Below are positions 1 to 45,196 of a DNA stretch of 45,196 nucleotides, piece by piece. Positions within the stretch are counted from its first letter, which is position 1. The number at the start of each line of letters is the position of its first letter. The DNA lies in the NCBI GenBank assembly GCA_013152715.1, contig JAADFU010000181.1:1-45196 (forward strand), read 5' to 3'. Source of the DNA: Calditrichota bacterium. GTDB taxonomy: Bacteria; Zhuqueibacterota; Zhuqueibacteria; Thermofontimicrobiales; Thermofontimicrobiaceae. Made by a program: the position numbers and the translations under genes. The notes below the pieces were generated by a model. That model searched no databases. It saw only the letters and a list, made by a program, of their open reading frames with translations, and was not told the origin of the DNA.

Positions 1-704
1 TGGAAGACGACGTCCGGCGCATCGTCGTAGGCGATTTCGCCTTTGTTCATTATGATGAGCCGGTCGGTTAATTCCGCCTCTTCGGGAAATTGGGTGACGA
101 AGATAATCGTGATTTGCTCGGTGATTTTTTTGTGCGCGTTGTCGGCTTTTATTTCTTTGAGTAATTGTAGCAGTTCTTCTCTGCCCTGGGGGTCGAGCAT
201 GGAAGTCGGCTCATCTAAAACGAGATATTTGGGATTCATGGCGAGAACGGAGGCCAATGCCAGCCGTTGTTTTTCTCCCCCGGAGAGCAAGTGCGGCGGA
301 TGATGGCGGTATTGTTCCAGATGAAATTGCAGCAAAATTGTATCGACAATTTGGTGCATCGTTTCTGTGGGAACGCCCAGATTTTCCAGTCCAAAAGCAA
401 TTTCGCGTTCCACAGAAGTGGAAACGATTTGATTGTCCGGATTCTGGAAGACCATGCCCACTTTTTTGCGCACGGGAAGATGATTCTCAAGTTTTTGCGT
501 GTCCAAACCGTCGATGGTAATTTTTCCCAAAGAGGGGAGAAGCAGCGCGTTGAGACAGCGCACCAGGCTGGTTTTGCCGCTGCCGTTGGGCCCCATGATG
601 GCGAGGAATTCCCCTTCGCGAATTGTGAGGTTGACATTTTCCAGCGCCGTCACCGGCTCCGGATCGACTTCGTAAATTAGACTGACATCTTTTATTTCAA
701 TCAT
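1..704 (-). CDS. ECF/cobalt-type ABC transporter ATP-binding protein (partial, 3' end beyond window)
   Basis: Reverse-strand frame open from an ATG at 704 to the window edge, so about 234 residues are visible and the C-terminus is missing. The order of motifs is that of an ABC ATPase: Walker A GPNGSGKTS near residue 39, Q-loop VFQNPDNQ, signature LSGGEKQR, Walker B YLVLDEPTSMLDP. The NPDNQ Q-loop is typical of the CbiO/EcfA group, which powers energy-coupling-factor uptake of vitamins or Ni/Co. The partner EcfT and substrate-binding genes would lie to the left, outside the window, so the substrate is unknown. The switch-histidine position reads VTQFPEEAE, with Gln in place of the usual His. 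It is the last gene of a same-strand run and starts 20 bp after yjbQ ends. Confidence 0.9.
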   Translation of the reverse strand, partial: MIEIKDVSLIYEVDPEPVTALENVNLTIREGEFLAIMGPNGSGKTSLVRCLNALLLPSLGKITIDGLDTQKLENHLPVRKKVGMVFQNPDNQIVSTSVEREIAFGLENLGVPTETMHQIVDTILLQFHLEQYRHHPPHLLSGGEKQRLALASVLAMNPKYLVLDEPTSMLDPQGREELLQLLKEIKADNAHKKITEQITIIFVTQFPEEAELTDRLIIMNKGEIAYDDAPDVVF

Positions 705-724
705 GTGATCACAAAATTTGAGGT

Positions 725-1144
725 TTATTCACCCATTATCTGCACGACAACGTCCCGCTGCCGCGAGCGATTGTCAAAGTCGATGACGACAATTTGTTGC
801 CACGTGCCTAAAAGTAAAAGTTTTTCTTGAAATGGTATTGTGAGCGACGCCCCTAACATGGCTGCCCGGACGTGAGAAAATCCGTTTCCGTCATGCCAGG
901 TGGCGTCGTGATGGTAGCCTTTTCTTTGCGGAGCGATTTTTTCGAAAGCTTCGGGCAAATCTTTCAATAAGCCGGGTTCGTACTCAATCGTTGTCACTCC
1001 GGCGGTTGAGCCGGAAATGAAAACAGTCACAGTACCAGAGTTAATGCCTGATTTTCTCACAGCATCCGCCACATCATGAGTGATGTCAATGATGTCGGTG
1101 AATCCTTTAGTAGAAATGTCGATAAAATCGTTGACTACAAGCAT
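725..1144 (-). CDS. yjbQ: YjbQ/UPF0047 family protein
   Basis: 139 residues, the usual length of the UPF0047 family. The family hallmarks are present: STAGVTTIEYEPG near residue 47, a His-rich stretch HHDATWHDGNGFSHVRA, and the C-terminal LGTWQQIVVIDFDNRSR block. Members form small trimers with a putative metal site. Some have been reported to show weak thiamin-phosphate synthase activity, but the physiological role is not settled. The gene lies 16 bp downstream of the PfkB kinase on the same strand. Start chosen at ATG 1144, with a purine-rich GAGAGA upstream. Confidence 0.92.
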   Translation of the reverse strand: MLVVNDFIDISTKGFTDIIDITHDVADAVRKSGINSGTVTVFISGSTAGVTTIEYEPGLLKDLPEAFEKIAPQRKGYHHDATWHDGNGFSHVRAAMLGASLTIPFQEKLLLLGTWQQIVVIDFDNRSRQRDVVVQIMGE

Positions 1145-1160
1145 GTTTGTCTCTCTTTTT

Positions 1161-2063
1161 TTATTCGACCCGCAACATTTGCCGCAAGTCCAGATAGCGT
1201 TCTTCGATATCTTTTTTGGTGATTTCTTTTAACCGTTCGAAGCTGAATTTTTCCACACAAAACGCACCCAGCGCGCTGCCGTACAACACTGCTTTTCTCA
1301 AATTTGTTGGCGTAATTTTGTCCGTGCCGGCAAGATAACCAACAAATCCGCCGGCGAAGGAATCTCCCGCACCAGTGGGATCGGTGACATTTTCCAGCGG
1401 AAATGCCGGCGCAAAAAATATCTCATGTTCGTGCAGCAACAGAGCGCCATGTTCGCCTTTTTTTATGACGAGTGTTTTCGGTCCCATTTTCTGGATTTTT
1501 TTCGCGCCAATGAAAAGATTTTCTTCCTGAGACAACAGCCGCACTTCGGATTCATTGATAATTACAATGTCGATTTTTTTTAGAACAGCCTTCAACAATT
1601 CCGGCGTTCCTTCAATCCAGAAATTCATGGTGTCCAGCACCACCAATTTAGGATTGATGGTCTGCGACAGAACTTTTAATTGCAATTCCGGATGAATATT
1701 TGCCAGAAAAACGTAGGGGATTTCCCGGTAGTTTTCCGGCAAATCAGGATCAAATTCTTCAAAAACATTGAGCTCGGTGAATAAAGTTTCCCGGTCATTC
1801 AAATCTTCGTTGTATTTCCCGCCCCAGCGGAAAGTTTTGCCCGGTTTTTGTGCCAATCCCTCGAAATTAACGCCTCGTTCGCGCAAGAAAGAAATTTCTT
1901 CGAAAGGAAAATCATCGCCAACCACGCCGACGACGTTGACTTTGTCAAAATGACTGGCGGCGGCGCTGAAAAAAGTCGCTGATCCGCCTGGTGTATTTTC
2001 CGTCTTGCCAAAGGGAGTTTCTACAGTATCGAGAGCCACAGAACCGACAACCAGTATGCTCAT
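1161..2063 (-). CDS. PfkB-family carbohydrate/nucleoside kinase
   Basis: 300 residues. The N-terminal PfkB motif region has PGGSATFFSAAA near residue 26, for substrate binding. The C-terminal signature DPTGAGDSFAGGFVGY lies near residue 228, with the anion-hole GAGD and catalytic Asp. These mark a ribokinase-fold ATP-dependent sugar or nucleoside kinase. The substrate cannot be read from the sequence. Proteins of this length with a GSVALDTVETP N-terminus are generally annotated only as sugar kinases. The start at ATG 2063 has AGAGGA five bases upstream. It sits between argS and yjbQ on the same strand, 27 bp after argS ends, so co-transcription is likely. Confidence 0.9.
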   Translation of the reverse strand: MSILVVGSVALDTVETPFGKTENTPGGSATFFSAAASHFDKVNVVGVVGDDFPFEEISFLRERGVNFEGLAQKPGKTFRWGGKYNEDLNDRETLFTELNVFEEFDPDLPENYREIPYVFLANIHPELQLKVLSQTINPKLVVLDTMNFWIEGTPELLKAVLKKIDIVIINESEVRLLSQEENLFIGAKKIQKMGPKTLVIKKGEHGALLLHEHEIFFAPAFPLENVTDPTGAGDSFAGGFVGYLAGTDKITPTNLRKAVLYGSALGAFCVEKFSFERLKEITKKDIEERYLDLRQMLRVE

Positions 2064-2090
2064 ATTTTCCTCTTTTGATTTGAGTTCGGA

Positions 2091-3743
2091 TTACATGTAT
2101 TCAGGAGCGGTGATTCCCAAAATCGAAAATGCATTTGCCAAAACCGTTTTTGTCGCCTGCGCTAACTTCAGCCGCGCCAAACTCAATTCCCGATTCTCGG
2201 TCACGACACGATGCTTGTGATAAAAATGGTGAAAAGCCGCCGCGGTTTCCTGCAAATAATTCGTCAATCGATGCGGCTCCCAGGCGAGAGCGGCGCCCTG
2301 TACGATGTCGGGATATTGCAGCAATTTTTTGATCAGCAATTTTTCTTCGGGTTCCTTAATTGGTGACAATTCAGCATCTTTCGCGGGTTTCAGCCCTTGC
2401 TCAGCGGCATATTTGAGAATATTGCAAATTCTCGCGTGCGCGTATTGCACGTAATAAACCGGATTTTCTTCGCTTTGCTTTTTAGCAAGTTCAATATCAA
2501 AATCCAGATGGCTGGAACATTTGCGATTGACAAAAAAGAAGCGAGCAGCGTCCACGCCGACTTCTTCGATCAATTCTTTCATTTCGATAATTTGACCCGC
2601 GCGTTTAGACATTTTCACCTGTTCGCCGCTGCGGAGCAAATTCACCTGTTGAACAATTTCCACGTGAAAACTGTCTTTCGGATGGCCCAGCGCAAGCAGA
2701 GCGGCTTTCATTCTGGGGACGTAGCCATGATGGTCGGGGCCCCAAATGTCGTAGAGTTTTTTGTAGCCACGCTCATATTTTGTCTGGTGATAAGCGATGT
2801 CCACCAAAAAATAGGTCGGTTCGCCTTCGCTGGTGATCAGCACGCGGTCTTTTTCGTCGTCAAATTCGCTGCTGCGAAACCAGACGGCGCCGTCCTGTTC
2901 ATAGGTGTAGCCTTTTTGACGAAGTTCATTTAGAACTTTCAAATGGGCATTTTTCTCGCGCAGCGAGCTCTCACGAAACCAATTCTGGAAATTAACGCGA
3001 TACTGCGCCATCATCTCTTTTTGCGCGCGAATCATTTTTTCCAGCGCAATATTTTTCAGTTCTTCGACGCGCTGAGCTTCGGCAAGAGAAACAAATTTAT
3101 CGCCAAATTCGTCTTTGATTTCTTTTGCCAGATCGATGACGTAGTCCCCGTGATAGCCATCTTCCGGAAAGGGTTCTTCTTTGCCAAATAACGCCATGTA
3201 GCGGCTGGAAACGGACGCACCAAGCAGACGCACCTGTCTGCCGGCGTCATTGAGATAAAATTCCCGATCTGCCTTAAAGCCAACAGCGTTGTACAAATTC
3301 ACCATTACATCGCCAATTGCGGCGGCGCGGGCGCTGACAACATTTAATGGCCCCGTGGGATTGGCGCTGACAAATTCGATCTGCAGGCGTTCGCCATTTC
3401 CGATATTGGACAAGCCAAAAGATTTTTCTGCTTGAATGATAGCGCGGAGAACTTCGCGATAATAGCCCCAACCAAGAAAAAAATTAATGAAGCCGGGACC
3501 GGCAATTTCCACTCTTTCAATGAGTTCAGTATCGGGTTTCAAATATTTTATCAGTTCTTCTGCCACCTGTCGCGGCGATTTTTTTGCCACAGATGCCAGG
3601 CGCAACGCCGCATTCGTTGCCAAGTCGCCGTGACTCTCCTGACGTGTTGCTTCGATGGTAATATTTTTTTTCTCCAGGGTGTAGCCTGCTTTACTCGCCG
3701 CTTCCGCGATAATTTCCTGCAAAATGTCTTGTATATTTTTCAT
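2091..3743 (-). CDS. argS: Arginyl-tRNA synthetase
   Basis: 550 residues, normal for bacterial ArgRS. Order: N-terminal Add-1 tRNA-binding domain (about 1-110), class I catalytic core beginning IEFVSANPTGPL, KMSKR at 377-381, and an anticodon-binding DALR helical domain at the C-terminus. It charges tRNA-Arg with arginine in the cytoplasm. The catalytic HIGH-type motif that normally follows SANPTGPL (HVGH) reads NVVS at 134-137, while the KMSKR lysine loop is intact. The reading frame is clean over its full length, so this is not obviously a decayed copy. The start codon overlaps the rsfS stop by 4 bp (ATGA), implying translational coupling. Confidence 0.95.
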   Translation of the reverse strand: MKNIQDILQEIIAEAASKAGYTLEKKNITIEATRQESHGDLATNAALRLASVAKKSPRQVAEELIKYLKPDTELIERVEIAGPGFINFFLGWGYYREVLRAIIQAEKSFGLSNIGNGERLQIEFVSANPTGPLNVVSARAAAIGDVMVNLYNAVGFKADREFYLNDAGRQVRLLGASVSSRYMALFGKEEPFPEDGYHGDYVIDLAKEIKDEFGDKFVSLAEAQRVEELKNIALEKMIRAQKEMMAQYRVNFQNWFRESSLREKNAHLKVLNELRQKGYTYEQDGAVWFRSSEFDDEKDRVLITSEGEPTYFLVDIAYHQTKYERGYKKLYDIWGPDHHGYVPRMKAALLALGHPKDSFHVEIVQQVNLLRSGEQVKMSKRAGQIIEMKELIEEVGVDAARFFFVNRKCSSHLDFDIELAKKQSEENPVYYVQYAHARICNILKYAAEQGLKPAKDAELSPIKEPEEKLLIKKLLQYPDIVQGAALAWEPHRLTNYLQETAAAFHHFYHKHRVVTENRELSLARLKLAQATKTVLANAFSILGITAPEYM

Positions 3744-4087
3744 TTGTCCTCAATCTTGGTTATCTCAGCATCTCCCCACAATTTTTCCAGATTATAAAAA
3801 TCACGCGTCTCCGGGCGGAAGACATGCACAACAACATCGACTAAATCTAACAACACCCAATTTAATGATTCATATCCCTCCCGATGCCACACCTTGATTT
3901 TTTGCTCGGAAAGTTCGTCGATGATGTTGTCGGAAATGGCTTTCACCTGAATGTCTGTATCACCGCTGCAAATCACAAAGTAATCTGTAATTGTCGTCAC
4001 CCCCCTCAAATCTAAAATCAAAACGTCTTCGGCTTTCTTTTCCAAAGACAATTGGGCGACTAAATGCGCTAATTCTTTTGAGTCCAA
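3740..4087 (-). CDS. rsfS: Ribosomal silencing factor RsfS
   Basis: 115 residues from a TTG at 4087. The family binds ribosomal protein L14 and blocks subunit joining in starvation. Seen: the DUF143 core with VLILDLRGVTTITDYFVICSG, then the VWHREGYESLNWVLLDLVDVVVHVF segment. The frame is open back to 4219, but no ATG exists in it, and the extra 44 residues look like translated intergenic low-complexity DNA. GGAGG lies 11 bases before the TTG at 4087, and that start gives the normal RsfS length, so it is preferred. The gene overlaps argS by 4 bp. Confidence 0.9.
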   Translation of the reverse strand: MDSKELAHLVAQLSLEKKAEDVLILDLRGVTTITDYFVICSGDTDIQVKAISDNIIDELSEQKIKVWHREGYESLNWVLLDLVDVVVHVFRPETRDFYNLEKLWGDAEITKIEDK

Positions 4088-4376
4088 ATTTATTTTTTCC
4101 TCCGAATGGTTTTCAGTTTTGAGTCTCTGGTTTCGCGTTCCGGGTTTATTGACTGATTGCAACCTCGAATGAACCTGGCGCTTGTTCAAAACATATTTTT
4201 CTTCAAAGCGGTTCCCCAAAAAATTATTTTTTTACTAAATAATTAAATCTTGGAGCCTTGGCGGCTTCGAGGTTGAATAGTTACAAACACTGGTTTCAAA
4301 AATAAGGCTAAAAACACAAGACTCGCAACTCTCAGTACAAAATTCGCATCGCCAGCTCGAGACTCAAAACTCGGAA
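4088..4376. other. Intergenic stretch with degenerate short repeats
   Basis: No gene seen. The stretch contains many near-copies of short words such as ACTCGCAACTC, GAGACTCAAAACTC and GACTCGAAACT, plus GTCTCTGGTTTCGCGTTCC. This low-complexity filler also recurs in short form before the second permease (around 19680). It separates the UXS/GT9 pair from rsfS-argS. No clear terminator hairpin was found. Confidence 0.5.
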
Positions 4377-5429
4377 CTACAGACTCGAAACTGATTCCAC
4401 AGCTTCAATCACCTGTCGCGGTTGGATTTCAGCCATGCACTGGAAATGTTTCTTCGGACAGCGATCGCGACCCACATGAGAGCAGGGACGGCACGAGAGC
4501 TGGTTATTTTCCAGAATGACCGCGTCTTTCGTCACCGGAAAAAATCCCAATTCCCTGGTGGTGCTGCCAAAAATTGCTACAATTTTCTTCTTCAAAGCCG
4601 TCGCGAGATGCATTAAACCGGAGTCGTTAGTGATCACTAATTGGCATTTGTCCATCAGAGCGGCTGTTCCCAGCAGGGAAAGTTCTCCGGCGGCGACAAG
4701 TACGTTTCGATAGGCTTTAATGTTCAAAGAATCAATAAGTTCCCGATCCTGCTGATTCCCAATTAAAATTATGCCGTTCTTTTTGTCTTCAGCAAAGTGG
4801 CTGATCACCAGTTGGAAATATTCCGGCAGCCAGCGTTTCGTGGCAAAACTGGCGCCTGGTGCAATGGCAATTATTTTTTCAAAATTTTGTTCAAAAAAAA
4901 GCTCATATTTTTTTTCAATTTCGGATTTGATTGTCGGCGAAAAATAAATTTCCAATCCTTCTCCGTCATCCGAAATGCTAAATTGAAGCAATGGCAGTAA
5001 ATATCGTTGGTGAATCGGGACAACTTTTTTAAATAAGTTTATTTTAAATTTAACAAAAATAGATCGCCGCAGCGAGAACTTGGAGTAGCGGACAACGCGT
5101 CTTGCGCGGCTAAAAGTTGTCAAATAAAAACTGCGAAAATTTTTGTGCAAATCAATGATCAGGTCGTAGCGCTCGCTGACGATTTGTCTTTTAATTTTTT
5201 TTAAAGAAAAATCATCATTGTTTTTGTCAAAAAAGTAGAGATGATGAATTGCCGGGTGATGCGCTACTAGTTCTGCAAATTGCTTTTTAACGACAAAATC
5301 CAATTCAGAACGGGGAAATCGCTTTTTGATCAATCGAACTGCCGGCGTTGTCAAAATAATGTCGCCAATGGAACTGAGACGAATGATCAGGATTTTTTCT
5401 ATTTCTGAATTTGATCTTTTTCTAATCAT
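4377..5429 (-). CDS. Glycosyltransferase family 9 (heptosyltransferase-like)
   Basis: 350 residues from ATG 5429. It has the GT9 (GT-B fold) layout: N-terminal [19 protein letters not shown] near residue 14, a middle linker, and a C-terminal ADP-sugar-binding region with [13 protein letters not shown] and [16 protein letters not shown] Cys-rich segment near the end (CRPC...[10 protein letters not shown]) is also common in heptosyltransferase II-type enzymes. It probably transfers a heptose-like sugar to an LPS-like core on the inner face of the membrane. The acceptor cannot be read. The open frame extends upstream to 5582, but that part lies inside the decarboxylase gene. The ATG at 5429 overlaps the upstream stop by 8 bp. 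Confidence 0.92.
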
Positions 5430-6366
5430 AATTTTCCGGATCGAGCGATTTGAACCAGTCAATGGTCTTTTGCAAACCATGTTCAAAATCGACTTTCGGT
5501 TCCCATCCCAGCAGCTTTTTCGCCCTTGTGATGTCCGGCTGTCTGATTTTGGGATCGTCCTCGGGCAAATCCTGAAAAACAATCGGACTCTTGCTTCCGG
5601 TCAGACGAATTACTGTTTCCGCCATTTGCTTGATAGTCATTTCCTGCGGATTGCCGATATTCACCGGATCATTGGTGTCGGAAAGCAGTAGTCGATAAAT
5701 GCCTTCCATCAAATCATCCACATAACAGAAACTTCGCGTCTGAGAGCCGTCGCCGAAAATGGTGATGGGCGCGTTTTTTAGCGCCTGGGGCACAAAGGTC
5801 GGAATTGCTCTGCCATCGTTGGGCCTCATGCGCGGGCCGTAGGTGTTAAAAATGCGGACGATTTTTGTGTTGACGTGATGATAGCGATTGTAGGCCATCG
5901 TGAGCGCTTCGGCGAATCTTTTCGCTTCATCGTAAACGCCGCGCGGTCCCACGGGATTTACGTGTCCCCAGTAATTTTCGTGCTGCGGATGGATCAATGG
6001 GTCGCCGTAGATTTCCGACGTTGACGCTATGAGAAATGTCGCTTTTTTTGACAGCGCCAAACCCAACGCCTTGTGCGTACCCAGCGCGCCAACTTTCATT
6101 GTCTGAATCGGCAACTGCAAATAATCCAACGGACTCGCCGGCGAGGCGAAGTGGAGCACATAGTCGATGTGCCCGGCAATGTAAATATATTGCGTGACGT
6201 CATATTTGATAAATTTAAATTGCTCGCTTTGCAGATGCTCGATGTTGGCGATGTTCCCGGTGAGCAAATTGTCCATTGCAATAACTTCGTGGCCTTTTTT
6301 CAGCAGGTACTCGCATAAATGCGATCCCAAAAATCCGGCCCCGCCGGTGACTAAAGTTCGTGGCAT
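5422..6366 (-). CDS. UDP-glucuronate decarboxylase (UDP-xylose synthase) family SDR
   Basis: 314 residues. An extended short-chain dehydrogenase with Rossmann motif [10 protein letters not shown] at 7-16, catalytic [10 protein letters not shown] near 115, and YxxxK with Tyr145/Lys149. UXS-type blocks follow: [30 protein letters not shown], and [21 protein letters not shown] near the C-terminus. These support NAD-dependent conversion of UDP-glucuronate to UDP-xylose, rather than a plain epimerase. Product assignment is by family resemblance. It overlaps the GT9 gene and is read first, so the two likely supply and use a surface-glycan sugar. Confidence 0.92.
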
Positions 6367-6419
6367 GTGGCAATCTCCCTTGCTGTTTACCCATTAAAAA
6401 TATGTGATGAGAAAAAATT

Positions 6420-7442
6420 TCAATTTTTCCAATCTTTGGCAAAATTAAATTTTTCCAGCAAATTTTTTGAACCAACGATGTTCAGTTTATTATTTTTCTG
6501 ATAAATAATCAGCGCCTGCGCATCAGGCATTTGATTGACAAAAATCATGCCTTTTTGCGGCCCCATCACGAAAATGGCTGTGGCCAAAGCGTCGGCGATG
6601 GTGGCATTTTTTGTTTGAACGGTGACGCTCACACACTTTCGCGCGGGATAGCCTGTTTTCGGATCCAAAATGTGATGGTAACGCACTGAATCCTGAAAAA
6701 AATAACGTTCGTAGTCGCCGGATGTCGCGACGCTTCCCTCGTCCAATGGAAACCAGCCGACAAATTTTCCTTCATGGCGCGGGTGGCGCAGCCAGATGCG
6801 TCTTTTCCCTCGCGTCAAATCGCTGCTAATGACGCGCAAGTCGCCGCCGGCATTCACCATGGCGTCTGTTACGCCTGCTTCTTTAATAATACGAATAGCT
6901 TCGTCAATTGCGTAACCTTTCGCAATGCCACCGAGGTCTAAATTTACGTTTGATTTCTGAAATTTTACTTTTTCAGCGGTTAATTCGACCAATTTGTAAT
7001 TGACAAGTTCAAGATTTTTTCGAATTGAGTTTGCCTCGGGAACATGGGGGTGTTCGGTTTCAAATTTCCACAATTTTTTGATCGCGCCAATCGTCATGTC
7101 AAAATTGCCGGCTGTTTGGCGGCTCACTTCTTCGCTCACACGCAAAATTTTCATCAGCGAAGTGTCCACGGGAACTGATTTGATGGCGGCGTTTTGATTG
7201 ACAAAACTGATCCGGCTGGAATCGCTGTAATTATTTGTTAACGAATCAATTTGCTCCATGCGCTGAAATGCGCGATCGATGATTGTTTGGAGTTGTTCTT
7301 CTGTTTTTTGGGGATGATAGACGACGATTTGTACAACTGTATCCATCAAAATCCGCGTCTGCGCCGCCGGGCGCAGTTGATTATTCATCTGACATTGCGA
7401 AAATAAGAAAATGGCGGATAACGTAACTATCAGTTTATTCAT
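6420..7442 (-). CDS. apbE: FAD:protein FMN transferase (ApbE family)
   Basis: 340 residues. The N-terminus has a hydrophobic leader ending LFSQC (Cys17), a possible though non-ideal lipobox. ApbE landmarks: MDTVVQIVVY near 34, GGIAKGYAIDEA, NAGGDLRVI, ATSGDYERYF, HHILDPKTGYPA, and ADALATAIFVMG with the metal-binding Asp. The family attaches FMN to Thr residues of Na+-NQR/RNF subunits and other flavoproteins on the outside of the inner membrane, using FAD and Mg. Three bases separate it from the upstream polyprenyl synthase stop, so they share a transcript. No target flavoprotein is visible nearby. Confidence 0.95.
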   Translation of the reverse strand: MNKLIVTLSAIFLFSQCQMNNQLRPAAQTRILMDTVVQIVVYHPQKTEEQLQTIIDRAFQRMEQIDSLTNNYSDSSRISFVNQNAAIKSVPVDTSLMKILRVSEEVSRQTAGNFDMTIGAIKKLWKFETEHPHVPEANSIRKNLELVNYKLVELTAEKVKFQKSNVNLDLGGIAKGYAIDEAIRIIKEAGVTDAMVNAGGDLRVISSDLTRGKRRIWLRHPRHEGKFVGWFPLDEGSVATSGDYERYFFQDSVRYHHILDPKTGYPARKCVSVTVQTKNATIADALATAIFVMGPQKGMIFVNQMPDAQALIIYQKNNKLNIVGSKNLLEKFNFAKDWKN

Positions 7443-7445
7443 GAG

Positions 7446-8414
7446 TTACTTATCCCGAGAAGTAATGTAATTTGCCAGCAGAAGCAGCGAATCCTTGTAG
7501 GCAGACTGGGAGTAACTATCAAGTTTTTGCAGCGCCTTTTGAATGAAAAACTCAGCTTTCTGTTCGGCGTACTCAATGCCGCCATTTTTCTTGACAAAGT
7601 TTTTGATCTCCGGAACATGTTTATCTTTTCCGTTCTCTAACAGTGCAAGAATACCTTTTCGCTCTGTGTCATCGGCTTTATTCAGACTATGGATTACCGG
7701 CAAAGTGATAATATTTTCAATTAAATCTTTTCCGATGGGTTTGCCTAAGCTTTCTTCTGTCCCGTAGTAGTCTAACAAATCGTCTTTAATTTGAAAGGCA
7801 ATGCCAAGATATTCTCCAAAAAGCCTCATATTTTCCTGGTGCTCATAAGTCGGAATCTGTGAAGTCATGGCGCCGAGCTGGCAGGTTGCGGCTAATAACG
7901 ATGCAGTTTTATTCGAGATGAGGCGCATGTAAATGGATTCATCCAATAAAAGCTCGCGTGATTTTTCCATTTGCAGCAGCTCGCCCTGACTCATCTTAAT
8001 AGATATGTCGGCAATGATCCTGATCATTCTTTCGTCCTGCATGTCCAATAATCTATTAAAAATATGAGCAAATAAAAAATCACCGATGAGCACTGAAATC
8101 TTGTTTTCCCAGATGCTATTCACCGACGGATTGCCGCGACGCATGTCCGAGTTGTCAACCACGTCGTCGTGAATCAGCGTCGCTGTGTGCAGCAATTCCA
8201 CAACAAGCGCAATATCTATCGACTTTTTCGTCGGCTTGCCGGTGAGGCCGCTGGACAAAAAAAGCAAAATCGGGCGCAGCCGTTTGCCTTTGCCAGTAAT
8301 GACATAATTGAAAACGTCATTGACCAGTTGAACTTCGGAACGGATGATGGTTTTAAATTTTTGTTCGAGCTGCTGTATTTCTTCGGAAATAGGGAAACAA
8401 ATTTTGTCAAGCAC
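7446..8414 (-). CDS. Polyprenyl diphosphate synthase (trans-isoprenyl)
   Basis: 322 residues. Both Asp-rich motifs of the trans-prenyltransferase family are present: first LIHDDVVDNSDMRRG (DDxxD near residue 85) and second QIKDDLLDYYG. GKGKRLRPILLF near the N-terminus binds the diphosphate. A small Ala lies five residues before the first motif, as in long-chain (C35-C50) enzymes, so the product may be the side chain of menaquinone or another quinone; exact length is not readable. Start is GTG at 8414 with an AAAGG upstream. It is the first gene of an operon with apbE. Confidence 0.93.
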   Translation of the reverse strand: MLDKICFPISEEIQQLEQKFKTIIRSEVQLVNDVFNYVITGKGKRLRPILLFLSSGLTGKPTKKSIDIALVVELLHTATLIHDDVVDNSDMRRGNPSVNSIWENKISVLIGDFLFAHIFNRLLDMQDERMIRIIADISIKMSQGELLQMEKSRELLLDESIYMRLISNKTASLLAATCQLGAMTSQIPTYEHQENMRLFGEYLGIAFQIKDDLLDYYGTEESLGKPIGKDLIENIITLPVIHSLNKADDTERKGILALLENGKDKHVPEIKNFVKKNGGIEYAEQKAEFFIQKALQKLDSYSQSAYKDSLLLLANYITSRDK

Positions 8415-8882
8415 TGGTGGTTGCCTTTCTTGTTCTATCGGTTAATTGTCTATTCTAAATTCCAACAATAAATGAGGCTGAATTTGTGATTCTTAAAGAA
8501 TCCTAAAAGTAACAATTTGAACATTTAAATGCAAATAAAAAAATCTTCAAAATTGCTTTCACTGGATAAAATTCAGGGATATTCGCCTAAATCGGTAATG
8601 ACAGTTAAAATTGATTCGCTAAAAGCAAAAATTAGTCATTCATTCAACGGTTTCATTGCAAATTTTTGCTAAAAAAATGTCTATTAAAAAGCAATGGAAA
8701 ATTTGAACAATTCCGGAAAAGCCTCAACTCAATTGCACTGGCAATAACGATCCCGCGATTCCTTAAATTTTATCGTTGCCGGCTGTGAAAGTTCGCCGGC
8801 AAAACTGCCTTCAACTTGCCCGATAATCATTCGGCGAGACAACATTTCCCGGCGGTCAGTTTGCTGGTGTAATTTACTAAAA
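8415..8882. other. Intergenic region upstream of the polyprenyl synthase
   Basis: About 470 bp, AT-rich. Only a 65-codon frame (8729-8926 minus) is present, which overlaps the lipoprotein gene and matches nothing I know. A perfect 15-bp palindrome, GATTCTTAAAGAATC, lies at 8488-8502, 74 bp before the GTG start of the synthase, and could be an operator. I could not fix a promoter. Confidence 0.45.
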
Positions 8883-9227
8883 TCAATAATAGGGATCGTC
8901 TTTTGATTCAATGAGCACGAGTCCAAAGCTTTTGCCGGAGATGGTGAGCCCTACTTTTATTTTTCCGGTCACCGAAACCCGATCTCCTTTAAACGGGATT
9001 GCTCCTTTTGGCTTGACCCACAGCGTGCCCGTACCATCGTCGATTTGATAAATTCCAATGCCCAAAATCGGCATTGTGACGGTGTTTTTGACAACGCCGC
9101 TGACATTCACAATTCGGTTGTGGTAGCGTCGCGAATCCTGGCGTATGTCATTGATGCGCGTGCTGGCGGCGCAACCGATGATTGTCAGTGCCAGAAAAAC
9201 GATCATTGCCTTCGCGAAATTTCTCAT
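8883..9227 (-). CDS. Small OB-fold lipoprotein
   Basis: 114 residues. The N-terminal signal with lipobox TIIGC (Cys19) predicts a lipid-anchored envelope protein. The rest resembles a short OB-fold: IVNVSGVVKNTVTMP, then YQIDDGTGTLWVKP and GDRVSVTGKIKVG, alternating strands with a central DDGTG turn. Similar domains bind small ligands or oligosaccharides in periplasmic proteins. No function can be assigned. It stands alone between the fusion enzyme gene and a non-coding region. Start ATG 9227 has GGGAGC seven to twelve bases upstream. Confidence 0.8.
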   Translation of the reverse strand: MRNFAKAMIVFLALTIIGCAASTRINDIRQDSRRYHNRIVNVSGVVKNTVTMPILGIGIYQIDDGTGTLWVKPKGAIPFKGDRVSVTGKIKVGLTISGKSFGLVLIESKDDPYY

Positions 9228-9294
9228 CTTTGCTCCCTTCGGAAAAGTGAGTTTTCCTTTTGTCGGACATTTTATTGACGTCTCGACAAAAAAT

Positions 9295-11658
9295 TTATTC
9301 TTCTGTTTTCTTGCGCAGTTCTTCGGAATGCTGGAAAAATTCTTCCAGGGTCATTTTTTTTAGAAAATTAAAACCGCGCGCCGCGCGAAGCCTTGGGTGT
9401 TTATTTTCGAACAAAAACTCTCTTCCCAGCGCAGATTTTATCAATTGATATTGCTCGACCATAATCTGCTGCGCCAATCGGGAAAACGGGCCGTCCAACT
9501 CGTAGCTTGGGAAAGACGCTGCCCGCTGCGAACCAAAACAGCTATGAAATGCCTGGTCCAGGCTGGCAAAAGAATTCAGGGAAACAGGGACAAAAGTCGT
9601 CGCTTCGGCCGGGTGAAATCTGTACCACACATTGCGATAGCCCCAGATTTGAATTTTTGCTTTTTTGTGTTTTTTGGTGTATTTTTTTAAGGCCTCGCTG
9701 ATCGCTTGCATGACTTTGTAGTGCGTATCGGGACCGCTGCCTTCAGGGTCAAGCGCCACGGTAACGATGGTCGGCTTAATTTCTTCAATCAATCTGATAA
9801 TTGGCTTGACGTCGCGTTGGTCTTCCGGTTCTTCGGTAAAAATTTCGCCCTGGTAAAATCCGAGACGGAGATGTTTTACGTTTTGAGAGTTGAAACCCAG
9901 ATAGGCCCACAACAGATCCGCTTCCCATTCTCTGATCATTCCTTTGAGTCGCTGAATGTAGGTCATATCTTTTTTGCCCGGATATTGTGTGTGAAAATAA
10001 TTGAGCAATTCATCGATGCGATGTTTGATATGCTGTAAACTTTCTTCTTCAAAAATGAACATTAAATTTCGTAACAGACGTCGGCTTTGCGCTTCATTTT
10101 TTATTGAGCGGCTGTGCGCGGCGACGCCGTCAAGATAATGGTACACGTCCCGGTCGCGAAATAGCGCGTTGGAGAAATCAAAGTAATGCTGGGCGTGAAG
10201 TCGCTGAAATTGTGCTGTGTCAATATAATCGTACCGCAAAATTTTGAGTAAATCGTAAACATACTTATTGGTGACGGCGGTGAAGCCGCTGGTCATGTAA
10301 TTAAAATAATGGACGTTTTTCGGATCCCGCACCAGGTGCACCATGTAGGGCCAAAATCCGAGCATGACATCGTCGTGATGCGGCGCAGTGTGCATGAAAA
10401 TCTCTCCGCTAACGGGCGCGACACCATCGTTAATTTTCTGTTTGATGGAATTTTCCGTCATTTGAATGATTTCAGCGACTTGTTTTGAGGTTTTGGACAG
10501 CAAGAGATTTCCGATTTTGTTTTCGGTGAAATTTTTTTCTGTCAAAGCAGATAATCTTTTTGAGTTCAATTGAGCTAAATTGATGGTCACGCGTTCCAGG
10601 TCTTCGTCCGACAAATTTTCTTTCCTTGCCAATTCCTGGAAGCGGCGTTCAACGAGAAATTTAGCGGCGCCGCGCGTCAAATAAAATCGTGCGCGCGGCA
10701 ATTTTTGCAGCGCCGTTGCCGGATACAAATTGTTGGGGTTGTTTTCGATTGCCTTTTGAATGATCTTTGCCTTTGCCTCGCCGGCGGCGATGATTATGGC
10801 GACCGCTGCCGGGTTGTAAATAATTGTACTCAATCCGATGGTGATGACCAGCCGGTTCCTGGCAATTTCAATGCCGCCCATGTCCGTGGCTGCCGCTGCC
10901 TGTGTCTCGTAATTTGTCGGTGTTAATCGTGTCGTGGAGAAATGGTCCGAGCCGCGAACATTAAAGCCGATGTGTCCGTCCGGGCCGATGCCGCCAAGAA
11001 AAAAGCCAATGCCGCCCATCTTGCGAATTTTGGTTTCGTAATCGAAGCAGTACTGGTCGATGGCTTCAATAACTTGTTTTTGCACGCGTTCCTGCTTTAA
11101 AGTTGGCTGTCGATAGCGCAGACTCAAGTCAACTTTTTCATCGGGAAAAACTTTTTGGGGATCCATGTCTTCCGGCACGCCGATTTTGTAAGCGTCGATG
11201 AGCAGGGCTTTATTTTTATCGAGACCAAAATCTTTAATGTAATAGCGATTGATGTAATGGTAAAAGCTGTTGTATTGCAGGGAATTGATCGGATAAAATT
11301 CGTCAATTTGCACAAAACGCAAATTCTCCATTTCAGGCTTTTTCGTCGTATCGAGCAAACCCCAGGAGCGAAGGTCTTCTTTGATTTCTTTTTTACCCCA
11401 ATTTTTGAGAAAATATTTTACCCATCTGATGAAATGTTCGGGGGTTTTCCCGGTCGGAAGAGAAATGACGCCGTGGGGATTATTTTGTACCCACTCCAAA
11501 AAGCGAACCGCGGTCAGCTTTCCCAACGCCGGGAAATTATCCACAATGATAACAGGAATTTTTTCTGTCGGCGGATAAATTGGATCCAATCCACTCCTTT
11601 CAAGCGCTTCTTTTTCAACATTCGATTCATTAAATGAAAAATTCAATGTCTTGTTCAT
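9295..11658 (-). CDS. Glucosamine-6-phosphate deaminase-like / PIG-L deacetylase-like fusion protein
   Basis: 787 residues, two enzyme domains. The N-terminal half is NagB-like: SLPTGKTPEHF (sugar-phosphate loop), FVQIDEFYP (the general-base Asp) and GGIGPDGHIGFN (the Asp-Gly-His active site). The C-terminal half is PIG-L/LmbE-like: TAPHHDDVMLG in place of the usual PHPDDE, and a second metal-ligand region EGSGPDTHYKVMQ. The pairing suggests amino-sugar processing, deacetylation plus deamination/isomerisation, but the third residue of the zinc motif differs (Val for Glu), so the second activity needs proof. Start at ATG 11658 is chosen over ATGs at 11664 and 11685 because AAAGGA lies five bases upstream. 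Confidence 0.88.
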   Translation of the reverse strand: MNKTLNFSFNESNVEKEALERSGLDPIYPPTEKIPVIIVDNFPALGKLTAVRFLEWVQNNPHGVISLPTGKTPEHFIRWVKYFLKNWGKKEIKEDLRSWGLLDTTKKPEMENLRFVQIDEFYPINSLQYNSFYHYINRYYIKDFGLDKNKALLIDAYKIGVPEDMDPQKVFPDEKVDLSLRYRQPTLKQERVQKQVIEAIDQYCFDYETKIRKMGGIGFFLGGIGPDGHIGFNVRGSDHFSTTRLTPTNYETQAAAATDMGGIEIARNRLVITIGLSTIIYNPAAVAIIIAAGEAKAKIIQKAIENNPNNLYPATALQKLPRARFYLTRGAAKFLVERRFQELARKENLSDEDLERVTINLAQLNSKRLSALTEKNFTENKIGNLLLSKTSKQVAEIIQMTENSIKQKINDGVAPVSGEIFMHTAPHHDDVMLGFWPYMVHLVRDPKNVHYFNYMTSGFTAVTNKYVYDLLKILRYDYIDTAQFQRLHAQHYFDFSNALFRDRDVYHYLDGVAAHSRSIKNEAQSRRLLRNLMFIFEEESLQHIKHRIDELLNYFHTQYPGKKDMTYIQRLKGMIREWEADLLWAYLGFNSQNVKHLRLGFYQGEIFTEEPEDQRDVKPIIRLIEEIKPTIVTVALDPEGSGPDTHYKVMQAISEALKKYTKKHKKAKIQIWGYRNVWYRFHPAEATTFVPVSLNSFASLDQAFHSCFGSQRAASFPSYELDGPFSRLAQQIMVEQYQLIKSALGREFLFENKHPRLRAARGFNFLKKMTLEEFFQHSEELRKKTEE

Positions 11659-11940
11659 GTTCATCCTTTCTCTGGCAATTGTCATTCAAAATGTCTTCCC
11701 CCGCTAAACTGCGAGACTACCGTCATACAGAAAAGAAATCAATTGCGTATGTGAAAAATTTGTAGCGTCCGTTTCAGATTATGGTTCTGTTTATGAATTT
11801 GGAGAAAAATTGAGACTGGCGATTCGGTGAAATATCGGCCAATTTTTTCTGCAAATTACTTCAAAAATAGCAAAGCCCATTTTAATGCTATAATTTAAAA
11901 ATATTTTTCCATTAATCAAGTTTTTTTTAATATCCATGCA
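11659..11940. other. Intergenic region upstream of the NagB/PIG-L fusion
   Basis: About 280 bp, AT-rich, no ORF worth calling. It should carry the promoter of the fusion gene on the minus strand, but no convincing -35/-10 pair was found. A TATAAT word near 11889 is on the plus strand, where no gene follows. Confidence 0.4.
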
Positions 11941-11975
11941 TAAAAAAAGGGATTACAGTTTTACTATAATCCCTT
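11941..11975 (-). terminator. Rho-independent terminator of the thioredoxin-like gene
   Basis: On the minus strand a 12-bp stem (AAGGGATTATAG pairing with CTGTAATCCCTT, one G-U pair) closes a 5-nt TAAAA loop and is followed by a run of T. It begins 20 bp after the stop of the thioredoxin-like lipoprotein gene. Confidence 0.88.
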
Positions 11976-11994
11976 AGAATTTCATTAATTGACG

Positions 11995-12576
11995 TCACAT
12001 CTTCTTCGCTTTTGTCGTTCCGCAATCGCCTTTTTTGTCAATGAACTCTTGCAGAGATACATTTTTTTTGTAGCACTCCTGATCAATGTAATCGAGAATA
12101 TAACCGAATTTGTCCGCCGGAATGTAGCCCGGGATCACAGTAATGACTTCCTGTTTCGACGTGAGGAAACCGAGCGAGGGAAAACCAGTCACGCGAAACG
12201 CTTGTGTCAACTGCACATTGGTAAATTCGCGACCTTGAAAGTGGGCGGTTTCTGTCTGGCTTTCCGCGTTGATGCGGATGGTGACAAAGCGTTCCGCCAG
12301 TTTTTTGGCGATTTCGGGGTTCTGGAAAGTTTTTTCGTCCATCACTTTGCACCAGTGACACCAATCCGTATAAAAATCGATGATCATATTTTTATTTTCT
12401 TTTGCGCCCTTCGCCAGACCCTCGTCAAATTTCATCCAAACGACTTCTGGCTTGGCGTCGCTCTTTTTCTCTACCTTTTGTTGCTTGTCCTGAGCAATGC
12501 TTTCGCTGTCCGACCCAGAGCAGCCCCATACAAAAATTACAGTTAAAAGCAAAAATACGCTAAAATACTTTTTCAT
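11995..12576 (-). CDS. Thioredoxin-fold lipoprotein
   Basis: 193 residues. A signal with lipobox FVWGC (Cys19) is followed by a charged linker (about 25-45), then a thioredoxin-like domain with DFYTDWCHWCKVMD (CxxC at about 73-76) and cis-Pro region VTGFPSLGFL. This resembles the thioredoxin-7/DsbD C-terminal group, which reduces or exchanges disulfides on the outer side of the membrane. Start ATG 12576 has GGAGG seven bases upstream. The gene lies downstream of DUF6132 and the UGA-containing small frame on the same strand, suggesting a shared role in envelope thiol or selenol chemistry. Confidence 0.9.
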   Translation of the reverse strand: MKKYFSVFLLLTVIFVWGCSGSDSESIAQDKQQKVEKKSDAKPEVVWMKFDEGLAKGAKENKNMIIDFYTDWCHWCKVMDEKTFQNPEIAKKLAERFVTIRINAESQTETAHFQGREFTNVQLTQAFRVTGFPSLGFLTSKQEVITVIPGYIPADKFGYILDYIDQECYKKNVSLQEFIDKKGDCGTTKAKKM

Positions 12577-12681
12577 GATAATCCTCCAATAGAATTTAAC
12601 TTTAACCCAAAAGCGAAACGCTTTTTTAAATTGTCCGTAGCCGGAATTGGGTAGTGAATTTTCACGGCCGTAGCCACAGAT

Positions 12682-12855
12682 TTATTTCCTGACGATTAGG
12701 TGACGCTTATTATTTTTTTTAACGATACGGAGAACATCGCCTTTTCCGCTCGCTGATATTTTGCGTTTTGTGAAGCGATAAAAATTGAGTGTCTCCACAT
12801 GAAAAACTAATTTGTCCCCGGCAATTTCATTTTTTTCATAATTTTTCGATGAATT
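12682..12855 (-). pseudogene. In-frame open continuation after the TAG of the UGA-containing small gene
   Basis: Beyond the TAG at 12856-12858 the same frame stays open for 57 codons to a TAA at 12682-12684. The translation, for example AGDKLVFHVETLNFYRF and GDVLRIVKKNNKRHLIVRK, looks like protein with alternating strands, not random sequence. It has no ATG; the only alternative start is a GTG near 12798 without a good ribosome site. It may be the 3' part of a gene broken by TAG, a separate small gene, or chance. I recognise no family. Confidence 0.35.
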
Positions 12856-13026
12856 CTATGCTTCATTTTTCTCGATTTGCGCGTCATTAATGTTCGTTTT
12901 GTCTTCACTTTCATCCTGAAAGTCGCAGGAGCGAGGCATTCAGGTAGAGATCCCCGCTTTGGGTAAAACATAGCGCAGCAATATCACATACACGACAAAA
13001 AATAAAATTGGAATTAACGAATCCAT
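12856..13026 (-). CDS. Candidate selenoprotein: small membrane protein with in-frame UGA (Sec29)
   Basis: Frame from ATG 13026 with AGGAG eight bases upstream; its A is the last base of the DUF6132 stop (TAATG), so translation is coupled. Residues 4-22 form one hydrophobic helix ending LRYVLPKAGIST. Codon 29 is TGA (12940-12942), and the frame then runs MPRSC and an acidic tail to TAG at 12856-12858, 56 residues if UGA is read as Sec. A Cys at residue 34 gives a U-x4-C pair. A SECIS-like hairpin follows the UGA. Without recoding the product is a 28-residue membrane peptide. TGA is an ordinary stop elsewhere here (28897-28899, 14073-14075). The family is not known to me; decay is the main alternative. 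Confidence 0.5.
12907..12923 (-). promoter_or_regulatory. Candidate bacterial SECIS hairpin
   Basis: The RNA ACUUUC-AGGAU-GAAAGU forms a perfect 6-bp stem with a 5-nt loop. It starts 16 nt after the in-frame UGA and its loop starts 22 nt after it, inside the range known for bacterial SECIS elements. The loop begins AGG, as in the E. coli fdhF element (AGGUCU). Short stems can arise by chance, so this supports but does not prove recoding. Confidence 0.45.
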
Positions 13027-13232
13027 TAATTTTGCTCCTGTAGTTTTTTCTTTTTCTTGTCTTCTTTCCTATTAAAAGAAAGAACAATGCCTATTAGCGC
13101 TCCATATCCTGTGCTGATGTATGGATTGCTGGTGATAGGGCAAGATCCGGATCGACATCCGATAAATTTGTAATATGCAAATCCCAAAATAGCGCCAATC
13201 AGAATAATCCCTATTCGTTTCCAGATTTTCAT
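13026..13232 (-). CDS. DUF6132 family small membrane protein
   Basis: 68 residues from ATG 13232, chosen because GAGG lies five bases upstream; an upstream in-frame ATG at 13253 has no such site. A first hydrophobic helix (GIILIGAILGFAYYKFIG) is followed by CRSGSCPITSNPYIS, with a Cys-x4-Cys pair typical of this family, a second helix (YGALIGIVLSF) and a Lys-rich tail. The function is unknown. The conserved Cys pair and the thioredoxin-like neighbour hint at redox or metal-linked work in the inner membrane. Its stop overlaps the start of the UGA-containing small gene by one base. Confidence 0.85.
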   Translation of the reverse strand: MKIWKRIGIILIGAILGFAYYKFIGCRSGSCPITSNPYISTGYGALIGIVLSFNRKEDKKKKKLQEQN

Positions 13233-13340
13233 AATTTCCTCATGATTTTGCATACGGTTCCGCTTTGTAAAAAAAGAAACTTTAAAGAAATATTAGATGC
13301 CCGTTTCTCGTAAAAGTTTCATTGCAGACAAAAATTTCGC

Positions 13341-13369
13341 TTGCGTCACAGGCGAAAACTCATTATATT
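13341..13369 (+). promoter_or_regulatory. Possible promoter of the PhoU-like gene
   Basis: TTGCGT at 13341-13346 and TATATT at 13364-13369 are 17 bp apart, 38 bp before the ATG. The -10 is good and the -35 weak, in the 174-bp region between divergent genes. Confidence 0.35.
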
Positions 13370-13406
13370 AAAATCAAAAGATTAGCGCCAAAATATGAGG
13401 TGAATC

Positions 13407-14075
13407 ATGTTAAAAGAATTGCAAAAACTATTTGGGAAAAAGAGTCTCATGGAACAAGCGGTGGCCGCGTGTCTGGTGATGTTGAAAGAGGATTGGGAAA
13501 TGTTTCGTGAATCTGTAAAATCTTTGCGTGAGAGCGACACGGCAGAGCTCAGTTTTGATATTGAGGGAAAAGATATTAAAATTAACAAGTTTGAGCGTGA
13601 GGTGAGGAAAAAAGTGCTCACGCATCTCGCCGTCAGCGATGTGAGCGATTTGAATCTTGGGCTGATCTTAATCAGCATTGTCATCGACATCGAGCGGATC
13701 GGCGATTACACAAAAAATATTGTGGAATTAGCACAAAATCATCCCGGTCGTTTACGCGGCGGCCCCTGGGAACAGAAGCTAAAGCAGAATGAACAGATCA
13801 TCTCAGATAATTTCGGGCGTTTGATTTTGGCGTTTGAAAAATCAGAAACAGACAGCGCAAAACAATTACTCGATGAGTTGTGGCGGATCAAGAAAGATTG
13901 CGACGCCAGAGTGTTTGAACTCATTCAAAACGAAAGTTTGGATTTGCAGATAAAAGACGCTGTCGCGTTGGCGCTTTACATGCGCTATTTGAAACGTGTC
14001 GCTTCGCATTTGATGAATATTGCCACCAGTCTTGTGAATCCATTTCATAAATTGGGTTATCGGCCGGTGGAGTGA
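13407..14075 (+). CDS. PhoU-domain (DUF47-like) protein
   Basis: 222 residues, nearly all helix. It shows two PhoU-type three-helix repeats with the acidic metal-cluster motif DIERIGDYTKNIVELA near 95 and a partner region RYLKRVASHLMNIATSLVNP near 193. PhoU-like proteins bind metal clusters and regulate phosphate uptake or pair with Pit/Na-Pi transporters; no phosphate transporter is visible here. GAGGTG lies four bases before the ATG. It opens the plus-strand block and is separated by about 200 bp from the Yip1 gene, so it is probably its own unit. Confidence 0.88.
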   Translation: MLKELQKLFGKKSLMEQAVAACLVMLKEDWEMFRESVKSLRESDTAELSFDIEGKDIKINKFEREVRKKVLTHLAVSDVSDLNLGLILISIVIDIERIGDYTKNIVELAQNHPGRLRGGPWEQKLKQNEQIISDNFGRLILAFEKSETDSAKQLLDELWRIKKDCDARVFELIQNESLDLQIKDAVALALYMRYLKRVASHLMNIATSLVNPFHKLGYRPVE

Positions 14076-14278
14076 AAAGAACGGAAAGCGTGAGTTTTTT
14101 TCTTTTTAATATGCAACAAATTCCGCGATATTGAACCTTTGGGGGCGCTTTTGCCATGAAACCGATTCGTCGCAAAATTTTCTGAAACTTTTTCTTGTCG
14201 TTTCCGTCTTTAGGGTCAACAAGAGCGGTCAGAGTTGAAAATTTTAAGTTTGTCAGAAATTTTAATTGGGAGGATAAC

Positions 14279-14989
14279 ATGGAAGCAAGTCACGAAATCG
14301 CCGAGATGAACTTCTTTGAAAAATTAATCAATGTATTTTTCGCTCCGCGGAAAACGATGGAATCTATCGATCGAAAACCACTATGGGTTCTGCCCTTTAT
14401 CGTAGTGCTGGTTCTTATCACGCTATTTACCGCACTCACCATCAACATTTCTCTGCAGGAACAATTGCCCAAACAGCGAGCGGCAATGGAAGAAAAGGGT
14501 ATGTCCACCGATCAAATTGACAACGCCATGGAAATAGGGCATAAAGTCGGTAAGATAATCGGCCCGATCTCGGCGCTGATCGTTAGCGGAATTTTTACGG
14601 CGCTGATGGCTCTCATCATCTGGTTTGTCGGCAATATTGTTCTCGGTGGTTTGGCGCCTTTCAAAAAAGTTTTCACAGTTTATGTGTATTCTACTTTTAT
14701 CAGTATATTGGGAATGTTTATCAAGCTGCCTTTGATTTTTCAAAAGAAAACCATGGACATCAATTTTAGTCTGGCGTCCTTTTTTAACCCGGATAATATC
14801 AACAAATTCATGTATTCTTTTCTAAAATCCATTGAAGTATTCGAGGTGTGGAGATTTTTTGTGCTTGCCATCGGATTTGCAGTTGTTTATCGTTTCTCGA
14901 TGAAGAAGTCCGCGTGGACGATGTTCGCATTATTTCTTATTTATGCCGCCATTATGACCATAATTTACTCGTTTCAGATGGGCAAATAA
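14279..14989 (+). CDS. Yip1-family integral membrane protein
   Basis: 236 residues from ATG 14279, with GGGAGGA five bases upstream. The frame is open from 14195 but the earlier start lacks a ribosome site. About five hydrophobic segments follow an amphipathic N-terminus FFEKLINVFFAPRKTMESI, which is characteristic of bacterial Yip1-domain proteins; WVLPFIVVLVLITLFTALT is the first. Bacterial Yip1 proteins have no defined job. It lies 18 bp before the TolC gene and may be co-transcribed with the exporter. Confidence 0.85.
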   Translation: MEASHEIAEMNFFEKLINVFFAPRKTMESIDRKPLWVLPFIVVLVLITLFTALTINISLQEQLPKQRAAMEEKGMSTDQIDNAMEIGHKVGKIIGPISALIVSGIFTALMALIIWFVGNIVLGGLAPFKKVFTVYVYSTFISILGMFIKLPLIFQKKTMDINFSLASFFNPDNINKFMYSFLKSIEVFEVWRFFVLAIGFAVVYRFSMKKSAWTMFALFLIYAAIMTIIYSFQMGK

Positions 14990-15007
14990 ACAGACAGGAG
15001 TTTTTTT

Positions 15008-16324
15008 ATGCGACGAATCGGTTTTTTCATGGTTATTTTTTTGTCGATGCTGACATTTGCTTTTGCGCAAACTGACGTCCGCAAAACGCTCAGCTTGAAT
15101 GATTGCATTCACATTGCACTGAAAAACAATACAAGCATTGTAGCGGCAAAGAGTTCCGCAGACATGTCAAATGCGGCGCTGCAATCGGCGAGGGGCAATT
15201 TTTTGCCGATAGTGGATTTTAGAGCGAGTGGGAGCCGACGAAGCGAAGAGTGGAAAACAATTCGCTTTGACGAGTTGGTGTCGTCAAAAGAATCATATTC
15301 CTACCAATTTGAGCTACGGCAGCCGATTTTCACGGGATTTAGCAATTATGCTAATTACAAACAGCGACAGTTCGACTACCGGCAGAATGAGAATAAATTT
15401 GGCTGGACAAAACAAACTGTCGTTGTCGATGTGAAGTTGAAGTATTACAACGTACTGAAAAATAAACAATTGCTGAATGTGGCGGAAGAGGCGCTGCGCG
15501 CTGGCAAAGAAGAATTGAATCGGCTGCAGGAAATGGAAAAAATAGGCGCTGTGTCCAGGTCCGAAGTGTTTCAGCAAAAAGTCCGCGTTGGCGAATATCG
15601 GCTTAATCTGGTCAACGCGCGGAACGCTTACATTAATGCGGAAACTGAGCTCAATCACACATTAGGTATCGATGTTACCAGAGAGATTGAATTGGTTCCG
15701 GAAATAATGGACACGCTGGCGCGCGCGCCGGATTTGGATTTTGCTTCTGCGACTAAAATGGCGCTGGCAAATCGATTGGATTTAAAAGCGTTTGTGGATC
15801 AATTGGAGAGCTCCAAAGCTAATGTTACTGTCCAAAAAAGCGGCTATTTTCCCATGCTTTCGGTCTTCGGTAATTACAATTGGTGGGACGTCCAATTTCC
15901 GCGAAAAAAAAGGGACATCGATGCATTTGATTCTTACAGCGTCGGCGTCAGCTTGAGTTTTAATTTATTCAATGGCTTCAAAACCAGGTCCGCGGTGCAG
16001 GCCGCAAAAGCCCGGGTGATTGCCGAGGAAGCAAATCTGGAGCAAGCGAAGCGTCAGGTGATCTGGGACGTGAAAAAAGCGTTTCTGGAACTGGACAGAG
16101 TCAATGAAAATTTGCAGGTGACAAAGGAAAATATTCAGGCTGCGGAAGAAGATTACCGGCTGGCGTCTGAGCGTTACCACATTGGCGCCGGGACTTTAAT
16201 TGAACAATTGACGGCGCACGCCTCTTTGACCAGCGCCAAAGTAGAAAGAATTAAAGCAGTTTACGACTATAAATATGCTGTGACTTTGTTGGAGTTGGTC
16301 ACGGGCAGACTAACCTGGAAGTAA
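15008..16324 (+). CDS. TolC-family outer-membrane efflux protein
   Basis: 438 residues. A signal peptide MRRIGFFMVIFLSMLTFAFA is cleaved before QTD. Two outer-membrane-efflux repeats follow with long coiled-coil segments (for example 155-215 and 330-410), starting LSLNDCIHIALKNN. It forms the trimeric outer-membrane channel of tripartite exporters. AGGAG lies seven bases before the ATG. It is followed 22 bp later by the adaptor gene, so the two products should dock to one another. Length is within the family range. Confidence 0.94.
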   Translation: MRRIGFFMVIFLSMLTFAFAQTDVRKTLSLNDCIHIALKNNTSIVAAKSSADMSNAALQSARGNFLPIVDFRASGSRRSEEWKTIRFDELVSSKESYSYQFELRQPIFTGFSNYANYKQRQFDYRQNENKFGWTKQTVVVDVKLKYYNVLKNKQLLNVAEEALRAGKEELNRLQEMEKIGAVSRSEVFQQKVRVGEYRLNLVNARNAYINAETELNHTLGIDVTREIELVPEIMDTLARAPDLDFASATKMALANRLDLKAFVDQLESSKANVTVQKSGYFPMLSVFGNYNWWDVQFPRKKRDIDAFDSYSVGVSLSFNLFNGFKTRSAVQAAKARVIAEEANLEQAKRQVIWDVKKAFLELDRVNENLQVTKENIQAAEEDYRLASERYHIGAGTLIEQLTAHASLTSAKVERIKAVYDYKYAVTLLELVTGRLTWK

Positions 16325-16346
16325 AGAATGTTTCAGGAGAAATTAA

Positions 16347-17561
16347 ATGAATAAAAAGAAAATTTTCATCATCATCGGCGTTATTATCATTCTCGGCGTT
16401 TTCATTATTGCTAATTTAAAGAAAAGCGAGGGCGGAGGAATTGAAGTCACTGTGGAAAAGGTTCAGCGGGGAGATATTACCCAGGTGGTTTCGGGTCCGG
16501 GGAAAATTCAGCCGGAAGTCGAAGTAAAAATCTCCGCGAATGTAAGCGCTGAAATTACTGGTTTGTACGTCACCGAAGGGGATTACGTGCATAAAGGTCA
16601 GTTGCTTGTGGAATTGGATCGCACAAAATATGTCGCCGCCACTGATCGCGCCCGTTCGACAAAAAAATCCGCTGAAGCAAATTTAACCAAGGCGAAAAAT
16701 GATTATGGGCGCGTACGTGAATTATATGATAAAAAATTGACCTCTCTGGCAGATTTGGAAAACGCGCAGGCAAATTTGGAATTGGCGGAAAGCCAACTGG
16801 AACAAGCCGTCGCTGGTTTGCATCAAGCTGAAGATGATTTGTCTAAAACCAAGCTGTTTTCTCCCTTGGAAGGCACTGTCACAAAAATAAACAAAGAAGT
16901 CGGAGAAATCGCACTGGGCTCGATGTTTCAGGCGGATGTCATCATGGTAGTCGCGGATTTGTCGAGAATGGAAACGGTCGCCGAAATTGATGAGAACGAT
17001 ATCATTCTCGTCAATGAAGGCGACACTACCGACATCTCTGTGGACGCAATTCCGGATACGACTTTTCTGGGAAAGGTCAGGGAAATTGCCCATACGGCTA
17101 CCACGCGAGGATTTGGCACACAAGAAGAGGTCACCAATTTCGAGGTGAAAATTTCGATTTTAAATCCGTTGCCGACAATGCGTCCGGGCATGTCCGCGAC
17201 TGTGGATATTCGCACCGAATCCAAACGAAACATTTTGCAGACGCCAATTCAAGCGGTAACTGTGCGCGAGAAAAGCAAAGTTTTTCCTGACTCAACCAAA
17301 GTTGAGCAGAAAGGTAAAAAGGAAAAATCGGAAAAAAATTCGGAAGACGAATTAGTGGAATGCGTTTTTATTGTTGAAGACGGAATAGCGAAAATAGCCC
17401 CAGTGAAAACCGGTATCTCCAGCGATACTTACATTGAGATTAAATCCGGCGTCGCGGAGGGACAAATGGTGGTAACCGGCAGCTATCGCGCGTTGTCCAA
17501 AACACTGGAAAACGGTAGTCGCGTGAAAATCAATAAAAAATCTAAATTTTCGGAGAAATAA
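16347..17561 (+). CDS. HlyD/MacA-type periplasmic adaptor
   Basis: 404 residues. One N-terminal membrane anchor (IFIIIGVIIILGVFIIANL) is followed by a barrel-sandwich lipoyl-type half-motif (EITGLYVTEGDYVHKGQLLVELD is its core region), an alpha-hairpin coiled coil around 90-165, a second lipoyl half near LFSPLEGTVTKI, and beta-barrel and membrane-proximal domains. A charged Lys/Glu insert around 312-332 (KGKKEKSEKNSED) is unusual. It links the ABC transporter in the inner membrane with TolC. AGGAGAA lies upstream of the ATG. Confidence 0.94.
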   Translation: MNKKKIFIIIGVIIILGVFIIANLKKSEGGGIEVTVEKVQRGDITQVVSGPGKIQPEVEVKISANVSAEITGLYVTEGDYVHKGQLLVELDRTKYVAATDRARSTKKSAEANLTKAKNDYGRVRELYDKKLTSLADLENAQANLELAESQLEQAVAGLHQAEDDLSKTKLFSPLEGTVTKINKEVGEIALGSMFQADVIMVVADLSRMETVAEIDENDIILVNEGDTTDISVDAIPDTTFLGKVREIAHTATTRGFGTQEEVTNFEVKISILNPLPTMRPGMSATVDIRTESKRNILQTPIQAVTVREKSKVFPDSTKVEQKGKKEKSEKNSEDELVECVFIVEDGIAKIAPVKTGISSDTYIEIKSGVAEGQMVVTGSYRALSKTLENGSRVKINKKSKFSEK

Positions 17562-17618
17562 AAAACGGCTGTCGTCGCGGTAAAGTCGAGTAGTGGCAAC
17601 TTTTCGGAGAAAAAGGAC

Positions 17619-18299
17619 ATGGTTATTGAGATTAATGATATTGGTAAAGTTTATCAAATCGGAACACAAGAAGTTCACGCTTTGCGTGGCGTTTCTTTGC
17701 AAGTGGAGGCAAATGAATATCTGGCGATCATGGGTCCTTCCGGTTCTGGTAAGTCTACATTAATGAACATCCTCGGTTGTCTGGATACGCCAACTTCGGG
17801 CTCATATCGTTTTGTCAACGAGTTAGTCAGCGAAATGGACGACGATCAATTGGCGGAAATTAGAAACCGAGAAATCGGCTTCGTTTTTCAGACATTTAAT
17901 TTGCTTCCGCGCGCTTCTGCGCTTCACAATGTGGAATTGCCCATGATTTATAATGGCACTCCTGCTGGCAAACGTCGGGAAATTGCCAGCAACGCGCTGG
18001 GGCGGGTGGGGCTTGGCGATAGAATGGATCATCGGCCCAATGAACTTTCCGGCGGACAAAGGCAACGCGTGGCCATCGCGCGCGCGCTGGTGAATAACCC
18101 AAAAATTATCCTTGCCGACGAGCCAACCGGAAATCTCGACACGCGCACCGGCGAGGAGATCATGGAAATTTTCGAGGAGTTGCACGAGCAGGGGCATACG
18201 ATAATTTTGGTGACGCACGAAGAATATATTGCGGAACACACAAATCGCATAGTCAGGTTACGCGACGGGAAAATTGAGCGCGACGAGGCTTTGAATTAA
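17619..18299 (+). CDS. MacB/LolD-type ABC transporter ATP-binding protein
   Basis: 226 residues. Complete ABC set: Walker [10 protein letters not shown] near 40, Q-loop VFQTFNLLP, signature [15 protein letters not shown], Walker [13 protein letters not shown], and switch His in [10 protein letters not shown]. The [15 protein letters not shown] and EPTGNLD blocks are typical of the MacB/LolD/FtsE class, which drives extracytoplasmic permeases rather than classical transport. It powers the two FtsX-type permeases downstream. AAGGAC lies just before the ATG. Confidence 0.95.
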
Positions 18300-18354
18300 T
18301 GAAATTGCAATTGAGCTATTCAAAATTTCATAAATTACAAAAAGTTGAAAAAAT

Positions 18355-19584
18355 ATGATCAAACTTTTCATTGAAATATGGGAAAGCGTCAAAATCGCGC
18401 TTCAGGCGCTGCGCGCCAATAAAATGCGAACTTTTCTAACGACATTGGGCATTGTCATCGGAATTACCACAGTGATCGGGATTCATTCTATTATTCATGG
18501 CTTAAACAATGCTTTTTATACATCTATTTCAGCGCTTGGTTCTGACGTTTTGTATGTGCAAAAGTTTTCCTGGTTTTCCAATAAAGATTGGCTGGAAGCC
18601 CGTAACAGAAAAAACATCACCATGAAAGAAGTTAATGCCATTGAAAAACAGGCGACATTGGTTGCGGCGGTGGCGCCGGTGGTCGGAACCAGAAAGACTG
18701 TCAAGTACGGCAGTGAGCAACTAAAAGATGTCACCATAACCGGTACGACCGAGGACTACGTCACGACGGCAAATGTCGTTCCCGAATTTGGCAGACCTGT
18801 TTCGCGACAGGACGTTGATCACAACCGCGCCGTTTGTGTGATTGGCTGGGAAGTCGCTGATCGATTATTTAAAAAAGTGAATCCCATCGGCCGACGCATT
18901 AAATTGGGCGCGTACAAATTTCGCGTCGTTGGCGTGCTGGAGAAAAGAGGCAGCCTTTTCGGACAAAATCTTGATACGGAAGTAATTGTTCCATTTGGCG
19001 TATTTCAAAAAATATACGGCTCACGACGCTGGATGACAATTGAAGTTAAGGTAGTTTCACCCGCTAGGGTAGAAGATGCAAAGGACGAACTGATTGGCAT
19101 CCTGCGGCGCGTGAGAAAAGTGCCGCCCGGCGAAGACAATGACTTTGCTATTAATCAGCAGGATATGATCGCTGACATGTACAAACGGTTAACGACGGCG
19201 CTCTACGCTGTCGCGTTCGGTGTGGGGACTATTGCTTTGCTCGTTGGCGGGATTGGGATTATGAATATTTTGCTGGTTTCGATCACGGAAAGAACTCGTG
19301 AAATCGGGATACGCAAAGCCCTCGGCGCGAAGAAGCGTGACATTTTGTGGCAATTTTTAATCGAATCTCTCGTGGTGAGCGGCATCGGAGGTTTGATCGG
19401 AATTGTTTTGGGCTTTTTGGCGGCCAAAGCGATTTCATCTGCTACATCATTGGCGGCTTCCGTTTCTTTGACTTCGGCGTTTATTGGCATTGTGTTTATT
19501 GCCATTGTGGGACTTTTTTTCGGCATTTTCCCGGCCTACAAAGCGTCCAAGCTCGATCCGATTGAGTCGTTGCGATATGAATGA
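18355..19584 (+). CDS. MacB-like FtsX-family ABC permease, copy 1
   Basis: 409 residues. Topology of MacB-type permeases: an N-terminal helix with ANKMRTFLTTLGIVIGITTV, a large periplasmic MacB-PCD domain (about 55-265), then three C-terminal helices with the FtsX block GGIGIMNILLVSITERTREI and IGIRKALGAKKRDILWQF. It lacks its own ATPase domain, so it depends on the upstream ATPase. The ribosome site is weak. A 120-bp gap with low-complexity DNA separates it from the second permease. Confidence 0.93.
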   Translation: MIKLFIEIWESVKIALQALRANKMRTFLTTLGIVIGITTVIGIHSIIHGLNNAFYTSISALGSDVLYVQKFSWFSNKDWLEARNRKNITMKEVNAIEKQATLVAAVAPVVGTRKTVKYGSEQLKDVTITGTTEDYVTTANVVPEFGRPVSRQDVDHNRAVCVIGWEVADRLFKKVNPIGRRIKLGAYKFRVVGVLEKRGSLFGQNLDTEVIVPFGVFQKIYGSRRWMTIEVKVVSPARVEDAKDELIGILRRVRKVPPGEDNDFAINQQDMIADMYKRLTTALYAVAFGVGTIALLVGGIGIMNILLVSITERTREIGIRKALGAKKRDILWQFLIESLVVSGIGGLIGIVLGFLAAKAISSATSLAASVSLTSAFIGIVFIAIVGLFFGIFPAYKASKLDPIESLRYE

Positions 19585-19704
19585 TGTTGGTGATTGAGAT
19601 TTAGCTATTGGCTTTTGGCAGTGTATTGGATATTTTTTCGAGCAAGTCAAAAGTATAATCAAAATTAACAATCACAAAAAACTTGTAACTTGAAACTGAC
19701 AAAA

Positions 19705-20928
19705 ATGGACTTAAAAGAAAATTTAAGCATATCTTTTGACGCGCTGCGCGGTAATAAAATGCGGTCAATCTTAACGACGCTGGGTATCGTCATCGGCGTT
19801 ACGACAATTATTGGAATGATGTCTATTATTCAGGGTCTGCAAAATTTTATGGTACAAGAGCTTTCCGTGCTGGGGTCGAATACTTTCCAGATTCAAAAAA
19901 ATCCGCCGATACAAATGGGCCGCCTCGATGAAAAGTATCGAAACCGAAAACGCATCACCCTTGATCAGGCAATGGCCGTGAAGAAACACTCTTCGCTGGT
20001 CAAAGCTGTCGGTCCCGAGGTGTGGTATTTCGGCGAGGTGGTTCGCTATCGAAAGGAAAAAACCAATCCCGATATTCTTATTATCGGCGCTACGCCGGAA
20101 TTTCAAGCGGCAAACAATTATTTCGTCGGTGAGGGCAGATTTTTGAATGAGACCGATGTCGATCATAATCGGAAAGTGGTGGTTTTAGGGCTGGACATCG
20201 TAGAAACGCTTTTTCCGCATTCCGATCCGGTTGGACAATATATTCGCGTTGGCGCGCACAAAATGAAAGTGATCGGCGCTCTGGAGAAGCAGGGTAGTTT
20301 ATTCGGACAGAGCCGAGATAATCGCATCATTGTGCCAGTGACGACATTTCAAAATATGTACGGCGAGCGACGCAGTTTGAGCGTCACTGTTCAGGTCAAA
20401 AATCCGAAGTACATGCAGCAAGCGATGGATCAGGTGATTGGAATATTACGCGCCGTCAGAAAAGTGCCGCCAGGGGAGCCCAATGACTTCGAGATTTTTA
20501 CCAGCGAGTCGCTCATTAATACCTTTAATGATATGTCATTTTCCGTAAAAATCGCCGCCATCGGTATCGCGCTGATTTCTTTGCTGGTCGGCGGCATCGG
20601 AATTATGAATATCATGCTGGTTTCTGTGACCGAGCGGACGCGGGAAATTGGCATTCGCAAAGCGGTTGGCGCAAAAAGAAGAGATATCCTTTGGCAGTTT
20701 GTCATTGAATCGATAATTCTGGGAAATATCGGAGGGTTTCTGGGTATTATTCTCGGAATAATTATCGGTCTTTTCATTGGCGTTGTCACGCCATTACCTA
20801 CAGCGATTCCTGTGTGGGCTGTTTTTTTGGGAATCGGATTCTGCTCTCTTGTCGGTTTGTTTTTCGGAATTTATCCGGCGGCGAAAGCGGCTCGGTTGGC
20901 GCCAATTGTCGCGTTGCGTCATGAATAA
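19705..20928 (+). CDS. MacB-like FtsX-family ABC permease, copy 2
   Basis: 407 residues from ATG 19705; an alternative TTG at 19690 would add five residues, and neither has a strong ribosome site. It is a paralogue of the upstream permease, with the same order of N-terminal helix (GNKMRSILTTLGIVIGVTT), periplasmic domain, and C-terminal FtsX block (GGIGIMNIMLVSVTERTREI, AVGAKRRDILWQF). The shared motif VPPGE in both periplasmic domains confirms common origin. The pair could form a heterodimer in place of the MacB homodimer. Confidence 0.92.
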   Translation: MDLKENLSISFDALRGNKMRSILTTLGIVIGVTTIIGMMSIIQGLQNFMVQELSVLGSNTFQIQKNPPIQMGRLDEKYRNRKRITLDQAMAVKKHSSLVKAVGPEVWYFGEVVRYRKEKTNPDILIIGATPEFQAANNYFVGEGRFLNETDVDHNRKVVVLGLDIVETLFPHSDPVGQYIRVGAHKMKVIGALEKQGSLFGQSRDNRIIVPVTTFQNMYGERRSLSVTVQVKNPKYMQQAMDQVIGILRAVRKVPPGEPNDFEIFTSESLINTFNDMSFSVKIAAIGIALISLLVGGIGIMNIMLVSVTERTREIGIRKAVGAKRRDILWQFVIESIILGNIGGFLGIILGIIIGLFIGVVTPLPTAIPVWAVFLGIGFCSLVGLFFGIYPAAKAARLAPIVALRHE

Positions 20929-20940
20929 TGAGGAGGTACT

Positions 20941-21285
20941 ATGAAGCTCAAAAAACGAGAAATCGAAAATGTTTTGGTGGTCGAAATATCCGGCGAAATT
21001 ATGGGGGGGACAGAAACAGAAGATTTTCGGGCTCTTATTTTTGAGGCCATCGAGAATGAAATGGTGAATATCGTCATTGATTTAAAAAAAACAAAATGGA
21101 TGAACAGCTCAGGGCTGGGAATGTTGGTGAGCGGATTGACGACTATTCGCAGCAGCGGCGGAGACCTGCGTCTTGCCAACATCTCGGAACGCGTTCGCCG
21201 ACCTTTGCAAATAACTCGGCTGGAATCCATTTTTTTGAGCTATGATTCCGTGGAAGAAGCGATTCACAGTTATCAGGCAAAATAG
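20941..21285 (+). CDS. STAS-domain anti-anti-sigma factor-like protein
   Basis: 114 residues, a single STAS domain. The conserved loop reads KWMNSSGLGMLVSG, with Ser56/Ser57 at the position phosphorylated by anti-sigma kinases in SpoIIAA-type proteins. Such proteins bind and release an anti-sigma factor by partner switching. No kinase or phosphatase partner is present in the window. GAGGAGG precedes the ATG; the gap from the permease stop is 12 bp and to the next gene 9 bp, so it is probably in the exporter transcript. Confidence 0.88.
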   Translation: MKLKKREIENVLVVEISGEIMGGTETEDFRALIFEAIENEMVNIVIDLKKTKWMNSSGLGMLVSGLTTIRSSGGDLRLANISERVRRPLQITRLESIFLSYDSVEEAIHSYQAK

Positions 21286-21294
21286 GAGGAATGC

Positions 21295-21837
21295 ATGAGT
21301 CAACTATCAAGAGATGAAATTTTGGCAAAAATAAAGAACAAAGAGTCGCTCGCCGGGCTGGATTTGTCAGGGGCCGATTTTTCTTACGAAGATTTGCGCG
21401 GCGTTGTCTTTTCAGGAGCAAACCTTTGTGATGCGCATTTGCAGAATGCGAATCTGGCACAGGCTGATTTTAGCGACGCCCACCTGGAGCAAGCGTTTTT
21501 TTTCGGCGCAAATTTGGCGCAGGCAAAGTTTGATCGGGCGTTTTTGAAAGACGCCAATTTGCAGGATACCAATCTGGAATTTGCTTCATTCAAAAACGCA
21601 GATTTGGAACATGTCAAATTATTCGGCGTGCAGGCGGAAAACGCTGATTTTCAGGGGGCGAATTTGTCCAACGCGAGAATGAAACGCTCGAATTTCAAAC
21701 ACGCAAACTTTCAGCAAGCAAATCTGAATCAGGCCCATTTAGAGAGATCGGAGTTGAATGGCGCGGATTTCACAGGCGCAAATCTGGAGGGAAGCTTCCT
21801 GGAGCACGCTGATTTGACAAATGCAAAACTGAAGTGA
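21295..21837 (+). CDS. Pentapeptide-repeat protein
   Basis: 180 residues. After an N-terminal helix, from about residue 20 to the end it is a tandem array of A(D/N)LxX units (for example SGADFSYEDL, GANLCDAHLQNANL, GADFTGANLEG), roughly 30 units giving a right-handed quadrilateral beta-helix. Pentapeptide proteins include DNA-gyrase protectors (Qnr-type) and many of unknown role; nothing here shows which. TAGGAGG precedes the ATG. It closes the gene run that starts with the exporter. Confidence 0.9.
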   Translation: MSQLSRDEILAKIKNKESLAGLDLSGADFSYEDLRGVVFSGANLCDAHLQNANLAQADFSDAHLEQAFFFGANLAQAKFDRAFLKDANLQDTNLEFASFKNADLEHVKLFGVQAENADFQGANLSNARMKRSNFKHANFQQANLNQAHLERSELNGADFTGANLEGSFLEHADLTNAKLK

Positions 21838-21900
21838 TTGTCTTTTCTGAAAAATTATGATTAAAAAAAATTCTTTTCCTATTTCAAAAATCCAATCCGC

Positions 21901-21914
21901 GATTGATATCAATC
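21901..21914. promoter_or_regulatory. Perfect 14-bp palindrome upstream of the glucan phosphorylase gene
   Basis: GATTGATATCAATC is its own reverse complement. It lies about 143 bp before the phosphorylase ATG in a 219-bp gap, so it could be an operator. No known regulator matches by eye. Confidence 0.4.
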
Positions 21915-22056
21915 AAAATATGCCGCAAGACTAAACTGCTCATTTTCTTTCAAAATTTAGAACAATTCCCTTGTTCAGGCGTTAAATGTTGTTTAAATTG
22001 GATTGTGTCAATAAACTCAATTTTTGTGCTGTGGAGATTAGCTGCAAGGGATGTGT

Positions 22057-24624
22057 ATGAAACCACTCAAGATGTTTGCTGTTGCCCCTTCTTTACCTGA
22101 ACAATTAACCCCTTTAAAAACATTAGCTTACAATTTATGGTGGAGTTGGAATCCTGACGCCATCGATCTTTTTCGTCGCGTAGATTGGGACATCTGGGAA
22201 AAATCAAACCATAATCCGATAAAAATGCTCGGCATGGTAAGCCAGGCGCGTTTTGATAAATTGGCTTTTGACGACGGTTTTTTATCTCATCTGCGGCGTG
22301 TCACTGAGGAACTTGAAAATTATCTTTCTGGAACGACCTGGTATGAGAAAAAATTTGGCAAGCCCGAGAATGAAAAAATTGCTTATTTTTCTGCTGAGTT
22401 TGGTTTGACAGACTGCGTGCCGCTCTATTCTGGCGGGCTCGGCGTTCTTGCCGGGGACCATTTGAAATCCGCCAGCGACATGGGAATTCCGCTGATTGGT
22501 GTCGGCTTGCTGTATCAGCAGGGCTATTTTAATCAATATCTGAACGCAGATGGTTGGCAGGGGGAATTGTATTTGAAAAATGATTTTTACAACATGCCTG
22601 TGCAACTGCTGCGCGATGAACATGGCGCGAAGATTGTCATTGAGCTCGAATTCCCCGGTCGGAAAGTTTTCGCTCAAATTTGGCAAATTTCCATCGGACG
22701 CATTCGTTTGCTGTTGCTTGATACCAATAATAAAAATAATTCCCTACAGGATCGCACCATCACCAGCGAGCTGTACGGAGGCGACGGCGAAACCAGAATT
22801 CAGCAAGAGATTGTGCTTGGCATCGGTGGTTTGCGCGCTTTGCAGAAGCTGAAAATTGAGCCGGATATTTTTCATATCAACGAAGGGCATTCGGCGTTTT
22901 TGAGTTTGGAACGCATTGCCGTCGCCATGAGAAAACTCAATCTTACATTTTCTGAAGCATTGGAACTCACACGCTCGGGAAACATCTTTACCACCCATAC
23001 TCCGGTTCCTGCCGGGATTGACATGTTTTCCCAGGAGTTGGTAAATAAATACTTTTCTGAGTATTTCAAGCAGTTGAATATTTCCCGTGAAGAATTTTTG
23101 CGAATCGGCGGCATTCATTATTCGCAAAATAAGGGAAAGTTTTCCATGGCGGTGTTGGCGATCAATCTCGCCGCTTACGTCAACGGCGTCAGTAAATTGC
23201 ACAAACGCGTGTCGCGCGACATGTGGAAACATCTCTGGCCAAACGCGCCGGTGAATGAAGTTCCCATCTCTAACGTGACTAATGGCGTGCATCCGGGATC
23301 CTACATTTCCAAAGAATTAGCGAGTCTGTTGGACCGCTATTTAGGACCGGCGTGGAAGACAAAACCGGGAGATTTGTCAATCTGGGCCCGCGTGTCGGAA
23401 ATTCCCGGAGAAGAATTGTGGCGAACTCACGAACGTAATCGTGAACGGTTGGTTGCATTTGCCCGCGAACGGATGCGGCAACAATCCAAAAAAAGAGGCG
23501 CTCTGCCTTCGCAATTATCCCTGGCCGACGATGTTTTGAATCCGGAGGCGTTCACAATTGGTTTCTCGCGTCGTTTTGCTACTTATAAACGGGCAACTCT
23601 GCTCTTTCGGGATATTGATCGTTTGGCGCAAATTTTGAACAATAAAGATTTCCCGGTGCAAATAATTTTCGCCGGCAAAGCGCATCCCAAAGACGATCCG
23701 GGCAAGCAACTCATCAAGGAAATTATTCACCATCTCAAACACGAGAGATTTCGCCAACACATTGTTTTTATTGAAAATTACGACATTGAAGTCGCCCGCT
23801 ACATGGTGCAAGGCGTCGATTTGTGGCTCAATACGCCGCGCCGTTACATGGAAGCCAGCGGCACCAGTGGCATGAAAGCAGCCATGAACGGCGTGATCAA
23901 TTGTAGTATTTTGGATGGCTGGTGGGACGAGGCGTACAAGCCGGAAATTGGCTACGCCATTGGCAGCGGGGAAGAATATGAAGATTTCGCTTATCAGGAT
24001 GGTGTGGAGTCCCAACTTTTGTACGACTTGCTGGAACATGAAATTATTCCCAAATTTTACAAGCGAGGAAAAAACAACATTCCCCGCCAGTGGGTTGCCT
24101 TGATGAAAAATTCAATGGCGGCGATTTGCCCTGTTTTTAATTCCAACCGTATGACCCGCGAATATGCGGAATTGTTTTACAGCCCGTCGATGAAAAATTT
24201 TCATCTTCGAATGGAAAATGACCAGCGAATTGCCAGAGAGATTGCTCATTGGAAAAAACATTTGCGGAACCACTGGCAAAAAATTCATTTCGTTGACATC
24301 GCGCAAAATGAACCTGACAATTATCAAGTCGGCAGGTCGGTTGAAATTACGGCGAAAATTTTTATCGACGGAATTTCACCGGAAGATATCGTCGTGGAAA
24401 TCTACCACGGCATTCCCGACGCAGATCACAACTACATTTCGGAAGGTCGAATTCAGCCAATGGAATTGACGGAAGAAAACGGTGAAAACATTTTTACCTA
24501 TCGCGGCCAGGTAAATTTTGATGTTAGCGGGCTATACGGATACACATTGCGCATTTTGCCACACCACAAAGATTTATTGCATCGCCATGAGACTGGCTTG
24601 ATCTTGTGGGCGAATCAGAAATGA
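22057..24624 (+). CDS. glgP: Alpha-glucan phosphorylase
   Basis: 855 residues, the long bacterial type with an N-terminal DUF3417 region (NLWWSWNPDAIDLFRRVDWD). The phosphorylase core includes EFGLTDCVPLYSGGLGVLAGDH, HINEGHSAF and FTTHTPVPAGIDMF, and the pyridoxal-phosphate Lys lies in SGTSGMKAAMNG. It releases glucose-1-phosphate from glycogen or maltodextrin in the cytoplasm. Start at ATG 22057 is preferred to 22051 because AAGGG is then six bases upstream. No other glycogen gene is adjacent. Confidence 0.95.
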   Translation: MKPLKMFAVAPSLPEQLTPLKTLAYNLWWSWNPDAIDLFRRVDWDIWEKSNHNPIKMLGMVSQARFDKLAFDDGFLSHLRRVTEELENYLSGTTWYEKKFGKPENEKIAYFSAEFGLTDCVPLYSGGLGVLAGDHLKSASDMGIPLIGVGLLYQQGYFNQYLNADGWQGELYLKNDFYNMPVQLLRDEHGAKIVIELEFPGRKVFAQIWQISIGRIRLLLLDTNNKNNSLQDRTITSELYGGDGETRIQQEIVLGIGGLRALQKLKIEPDIFHINEGHSAFLSLERIAVAMRKLNLTFSEALELTRSGNIFTTHTPVPAGIDMFSQELVNKYFSEYFKQLNISREEFLRIGGIHYSQNKGKFSMAVLAINLAAYVNGVSKLHKRVSRDMWKHLWPNAPVNEVPISNVTNGVHPGSYISKELASLLDRYLGPAWKTKPGDLSIWARVSEIPGEELWRTHERNRERLVAFARERMRQQSKKRGALPSQLSLADDVLNPEAFTIGFSRRFATYKRATLLFRDIDRLAQILNNKDFPVQIIFAGKAHPKDDPGKQLIKEIIHHLKHERFRQHIVFIENYDIEVARYMVQGVDLWLNTPRRYMEASGTSGMKAAMNGVINCSILDGWWDEAYKPEIGYAIGSGEEYEDFAYQDGVESQLLYDLLEHEIIPKFYKRGKNNIPRQWVALMKNSMAAICPVFNSNRMTREYAELFYSPSMKNFHLRMENDQRIAREIAHWKKHLRNHWQKIHFVDIAQNEPDNYQVGRSVEITAKIFIDGISPEDIVVEIYHGIPDADHNYISEGRIQPMELTEENGENIFTYRGQVNFDVSGLYGYTLRILPHHKDLLHRHETGLILWANQK

Positions 24625-24699
24625 TTTTTAGAAAAAAACAGACATTGCCAATGTGATTTGTCGATTTTCCCGGTGCTGGTTGTTGTTAAAGGATGATTT

Positions 24700-25419
24700 T
24701 TAGATACCAAGCCCGGCCGAAGGTGCGTAAATCTCATCGTGAATTTCCCGCAAAAATTGGTACAGCGGATTGATCGTGTGAAAGGCGAAAGACAATTCGT
24801 TGACTAATTCCTGCGAAAAAAGAAGTTCGTCTCTGTTCCGTTTGCAACTCAAATAAAATGAACGACATTGGTACCAGAGTTGAATTTTTTCGCCGTGTTC
24901 ATTGGGAATTTTTCTTTTGTAATGGTCGGGAATGACCTCAAAGAAATTCTGTTTTTTCAAACAGGAAATGGCTTTGAGAAATTCGTCGGGATTCTCGTCT
25001 ATTCTGCTGCGCAGCGCGTCCATCGTCGCTCGGGAGGCGTTGTAATAGCCCATGCCGAAACGATACCAGTCAGGGAAAATTTCAAAAAAATAGGCAGGAG
25101 AATCTTTCCAATTTTTCACCCGCCGCTTGAAAGTGATCCACATATTTCCGCGGAAAAGCCGTTTGTCCCGGGAAAAACGCGTATCGCGAAAAATACGCGA
25201 GATTGTTTTGTTTATCGCCGGCGTGGTCTCAAACTGCGCGTCAATCGCCAGCATCGAGGGCGCCAGATCAGCAACCAGCGCTTTCAATGGCTGAAGCACG
25301 TACAAATTGTAAATGGGACGATTTTTTTCAAACCAATCTTTGCTGTTGCGATCTTCAACCTCGCCCAGAAAGTCAAAAGTTTCCTGAGAAAATCCGGTGA
25401 AAGCATTGTCTTTATCCAT
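24700..25419 (-). CDS. DUF2461 family protein
   Basis: 239 residues. The family pattern is clear: FSQETFDFLGEVEDRNSKDWFEKNRP at the start, then RIFRDTRFSRDKRLFRGNMW, and YYNASRATMDALR. This is the TIGR02453/DUF2461 family, common across bacteria and some fungi, of unknown biochemical function. It lies 52 bp downstream of the secreted peptidase on the same strand and converges with the phosphorylase gene. GGAG sits 11 bases before the ATG. Confidence 0.9.
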   Translation of the reverse strand: MDKDNAFTGFSQETFDFLGEVEDRNSKDWFEKNRPIYNLYVLQPLKALVADLAPSMLAIDAQFETTPAINKTISRIFRDTRFSRDKRLFRGNMWITFKRRVKNWKDSPAYFFEIFPDWYRFGMGYYNASRATMDALRSRIDENPDEFLKAISCLKKQNFFEVIPDHYKRKIPNEHGEKIQLWYQCRSFYLSCKRNRDELLFSQELVNELSFAFHTINPLYQFLREIHDEIYAPSAGLGI

Positions 25420-25470
25420 AGAAGAAAGGTCTCCGTTCTATTTTGTGATGAAAAAAGTAGTAGTTTCTTT

Positions 25471-27711
25471 TTAGCGTAAAAGCACAATTTTTCGCACAAG
25501 GTAAATTTTACCAAACTGAAATCTGACGAAATAAACGCCGCCGGGATTGTTTTTGCTGTTCCAGATGAATCGACGGCTCCCGCGCGCCAAATTTCCCAAT
25601 TCAAATCGCCCAACTTTTTGGCCGGTAATGGAAAAAATTTCAACTTTCACCTTGGCGCTGCGAGGCAGCTCAAAATGAAATTGAGTAACGCTGTTAAATG
25701 GATTCGGAGATGGCGCTGACAAGTAAAAACTTCCGATTTGATTTTGTCCCGCTCGTTCGCTGACGGAGGTATTTTCGCTTATCCCTGCAAGTTGGGCAAG
25801 GCTGACGATGGCTAATTTGCCGAGAGCCTGAAAATAGTCCACGTCATAATTTGAAAATAAATCCTGAATTGTGTGGTAATGCGGATTGAAATCGTCAAAG
25901 TCTTCAATAATGAGGATTGCTGAAAATCCTTGCTCCCAAAAAGAGGCGTGGTCACTGCGATTGGTGGCTCCTTCGACAATGAGCTCCGGCGACAGGGGGA
26001 ATTGCAGGGAAGCGACATTGTCAAAAATCATCTCGCCCAACGACTTCGAGTTTGCGATGTCCGCCGCATGAATTTCAAAAACGCCATCCCCGTTTCCGTC
26101 GTAGCCAATCATGTCCAGATTGATGACGCCCAAAATATTTTCCTGATTTTCTGCGGCGAGTTTTGCGTAATGTCTGCTGCCCAAAAGTCCTAATTCTTCG
26201 CCGGAAAAAAGAAGGAAACGTATGGTGTAGCGGCTGTTTTCATTTTTTAGTACGCGGGCTGCTTCCAGAACTGTCGCCGCGCCGCTGCCGTTGTCGTCCG
26301 CGCCGGGAGCGAGGAACATGCGATTGACAGCTTCCGCCATGCAATCGTAATGCGCGCAAATGACGACGCTCGTGTCCGGCGAAATTGTTCCGGGTTTCGT
26401 CGCGAAGACATTGTTCAAATAGTACTCGACATATTGGTCGCTGAAATTTTGCCAGTCCGCGCCCCGTGATTTGATGTCCAGCAGCACGCCTTTGCCGGTC
26501 ACCCAAATTGTCGAATCCGCATTAAAATCCGCGTAATAGCACGACTCGTCCTGCAAAATATTCAGCGCTGTCCAGTTTTCACCGCTGTCGTGCGTGATGA
26601 AAATCTTCCCGCCGGAGCCAACGACAACGCCGTCATTTTTATTGAAGAAATCAACATCCCAGAGAATTTCATCAGGCGCGAGCACCTCAGTTTGCCAGCT
26701 TTCGCCGCCATCGAAAGTGAGCAGCAGTGTCCCGTTCGTGCCCACAGCGTAGCCGCGGCTCTCGGAAAAAAATCGTACGGCAAGGAAAGCCTCGCTGGAG
26801 CCGGAGTTTTGTTCGAGCCAATTTTCCCCGCCGTCGATTGTGTGTAAAATTAATCCGTTTGGTCCGACTGCCCAGCCGCGCAGGGAATCGACAAAATCAA
26901 TGGCGTAAATTCCGAAGGTGGTGGGCAAATTCTGTTTTTCCCAGGTTAATCCGCCGTCAGAAGTGCGGAAAATATTGGCGTAGGCGCCGGCGATCCAGCC
27001 GTGCTTTTTGTCCGGGAAAGCCACGCCGTAAATGTGCTGCTCAAATGGCGCCTCCAAAAATTCCCACTGTGCGCCGCCGTCGCTGGTTTTCATGAGTAAA
27101 CCCTTGTAGCCGACGGCCCAGACCAGTGAGTCGTTCACCGCCTCAAAATTTTTGATGCCTCTGTCCGTGACAAAACTGAATTGTTTTTCCCAATGCTCGC
27201 CGCCGTCAGAGCTGTGGTAAATCGAGCCATCGAGATAAAACCAGCCCTGAAGCGGATTGTTCGGCGCAAAAATAATGTCGCCAAAGTTGGGCGTGAGGCT
27301 GAACTCCTGCAATTCGACCTGATAGCCGAAATTTTCCAGCTTCTGCTGAAGAAACGTTTGCGCCTTGAAAATATCGTTGCTTTTGGCAAATCTGGTTTTG
27401 ATGGTTTCAGGAACTGAATTAATAAAAACGGTTGTGTCGCCACTCAATTGGCGGACGAAAAGAGACATGGAATCGACTGAAATTTTGCCAAGAAGTCCCT
27501 GCAACTCGCTTGGTGAAGTTTGCCAAACTAAGCTTTTCTTTGTCTTCTTGCTTGGTTGCCAGCGAGAATTTTCAGGCACAGAAAGGGAATGGCTATTGGC
27601 AGAAGTTCGTATCTCCGGTATCGGCTGAGCCAAAAGAATATTTACCGAGGCTATGACAACAAAAGAGAATTGCAGAAGAAAATTGCCGTATTTCTTGGCC
27701 TTGTGGGTCAT
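25471..27711 (-). CDS. Secreted M28 metallopeptidase with inserted YCF48/BNR-like repeats and C-terminal sorting domain
   Basis: 746 residues. A signal peptide (about 1-28, ending ILLAQ) precedes an M28-type start (80-148), an insert of about six YCF48-like repeats (roughly 163-423, recurring SDGGxxWE and GWAVG words), and the catalytic M28 core: AHYDCM (His454), ADDNGSG (Asp472), FSGEELGLLGS (Glu505/506), NLDMIGYDG (Asp533) and HYHTIQD (His611/613), which bind two zinc ions in the family. The last about 80 residues (SPNPFNSVTQFHF to VRKIVLLR) match a Por/type IX C-terminal sorting domain. It should be an exported aminopeptidase. The ribosome site is weak. Confidence 0.93.
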   Translation of the reverse strand: MTHKAKKYGNFLLQFSFVVIASVNILLAQPIPEIRTSANSHSLSVPENSRWQPSKKTKKSLVWQTSPSELQGLLGKISVDSMSLFVRQLSGDTTVFINSVPETIKTRFAKSNDIFKAQTFLQQKLENFGYQVELQEFSLTPNFGDIIFAPNNPLQGWFYLDGSIYHSSDGGEHWEKQFSFVTDRGIKNFEAVNDSLVWAVGYKGLLMKTSDGGAQWEFLEAPFEQHIYGVAFPDKKHGWIAGAYANIFRTSDGGLTWEKQNLPTTFGIYAIDFVDSLRGWAVGPNGLILHTIDGGENWLEQNSGSSEAFLAVRFFSESRGYAVGTNGTLLLTFDGGESWQTEVLAPDEILWDVDFFNKNDGVVVGSGGKIFITHDSGENWTALNILQDESCYYADFNADSTIWVTGKGVLLDIKSRGADWQNFSDQYVEYYLNNVFATKPGTISPDTSVVICAHYDCMAEAVNRMFLAPGADDNGSGAATVLEAARVLKNENSRYTIRFLLFSGEELGLLGSRHYAKLAAENQENILGVINLDMIGYDGNGDGVFEIHAADIANSKSLGEMIFDNVASLQFPLSPELIVEGATNRSDHASFWEQGFSAILIIEDFDDFNPHYHTIQDLFSNYDVDYFQALGKLAIVSLAQLAGISENTSVSERAGQNQIGSFYLSAPSPNPFNSVTQFHFELPRSAKVKVEIFSITGQKVGRFELGNLARGSRRFIWNSKNNPGGVYFVRFQFGKIYLVRKIVLLR

Positions 27712-27853
27712 TTTTTTTCGCTAATCAATTTGGCTGTTTGAATTTAACTTTAGCCCTGCAAAGTTTAAATAAAATATTTTTTAAATTTATCATTCTTCTG
27801 CGCCAATGTCAAGCAGAATTTCTGAAAATAATTGGAAAAGCCAAATATTTTGC

Positions 27854-27882
27854 TTGAAAAAAGTGGTGCAAAAGCGTATATT
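27854..27882 (+). promoter_or_regulatory. Sigma-70-like promoter of the DUF6635-like gene
   Basis: TTGAAA at 27854-27859 and TATATT at 27877-27882 are exactly 17 bp apart, each one base off consensus. A 9-bp inverted repeat (TATTTATTC-ATTG-GAATAAATA, 27879-27900) overlaps the -10 and expected start site. Confidence 0.6.
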
Positions 27883-27918
27883 TATTCATTGGAATAAATA
27901 GAAAGCTGCAGGGTAGCG

Positions 27919-28899
27919 ATGAGCCAAAAAGACAGAGACGAAAAAAGAATTCAATCTTCCTTTCAAAAAGCAGTGAATCAGTACATCAATTCCCGCCTGG
28001 AAAAAGTGCCGGAATTTGTGAGTAAACATTTTTCTCTCCGCGGCGCGCTGCGGCTGCACAAAAAGGCGATCGGCGCGGATTTAATCAAAGGGCCGCTCAA
28101 TATTTCGTGGTCATTGATTTACACGATTCTCCGCGGCAGTGGCGCTGTTTTGCACAAATTTGGTGAGAAAAAAATATCCCGCTTGTTGCGAGAAAAATTG
28201 CCGCCAGGCTTTGAAACGCGAGTGCAGAAAGAAATTGTCTGGCTGATTTACACGGAATTGTTGGAACTGCCGTTCCAGCAGGGGAGACGTGAGTCAAAAA
28301 AAGATGCCCTGTTGGAAATTTTTTTCAGTCAAAAGGCTGTCGCAGAAATGATGACTCAAGCCTTGAAGCCGCTGAAAAGCAAGGCTGATGATCCGAACGT
28401 GAGAAAGGCGCTGGAGAAAAATTTGCGGGAGTATTCGACCAGCCGCACTGCAGCGGCGGATTTAGCCGGAACCCTGATTACGCTTTCTCTTGGCGCAGCG
28501 GCGTTCAAGAAAATGACGCCGGGCGCCATGGCAGCCGGTTCGAGTTTAGCAGCGGCGATTGCCCAGCACGCGGCGGTGTCCAATTTTTTTCTGGGATCGA
28601 CGCTGGGGTCGGTTTACTACAGCATTTTTCCTGTCTCGGCTTCTCTGGGACTGATTGCTGCAACCACGGGCTCGATCATGGCGGCAATGGCGATTGTCAC
28701 TTCGTTTGCCGGAATTATCACGGATCCGCTGCAGGCGAAATTGGGCATTCATCAGCGAAGGCTGCGAAAGTTTATTCTAATGTTAAAGCCGATTTTGCAA
28801 GGAAAAAGCGAATCTAAATACGAAATTCGCGACCGTTACGTGGCGCGCGTTTTCGACATGCTGGATGTGATAAAAACAGTGACCATGAATTTGACCTGA
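27919..28899 (+). CDS. Conserved membrane-associated protein (DUF6635-like)
   Basis: 326 residues. The N-terminal block VSKHFSLRGALRLHKKAIGADLIKGPLNI resembles the DUF6635 family by memory; this is not certain. A middle helical region (100-180) is followed by small-residue-rich hydrophobic segments (LAGTLITLSLGAAAF, SASLGLIAATTGSIMAAMAIVTSFAGII) that could be two to four membrane helices, and a basic C-terminus. Function unknown. It is the first gene after a good promoter and is followed 17-38 bp later by a transglutaminase-like gene. Confidence 0.75.
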   Translation: MSQKDRDEKRIQSSFQKAVNQYINSRLEKVPEFVSKHFSLRGALRLHKKAIGADLIKGPLNISWSLIYTILRGSGAVLHKFGEKKISRLLREKLPPGFETRVQKEIVWLIYTELLELPFQQGRRESKKDALLEIFFSQKAVAEMMTQALKPLKSKADDPNVRKALEKNLREYSTSRTAAADLAGTLITLSLGAAAFKKMTPGAMAAGSSLAAAIAQHAAVSNFFLGSTLGSVYYSIFPVSASLGLIAATTGSIMAAMAIVTSFAGIITDPLQAKLGIHQRRLRKFILMLKPILQGKSESKYEIRDRYVARVFDMLDVIKTVTMNLT

Positions 28900-28937
28900 A
28901 AACTAAAATTGAGAAATTGAACAGAGAGGAATTTGAA

Positions 28938-29573
28938 TTGTTATTGAATCGGGAAAGGTATTTGCAAGCAACGGAATTGATTAATTTTGAGCATGAAATG
29001 ATTCAGGAAAAAGCGGCTGAACTCGCGCGCGGCTGCGCCAATTCCGTCGCGGTTGCGGAGCAAATTTTCCACTTTGTGCGCGATGAAATTCGTTACGCTT
29101 TTCGTGTGCCTCACGATGCCGGTCAGTTCAAGGCATCGGCCATTTTGCGCGCCAAAATGGGGTTCTGTACGCAAAAAGCGATTCTGTTTTGCGCTTTGGC
29201 AAGAAGCCGGGGCATTCCGGCGGGAATTTATTTTTTCGACATCGTTGATCATTCATTGCCGGAAAAATTTGCCGAACTTCTGCGAACGCGCACCATGTTT
29301 CGCCACGGCGTGCCAACGCTTTTCCTGAATGGCGCCTGGCGAAAATTGGATGCGACGCTGGACGCAAAGTTAGTGGAGAAAAACGGCCTTTTTGCAGTGG
29401 AGTTTTCGCCGGAAAGCGACTGCCTGATGTCAAAGAAAAAACGAGACGGTGAAAAACACGTCGCATACGTCAATGAATACGGTTTGTACGGAGACGTCTC
29501 TTTTTCTCTGATCCAGCACTGGTTCAGTCTTTATTATTTGCACCTGTTTGACGTCCGCTTGGAGGATTATTAG
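28938..29573 (+). CDS. Transglutaminase-like cysteine protease-fold protein
   Basis: 211 residues from TTG 28938, chosen because GAGAGGA lies seven bases upstream; a TTG at 28917 would add seven residues. It has the transglutaminase-core layout: VRDEIRYAF, then the catalytic Cys in KMGFCTQKAILFCALARSRGIPA, the His in FRHGVPTLFLNGAWRKLDATLD, and an Asp just after. Proteins of this group may act as peptidases, cross-linkers or deglycosylases; the activity is not readable. It converges with proline dehydrogenase, and their stop codons overlap. Confidence 0.85.
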   Translation: MLLNRERYLQATELINFEHEMIQEKAAELARGCANSVAVAEQIFHFVRDEIRYAFRVPHDAGQFKASAILRAKMGFCTQKAILFCALARSRGIPAGIYFFDIVDHSLPEKFAELLRTRTMFRHGVPTLFLNGAWRKLDATLDAKLVEKNGLFAVEFSPESDCLMSKKKRDGEKHVAYVNEYGLYGDVSFSLIQHWFSLYYLHLFDVRLEDY

Positions 29574-30469
29574 TTGAATATATTTTTAAACACATAGCCG
29601 GCGATGCTGGGATTTTCCTTTAGCCGGCGCACGGAATATTCGTACCACTGTTTTCCGTAGGGTAGGTAAATTCGCATGGGAAACCCTTGCCGCACGAGAA
29701 TGTCGCGCAATTGTTCGTCCACGCCGAGCAGCATTTGAAATTCAAAATTTTCTTCGGACAGATTCAGTTGATTGATGAGGCGCAAGCCTTCCCAAACCAT
29801 TTGCTCGTCGTGCGTGGCGATGCCGACAAACGCTCCTTTTGTAAGCATCTTTTCCAACAAATAGCTAAAATTTCTCTGAATTATTTCCCGGTCTTTGAAC
29901 GCGATTTTTCGGGATTCGTTGTAAATTCCTTTCACGAGACGAAAGTTTGGTAATTTGACTCGGGAAAAGATATGATCCACATCATCAATGGTGCGCCGCA
30001 AATATGACTGGAAAACAGTGCCTACATTTTCAAATTCTTTTCTCAATTTCAGGTAAATATCAATGGTATCGTCGGTACAGGTGGCGTCTTCCATGTCAAT
30101 GCGAACAAAATTTCCCAACTCATCTGCAAGTCGAACCACCTCCGTAACATTTTCAAAGCAAAAATCGTAATCAAGCCGCAGACCGAAAGCTGTTAGTTTT
30201 ACTGAAATGGAGGCATCCAGCCTTTCATCTTTCAAACGTCGAAGTAAGCGGAGATATTCCTGCTTTGTTTCCGTTGCCTCGTTTTTATGCTCGGCGTTTT
30301 CGCCGAGCAAATCTACGGTGGCTTTGATTTTTCGCTGGTTCAATTGGCGAATAGTTTCTACTGCGGCGTCCATGTCTTTGCCGGCGATGTAGCGGCTGGA
30401 GATTTTTCCGACAATGAATTTCGGCACGAACGGCATAGCGGCGACTAAAAATTTATCAAATAATTTCAT
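29570..30469 (-). CDS. Proline dehydrogenase (monofunctional)
   Basis: 299 residues, the size of one-domain proline dehydrogenases. A (beta/alpha)8 FAD-dependent barrel with SVKLTAFGLRLDYD, FVRIDMEDATCTDD, FRLVKGIYNESRKIAF and the C-terminal GYVFKNIF. Substrate-contact residues recur in LPYGKQWYEYSVRRL, where two Arg normally bind the proline carboxylate. It oxidises proline to pyrroline-5-carboxylate and passes electrons to quinone. The partner P5C dehydrogenase is not next to it. GGAGAAG precedes the ATG. Confidence 0.93.
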   Translation of the reverse strand: MKLFDKFLVAAMPFVPKFIVGKISSRYIAGKDMDAAVETIRQLNQRKIKATVDLLGENAEHKNEATETKQEYLRLLRRLKDERLDASISVKLTAFGLRLDYDFCFENVTEVVRLADELGNFVRIDMEDATCTDDTIDIYLKLRKEFENVGTVFQSYLRRTIDDVDHIFSRVKLPNFRLVKGIYNESRKIAFKDREIIQRNFSYLLEKMLTKGAFVGIATHDEQMVWEGLRLINQLNLSEENFEFQMLLGVDEQLRDILVRQGFPMRIYLPYGKQWYEYSVRRLKENPSIAGYVFKNIFN

Positions 30470-30552
30470 TCTGCTTCTCCGTTAGCTATGGTCAAGTGAA
30501 GTGAATTTCGTAGGTAAGAAATTAGATGCCTGAATTGAAAGAAGTTTTCAGC

Positions 30553-30597
30553 AAAAAAAAGCCGGAACTCCCATCAAAGGGAATCCGGCTTTTTTTA
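30553..30597 (-). terminator. Strong, probably bidirectional terminator after the DUF4837 gene
   Basis: A GC-rich stem AGCCGGA/TCCGGCT, with an inner CCC/GGG pair, is flanked by eight A on one side and seven T on the other. It lies just after the DUF4837 stop and can work on either strand. Confidence 0.9.
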
Positions 30598-30613
30598 CTC
30601 GAAAAAATATCTT

Positions 30614-31648
30614 TTACAAATCTTCGGGTTTTATTTCCAGATTCGTTTTAAATGTGTGCGCGATGATGTTCATTTGCCGCAAGTAGTGCATTTTTGATCT
30701 TTTCAAATCCGGAGCGAATATGTGCATGTCAATGAAGTAGATGCGTTCGGTTTTTTCGTCAAAAAAGCAGTACATCCAAAAAGGTCCGCCGGCGACTTTC
30801 TCGTCGTTACTCCAGAGACCTTTTAGCAGCAAAGCGCGCCGTTCGAGAAAATTAACTTCTTCGGTGACGACAGGTTGAAATTTTTCGTCCACGTGTTCTT
30901 TTTCGTAGAAACTTTTTGCCCATTGATTTCTTTTTTCCACGCAATATTCTTTTGTGATCACCGAGGGATCCGTGGCTTCTTCCCAGAAAACTGAGATCCA
31001 GCGCAATGGCAGTTTGCGGTGGAACATGACAAAGCGGTCTCGCGCCGATTGAACTACCATTCTGTAGTCAACAGGCAACCGCACCATCCAGCCGTAAGTT
31101 TGCAGCAGGTGTTTTTCAACGTCTTTTTGCTCTTTCATTGAATAGAGAATTTTTTTGTGAAAGTCCTGCCAGTAGCTCTCAAATTGTTCAAAAATCTCAT
31201 TGCTGTTTTCTGCTAATTTTTGCTTCAACGTTTGCAAATCCGGCGCGATCAAATAGAGCACTTTCTGGTTTTGCGCGTACGCGTCCGTGCTGGCGAACAT
31301 AAATTCGCCCTGTTTGACTTTTTCCAATGCCTGCGGAGAAAGGCTGTTGTTTATTGCCTGTGAAAGTTCATCTTGCGAATCAAGAGTGGAAAGAAAAAGC
31401 AGATTTTTGTAACGTTTGTAATTGTGCGGGTCTTGTTTGACCAGCGTGTACCATTTTTCCGGCTGAGGATTGTATTCTGTCCTTTCAAAGGTTGTGCGCA
31501 GAATACTTTCCGCACTTTTCCAAATTGTCGAATCGGCTAAAACATGAATTTCGTAATCGCCGCCCAAAGGAACAGGTTTTCCGCAGCCGAGCAGGTAAAA
31601 AACGCCTGCAATTACCGCTAAACTCAAGATTATTCGCAGCGCTTTCAT
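30614..31648 (-). CDS. DUF4837 family lipoprotein
   Basis: 344 residues. The signal ends in lipobox YLLGC (Cys22), so it is likely lipid-anchored. The body has no enzyme motif that I recognise. Length, the DYEIHVLADSTIW start and later blocks such as WMVRLPVDYRMV and LPLRWISVFWEEA agree with DUF4837, a family mostly from Bacteroidetes and relatives with unknown role. AAGGAGG lies six bases before the ATG. It follows the flippase-like gene by 21 bp. Confidence 0.85.
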   Translation of the reverse strand: MKALRIILSLAVIAGVFYLLGCGKPVPLGGDYEIHVLADSTIWKSAESILRTTFERTEYNPQPEKWYTLVKQDPHNYKRYKNLLFLSTLDSQDELSQAINNSLSPQALEKVKQGEFMFASTDAYAQNQKVLYLIAPDLQTLKQKLAENSNEIFEQFESYWQDFHKKILYSMKEQKDVEKHLLQTYGWMVRLPVDYRMVVQSARDRFVMFHRKLPLRWISVFWEEATDPSVITKEYCVEKRNQWAKSFYEKEHVDEKFQPVVTEEVNFLERRALLLKGLWSNDEKVAGGPFWMYCFFDEKTERIYFIDMHIFAPDLKRSKMHYLRQMNIIAHTFKTNLEIKPEDL

Positions 31649-31669
31649 AATTACCTCCTTCTGTTTTAT

Positions 31670-32632
31670 TCAATGAGAATCTATTCGAATGCGTTCTTTT
31701 CTGATCATAAAAATAATTCCGCCGGGCAACGCGGAGACAAGTCCGATCAAATATGCCAAGAACTCCATTACGACAATTAACTCCGGCGGAAAAGAAGTCA
31801 CTCGCGAAAACAGCGCCAATCCGCTGCTTTCCCTGACGCCGATGCCACCGATAGAAATGGGCAAGCTCGCCAGCAAAGCAATGACCGGGATGAACAGAAA
31901 AAAGTATTTGACCTGCCCCTGCAAACCCAGCGATAGCGCCGCCAGATAATGGACAAAAACGCGAATGGTTTGGATGACAAGAGAGGTCAGCGTTACTGAA
32001 ATAAGTACGCGACGATTATTTTTGAACGAATTGATGTTTTTGTAAATATCATAAATTTTGCCGTTCGCTTTGTCCGGGAAAATAAATCGAATGATTTTTC
32101 CCAATTGATGCGCCAGAAAATCATTAAAAATGAACAAAAAAGAAAGAACCCACACGACAAAAATAATCACGACGATCAACAGCACGGTTGACGATTGGAA
32201 AACGCCGCGCCAGATGAGCCCGGTGAATAATGCCAGCGTGGTGAGCATGACAAATCCCATGAAACGGTCAAAGAAAACAGTGGAAACTGCCGACGAAGAG
32301 TCCCCGGTTCGCTTGCTGATGTCATAAATGCGAAAAGCGTCGCCGCCGATGTAGCCGATGAGAAAATTGTTAAAGAACAAGCCGACGAAATAATATGACA
32401 GCACATGAGAAAATTTCAAATGAATATTTTTCGATTTCAGTAGCAAAAACCATTGAAATGCTCCCAAAATGTTACTGCCGGTAAAAATGACCAGCGCCAG
32501 AAAAATCCAGCCCAGTGAAACAGATTGAAGCTGCTGATAAATATCGCGCAGTCCCAATTTGGCGATGAGGAAAATCACCAGGCCCACGCTGACAATGATT
32601 TTTAAAGTCGGGATCAGGTATTTCCGCAACAA
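31670..32632 (-). CDS. Flippase-like (lysylphosphatidylglycerol synthase TM region/UPF0104) membrane protein
   Basis: 320 residues with about eight to nine hydrophobic helices, first LKIIVSVGLVIFLIAKLG. Family motifs: SYYFVGLFFNNFLIGYIGGDAFRIY and SLPISIGGIGVRESSGLALF. These proteins are proposed to move lipids or glycolipids across the membrane; AglD and MprF N-terminal regions are related. Start is TTG 32632 with AGAGAAG upstream. It may be linked to the sugar-transfer genes that lie upstream on the same strand. Confidence 0.9.
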   Translation of the reverse strand: MLRKYLIPTLKIIVSVGLVIFLIAKLGLRDIYQQLQSVSLGWIFLALVIFTGSNILGAFQWFLLLKSKNIHLKFSHVLSYYFVGLFFNNFLIGYIGGDAFRIYDISKRTGDSSSAVSTVFFDRFMGFVMLTTLALFTGLIWRGVFQSSTVLLIVVIIFVVWVLSFLFIFNDFLAHQLGKIIRFIFPDKANGKIYDIYKNINSFKNNRRVLISVTLTSLVIQTIRVFVHYLAALSLGLQGQVKYFFLFIPVIALLASLPISIGGIGVRESSGLALFSRVTSFPPELIVVMEFLAYLIGLVSALPGGIIFMIRKERIRIDSH

Positions 32633-32800
32633 TTTCTTCTCTCGTCTCTCTGTAAATTATTTCGATTGTCTGTCACCGCCCCTGCGTTGTTGTAAAAAAA
32701 TTCCCGAAGGAATCGTTTAAAATACAATCGGATAGAATAAAAAGTTCCATTTTTGACACAACTAACCCCGGCTTTCCTGTTTGAAAACATAATTCTTAAA

Positions 32801-32849
32801 ATCAAAAGAATCCTCTGCAATAGATGAATGAAGTTGCAGAGGATTCTTT
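32801..32849 (-). terminator. Long hairpin, probable terminator of the DUF2723 operon
   Basis: A perfect 16-bp stem AAAGAATCCTCTGCAA/TTGCAGAGGATTCTTT (32805-32820 and 32834-32849) with a 13-nt loop. On the minus strand it is followed by TTTTGATTTT, a broken T-run. It lies 67 bp beyond the DUF2723 stop. Confidence 0.65.
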
Positions 32850-32915
32850 GGCGAAAGATTTCTGCTTAATTGAGCCGGTCATTGCCGCTGAAATAAACTG
32901 AATACTGATTTTGTT

Positions 32916-35612
32916 TTACTTTTTCGGCTCAGCGGGTTGTAATAGCGCTGTGTCGGGCAATGATTTTCTCAATTGTGTCTCAAGTTGACTTTTAAAGGCA
33001 AGTGCATTTTGATCTTTGGGATGAGTCGACATCCATCCATTTATCAGATCCAATCCTTTCTGATAGTCCTTCTTCTGCAAGTATAAATTAGCCAGCCAGT
33101 ACACGCCATTGGCGTAGCCGGGGTTTTCATCGTGAATCTGTTTGATGTATTGCAGGGCCTTTTGTTTGTCATCGCGATAGTAGTAGTATGCATATTGCAA
33201 TTTCGCGTCTAATTTTACGTTGTCCCGTTCCATGATGTGCCGGAAAAGTTTTTCCGCTTTGTCCGGAGCGTTGGCGTCCCGATAGAGCAGAGCAAATTGA
33301 AACTCCAATTCATGGCGCATGGGGATCACTGTGTCCGGCATGACAGAGAATAGATTGTCCATAACTTCTATCAAATTGTCATACATTTTTTCTTTGAAAT
33401 AATAACGGCAGAGGTGATAGTAAGCGCCGTGATAATTACGCAGCAGACCCTTGATGTTTTCATTGAAATAGACTTTGGGATTATTCAGGTTGCGATAGCG
33501 AAATTTATTCAGCAAATTATTTTTCAAATGCATCGGAGAGAGCGTTTGACCTTTGTAGGTCAGTAATTTGTACACCAAGCCGTCCATGCGCAAATATTTG
33601 GTCAGATTAATGAGATTTTCCTGCGACACCGTCAGCGCAAAGTAAATCGGTTTGGTGAAACGATTTGCCTGAATGATGTTTAAAATCATGAGATCTTGAA
33701 CGCGAATTCCCTTACCGTAAAGTGTTGGTTTGAGCTCGAATACGATCTCCGGATTTTTGATCGTGTCTGCCACCAATCTCTTTTGCTCTGTCAAATCCTG
33801 CAGGTCTTTGGTGTAAGCCTCGCGCGGAATCTCGATACGAACGATTTTTGGTTTTTCCCAGAGCATGGGTTGCAAACTTTCAATACGCGTATCCGAAAGG
33901 GAAATAGGAACTTTTGGCTCCTGGTCGCGCAATTGTTTGATGTACCAGGGCGTATTCAACAAACTCAAATTAACGATACGGATGTCGGTGCGAATTCCCT
34001 CCACGTATTGCAAAAACCAGAGCGGAAAAGTATCGTTGTCGCCATTGGTGAACAGAATCGCATTAGGCTCGCAGCTCTGCAAAATATTGTAGGAATAATC
34101 GTAAGCAACGTAATTTCCGGTGCGATCGTGAGAATGATAGTTGAAAGCCAGCAAACGAACCGGGGATGCTAACAGCAAGATAAACAAGGCGGCAAAACCG
34201 CCGACGAGTTGAGTTTTTAAGCTGCGCTTGCTCATCGCTTCCTTTATCGAGTCCAAAATAGCCGCGGCGCCGATTCCGATCCAGAAAGCGAACGCCATAA
34301 ACGAGCCGGTGTAAACATAGTCCCGCTCGCGAGGCTGTGGATTTTCCTGATTGAGATAAATGACGATTGCCAGCCCGGTCATGATGAATAAAGTCAGCAC
34401 AACTGAGGCGTTTTTCCAGTCTCTCCGAAAATGGTGCACCATGCCAATTAAACCAATGAGAAACGGAATCATAAATAGGCCGTGCAAACTAAAATTTTCC
34501 ACAATTCTGCCGTCGTCGTCTAAAGTAGTTCCTTTCCCGATATACTGCCAGCCAAAATAGCGCAAGTACATTTTTTTTATTTGATATTCCCACAGCGAAG
34601 CTCGGCGTTCGACGATGCTCCAATCACCGTATTGCTCACGATTGAGGTATTTGACCATATTTTCCATATTCTCGGGATCGTTTTCATCCAATTTAGGATT
34701 TAAGTTGGAGCGAATGTAGATACTGGCGTACGTGGAAGCTCCCATGACGATTAAAAGGAGAGAAGTGAGCGCCAAGAACAGAAATCGTCGTTTGTGATCC
34801 ATCGCTTTTTTAATGCCGTAAAGAACGAGAATAAACACGATAATGAAAAATATCGCTGAAAATGAAGGCCCGGCGTTTGTGTTTAAAAATAGAATTAAGT
34901 CGGGTAATTTTTTAACAATTCCCGGGTAGATGACAAAAAATATCAGCCCGGCAACAGCCATGAAGGACAGAAAAGTCCCCATTTCCGGCTTCTTGTATTT
35001 GCGAAAATATGCCAAAAGAAAAATTGCCGGCAAGGCTAATATACTCAGCAGATGGATGCCAATGACAACTCCCACCAGATAGGCGATGAGCAAAATGTAT
35101 TTGTCGCTCGTGGAAGAATCCGCTTTTTCGTACCAGAGCAAAATGAGCCAGATGATGAAGGCAGTAAAAAACATACTGATGGCATAAACTTCGGCTTCTT
35201 CGGCGTTGAACCAAAAACTTTCGGTGTAGGCAAAAGTCAGTGCGCCAACAAGTCCGCCGCCATAGGTAACCAGACGATCAAAATGATCTTTGATGGCACC
35301 GCGGTACATAATAATGAGTCGGACGATGATCAAGTAAGTGAACATGACGGTGAGGCCGCTCGTGAGCGAAGAAATCGTATTGATGCGCAGCGCGATATCT
35401 TTGGCAAAAGGAATCATGCTGAAAATGTGCGCTACGAGCAAATAAAACGGCGCCCCCGGCGGATGGGGAACGCCCATAATGTGCGCCGTGGTGATAAATT
35501 CTCCGCAGTCCCAGAAAGAAACTGTCGGCGCGATGGTGCGCAGGTAAACAATTGTCGAAGCAAGAAAAACAAAAATAGCTAAAATTCGATTAATCAGCTT
35601 ATCGTTTTGCAT
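32916..35612 (-). CDS. DUF2723 multi-span membrane protein with C-terminal TPR
   Basis: 898 residues. N-terminal DUF2723 region: an initial helix, then TVSFWDCGEFITTAHIMGVPHPPGAP with the conserved Asp-Cys-Gly-Glu near 35-38, about ten to twelve helices to residue 490, then a periplasmic domain and TPR-like helices near 740-880. The family is related to PMT/GT-C glycosyltransferases, which take sugar from a lipid carrier. Whether it glycosylates proteins or lipids is not known. GGAGGGAG precedes the ATG and only one base separates it from the GT4 gene. Confidence 0.92.
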   Translation of the reverse strand: MQNDKLINRILAIFVFLASTIVYLRTIAPTVSFWDCGEFITTAHIMGVPHPPGAPFYLLVAHIFSMIPFAKDIALRINTISSLTSGLTVMFTYLIIVRLIIMYRGAIKDHFDRLVTYGGGLVGALTFAYTESFWFNAEEAEVYAISMFFTAFIIWLILLWYEKADSSTSDKYILLIAYLVGVVIGIHLLSILALPAIFLLAYFRKYKKPEMGTFLSFMAVAGLIFFVIYPGIVKKLPDLILFLNTNAGPSFSAIFFIIVFILVLYGIKKAMDHKRRFLFLALTSLLLIVMGASTYASIYIRSNLNPKLDENDPENMENMVKYLNREQYGDWSIVERRASLWEYQIKKMYLRYFGWQYIGKGTTLDDDGRIVENFSLHGLFMIPFLIGLIGMVHHFRRDWKNASVVLTLFIMTGLAIVIYLNQENPQPRERDYVYTGSFMAFAFWIGIGAAAILDSIKEAMSKRSLKTQLVGGFAALFILLLASPVRLLAFNYHSHDRTGNYVAYDYSYNILQSCEPNAILFTNGDNDTFPLWFLQYVEGIRTDIRIVNLSLLNTPWYIKQLRDQEPKVPISLSDTRIESLQPMLWEKPKIVRIEIPREAYTKDLQDLTEQKRLVADTIKNPEIVFELKPTLYGKGIRVQDLMILNIIQANRFTKPIYFALTVSQENLINLTKYLRMDGLVYKLLTYKGQTLSPMHLKNNLLNKFRYRNLNNPKVYFNENIKGLLRNYHGAYYHLCRYYFKEKMYDNLIEVMDNLFSVMPDTVIPMRHELEFQFALLYRDANAPDKAEKLFRHIMERDNVKLDAKLQYAYYYYRDDKQKALQYIKQIHDENPGYANGVYWLANLYLQKKDYQKGLDLINGWMSTHPKDQNALAFKSQLETQLRKSLPDTALLQPAEPKK

Positions 35613-35613
35613 G

Positions 35614-36732
35614 TTACTCCCTCCGAGTAATGACTTTTTCCATGAGTCGAATCATGGTTTGGGCTGAGTTTTCCCAATTAAACTTTTGCGCCCATTCGAT
35701 GCAATGCGGCACAAAATATTGGCGCAATTTTTCATCTTGAATAAGTTGAATTATTATCTGTGCTAATTTTTTGTAGTCTCCGTAAGGATAAAGAAAACCT
35801 GTTTTGCCGTCCACAACGGAATCTCTGAGTCCCGGCGAATCCGCGGCGATAACCGGCACGCCGCACGAATTCGCTTCAATTACTGTCAGTCCCCAGCCTT
35901 CTTTGGGCGAGGGATTGACCATGAACCACATCTGATTGAGATAGTCGATTTTTTTCTGATGATGCGTGCTGCCTGTAAAAATCACCCCATCCTGCAAATT
36001 AAGTCGAGCAACTAATTTTTTGATTTCCGCCAGGTAATCTCCGTCGCCCACAAGCAGCAATTTTGCCTCGGGAATTGTCTTGATGACTAATTGAAACGCG
36101 CGAATCAGATGGTGTACGCTTTTGTATTTTTTCACCCGACCAAGATAGCCGATGAGCGGCGTTGGTGATTTTGTCCCCGCGTCAAATTGATAGGCCGCAG
36201 CGTCAACGGCGTTTTGAACGAGCGAAATATTTTCCTTTTGCAAACCTTTTTCAATCAGCTCATTTTTTGTGCTATCGGATACTACTGCCATTGGTGTGCG
36301 GCGATAAATCCACGGGATTAATTTTTCCGAAAGCATGACGTAAAGCGCCACCGGCAGCGGAGCCTCAAGAAAAATGCTTTTGCCGAACAAATGGTGAATG
36401 ATGCCGATGATCGGTTCTTTGACAAAGAGCGGTGTGTAAAACGGAATTTTGTTGATGTCGTCAATGACAACGTCGAATTTTTCCTGACGGGATAATTGCC
36501 GGTAAAGTTTCGCCACGTGAAAATTGAACAAATTTCGATGACCGTACCGAATGATGCGAATTCCATCGACAATTTCTTCATTTGGCAATTGCGGGTGTCG
36601 GCAGCTCACCAGCGTGATGCGATGTCCTTTTGCTGCGATTCGTTTAAAAATTTCATGTAAATGAACTTCAGCGCCGCCGCCCAATGGATTTCGAATATCC
36701 TGCCAGTTGAAAATTAATATGTTATATGCCAT
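35614..36732 (-). CDS. Glycosyltransferase family 4
   Basis: 372 residues from ATG 36732; the frame extends to a TTG at 36777 but that part overlaps the methyltransferase and is not needed. GT-B layout: donor-side start NWQDIRNPLGGGAEVHLHE, then IGYLGRVKKYKSVHHLIRAF, and the catalytic EGWGLTVIEANSCGVPVIAADSPG with the E-x7-E motif near 275. It probably uses a nucleotide sugar on the cytoplasmic face. Four bases separate it from the methyltransferase stop, so it is in the same operon. Confidence 0.93.
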   Translation of the reverse strand: MAYNILIFNWQDIRNPLGGGAEVHLHEIFKRIAAKGHRITLVSCRHPQLPNEEIVDGIRIIRYGHRNLFNFHVAKLYRQLSRQEKFDVVIDDINKIPFYTPLFVKEPIIGIIHHLFGKSIFLEAPLPVALYVMLSEKLIPWIYRRTPMAVVSDSTKNELIEKGLQKENISLVQNAVDAAAYQFDAGTKSPTPLIGYLGRVKKYKSVHHLIRAFQLVIKTIPEAKLLLVGDGDYLAEIKKLVARLNLQDGVIFTGSTHHQKKIDYLNQMWFMVNPSPKEGWGLTVIEANSCGVPVIAADSPGLRDSVVDGKTGFLYPYGDYKKLAQIIIQLIQDEKLRQYFVPHCIEWAQKFNWENSAQTMIRLMEKVITRRE

Positions 36733-36736
36733 ATTT

Positions 36737-37519
36737 TTAAAATTTTTCTTTTTTCTCTCCGATAACTCCGATGTCAAGAAATGTGTAAAAAGCCCCTTTT
36801 TGCCCCGAGAAAAGTGAACGAAATTTATCCCTGATGCGGCGGAATGGCGAAAAACCGCGAGGATAGAGCGGGAGTTGAATCCCCACTTTTTTCAGAACTT
36901 CACGAAAAATGCGGTAGAACAAACTGGGACGCATCCAATTGCCATAGGAATGAATAGGCTCGAAGCCGCTTTTTTGCATCACTTGCTTCAACTCTCTGAC
37001 GGAAAATTCAGTCTCCCAGCCGGCGAACCATTTATTGAGAAAAATCAAAATGTGCTTAATTACAGTGTAAAAATGATACCGCTGCGGCACGTCCACGAGC
37101 AACAAACCGCCTGGTTTCAAAATACGAAAATTTTCCTGCAGCAGAGGCCGTGGATCGCGGAAATGTTCCAGCAAACCCTGATGGAAAACAATGTCGAAAG
37201 AGTTGTCAGGAAAGGGCATCCGAAACGCATCGGCTTGAATGCCGTGCAGTTGCGCGGTTTCTTTTTTGTTCAACTGGCGAATGATTTCCAGCGATTGCGG
37301 GGCGTAATCCAGAACAAAAACCTGAGCTTTGTCCCGGTACAATTTCAAGCTGTCCCTACCGCTGCCAGCGCCCACTTCCAGGATTTTTTTATTTTCAAAC
37401 TTTGTGACTTTTTTCAAATTCTGATAAATTCGTTCGTCGTTGGAATAAACCTGATCGATGTCTTTGCGTTCCTGCCAGAACTTCTCCCAATGATCACGAG
37501 TTGATACTTTTGTCGCCAT
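36737..37519 (-). CDS. Class I SAM-dependent methyltransferase
   Basis: 260 residues. SAM motif I ILEVGAGSGRDSLKLY near 45, motif II VFVLDYAPQSL, post-motif FDIVFHQGLLEHFRDP and ILKPGGLLLVDVPQ, as in UbiE/COQ5-like Methyltransf_11 proteins. The C-terminal third is specific and contains no known domain. Being first in an operon with a GT4 and DUF2723 protein, it may methylate a sugar or lipid intermediate. That is inference from context. Confidence 0.92.
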   Translation of the reverse strand: MATKVSTRDHWEKFWQERKDIDQVYSNDERIYQNLKKVTKFENKKILEVGAGSGRDSLKLYRDKAQVFVLDYAPQSLEIIRQLNKKETAQLHGIQADAFRMPFPDNSFDIVFHQGLLEHFRDPRPLLQENFRILKPGGLLLVDVPQRYHFYTVIKHILIFLNKWFAGWETEFSVRELKQVMQKSGFEPIHSYGNWMRPSLFYRIFREVLKKVGIQLPLYPRGFSPFRRIRDKFRSLFSGQKGAFYTFLDIGVIGEKKEKF

Positions 37520-37770
37520 GGAGATGAGTGCTTCCGATTAAAAATTATTAATGCGAAAAAGTCAGCGATAAAAGCTGACCGGAATGGATTAGTTGAAAAA
37601 CAAAGCCTGCAAAGTTAATGAAAAAATTGTAATAAATCAAGTTAAAAATTTGCGCTGTGATAGTTCATGGAATGGTTTTTTGCTATGGAAATTTTCTTGA
37701 GTTGAATTAAATGATTGTTACCTTGAATCAGCGGAAAAGTTCCCATTCACAGACAGCGAGGCAGGAAGGA

Positions 37771-39885
37771 TCAGCCGATGCGCATCAGTGAAAGATTTTC
37801 TTTGAACTGTTGGTAAAAACTGATTTTTTTAACGGATTCCAGGAGAAAATTTAAGTCAGTTTCATTTTCCACGCACTCGAAGGCTATTTTGCGGGCGTCT
37901 TGCAAAAGCTGTCCGTCTTTCAAAGGATTGGCAATTTTGAAGTCCGGTAATCCGTGCTGGCGCGTGCCCAAAAACTCTCCGGGACCGCGAAGCTGCAAAT
38001 CGACTTCGGCGATTTTGAAACCGTCAGTTGTGGAAGCCATTGTTCTCAGCCGGGTGAGCGCTTCTTCCGTCAGCGGTTTTTTGGCAATAAGAATGCAGTA
38101 CGATTGTTTGCCACCGCGCCCTACACGACCGCGTAACTGATGCAATTGTGTAAGTCCGAAGCGTTCCGCATTCTCGATGACCATGATTGTCGCATTAGGC
38201 ACGTCAACGCCGACTTCGATAACTGTTGTGGAAACAAGAACTTGAATGTCGCCATTTTTAAAAGACGCCATGACCGATTCTTTTTCTTCGTTTTTCATTC
38301 TGCCGTGTAGTAGCGCCATGGTGTTGTCTTTGAAAATTGACGCCTGCAAAACTTCGTAGCTTTCAGACGCGGCTTTCAAATCTAATTTTTCAGATTCTTC
38401 CACCAGCGGAAAAACGATGTACGCCTGGGCGCCAGCGTCGATGTGCGATTTCACAAATTTGTAAATTTCTTTTCTCTTGTCGGAATAGCGCCAGGAAGTG
38501 ATGATCGGTTTTCTTCCTTCGGGAAGTTCGTCAATGACGGAGATGTCCAAGTCGCCGTACAGAGTCAAAGAAAGCGTCCGCGGAATCGGCGTGGCAGTCA
38601 TCACCAGCACATCGGGATTGGCGCCTTTTTGCGTCAATTCCGCGCGCTGAGTAACGCCGAAACGATGCTGCTCGTCGATGACAATCAAGCCCAATTTTGC
38701 AAATTTAACGTGCTCTTGAATCAAGGCGTGCGTTCCAATGGCGATGTGGCATTTCCCTGACGCGACATTTTTAAGAATTTCCTCGCGTTCCGCTGTTTTT
38801 TGCGCTCCGACCAGCAGCTCAATGTGAATGTCCAATTCTGCCAGCCATTTTTTGAAAGTCAAAAAGTGCTGCTCCGCCAAAATTTCCGTCGGTGCCATCA
38901 ATGCTGCCTGATAGCCGTTTTCCACTGCCAGCAGCATGGCAATGAGCGCGATAATGGTTTTTCCTGAACCCACGTCTCCCTGAATGAGCCGGTACATGGG
39001 ATGCGGTTTTTTCATGTCAGACCAGATTTCCTGCAACACTTTCCTTTGCGCCGGCGTTAATTTGAAAGGCAGCTTTTCCGCTAACTGGTGAACACGATCA
39101 CCGATGTCAGGGAAGGCGATTCCTTTTTCCTGCTCAATCACTTTCTTTTTACGATATGCCAGCAGAAATTCCAGCAGAAAAAATTCCTCAAACTTGAGCC
39201 GACGCCGCGCTTCTTTCAACAGAAATAAGCTTCCGGGAAAATGGACATTTTTCAACGCCTCTTGCAGAGGAAGCAATTTCAATTGTGAAAAAATATGCTG
39301 CGGCAGGGTTTCTTCGATGCGGGAAATGTAATTTTTCACCAGATAATTCAAAACTCGCCGAAAGCCGCGACTGTCCAATCCGACGCGGGAGAGAGCTTCC
39401 GATGAAGAATAAATGGGAATGATTTGTCCTGTGTTGTAAAAATTCGCCATGTTGACTTCTTCATCGTCAGAGAGAATGTCAAATTCAGGGTGCACCATTT
39501 GAAGACCGCCGAAATAGCCGACTTTGCCGCTGACGGCGATCAATTGCCCGGGCTTAAATTTTTTTTCCCAGTAAGGAATTTGATTGAACCAGACGCAGTT
39601 CAGACGACCTGTGTTATCGGAGAGCATGAGTACGAAACGCGCTTTTCTGCCACGCTGAATGCCGCAGGCCTGCACCGTGCCCACAACGGTCACCAATTCG
39701 TTGATTTTTAGGTTGCGAATCGCCGTAATGTTGCTGCGGTCGAGATAGCGGCGAGGATAATATTGCAGCAAGTCGCGCACTGTAAAAATTTCGGCGTTGT
39801 TCAACGCTTGCGCCCGTTTTTCGCCGATTCCTTTCACAAATTGAACGGAAATGTCGAGAAAGTTGTTTTGCTCTTGATTTGGCAT
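37771..39885 (-). CDS. recG: ATP-dependent DNA helicase RecG
   Basis: 704 residues, somewhat above the usual 690. N-terminal OB wedge domain (about 60-150, DRSNITAIRNLKINELVTVVG), Walker A RLIQGDVGSGKT, motif II DEQHRFGVTQR, motif III MTATPIPRTL, motif VI with QLRGRVGRGGKQSY, and the C-terminal TRG region with LRGPGEFLGTRQHGLPDFK. It remodels stalled replication forks and branch-migrates Holliday junctions. The start at ATG 39885 has no strong ribosome site. No partner gene is adjacent. Confidence 0.96.
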   Translation of the reverse strand: MPNQEQNNFLDISVQFVKGIGEKRAQALNNAEIFTVRDLLQYYPRRYLDRSNITAIRNLKINELVTVVGTVQACGIQRGRKARFVLMLSDNTGRLNCVWFNQIPYWEKKFKPGQLIAVSGKVGYFGGLQMVHPEFDILSDDEEVNMANFYNTGQIIPIYSSSEALSRVGLDSRGFRRVLNYLVKNYISRIEETLPQHIFSQLKLLPLQEALKNVHFPGSLFLLKEARRRLKFEEFFLLEFLLAYRKKKVIEQEKGIAFPDIGDRVHQLAEKLPFKLTPAQRKVLQEIWSDMKKPHPMYRLIQGDVGSGKTIIALIAMLLAVENGYQAALMAPTEILAEQHFLTFKKWLAELDIHIELLVGAQKTAEREEILKNVASGKCHIAIGTHALIQEHVKFAKLGLIVIDEQHRFGVTQRAELTQKGANPDVLVMTATPIPRTLSLTLYGDLDISVIDELPEGRKPIITSWRYSDKRKEIYKFVKSHIDAGAQAYIVFPLVEESEKLDLKAASESYEVLQASIFKDNTMALLHGRMKNEEKESVMASFKNGDIQVLVSTTVIEVGVDVPNATIMVIENAERFGLTQLHQLRGRVGRGGKQSYCILIAKKPLTEEALTRLRTMASTTDGFKIAEVDLQLRGPGEFLGTRQHGLPDFKIANPLKDGQLLQDARKIAFECVENETDLNFLLESVKKISFYQQFKENLSLMRIG

Positions 39886-40339
39886 TGCTATTTTGGTTTA
39901 TTTATAAAGATCAGTTTCTACATTTTATAATTGGCAAAAAACAGGTACCCGTCGGAAAAGAAATCTGCTTTCCTAAACAAGTTTGCTTAACTTTTGCAAA
40001 ATATTGTTTCCTCAAAACAAAGAAGTACAAAAGATTAGCCCCAGAAGGTTCTTATATCCCTTGATGAAAATATCTTGTTGCATTTGCAGTATCTCTATGA
40101 ATGGCAAAATAATTTTTGGAACCATATAATTCAAGAAAGAAAATGACAACTGTACTGGAATTCCATTTTCAGGATCAATTATTTTGCCCTAAATTATTTT
40201 GCCGAAAAATAGAACCGGTTTTTATTTCAACTTGATCTGAAGTTTTCTGTATTTTTATGTTGTCGATTTTTTTGTTTTTGTTAGTACTCGTCCGACTTCT
40301 GGCGGATAATAGTTAATTTAAAAAAGTTTGGTTAGTTTA
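39886..40339. other. Gene-free region between recG and the DUF4139 gene, with repeats
   Basis: About 450 bp. The longest frame (39879-40064 plus) is not protein-like. A 12-bp word GGCAAAATAATT at 40103-40114 is present inverted at 40177-40188 and again at 40192-40203. Nothing else is supported. The recG promoter must lie near the left end; TATAAA words occur on the minus strand but no clean -35 is seen. Confidence 0.45.
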
Positions 40340-41707
40340 TTACCATGACAATTTCACCGTATATGTCAAAACTGCTTCCGAGTCGCGCATAACCGGCACG
40401 GAAAATTGCACCTTGTCCGCACTCAACTTTTTGTAACGGTGAGTGGAGTTTTTAATTTTCCAGAAATTATAAAATCGTTCAACCACTTGTACTTCCACGT
40501 TGTCATTTTCTTTGTGATTGCGAATTTTCACTTCCCAGGTTTCCTCACGGGAGCGCTTGCCGGTAGATTTTTTGTTCATCATTGTGCGCTCGACTTTGAT
40601 GTCAAAGGCATTGCCGATATAAAGTTTGACTTCTTCATCTTTGGGCGTGTGCTCAATTCTATCTTCGCCGATCAATTCCAGAGACTGGTCCTTCGGGTCT
40701 TCTTTGTAAACACGAACTTTCCCTGCCGGCAGCGGCATACCCATTCCTGCCGCTTTCTCGTTTTTGAAAGTCAAATTGACGTGAACATCTTTCGTGGAAA
40801 CTTTCGCTTCGAAAATGTAAATTTTCTTGCATCTCGTTTCCACGGTAGGGAAAAGGGTGATTTGTTTAATCTGATTGTTTTTCAGGGTGGACGGTTGATC
40901 GAGCGTGTAAAGATGATATTCGAAGAAACTTTTTTCCTCGAATTTCGGCGCGGCCATGGGCATAGCTTTTTCAACATAATCCATTGTTTGACGATAGCGT
41001 CTTTCCGGTTCCGCGCGGTGAATTTCGCCAGCCATGAGTTTAATTTTTGCGTCAGGGAAAGTCGCGCCACTGTGGTTGTTAATGGAAACCCAGGCATTGA
41101 GTTCCAGATTCTGATCGTTATTTTTTGCCACGGCAATATATTCAGCGTGCCATTCCATGCCTTTGGTCAAATAACTGACTTCGGTCTCATGCGCTCCGGC
41201 TTGCTGACAAATTATCTGCCACAGCAAAGTAGGCTTTGTCAACAATCCTTCCGGCAACTCAGGGAAATCAATGGTTACTACGTTTGAGCGGTTCACCATT
41301 TTTATCGCGCCGCCCGGCTTTTGCAAAATCAAATAATTCCCTTGGTAGCTTAGCAGTGATCCGGCGAAAAGACTGTCCTGTTTCGTGCGCACGCGAATGT
41401 TTTCATCGATGTATTTTGATAAAATTTTATCCGAGGAAACGAGGTCAAAATCATAATTTTGTTCAGCAATGACAACCTTGTCCGGCGCAGTTAATGACTT
41501 GAAATGCACGCTGGTGGGATCGATTTGTGCGGCGACGTCCTGGTATTTGAGCTCAAATTTCCCTTTTTGGAATCGCATCATCCTCACGTCTTTCACGACT
41601 GCGAGATTATCATTGTAAACTGTAACGCTTACCTTGCGACCATCATCGGCAAAGACAGAAGACAACGAAAAGATCAATGTCAGCAGTAGAAAGGCTAACT
41701 TTTTCAT
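40340..41707 (-). CDS. DUF4139 domain secreted protein
   Basis: 455 residues. Signal peptide MKKLAFLLLTLIFSLSSVFA is cleaved before DDGRK. An N-terminal part with VTVYNDNLAVVKDVRMM is followed by a DUF4139 region with VSYLTKGMEWHAEYIAV and ELNAWVSINNHSGATFPDAKIKLMAGEIH, then C-terminal beta-rich blocks ending VLTYTVKLSW. The family is widespread in bacteria and fungi; function unknown. It lies 63 bp downstream of valS on the same strand, but a terminator separates them. Confidence 0.9.
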   Translation of the reverse strand: MKKLAFLLLTLIFSLSSVFADDGRKVSVTVYNDNLAVVKDVRMMRFQKGKFELKYQDVAAQIDPTSVHFKSLTAPDKVVIAEQNYDFDLVSSDKILSKYIDENIRVRTKQDSLFAGSLLSYQGNYLILQKPGGAIKMVNRSNVVTIDFPELPEGLLTKPTLLWQIICQQAGAHETEVSYLTKGMEWHAEYIAVAKNNDQNLELNAWVSINNHSGATFPDAKIKLMAGEIHRAEPERRYRQTMDYVEKAMPMAAPKFEEKSFFEYHLYTLDQPSTLKNNQIKQITLFPTVETRCKKIYIFEAKVSTKDVHVNLTFKNEKAAGMGMPLPAGKVRVYKEDPKDQSLELIGEDRIEHTPKDEEVKLYIGNAFDIKVERTMMNKKSTGKRSREETWEVKIRNHKENDNVEVQVVERFYNFWKIKNSTHRYKKLSADKVQFSVPVMRDSEAVLTYTVKLSW

Positions 41708-41729
41708 GGCAAGCCCCTTTTTATTTTGT

Positions 41730-41763
41730 TAGAAAAAAAGAATCCCTGCCGCAAAGCAGGGAA
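41730..41763 (-). terminator. Rho-independent terminator of valS
   Basis: On the minus strand TCCCTGC-TTTGCG-GCAGGGA forms a 7-bp stem followed by TTCTTTTTTT, about eight bases after the valS stop. It separates valS from the DUF4139 gene. Confidence 0.88.
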
Positions 41764-41770
41764 ACGTTAT

Positions 41771-44437
41771 TTAATCTTCCAGACTTTTCAGATTGTCTTT
41801 GAGCTTTTCCAGATTTTGTCGGAAATCAATCAATTTTTGCTTCTCTTTGTCAATCACTTGCTGCGGCGCTTTTTTGATGAAATCCTGATTCATCAATTTT
41901 TTGTTGATATTTTGCACCTGATTTTCCAGTCGGGTGATTTCCTTCGTGAGTCGGTTGCGCTCAACCTCAATATCAATCAAACCCGCCAACGGAACAAAAA
42001 TTTCCAGATCAGCAACCACGGCGGAAGCAGATAATTTCGGTTTTTCAACGTCCGACGAAAGCGTGATGTCGGAAATCTTTGCCAGCGATTTCACATAAAT
42101 TTGTGATTGTTCGATTAAACTCAAAAGTTTCTGATTATTGCTTTTTACAATTAACTGCGCTTGTTTCGTCGGCGGCACATTCATTTCGCCGCGGATGTTG
42201 CGCACAGCGCCAATCACCTGCTGCACGAGCGCCATCTGTTCTTCCGGAACATCAGCGTAAAATTTTTGATCCGGTTCAGGCCAGTCAGACACAATCAAGT
42301 CGGATTCTGATTCATGCCGTATTTTTTGCCAGATTTCTTCCGTGATGAACGGAATGAACGGATGCAGCAATTTAACAATAATTCTCATGGCATGAAGGCC
42401 AACACTCAGCGCGATTTTTTTAGCTTCTGCGTCCTCGCCGTAAAGTCGCGGCTTGATCAATTCCAGATACCAATCGCAGTATTCATGCCAGAAAAATGAG
42501 TATAAATTATCCACTGCTTCATTGAAATGAAATTCTTCCACCGCTGTCGTCGCTGCGGAAATAGTTTTATGCAATCGGCTCAAAATCCATTGATCCGCTA
42601 ACTCCAGTTTCTCATCATCAATTTTGTCAAAATTCTCAATCAAAGCAGGAATTTCAGTTTCGTCCAGATTCATCATCAGGAAACGGAATGAATTCCAGAG
42701 TTTGTTGGAAAAATTCCTTCCGATCTCAAAGCTGGATTCCGCCAAATTGATGTCCTGACCCTCCGATGTCAGCATCAGCAACGAGAAACGAACCGCATCA
42801 GCGCTGTATTTTTTGACCATAAGCAAGGGATCAATGCCGTTGCCCAAAGTCTTGCTCATTTTTCTGCCTTTATCGTCGCGAATGACACCGTTGAAATAAA
42901 CATGTTCAAATGGAATATCGTTCATAAATTCCAGACCGGACATGATCATGCGCGCAACCCAGAAGAAAATGATATCCGGTGCTGTGACCAGGGCATTCGT
43001 CGGGTAAAAATATTCCAGATCCGGCGTTTTTTCGGGCCAGCCCATGGTGGAAAAGGGCCACAACCAGGAAGAAAACCAGGTATCGAGCACGTCTTCATCC
43101 TGCCGGATTTTTGTGCTTCCGCATTTCTCGCATTTTTGCGGTGCAGTGCGTTTCACCATTTCGTGACCGCAATCGTCGCAATAGTAAACAGGAATGCGAT
43201 GCCCCCACCAAAGCTGGCGGGAAATACACCAATCGCGGACGTTGGTCATCCAGTGATTGTAGTTTTTAATCCATTTTTCGGGATGAAATTTGATCTCACC
43301 GTCGGCAACGACTTTCAGCGCCGGATCGGCAAGAGGCTTGACTTTGACAAACCATTGTTTGGATAAATATGGCTCCACAACCGTGTCGCAGCGCTGACAA
43401 TGCGCTACGGCGTGCTCATGGTCTTTTATTTTTTCCAAAAGTCCCAGTTGTTCCAGCTCTTTCACCAGCATCTTGCGACACTCAAAACGGTCGTACCCTT
43501 TGTATTTTCCGGCATTTTTGTTCATGGTGCCGTCTTCATTCATCACGTTGATCGGTGCTAAATTGTGGCGCTGTCCCATTTCAAAATCATTGGGATCGTG
43601 CGCCGGGGTGACTTTTACCGCGCCTGTCCCAAATTTCGGATCAACTGCCGGGTCAGCAATGATGGGGATTTCGCGATTCATCACCGGCAAGGTAACTGTT
43701 TTACCGATCAATTTTTTGTAGCGTGCATCATCCGGATGTACGGCTACAGCAACGTCTCCGAGCATGGTTTCCGGTCTGGTGGTCGCCACTGTGATATATT
43801 TATTCCCGTTGTACGGGTAGCGGATGTACCAGAGTTTTCCGTTTTCATCCTGATGGATTGCCTCTTCATCGGAAAGAGCAGTGCCGCATCGCGGACACCA
43901 ATTGATGATGTACTCGCCGCGGTAAATGAGGCCTTTTTCATAAAGGCGGACAAAAACTTCAGTCACTGCTTGCGACAGGCCCGGGTCCATGGTAAATCTC
44001 TCGCGTTCCCAGTCGCAGGAACAGCCTAATTTTTTCAATTGCTCAATGATCACATTACCGTATTTTTCTTTCCATTCCCAGACCCGTTCGACGAATTTTT
44101 CTCTTCCCAAATCATGGCGCGTCAGATTTTCACTTTTGCGCAAATTGCGCTCGACAACATTTTGCGTGGCAATACCGGCGTGATCTGTTCCGGGAAGCCA
44201 CAGAGCCTCATAGCCGCGCATACGGTGAAAACGAATCAGGATATCCTGCAAGGTGTTGTTGTATGCATGTCCCATGTGAAGCACGTCCGTCACATTGGGA
44301 GGCGGAATGACAATTGAGTATGGTTTTTTATCCGGATTTACTTCCGCATGAAAATAATTTTTTTCAATCCAGTATTGGTACCAGCGATCTTCAACATTTT
44401 TAGGATCGTACACTTTTGCAATTTCGTTCTGCGCCAT
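41771..44437 (-). CDS. valS: Valyl-tRNA synthetase
   Basis: 888 residues from ATG 44437; the frame is open to 44569, but that part is AT-rich leader without protein character. It contains the class I signature HMGH at 54-57, CP1 editing domain (about 200-370, TTRPETMLGD), zinc-binding Cys pairs CPRC (181-184), CQRC (347-350) and CDDC/CEKC (420-439), KMSKT at 526-530, and the C-terminal coiled coil (about 820-888). It charges tRNA-Val and edits Thr. The second motif ends in Thr rather than the usual Ser, and the residue before the HMGH stretch reads NVTDV rather than NVTGx. Confidence 0.96.
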   Translation of the reverse strand: MAQNEIAKVYDPKNVEDRWYQYWIEKNYFHAEVNPDKKPYSIVIPPPNVTDVLHMGHAYNNTLQDILIRFHRMRGYEALWLPGTDHAGIATQNVVERNLRKSENLTRHDLGREKFVERVWEWKEKYGNVIIEQLKKLGCSCDWERERFTMDPGLSQAVTEVFVRLYEKGLIYRGEYIINWCPRCGTALSDEEAIHQDENGKLWYIRYPYNGNKYITVATTRPETMLGDVAVAVHPDDARYKKLIGKTVTLPVMNREIPIIADPAVDPKFGTGAVKVTPAHDPNDFEMGQRHNLAPINVMNEDGTMNKNAGKYKGYDRFECRKMLVKELEQLGLLEKIKDHEHAVAHCQRCDTVVEPYLSKQWFVKVKPLADPALKVVADGEIKFHPEKWIKNYNHWMTNVRDWCISRQLWWGHRIPVYYCDDCGHEMVKRTAPQKCEKCGSTKIRQDEDVLDTWFSSWLWPFSTMGWPEKTPDLEYFYPTNALVTAPDIIFFWVARMIMSGLEFMNDIPFEHVYFNGVIRDDKGRKMSKTLGNGIDPLLMVKKYSADAVRFSLLMLTSEGQDINLAESSFEIGRNFSNKLWNSFRFLMMNLDETEIPALIENFDKIDDEKLELADQWILSRLHKTISAATTAVEEFHFNEAVDNLYSFFWHEYCDWYLELIKPRLYGEDAEAKKIALSVGLHAMRIIVKLLHPFIPFITEEIWQKIRHESESDLIVSDWPEPDQKFYADVPEEQMALVQQVIGAVRNIRGEMNVPPTKQAQLIVKSNNQKLLSLIEQSQIYVKSLAKISDITLSSDVEKPKLSASAVVADLEIFVPLAGLIDIEVERNRLTKEITRLENQVQNINKKLMNQDFIKKAPQQVIDKEKQKLIDFRQNLEKLKDNLKSLED

Positions 44438-44576
44438 AATCGAGTTCAAGCTCCAATTAGTTAGTAAATTAATTGATAAAAAAATGAATCCTCTGAATAT
44501 AATCAAAAGTTTATTAAAAATCAAAGTGAATTTTGTTGAAAGTTTAAAAATTTCTGGGCAAAGAGTCAAGGAAAAA
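44438..44576. other. valS leader region
   Basis: About 140 bp of AT-rich sequence on the minus-strand upstream side of valS. No T-box element, no convincing promoter or uORF seen. GGAG lies 13 bases before the valS ATG, longer than ideal. Confidence 0.4.
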
Positions 44577-44651
44577 ATAAAAAAAATGAACGCCCGCCAA
44601 ATTTACAGCTTTTAATCATTTCTGATTATTTGGAATAGTTTGCGTTTTTAT
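44577..44651. repeat. 75-bp direct repeat, copy 1
   Basis: Identical to 45122-45196 except for one base (A against G near position 40 of the unit). It includes GAACGCCCGCCAAATTTAC and TTATTTGGAATAGTTTGCG. It contains no gene. Confidence 0.9.
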
Positions 44652-45121
44652 TACGCTCTTTCAGAAATTACCACCGCCCTTCAAGGGTTCCAGTCCTTTG
44701 AATGGTTAAGAAAGCAAAGTGGTTTGCGGTCAAAAAAAGAAACCGCAAAGATCGCCAAGAATGCACAAAGCCCGCCAAGGGAAAGACAATTTTATAGAAT
44801 GACAATGACCCGTTAAAATTGAACATAAGGCGATAATCTATTGTTTTTAAAAGGCTGACGCCTTAAATCCACTCCAATTTAGGAATTAAGCCGTAAGGCT
44901 TTTATTGTCTCCAAAATATCCTCACGCAAAGCCGCCAAGACGCGGAGCCACCCTTCCCCTGACTTTTTTAACTTAAAATTTAGGTAGGGTGGAAGGGCTC
45001 TGTGAACTCTGTGTCTCCTCTGCGCGCTCTGAGGTTTCTAAAAATCTTTTACGTTTGACTACCAGTTGTAGTTGTACCAGCGCCGCAATTTATTGTGGCG
45101 GAAAAGACAGATGAGAAACTG
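44652..45121. other. Intergenic stretch rich in degenerate short repeats
   Basis: No ORF. Words such as CGCAAAGATCGCCAAGAATG, GCACAAAGCCCGCCAAGG, CGCAAAGCCGCCAAGACGC and CTCTGTGTCTCCTCTGCGCG recur in variant form. AAAAGGCTGACGCCTT and AAGCCGTAAGGCTT are short hairpins. This is the dispersed filler type seen in many environmental genomes. Confidence 0.6.
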
Positions 45122-45196
45122 ATAAAAAAAATGAACGCCCGCCAAATTTACAGCTTTTAATCGTTTCTGATTATTTGGAATAGTTTGCGTTTTTAT
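45122..45196. repeat. 75-bp direct repeat, copy 2 (may continue past the window)
   Basis: Second copy of the 44577-44651 unit, 545 bp away. The match still holds at the last base of the window, so the true length of the duplication is not known. Confidence 0.9.

Follow-up and report, generated by a model that had tools for sequence, protein, structure and literature searches.

The window, which is the whole 45,196-nucleotide stretch of DNA analysed here, has a short gene on the minus strand that very probably encodes a small membrane selenoprotein with selenocysteine (Sec) at codon 29. This reading, which was drawn from sequence comparison, leaves the function of the protein open. The gene, its parts and its neighbours are listed in Table 1. 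An AGGAG (13039-13035) is located eight bases 5' of the ATG (13026-13024), and the ATG has one base in common with the TAA of the DUF6132 ORF (TAATG). The frame runs for 28 codons with one hydrophobic helix, reaches the TGA and continues with MPRSC and an acidic tail, giving MDSLIPILFFVVYVILLRYVLPKAGIST-U-MPRSCDFQDESEDKTNINDAQIEKNEA-TAG (TAG at 12858-12856). All of these elements had been described in an earlier sequence-only reading of the locus and were confirmed. The same holds for the U-x4-C arrangement, with Cys34 at U+5, for the C-x4-C of the upstream partner, which occurs as GCRSGSC in a protein that matches DUF6132, and for the downstream CxxC thioredoxin lipoprotein, which has a lipobox and WCHWC.

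Table 1. Features of the candidate selenoprotein gene and its neighbours in the window
Feature	Position	Strand	Basis
Probable selenoprotein gene, 57 codons, 56 residues with the TGA read through, TAG end	12856-13026	-	Sequence; homologues in 53/82 phylum genomes
Codon 29 TGA, proposed selenocysteine	12940-12942	-	TGA in 51/52 intact phylum homologues, TGC in the other one
Codon 34 TGC (Cys at U+5), proposed resolving Cys	12925-12927	-	Cys kept in homologues
Bacterial SECIS-type hairpin	12907-12923	-	5' arm 12923-12918, loop AGGAU 12917-12913, 3' arm 12912-12907; covariation
Transmembrane helix, residues 4-23	12958-13017	-	AlphaFold2 helix
Shine-Dalgarno AGGAG	13035-13039	-	Sequence; similar AGGAG/AAGGAG in many relatives
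DUF6132 protein (PF19628), C-x4-C between two hydrophobic segments	13026-13253	-	Pfam, 35 bits
Thioredoxin-like lipoprotein (lipobox, WCHWC), DsbD-C-terminal/DsbH-like	11995-12576	-	Matches thioredoxin families

The AlphaFold2 model of the protein has a mean pLDDT of 88-89 for residues 1-20; the rest is of low confidence and the model gives no geometry for the U/C pair. The segment ahead of the helix carries a net charge of -1.0 and the segment just past it +1.8. The positive-inside rule therefore assigns the Sec end to the cytoplasm, and the protein probably has its N-terminus outside and its C-terminus inside. A role in envelope thiol chemistry, as suggested in the earlier reading, is unproven, and the charge pattern places Sec on the cytoplasmic face. 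A 54-aa ORF (12807-12971) that overlaps the gene was dismissed since it has no family match. The window also encodes a 796-residue protein (9295-11685, minus strand) with glucosamine-6-phosphate deaminase-like and PIG-L deacetylase-like parts.

Homologues and the codon at the selenocysteine site

The phylum was sampled with 82 genomes. The read-through protein as query found homologues in 48 of them, and a profile of 44 sequences (alignment A1) raised the count to 53. The codon at the Sec site is TGA in 51 of these homologues, TGC in one (G042) and TAA in one (G056). Neither TAA nor TAG takes the place of the TGA in any of the 52 intact homologues. The terminal stops of the same 52 genes are 22 TAA, 17 TAG and 13 TGA, and the frequency of TGA at the Sec site (51/52) against that at the terminal stop (13/52) gives a Fisher p of 7e-16. 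Therefore, the Sec site does not behave like a random draw from ordinary stops. Besides the TAA, the G056 homologue (L078, C54, about 21444-21593) carries ATA where the start ATG should be. It belongs to the window's own order and looks like a decaying copy, though G056 has SelB and tRNA-Sec.

It is very improbable that the TGA is an ordinary stop, which would give a 28-residue membrane peptide and leave the remainder untranslated. A 28-residue product with a good ribosome-binding site is a plausible small membrane protein, and G056 does have a TAA at the site; however, no intact homologue has another stop there, Cys replaces the TGA in other homologues, and the codons beyond it are under purifying selection and nearly always retain a second Cys. 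An altered code, in which TGA is read as another amino acid, would also explain an in-frame TGA. This deserves next to no credence since TGA is the terminal stop in a quarter of the same genes, the residue replacing Sec is Cys and not Trp or Gly, and tRNA-Sec, SelA and SelB are present.

The family reaches beyond the phylum. When GTDB contigs were scanned for a Cys-only pattern without a taxon limit, seven Cys forms came up, and their MAGs carry the names Bryobacteraceae, Bryobacterales, Acidobacteriia, Planctomycetales, Chloroflexi, Cyanobacteriota and Deltaproteobacteria; a tRNA-Sec match is absent in five of these seven genomes. The phyla of two of the seven were searched as a second and a third phylum. 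The second has a family match in 29 of 379 genomes, and the loci read there comprise 25 with TGA and four with Cys. The third has a match in 87 of 396 sampled genomes (about a fifth), most with TGA, and the loci read comprise 26 with TGA and two with Cys. At least three phyla thus have homologues whose residue 29 is Sec or Cys; the absence of such homologues had been named as counter-evidence in the sequence-only reading. No relatives were found in viral contigs or, by tblastn, in plasmids, and a PDB profile search gave no match. Judged from these matches, the family is spread over at least three bacterial phyla and is frequent in two.

Members have about 46-70 residues, one membrane helix and a charged disordered tail. 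The helix ends in the signature [KR]xx[IV]LP[KR]xG[VI]xT, followed by Sec and then by the second Cys, usually as U-M-S-x-x-C. In the 44-row alignment P-x-x-G-x-x-T-[U/C] is invariant and the Cys five residues on is nearly so. Over 15 close pairs the pN/pS ratio rises from 0.27 before the TGA to 0.37 for codons +1 to +13 and 0.47 in the tail; the neutral substitution after the TGA that had been named as counter-evidence did not appear.

The second Cys is located at U+4 to +6 in 50 of the 51 TGA members of the phylum, and 100 of 102 TGA members from the three phyla have a Cys at some point of the tail. In a second-phylum subgroup the hairpin region encodes RRS[AT]R and the Cys is found at the C-terminal end, as in ...RRSTRKQKTRDCGP. 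Three second-phylum Cys forms (L187, L188 and L192) have no second Cys close to the site. Since the second Cys relocates yet is rarely lost, its behaviour suggests a resolving Cys for Sec. The subgroup pattern in L181-L200 is U-[AM]-[VA]-P-x-x-RRS[AT]R with the C-terminal Cys. RRS[AT]R is the translation of the hairpin CGCGUCGGUCGACGCG, and this peptide may be a side product of the SECIS.

The hairpin and the selenocysteine machinery

The hairpin in the window has the stem ACUUUC/GAAAGU with the loop AGGAU, and the stem starts 16 bases past the UGA. The SECIS-like stem-loop of the earlier reading is real and covaries, but it is smaller than the 12890-12945 claimed, with a length of 17 bases (12923-12907). 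When bases are numbered from the T of the TGA, bases 20-25 pair with bases 31-36 in most members, and the loop of most members has five bases, either nGGnn or AGGAU. In 43 of 51 phylum members the first loop base falls on one of two neighbouring positions, and in 49 of 51 a G is found in the first two bases of the loop. Members out of the common register form a separate hairpin a few bases closer to the TGA.

Covariation was tested on an ungapped alignment of 45 sequences, with shuffles and with the stem slid by 1-3 columns as controls. The proportion of paired cells is 93%, compared with 74.5% in shuffled alignments and 37-56% with the slid stem. Cells changed on both sides number 55 as compared with 15.2 after shuffling, and the covariation score is 0.611 as compared with 0.256. 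The second and third phyla also have hairpins after the TGA with a G near the loop start; their scores average 18.1 and 16.8, compared with 11.9 and 10.6 for shuffled sequences. Taken by itself, the window hairpin does not stand out (z = -0.99; 30 of 200 shuffles reach an equally good fold), which would fit an ordinary stop, and an Rfam scan of the window gave no match. The case for the hairpin therefore comes from the comparison across genomes, where a covarying stem at a fixed distance past the TGA argues against an ordinary stop.

A strong hairpin also follows the site in the Cys forms L070, L067 and L068, which have TGC or TGT there. L070 has the loop GGTC and a tRNA-Sec in its genome. The hairpins of these Cys forms may be relics of a recent change from Sec to Cys.

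The sequence-only reading would have been contradicted by a genome without selABC, and this is not the case. The genome of the window encodes SelB (331 bits), whose gene is cut by a contig end and directly preceded by that of SelA (568 bits), and a tRNA-Sec with the anticodon TCA (UCA). Among near-complete genomes of the phylum, SelB is found in 31 of 34 with the TGA gene and in 7 of 15 without it (p = 0.0014, uncorrected for phylogeny). Of the three near-complete exceptions without SelB, G049 and G072 have tRNA-Sec. The other, G032 (L089), is called 100% complete, and its TGA form is followed by a good hairpin; SelB was not found in it at E 1e-70 and its tRNA-Sec match is borderline at 47.2 bits.

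Sec insertion at the TGA is supported by conservation of the site, coding selection, covariation of the hairpin and the Sec machinery, and from these we infer Sec in the protein. SelB with Sec-tRNA would read UGA29 as selenocysteine, guided by the hairpin.

Gene neighbours and possible roles

The commoner neighbour of the selenoprotein gene is an FmdB-type zinc ribbon (Zn_ribbon_8), which lies immediately downstream in 39 of 53 phylum loci and directly downstream in four third-phylum members; no such gene is found in the window. DUF6132 lies no more than 2 kb away in the same orientation in 26 of 53 phylum loci, upstream in the window's order and mostly downstream elsewhere, and it also occurs near L172 and L179 in the second phylum. 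The coupling to DUF6132 that had been proposed is thus borne out as a frequent neighbourhood, but it is not obligatory. Whole families have no DUF6132 anywhere in the genome, and across the phylum genomes its presence is not associated with that of the selenoprotein gene (p = 1.0). Therefore, adjacency is shown and dependence is not. The thioredoxin lipoprotein is downstream in eight loci, all in the window's own order. A multihaem cytochrome c, a 4Fe-4S membrane protein, a pyridine-nucleotide disulfide oxidoreductase, DUF72 and DUF302 also recur in the neighbourhood. The Cys form L071 adjoins a CcdA-thioredoxin fusion and the Cys form L067 adjoins rhodanese genes.

Some associations were noted on the side. 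A DUF302-like gene adjoins the selenoprotein gene at L183, L218, L221, L223 and L227, in the second and third phyla. Phylum genomes without the selenoprotein gene (L156, L160, L161, L165, L168 and L169) have DUF6132 followed by the FmdB-type zinc ribbon, a duo that forms a second conserved pair to which no function is assigned. In G065 a remnant of the selenoprotein gene was sought between DUF6132 and FmdB and none was seen.

A membrane-anchored thiol/selenol redox role is put forward here as a tentative assignment, with less than even odds. Sec and the second Cys could form a reversible selenylsulfide, and the protein would then act as a membrane-anchored redox element that passes electrons to or from partners encoded alongside. 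The partners may depend on the lineage and would be the FmdB-type zinc ribbon, DUF6132 with its C-x4-C, the thioredoxin lipoprotein or a flavin disulfide reductase.

The main alternative, which is only slightly less likely, is that the U/C pair serves, together with the zinc ribbon and DUF6132, as a binding site or carrier for a metal, selenium or persulfide sulfur, with no shuttling of electrons. The U-x-S-x-x-C of the selenoprotein resembles the C-x-[ST]-G-x-C of DUF6132, and the zinc-ribbon and DUF302 neighbours would suit such a role, as would the rhodanese, MBL-rhodanese and rhodanese-fused flavoprotein genes near some Cys forms. However, the second Cys shifts from U+5 to the C-terminal end in many second-phylum members, a shift easier to reconcile with a resolving Cys on a flexible tail than with a fixed metal site, and no metal-transport gene recurs in the neighbour clusters inspected.

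It is unlikely that the selenoprotein on the cytoplasmic side, DUF6132 on the outer side and the thioredoxin lipoprotein make up a split DsbD/CcdA-like transmembrane relay for thiol electrons. The genes in the window's order run DUF6132, selenoprotein, (FmdB), thioredoxin lipoprotein, and in L071/L172 the Cys form sits between DUF6132 and the CcdA-thioredoxin fusion. The topologies predicted from sequence are also opposite, with -1/+1.8 for the selenoprotein and basic ends for DUF6132. Against such a relay, the thioredoxin lipoprotein is confined to one order, and DUF6132 is lacking from half of the loci and from the genomes of whole families. In addition, a full DsbD-type transporter (DsbD_TM) is encoded elsewhere in 49 of 49 near-complete genomes, and thiol transport therefore has no gap that would call for a relay. 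The same observation weakens the idea of the selenoprotein as a replacement for DsbD/CcdA.

Relation to described families

The sequence-only reading knew of no described family with this layout, and this holds for Pfam, NCBIfam (June 2026) and a published inventory. Pfam and NCBIfam have no model that matches the family consistently; sporadic matches of single members have E values no better than 0.002, and the DsbD_TM domain has no Pfam match in the selenoprotein; the genome has separate DsbD-type genes. Among the papers that could be searched, none connects DUF6132 with selenoproteins. The inventory, of May 2026, lists 119 prokaryotic selenoprotein families or subfamilies (PMC13188914), and none of these entries has the layout of the family; it also mentions unvalidated candidates from groundwater MAGs, among which the family may have been detected independently before.

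The family is similar to the SelB/SECIS-type bacterial selenoproteins, of which FdhF is the archetype, in its in-frame UGA, its hairpin with a loop G, SelA, SelB and tRNA-Sec, and its Cys homologues. It differs from them in its small size, its single helix and in that no thioredoxin-like or metalloenzyme domain was found. The eukaryotic selenoproteins K and S are also small, with a single helix and Sec in the cytosolic C-terminal region, and SelS forms a selenylsulfide. The likeness is one of layout; Sec here is about six residues past the helix and not near the C-terminus, and the SECIS is bacterial.

DUF6132 has C-x-[ST]-G-x-C beside membrane helices, similar to the U-x-S-x-x-C of its neighbour, but it is a helical hairpin and no member of the selenoprotein alignment matches its model. 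The end of the YgaP-like transmembrane domain (PF11127) presumably resembles PxxG[IV]xTC, and a rhodanese-YgaP gene adjoins the Cys form L067; however, none of the 44 selenoprotein members has a Pfam match to this domain. NCBIfam TsoB, a rhodanese/DsbD fusion-like selenoprotein with UxxxxU, has the same spacing of four residues, and its C-terminal part resembles the thioredoxin lipoprotein of the window (58 bits, cut-off 805). TsoB is a model of 572 positions, and the small selenoprotein does not match it.

Taken as a whole, this apparently unrecorded one-helix selenoprotein family of at least three phyla, with its zinc-ribbon and DUF6132 partners, may represent a new membrane-bound selenol redox system, a reading that falls somewhat short of an even chance. 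As part of this reading, the family would have been missed because gene callers end the gene at the UGA as a 28-residue ORF. The finding adds a selenoprotein family, with more than 100 Sec members read, in phyla whose selenoproteomes are little studied. Its length of about 55 residues and its likely truncation by gene callers show how small selenoproteins can evade inventories. The family also provides a handle for predicting the function of DUF6132, FmdB-type zinc ribbons and DUF302, which are its recurrent neighbours.
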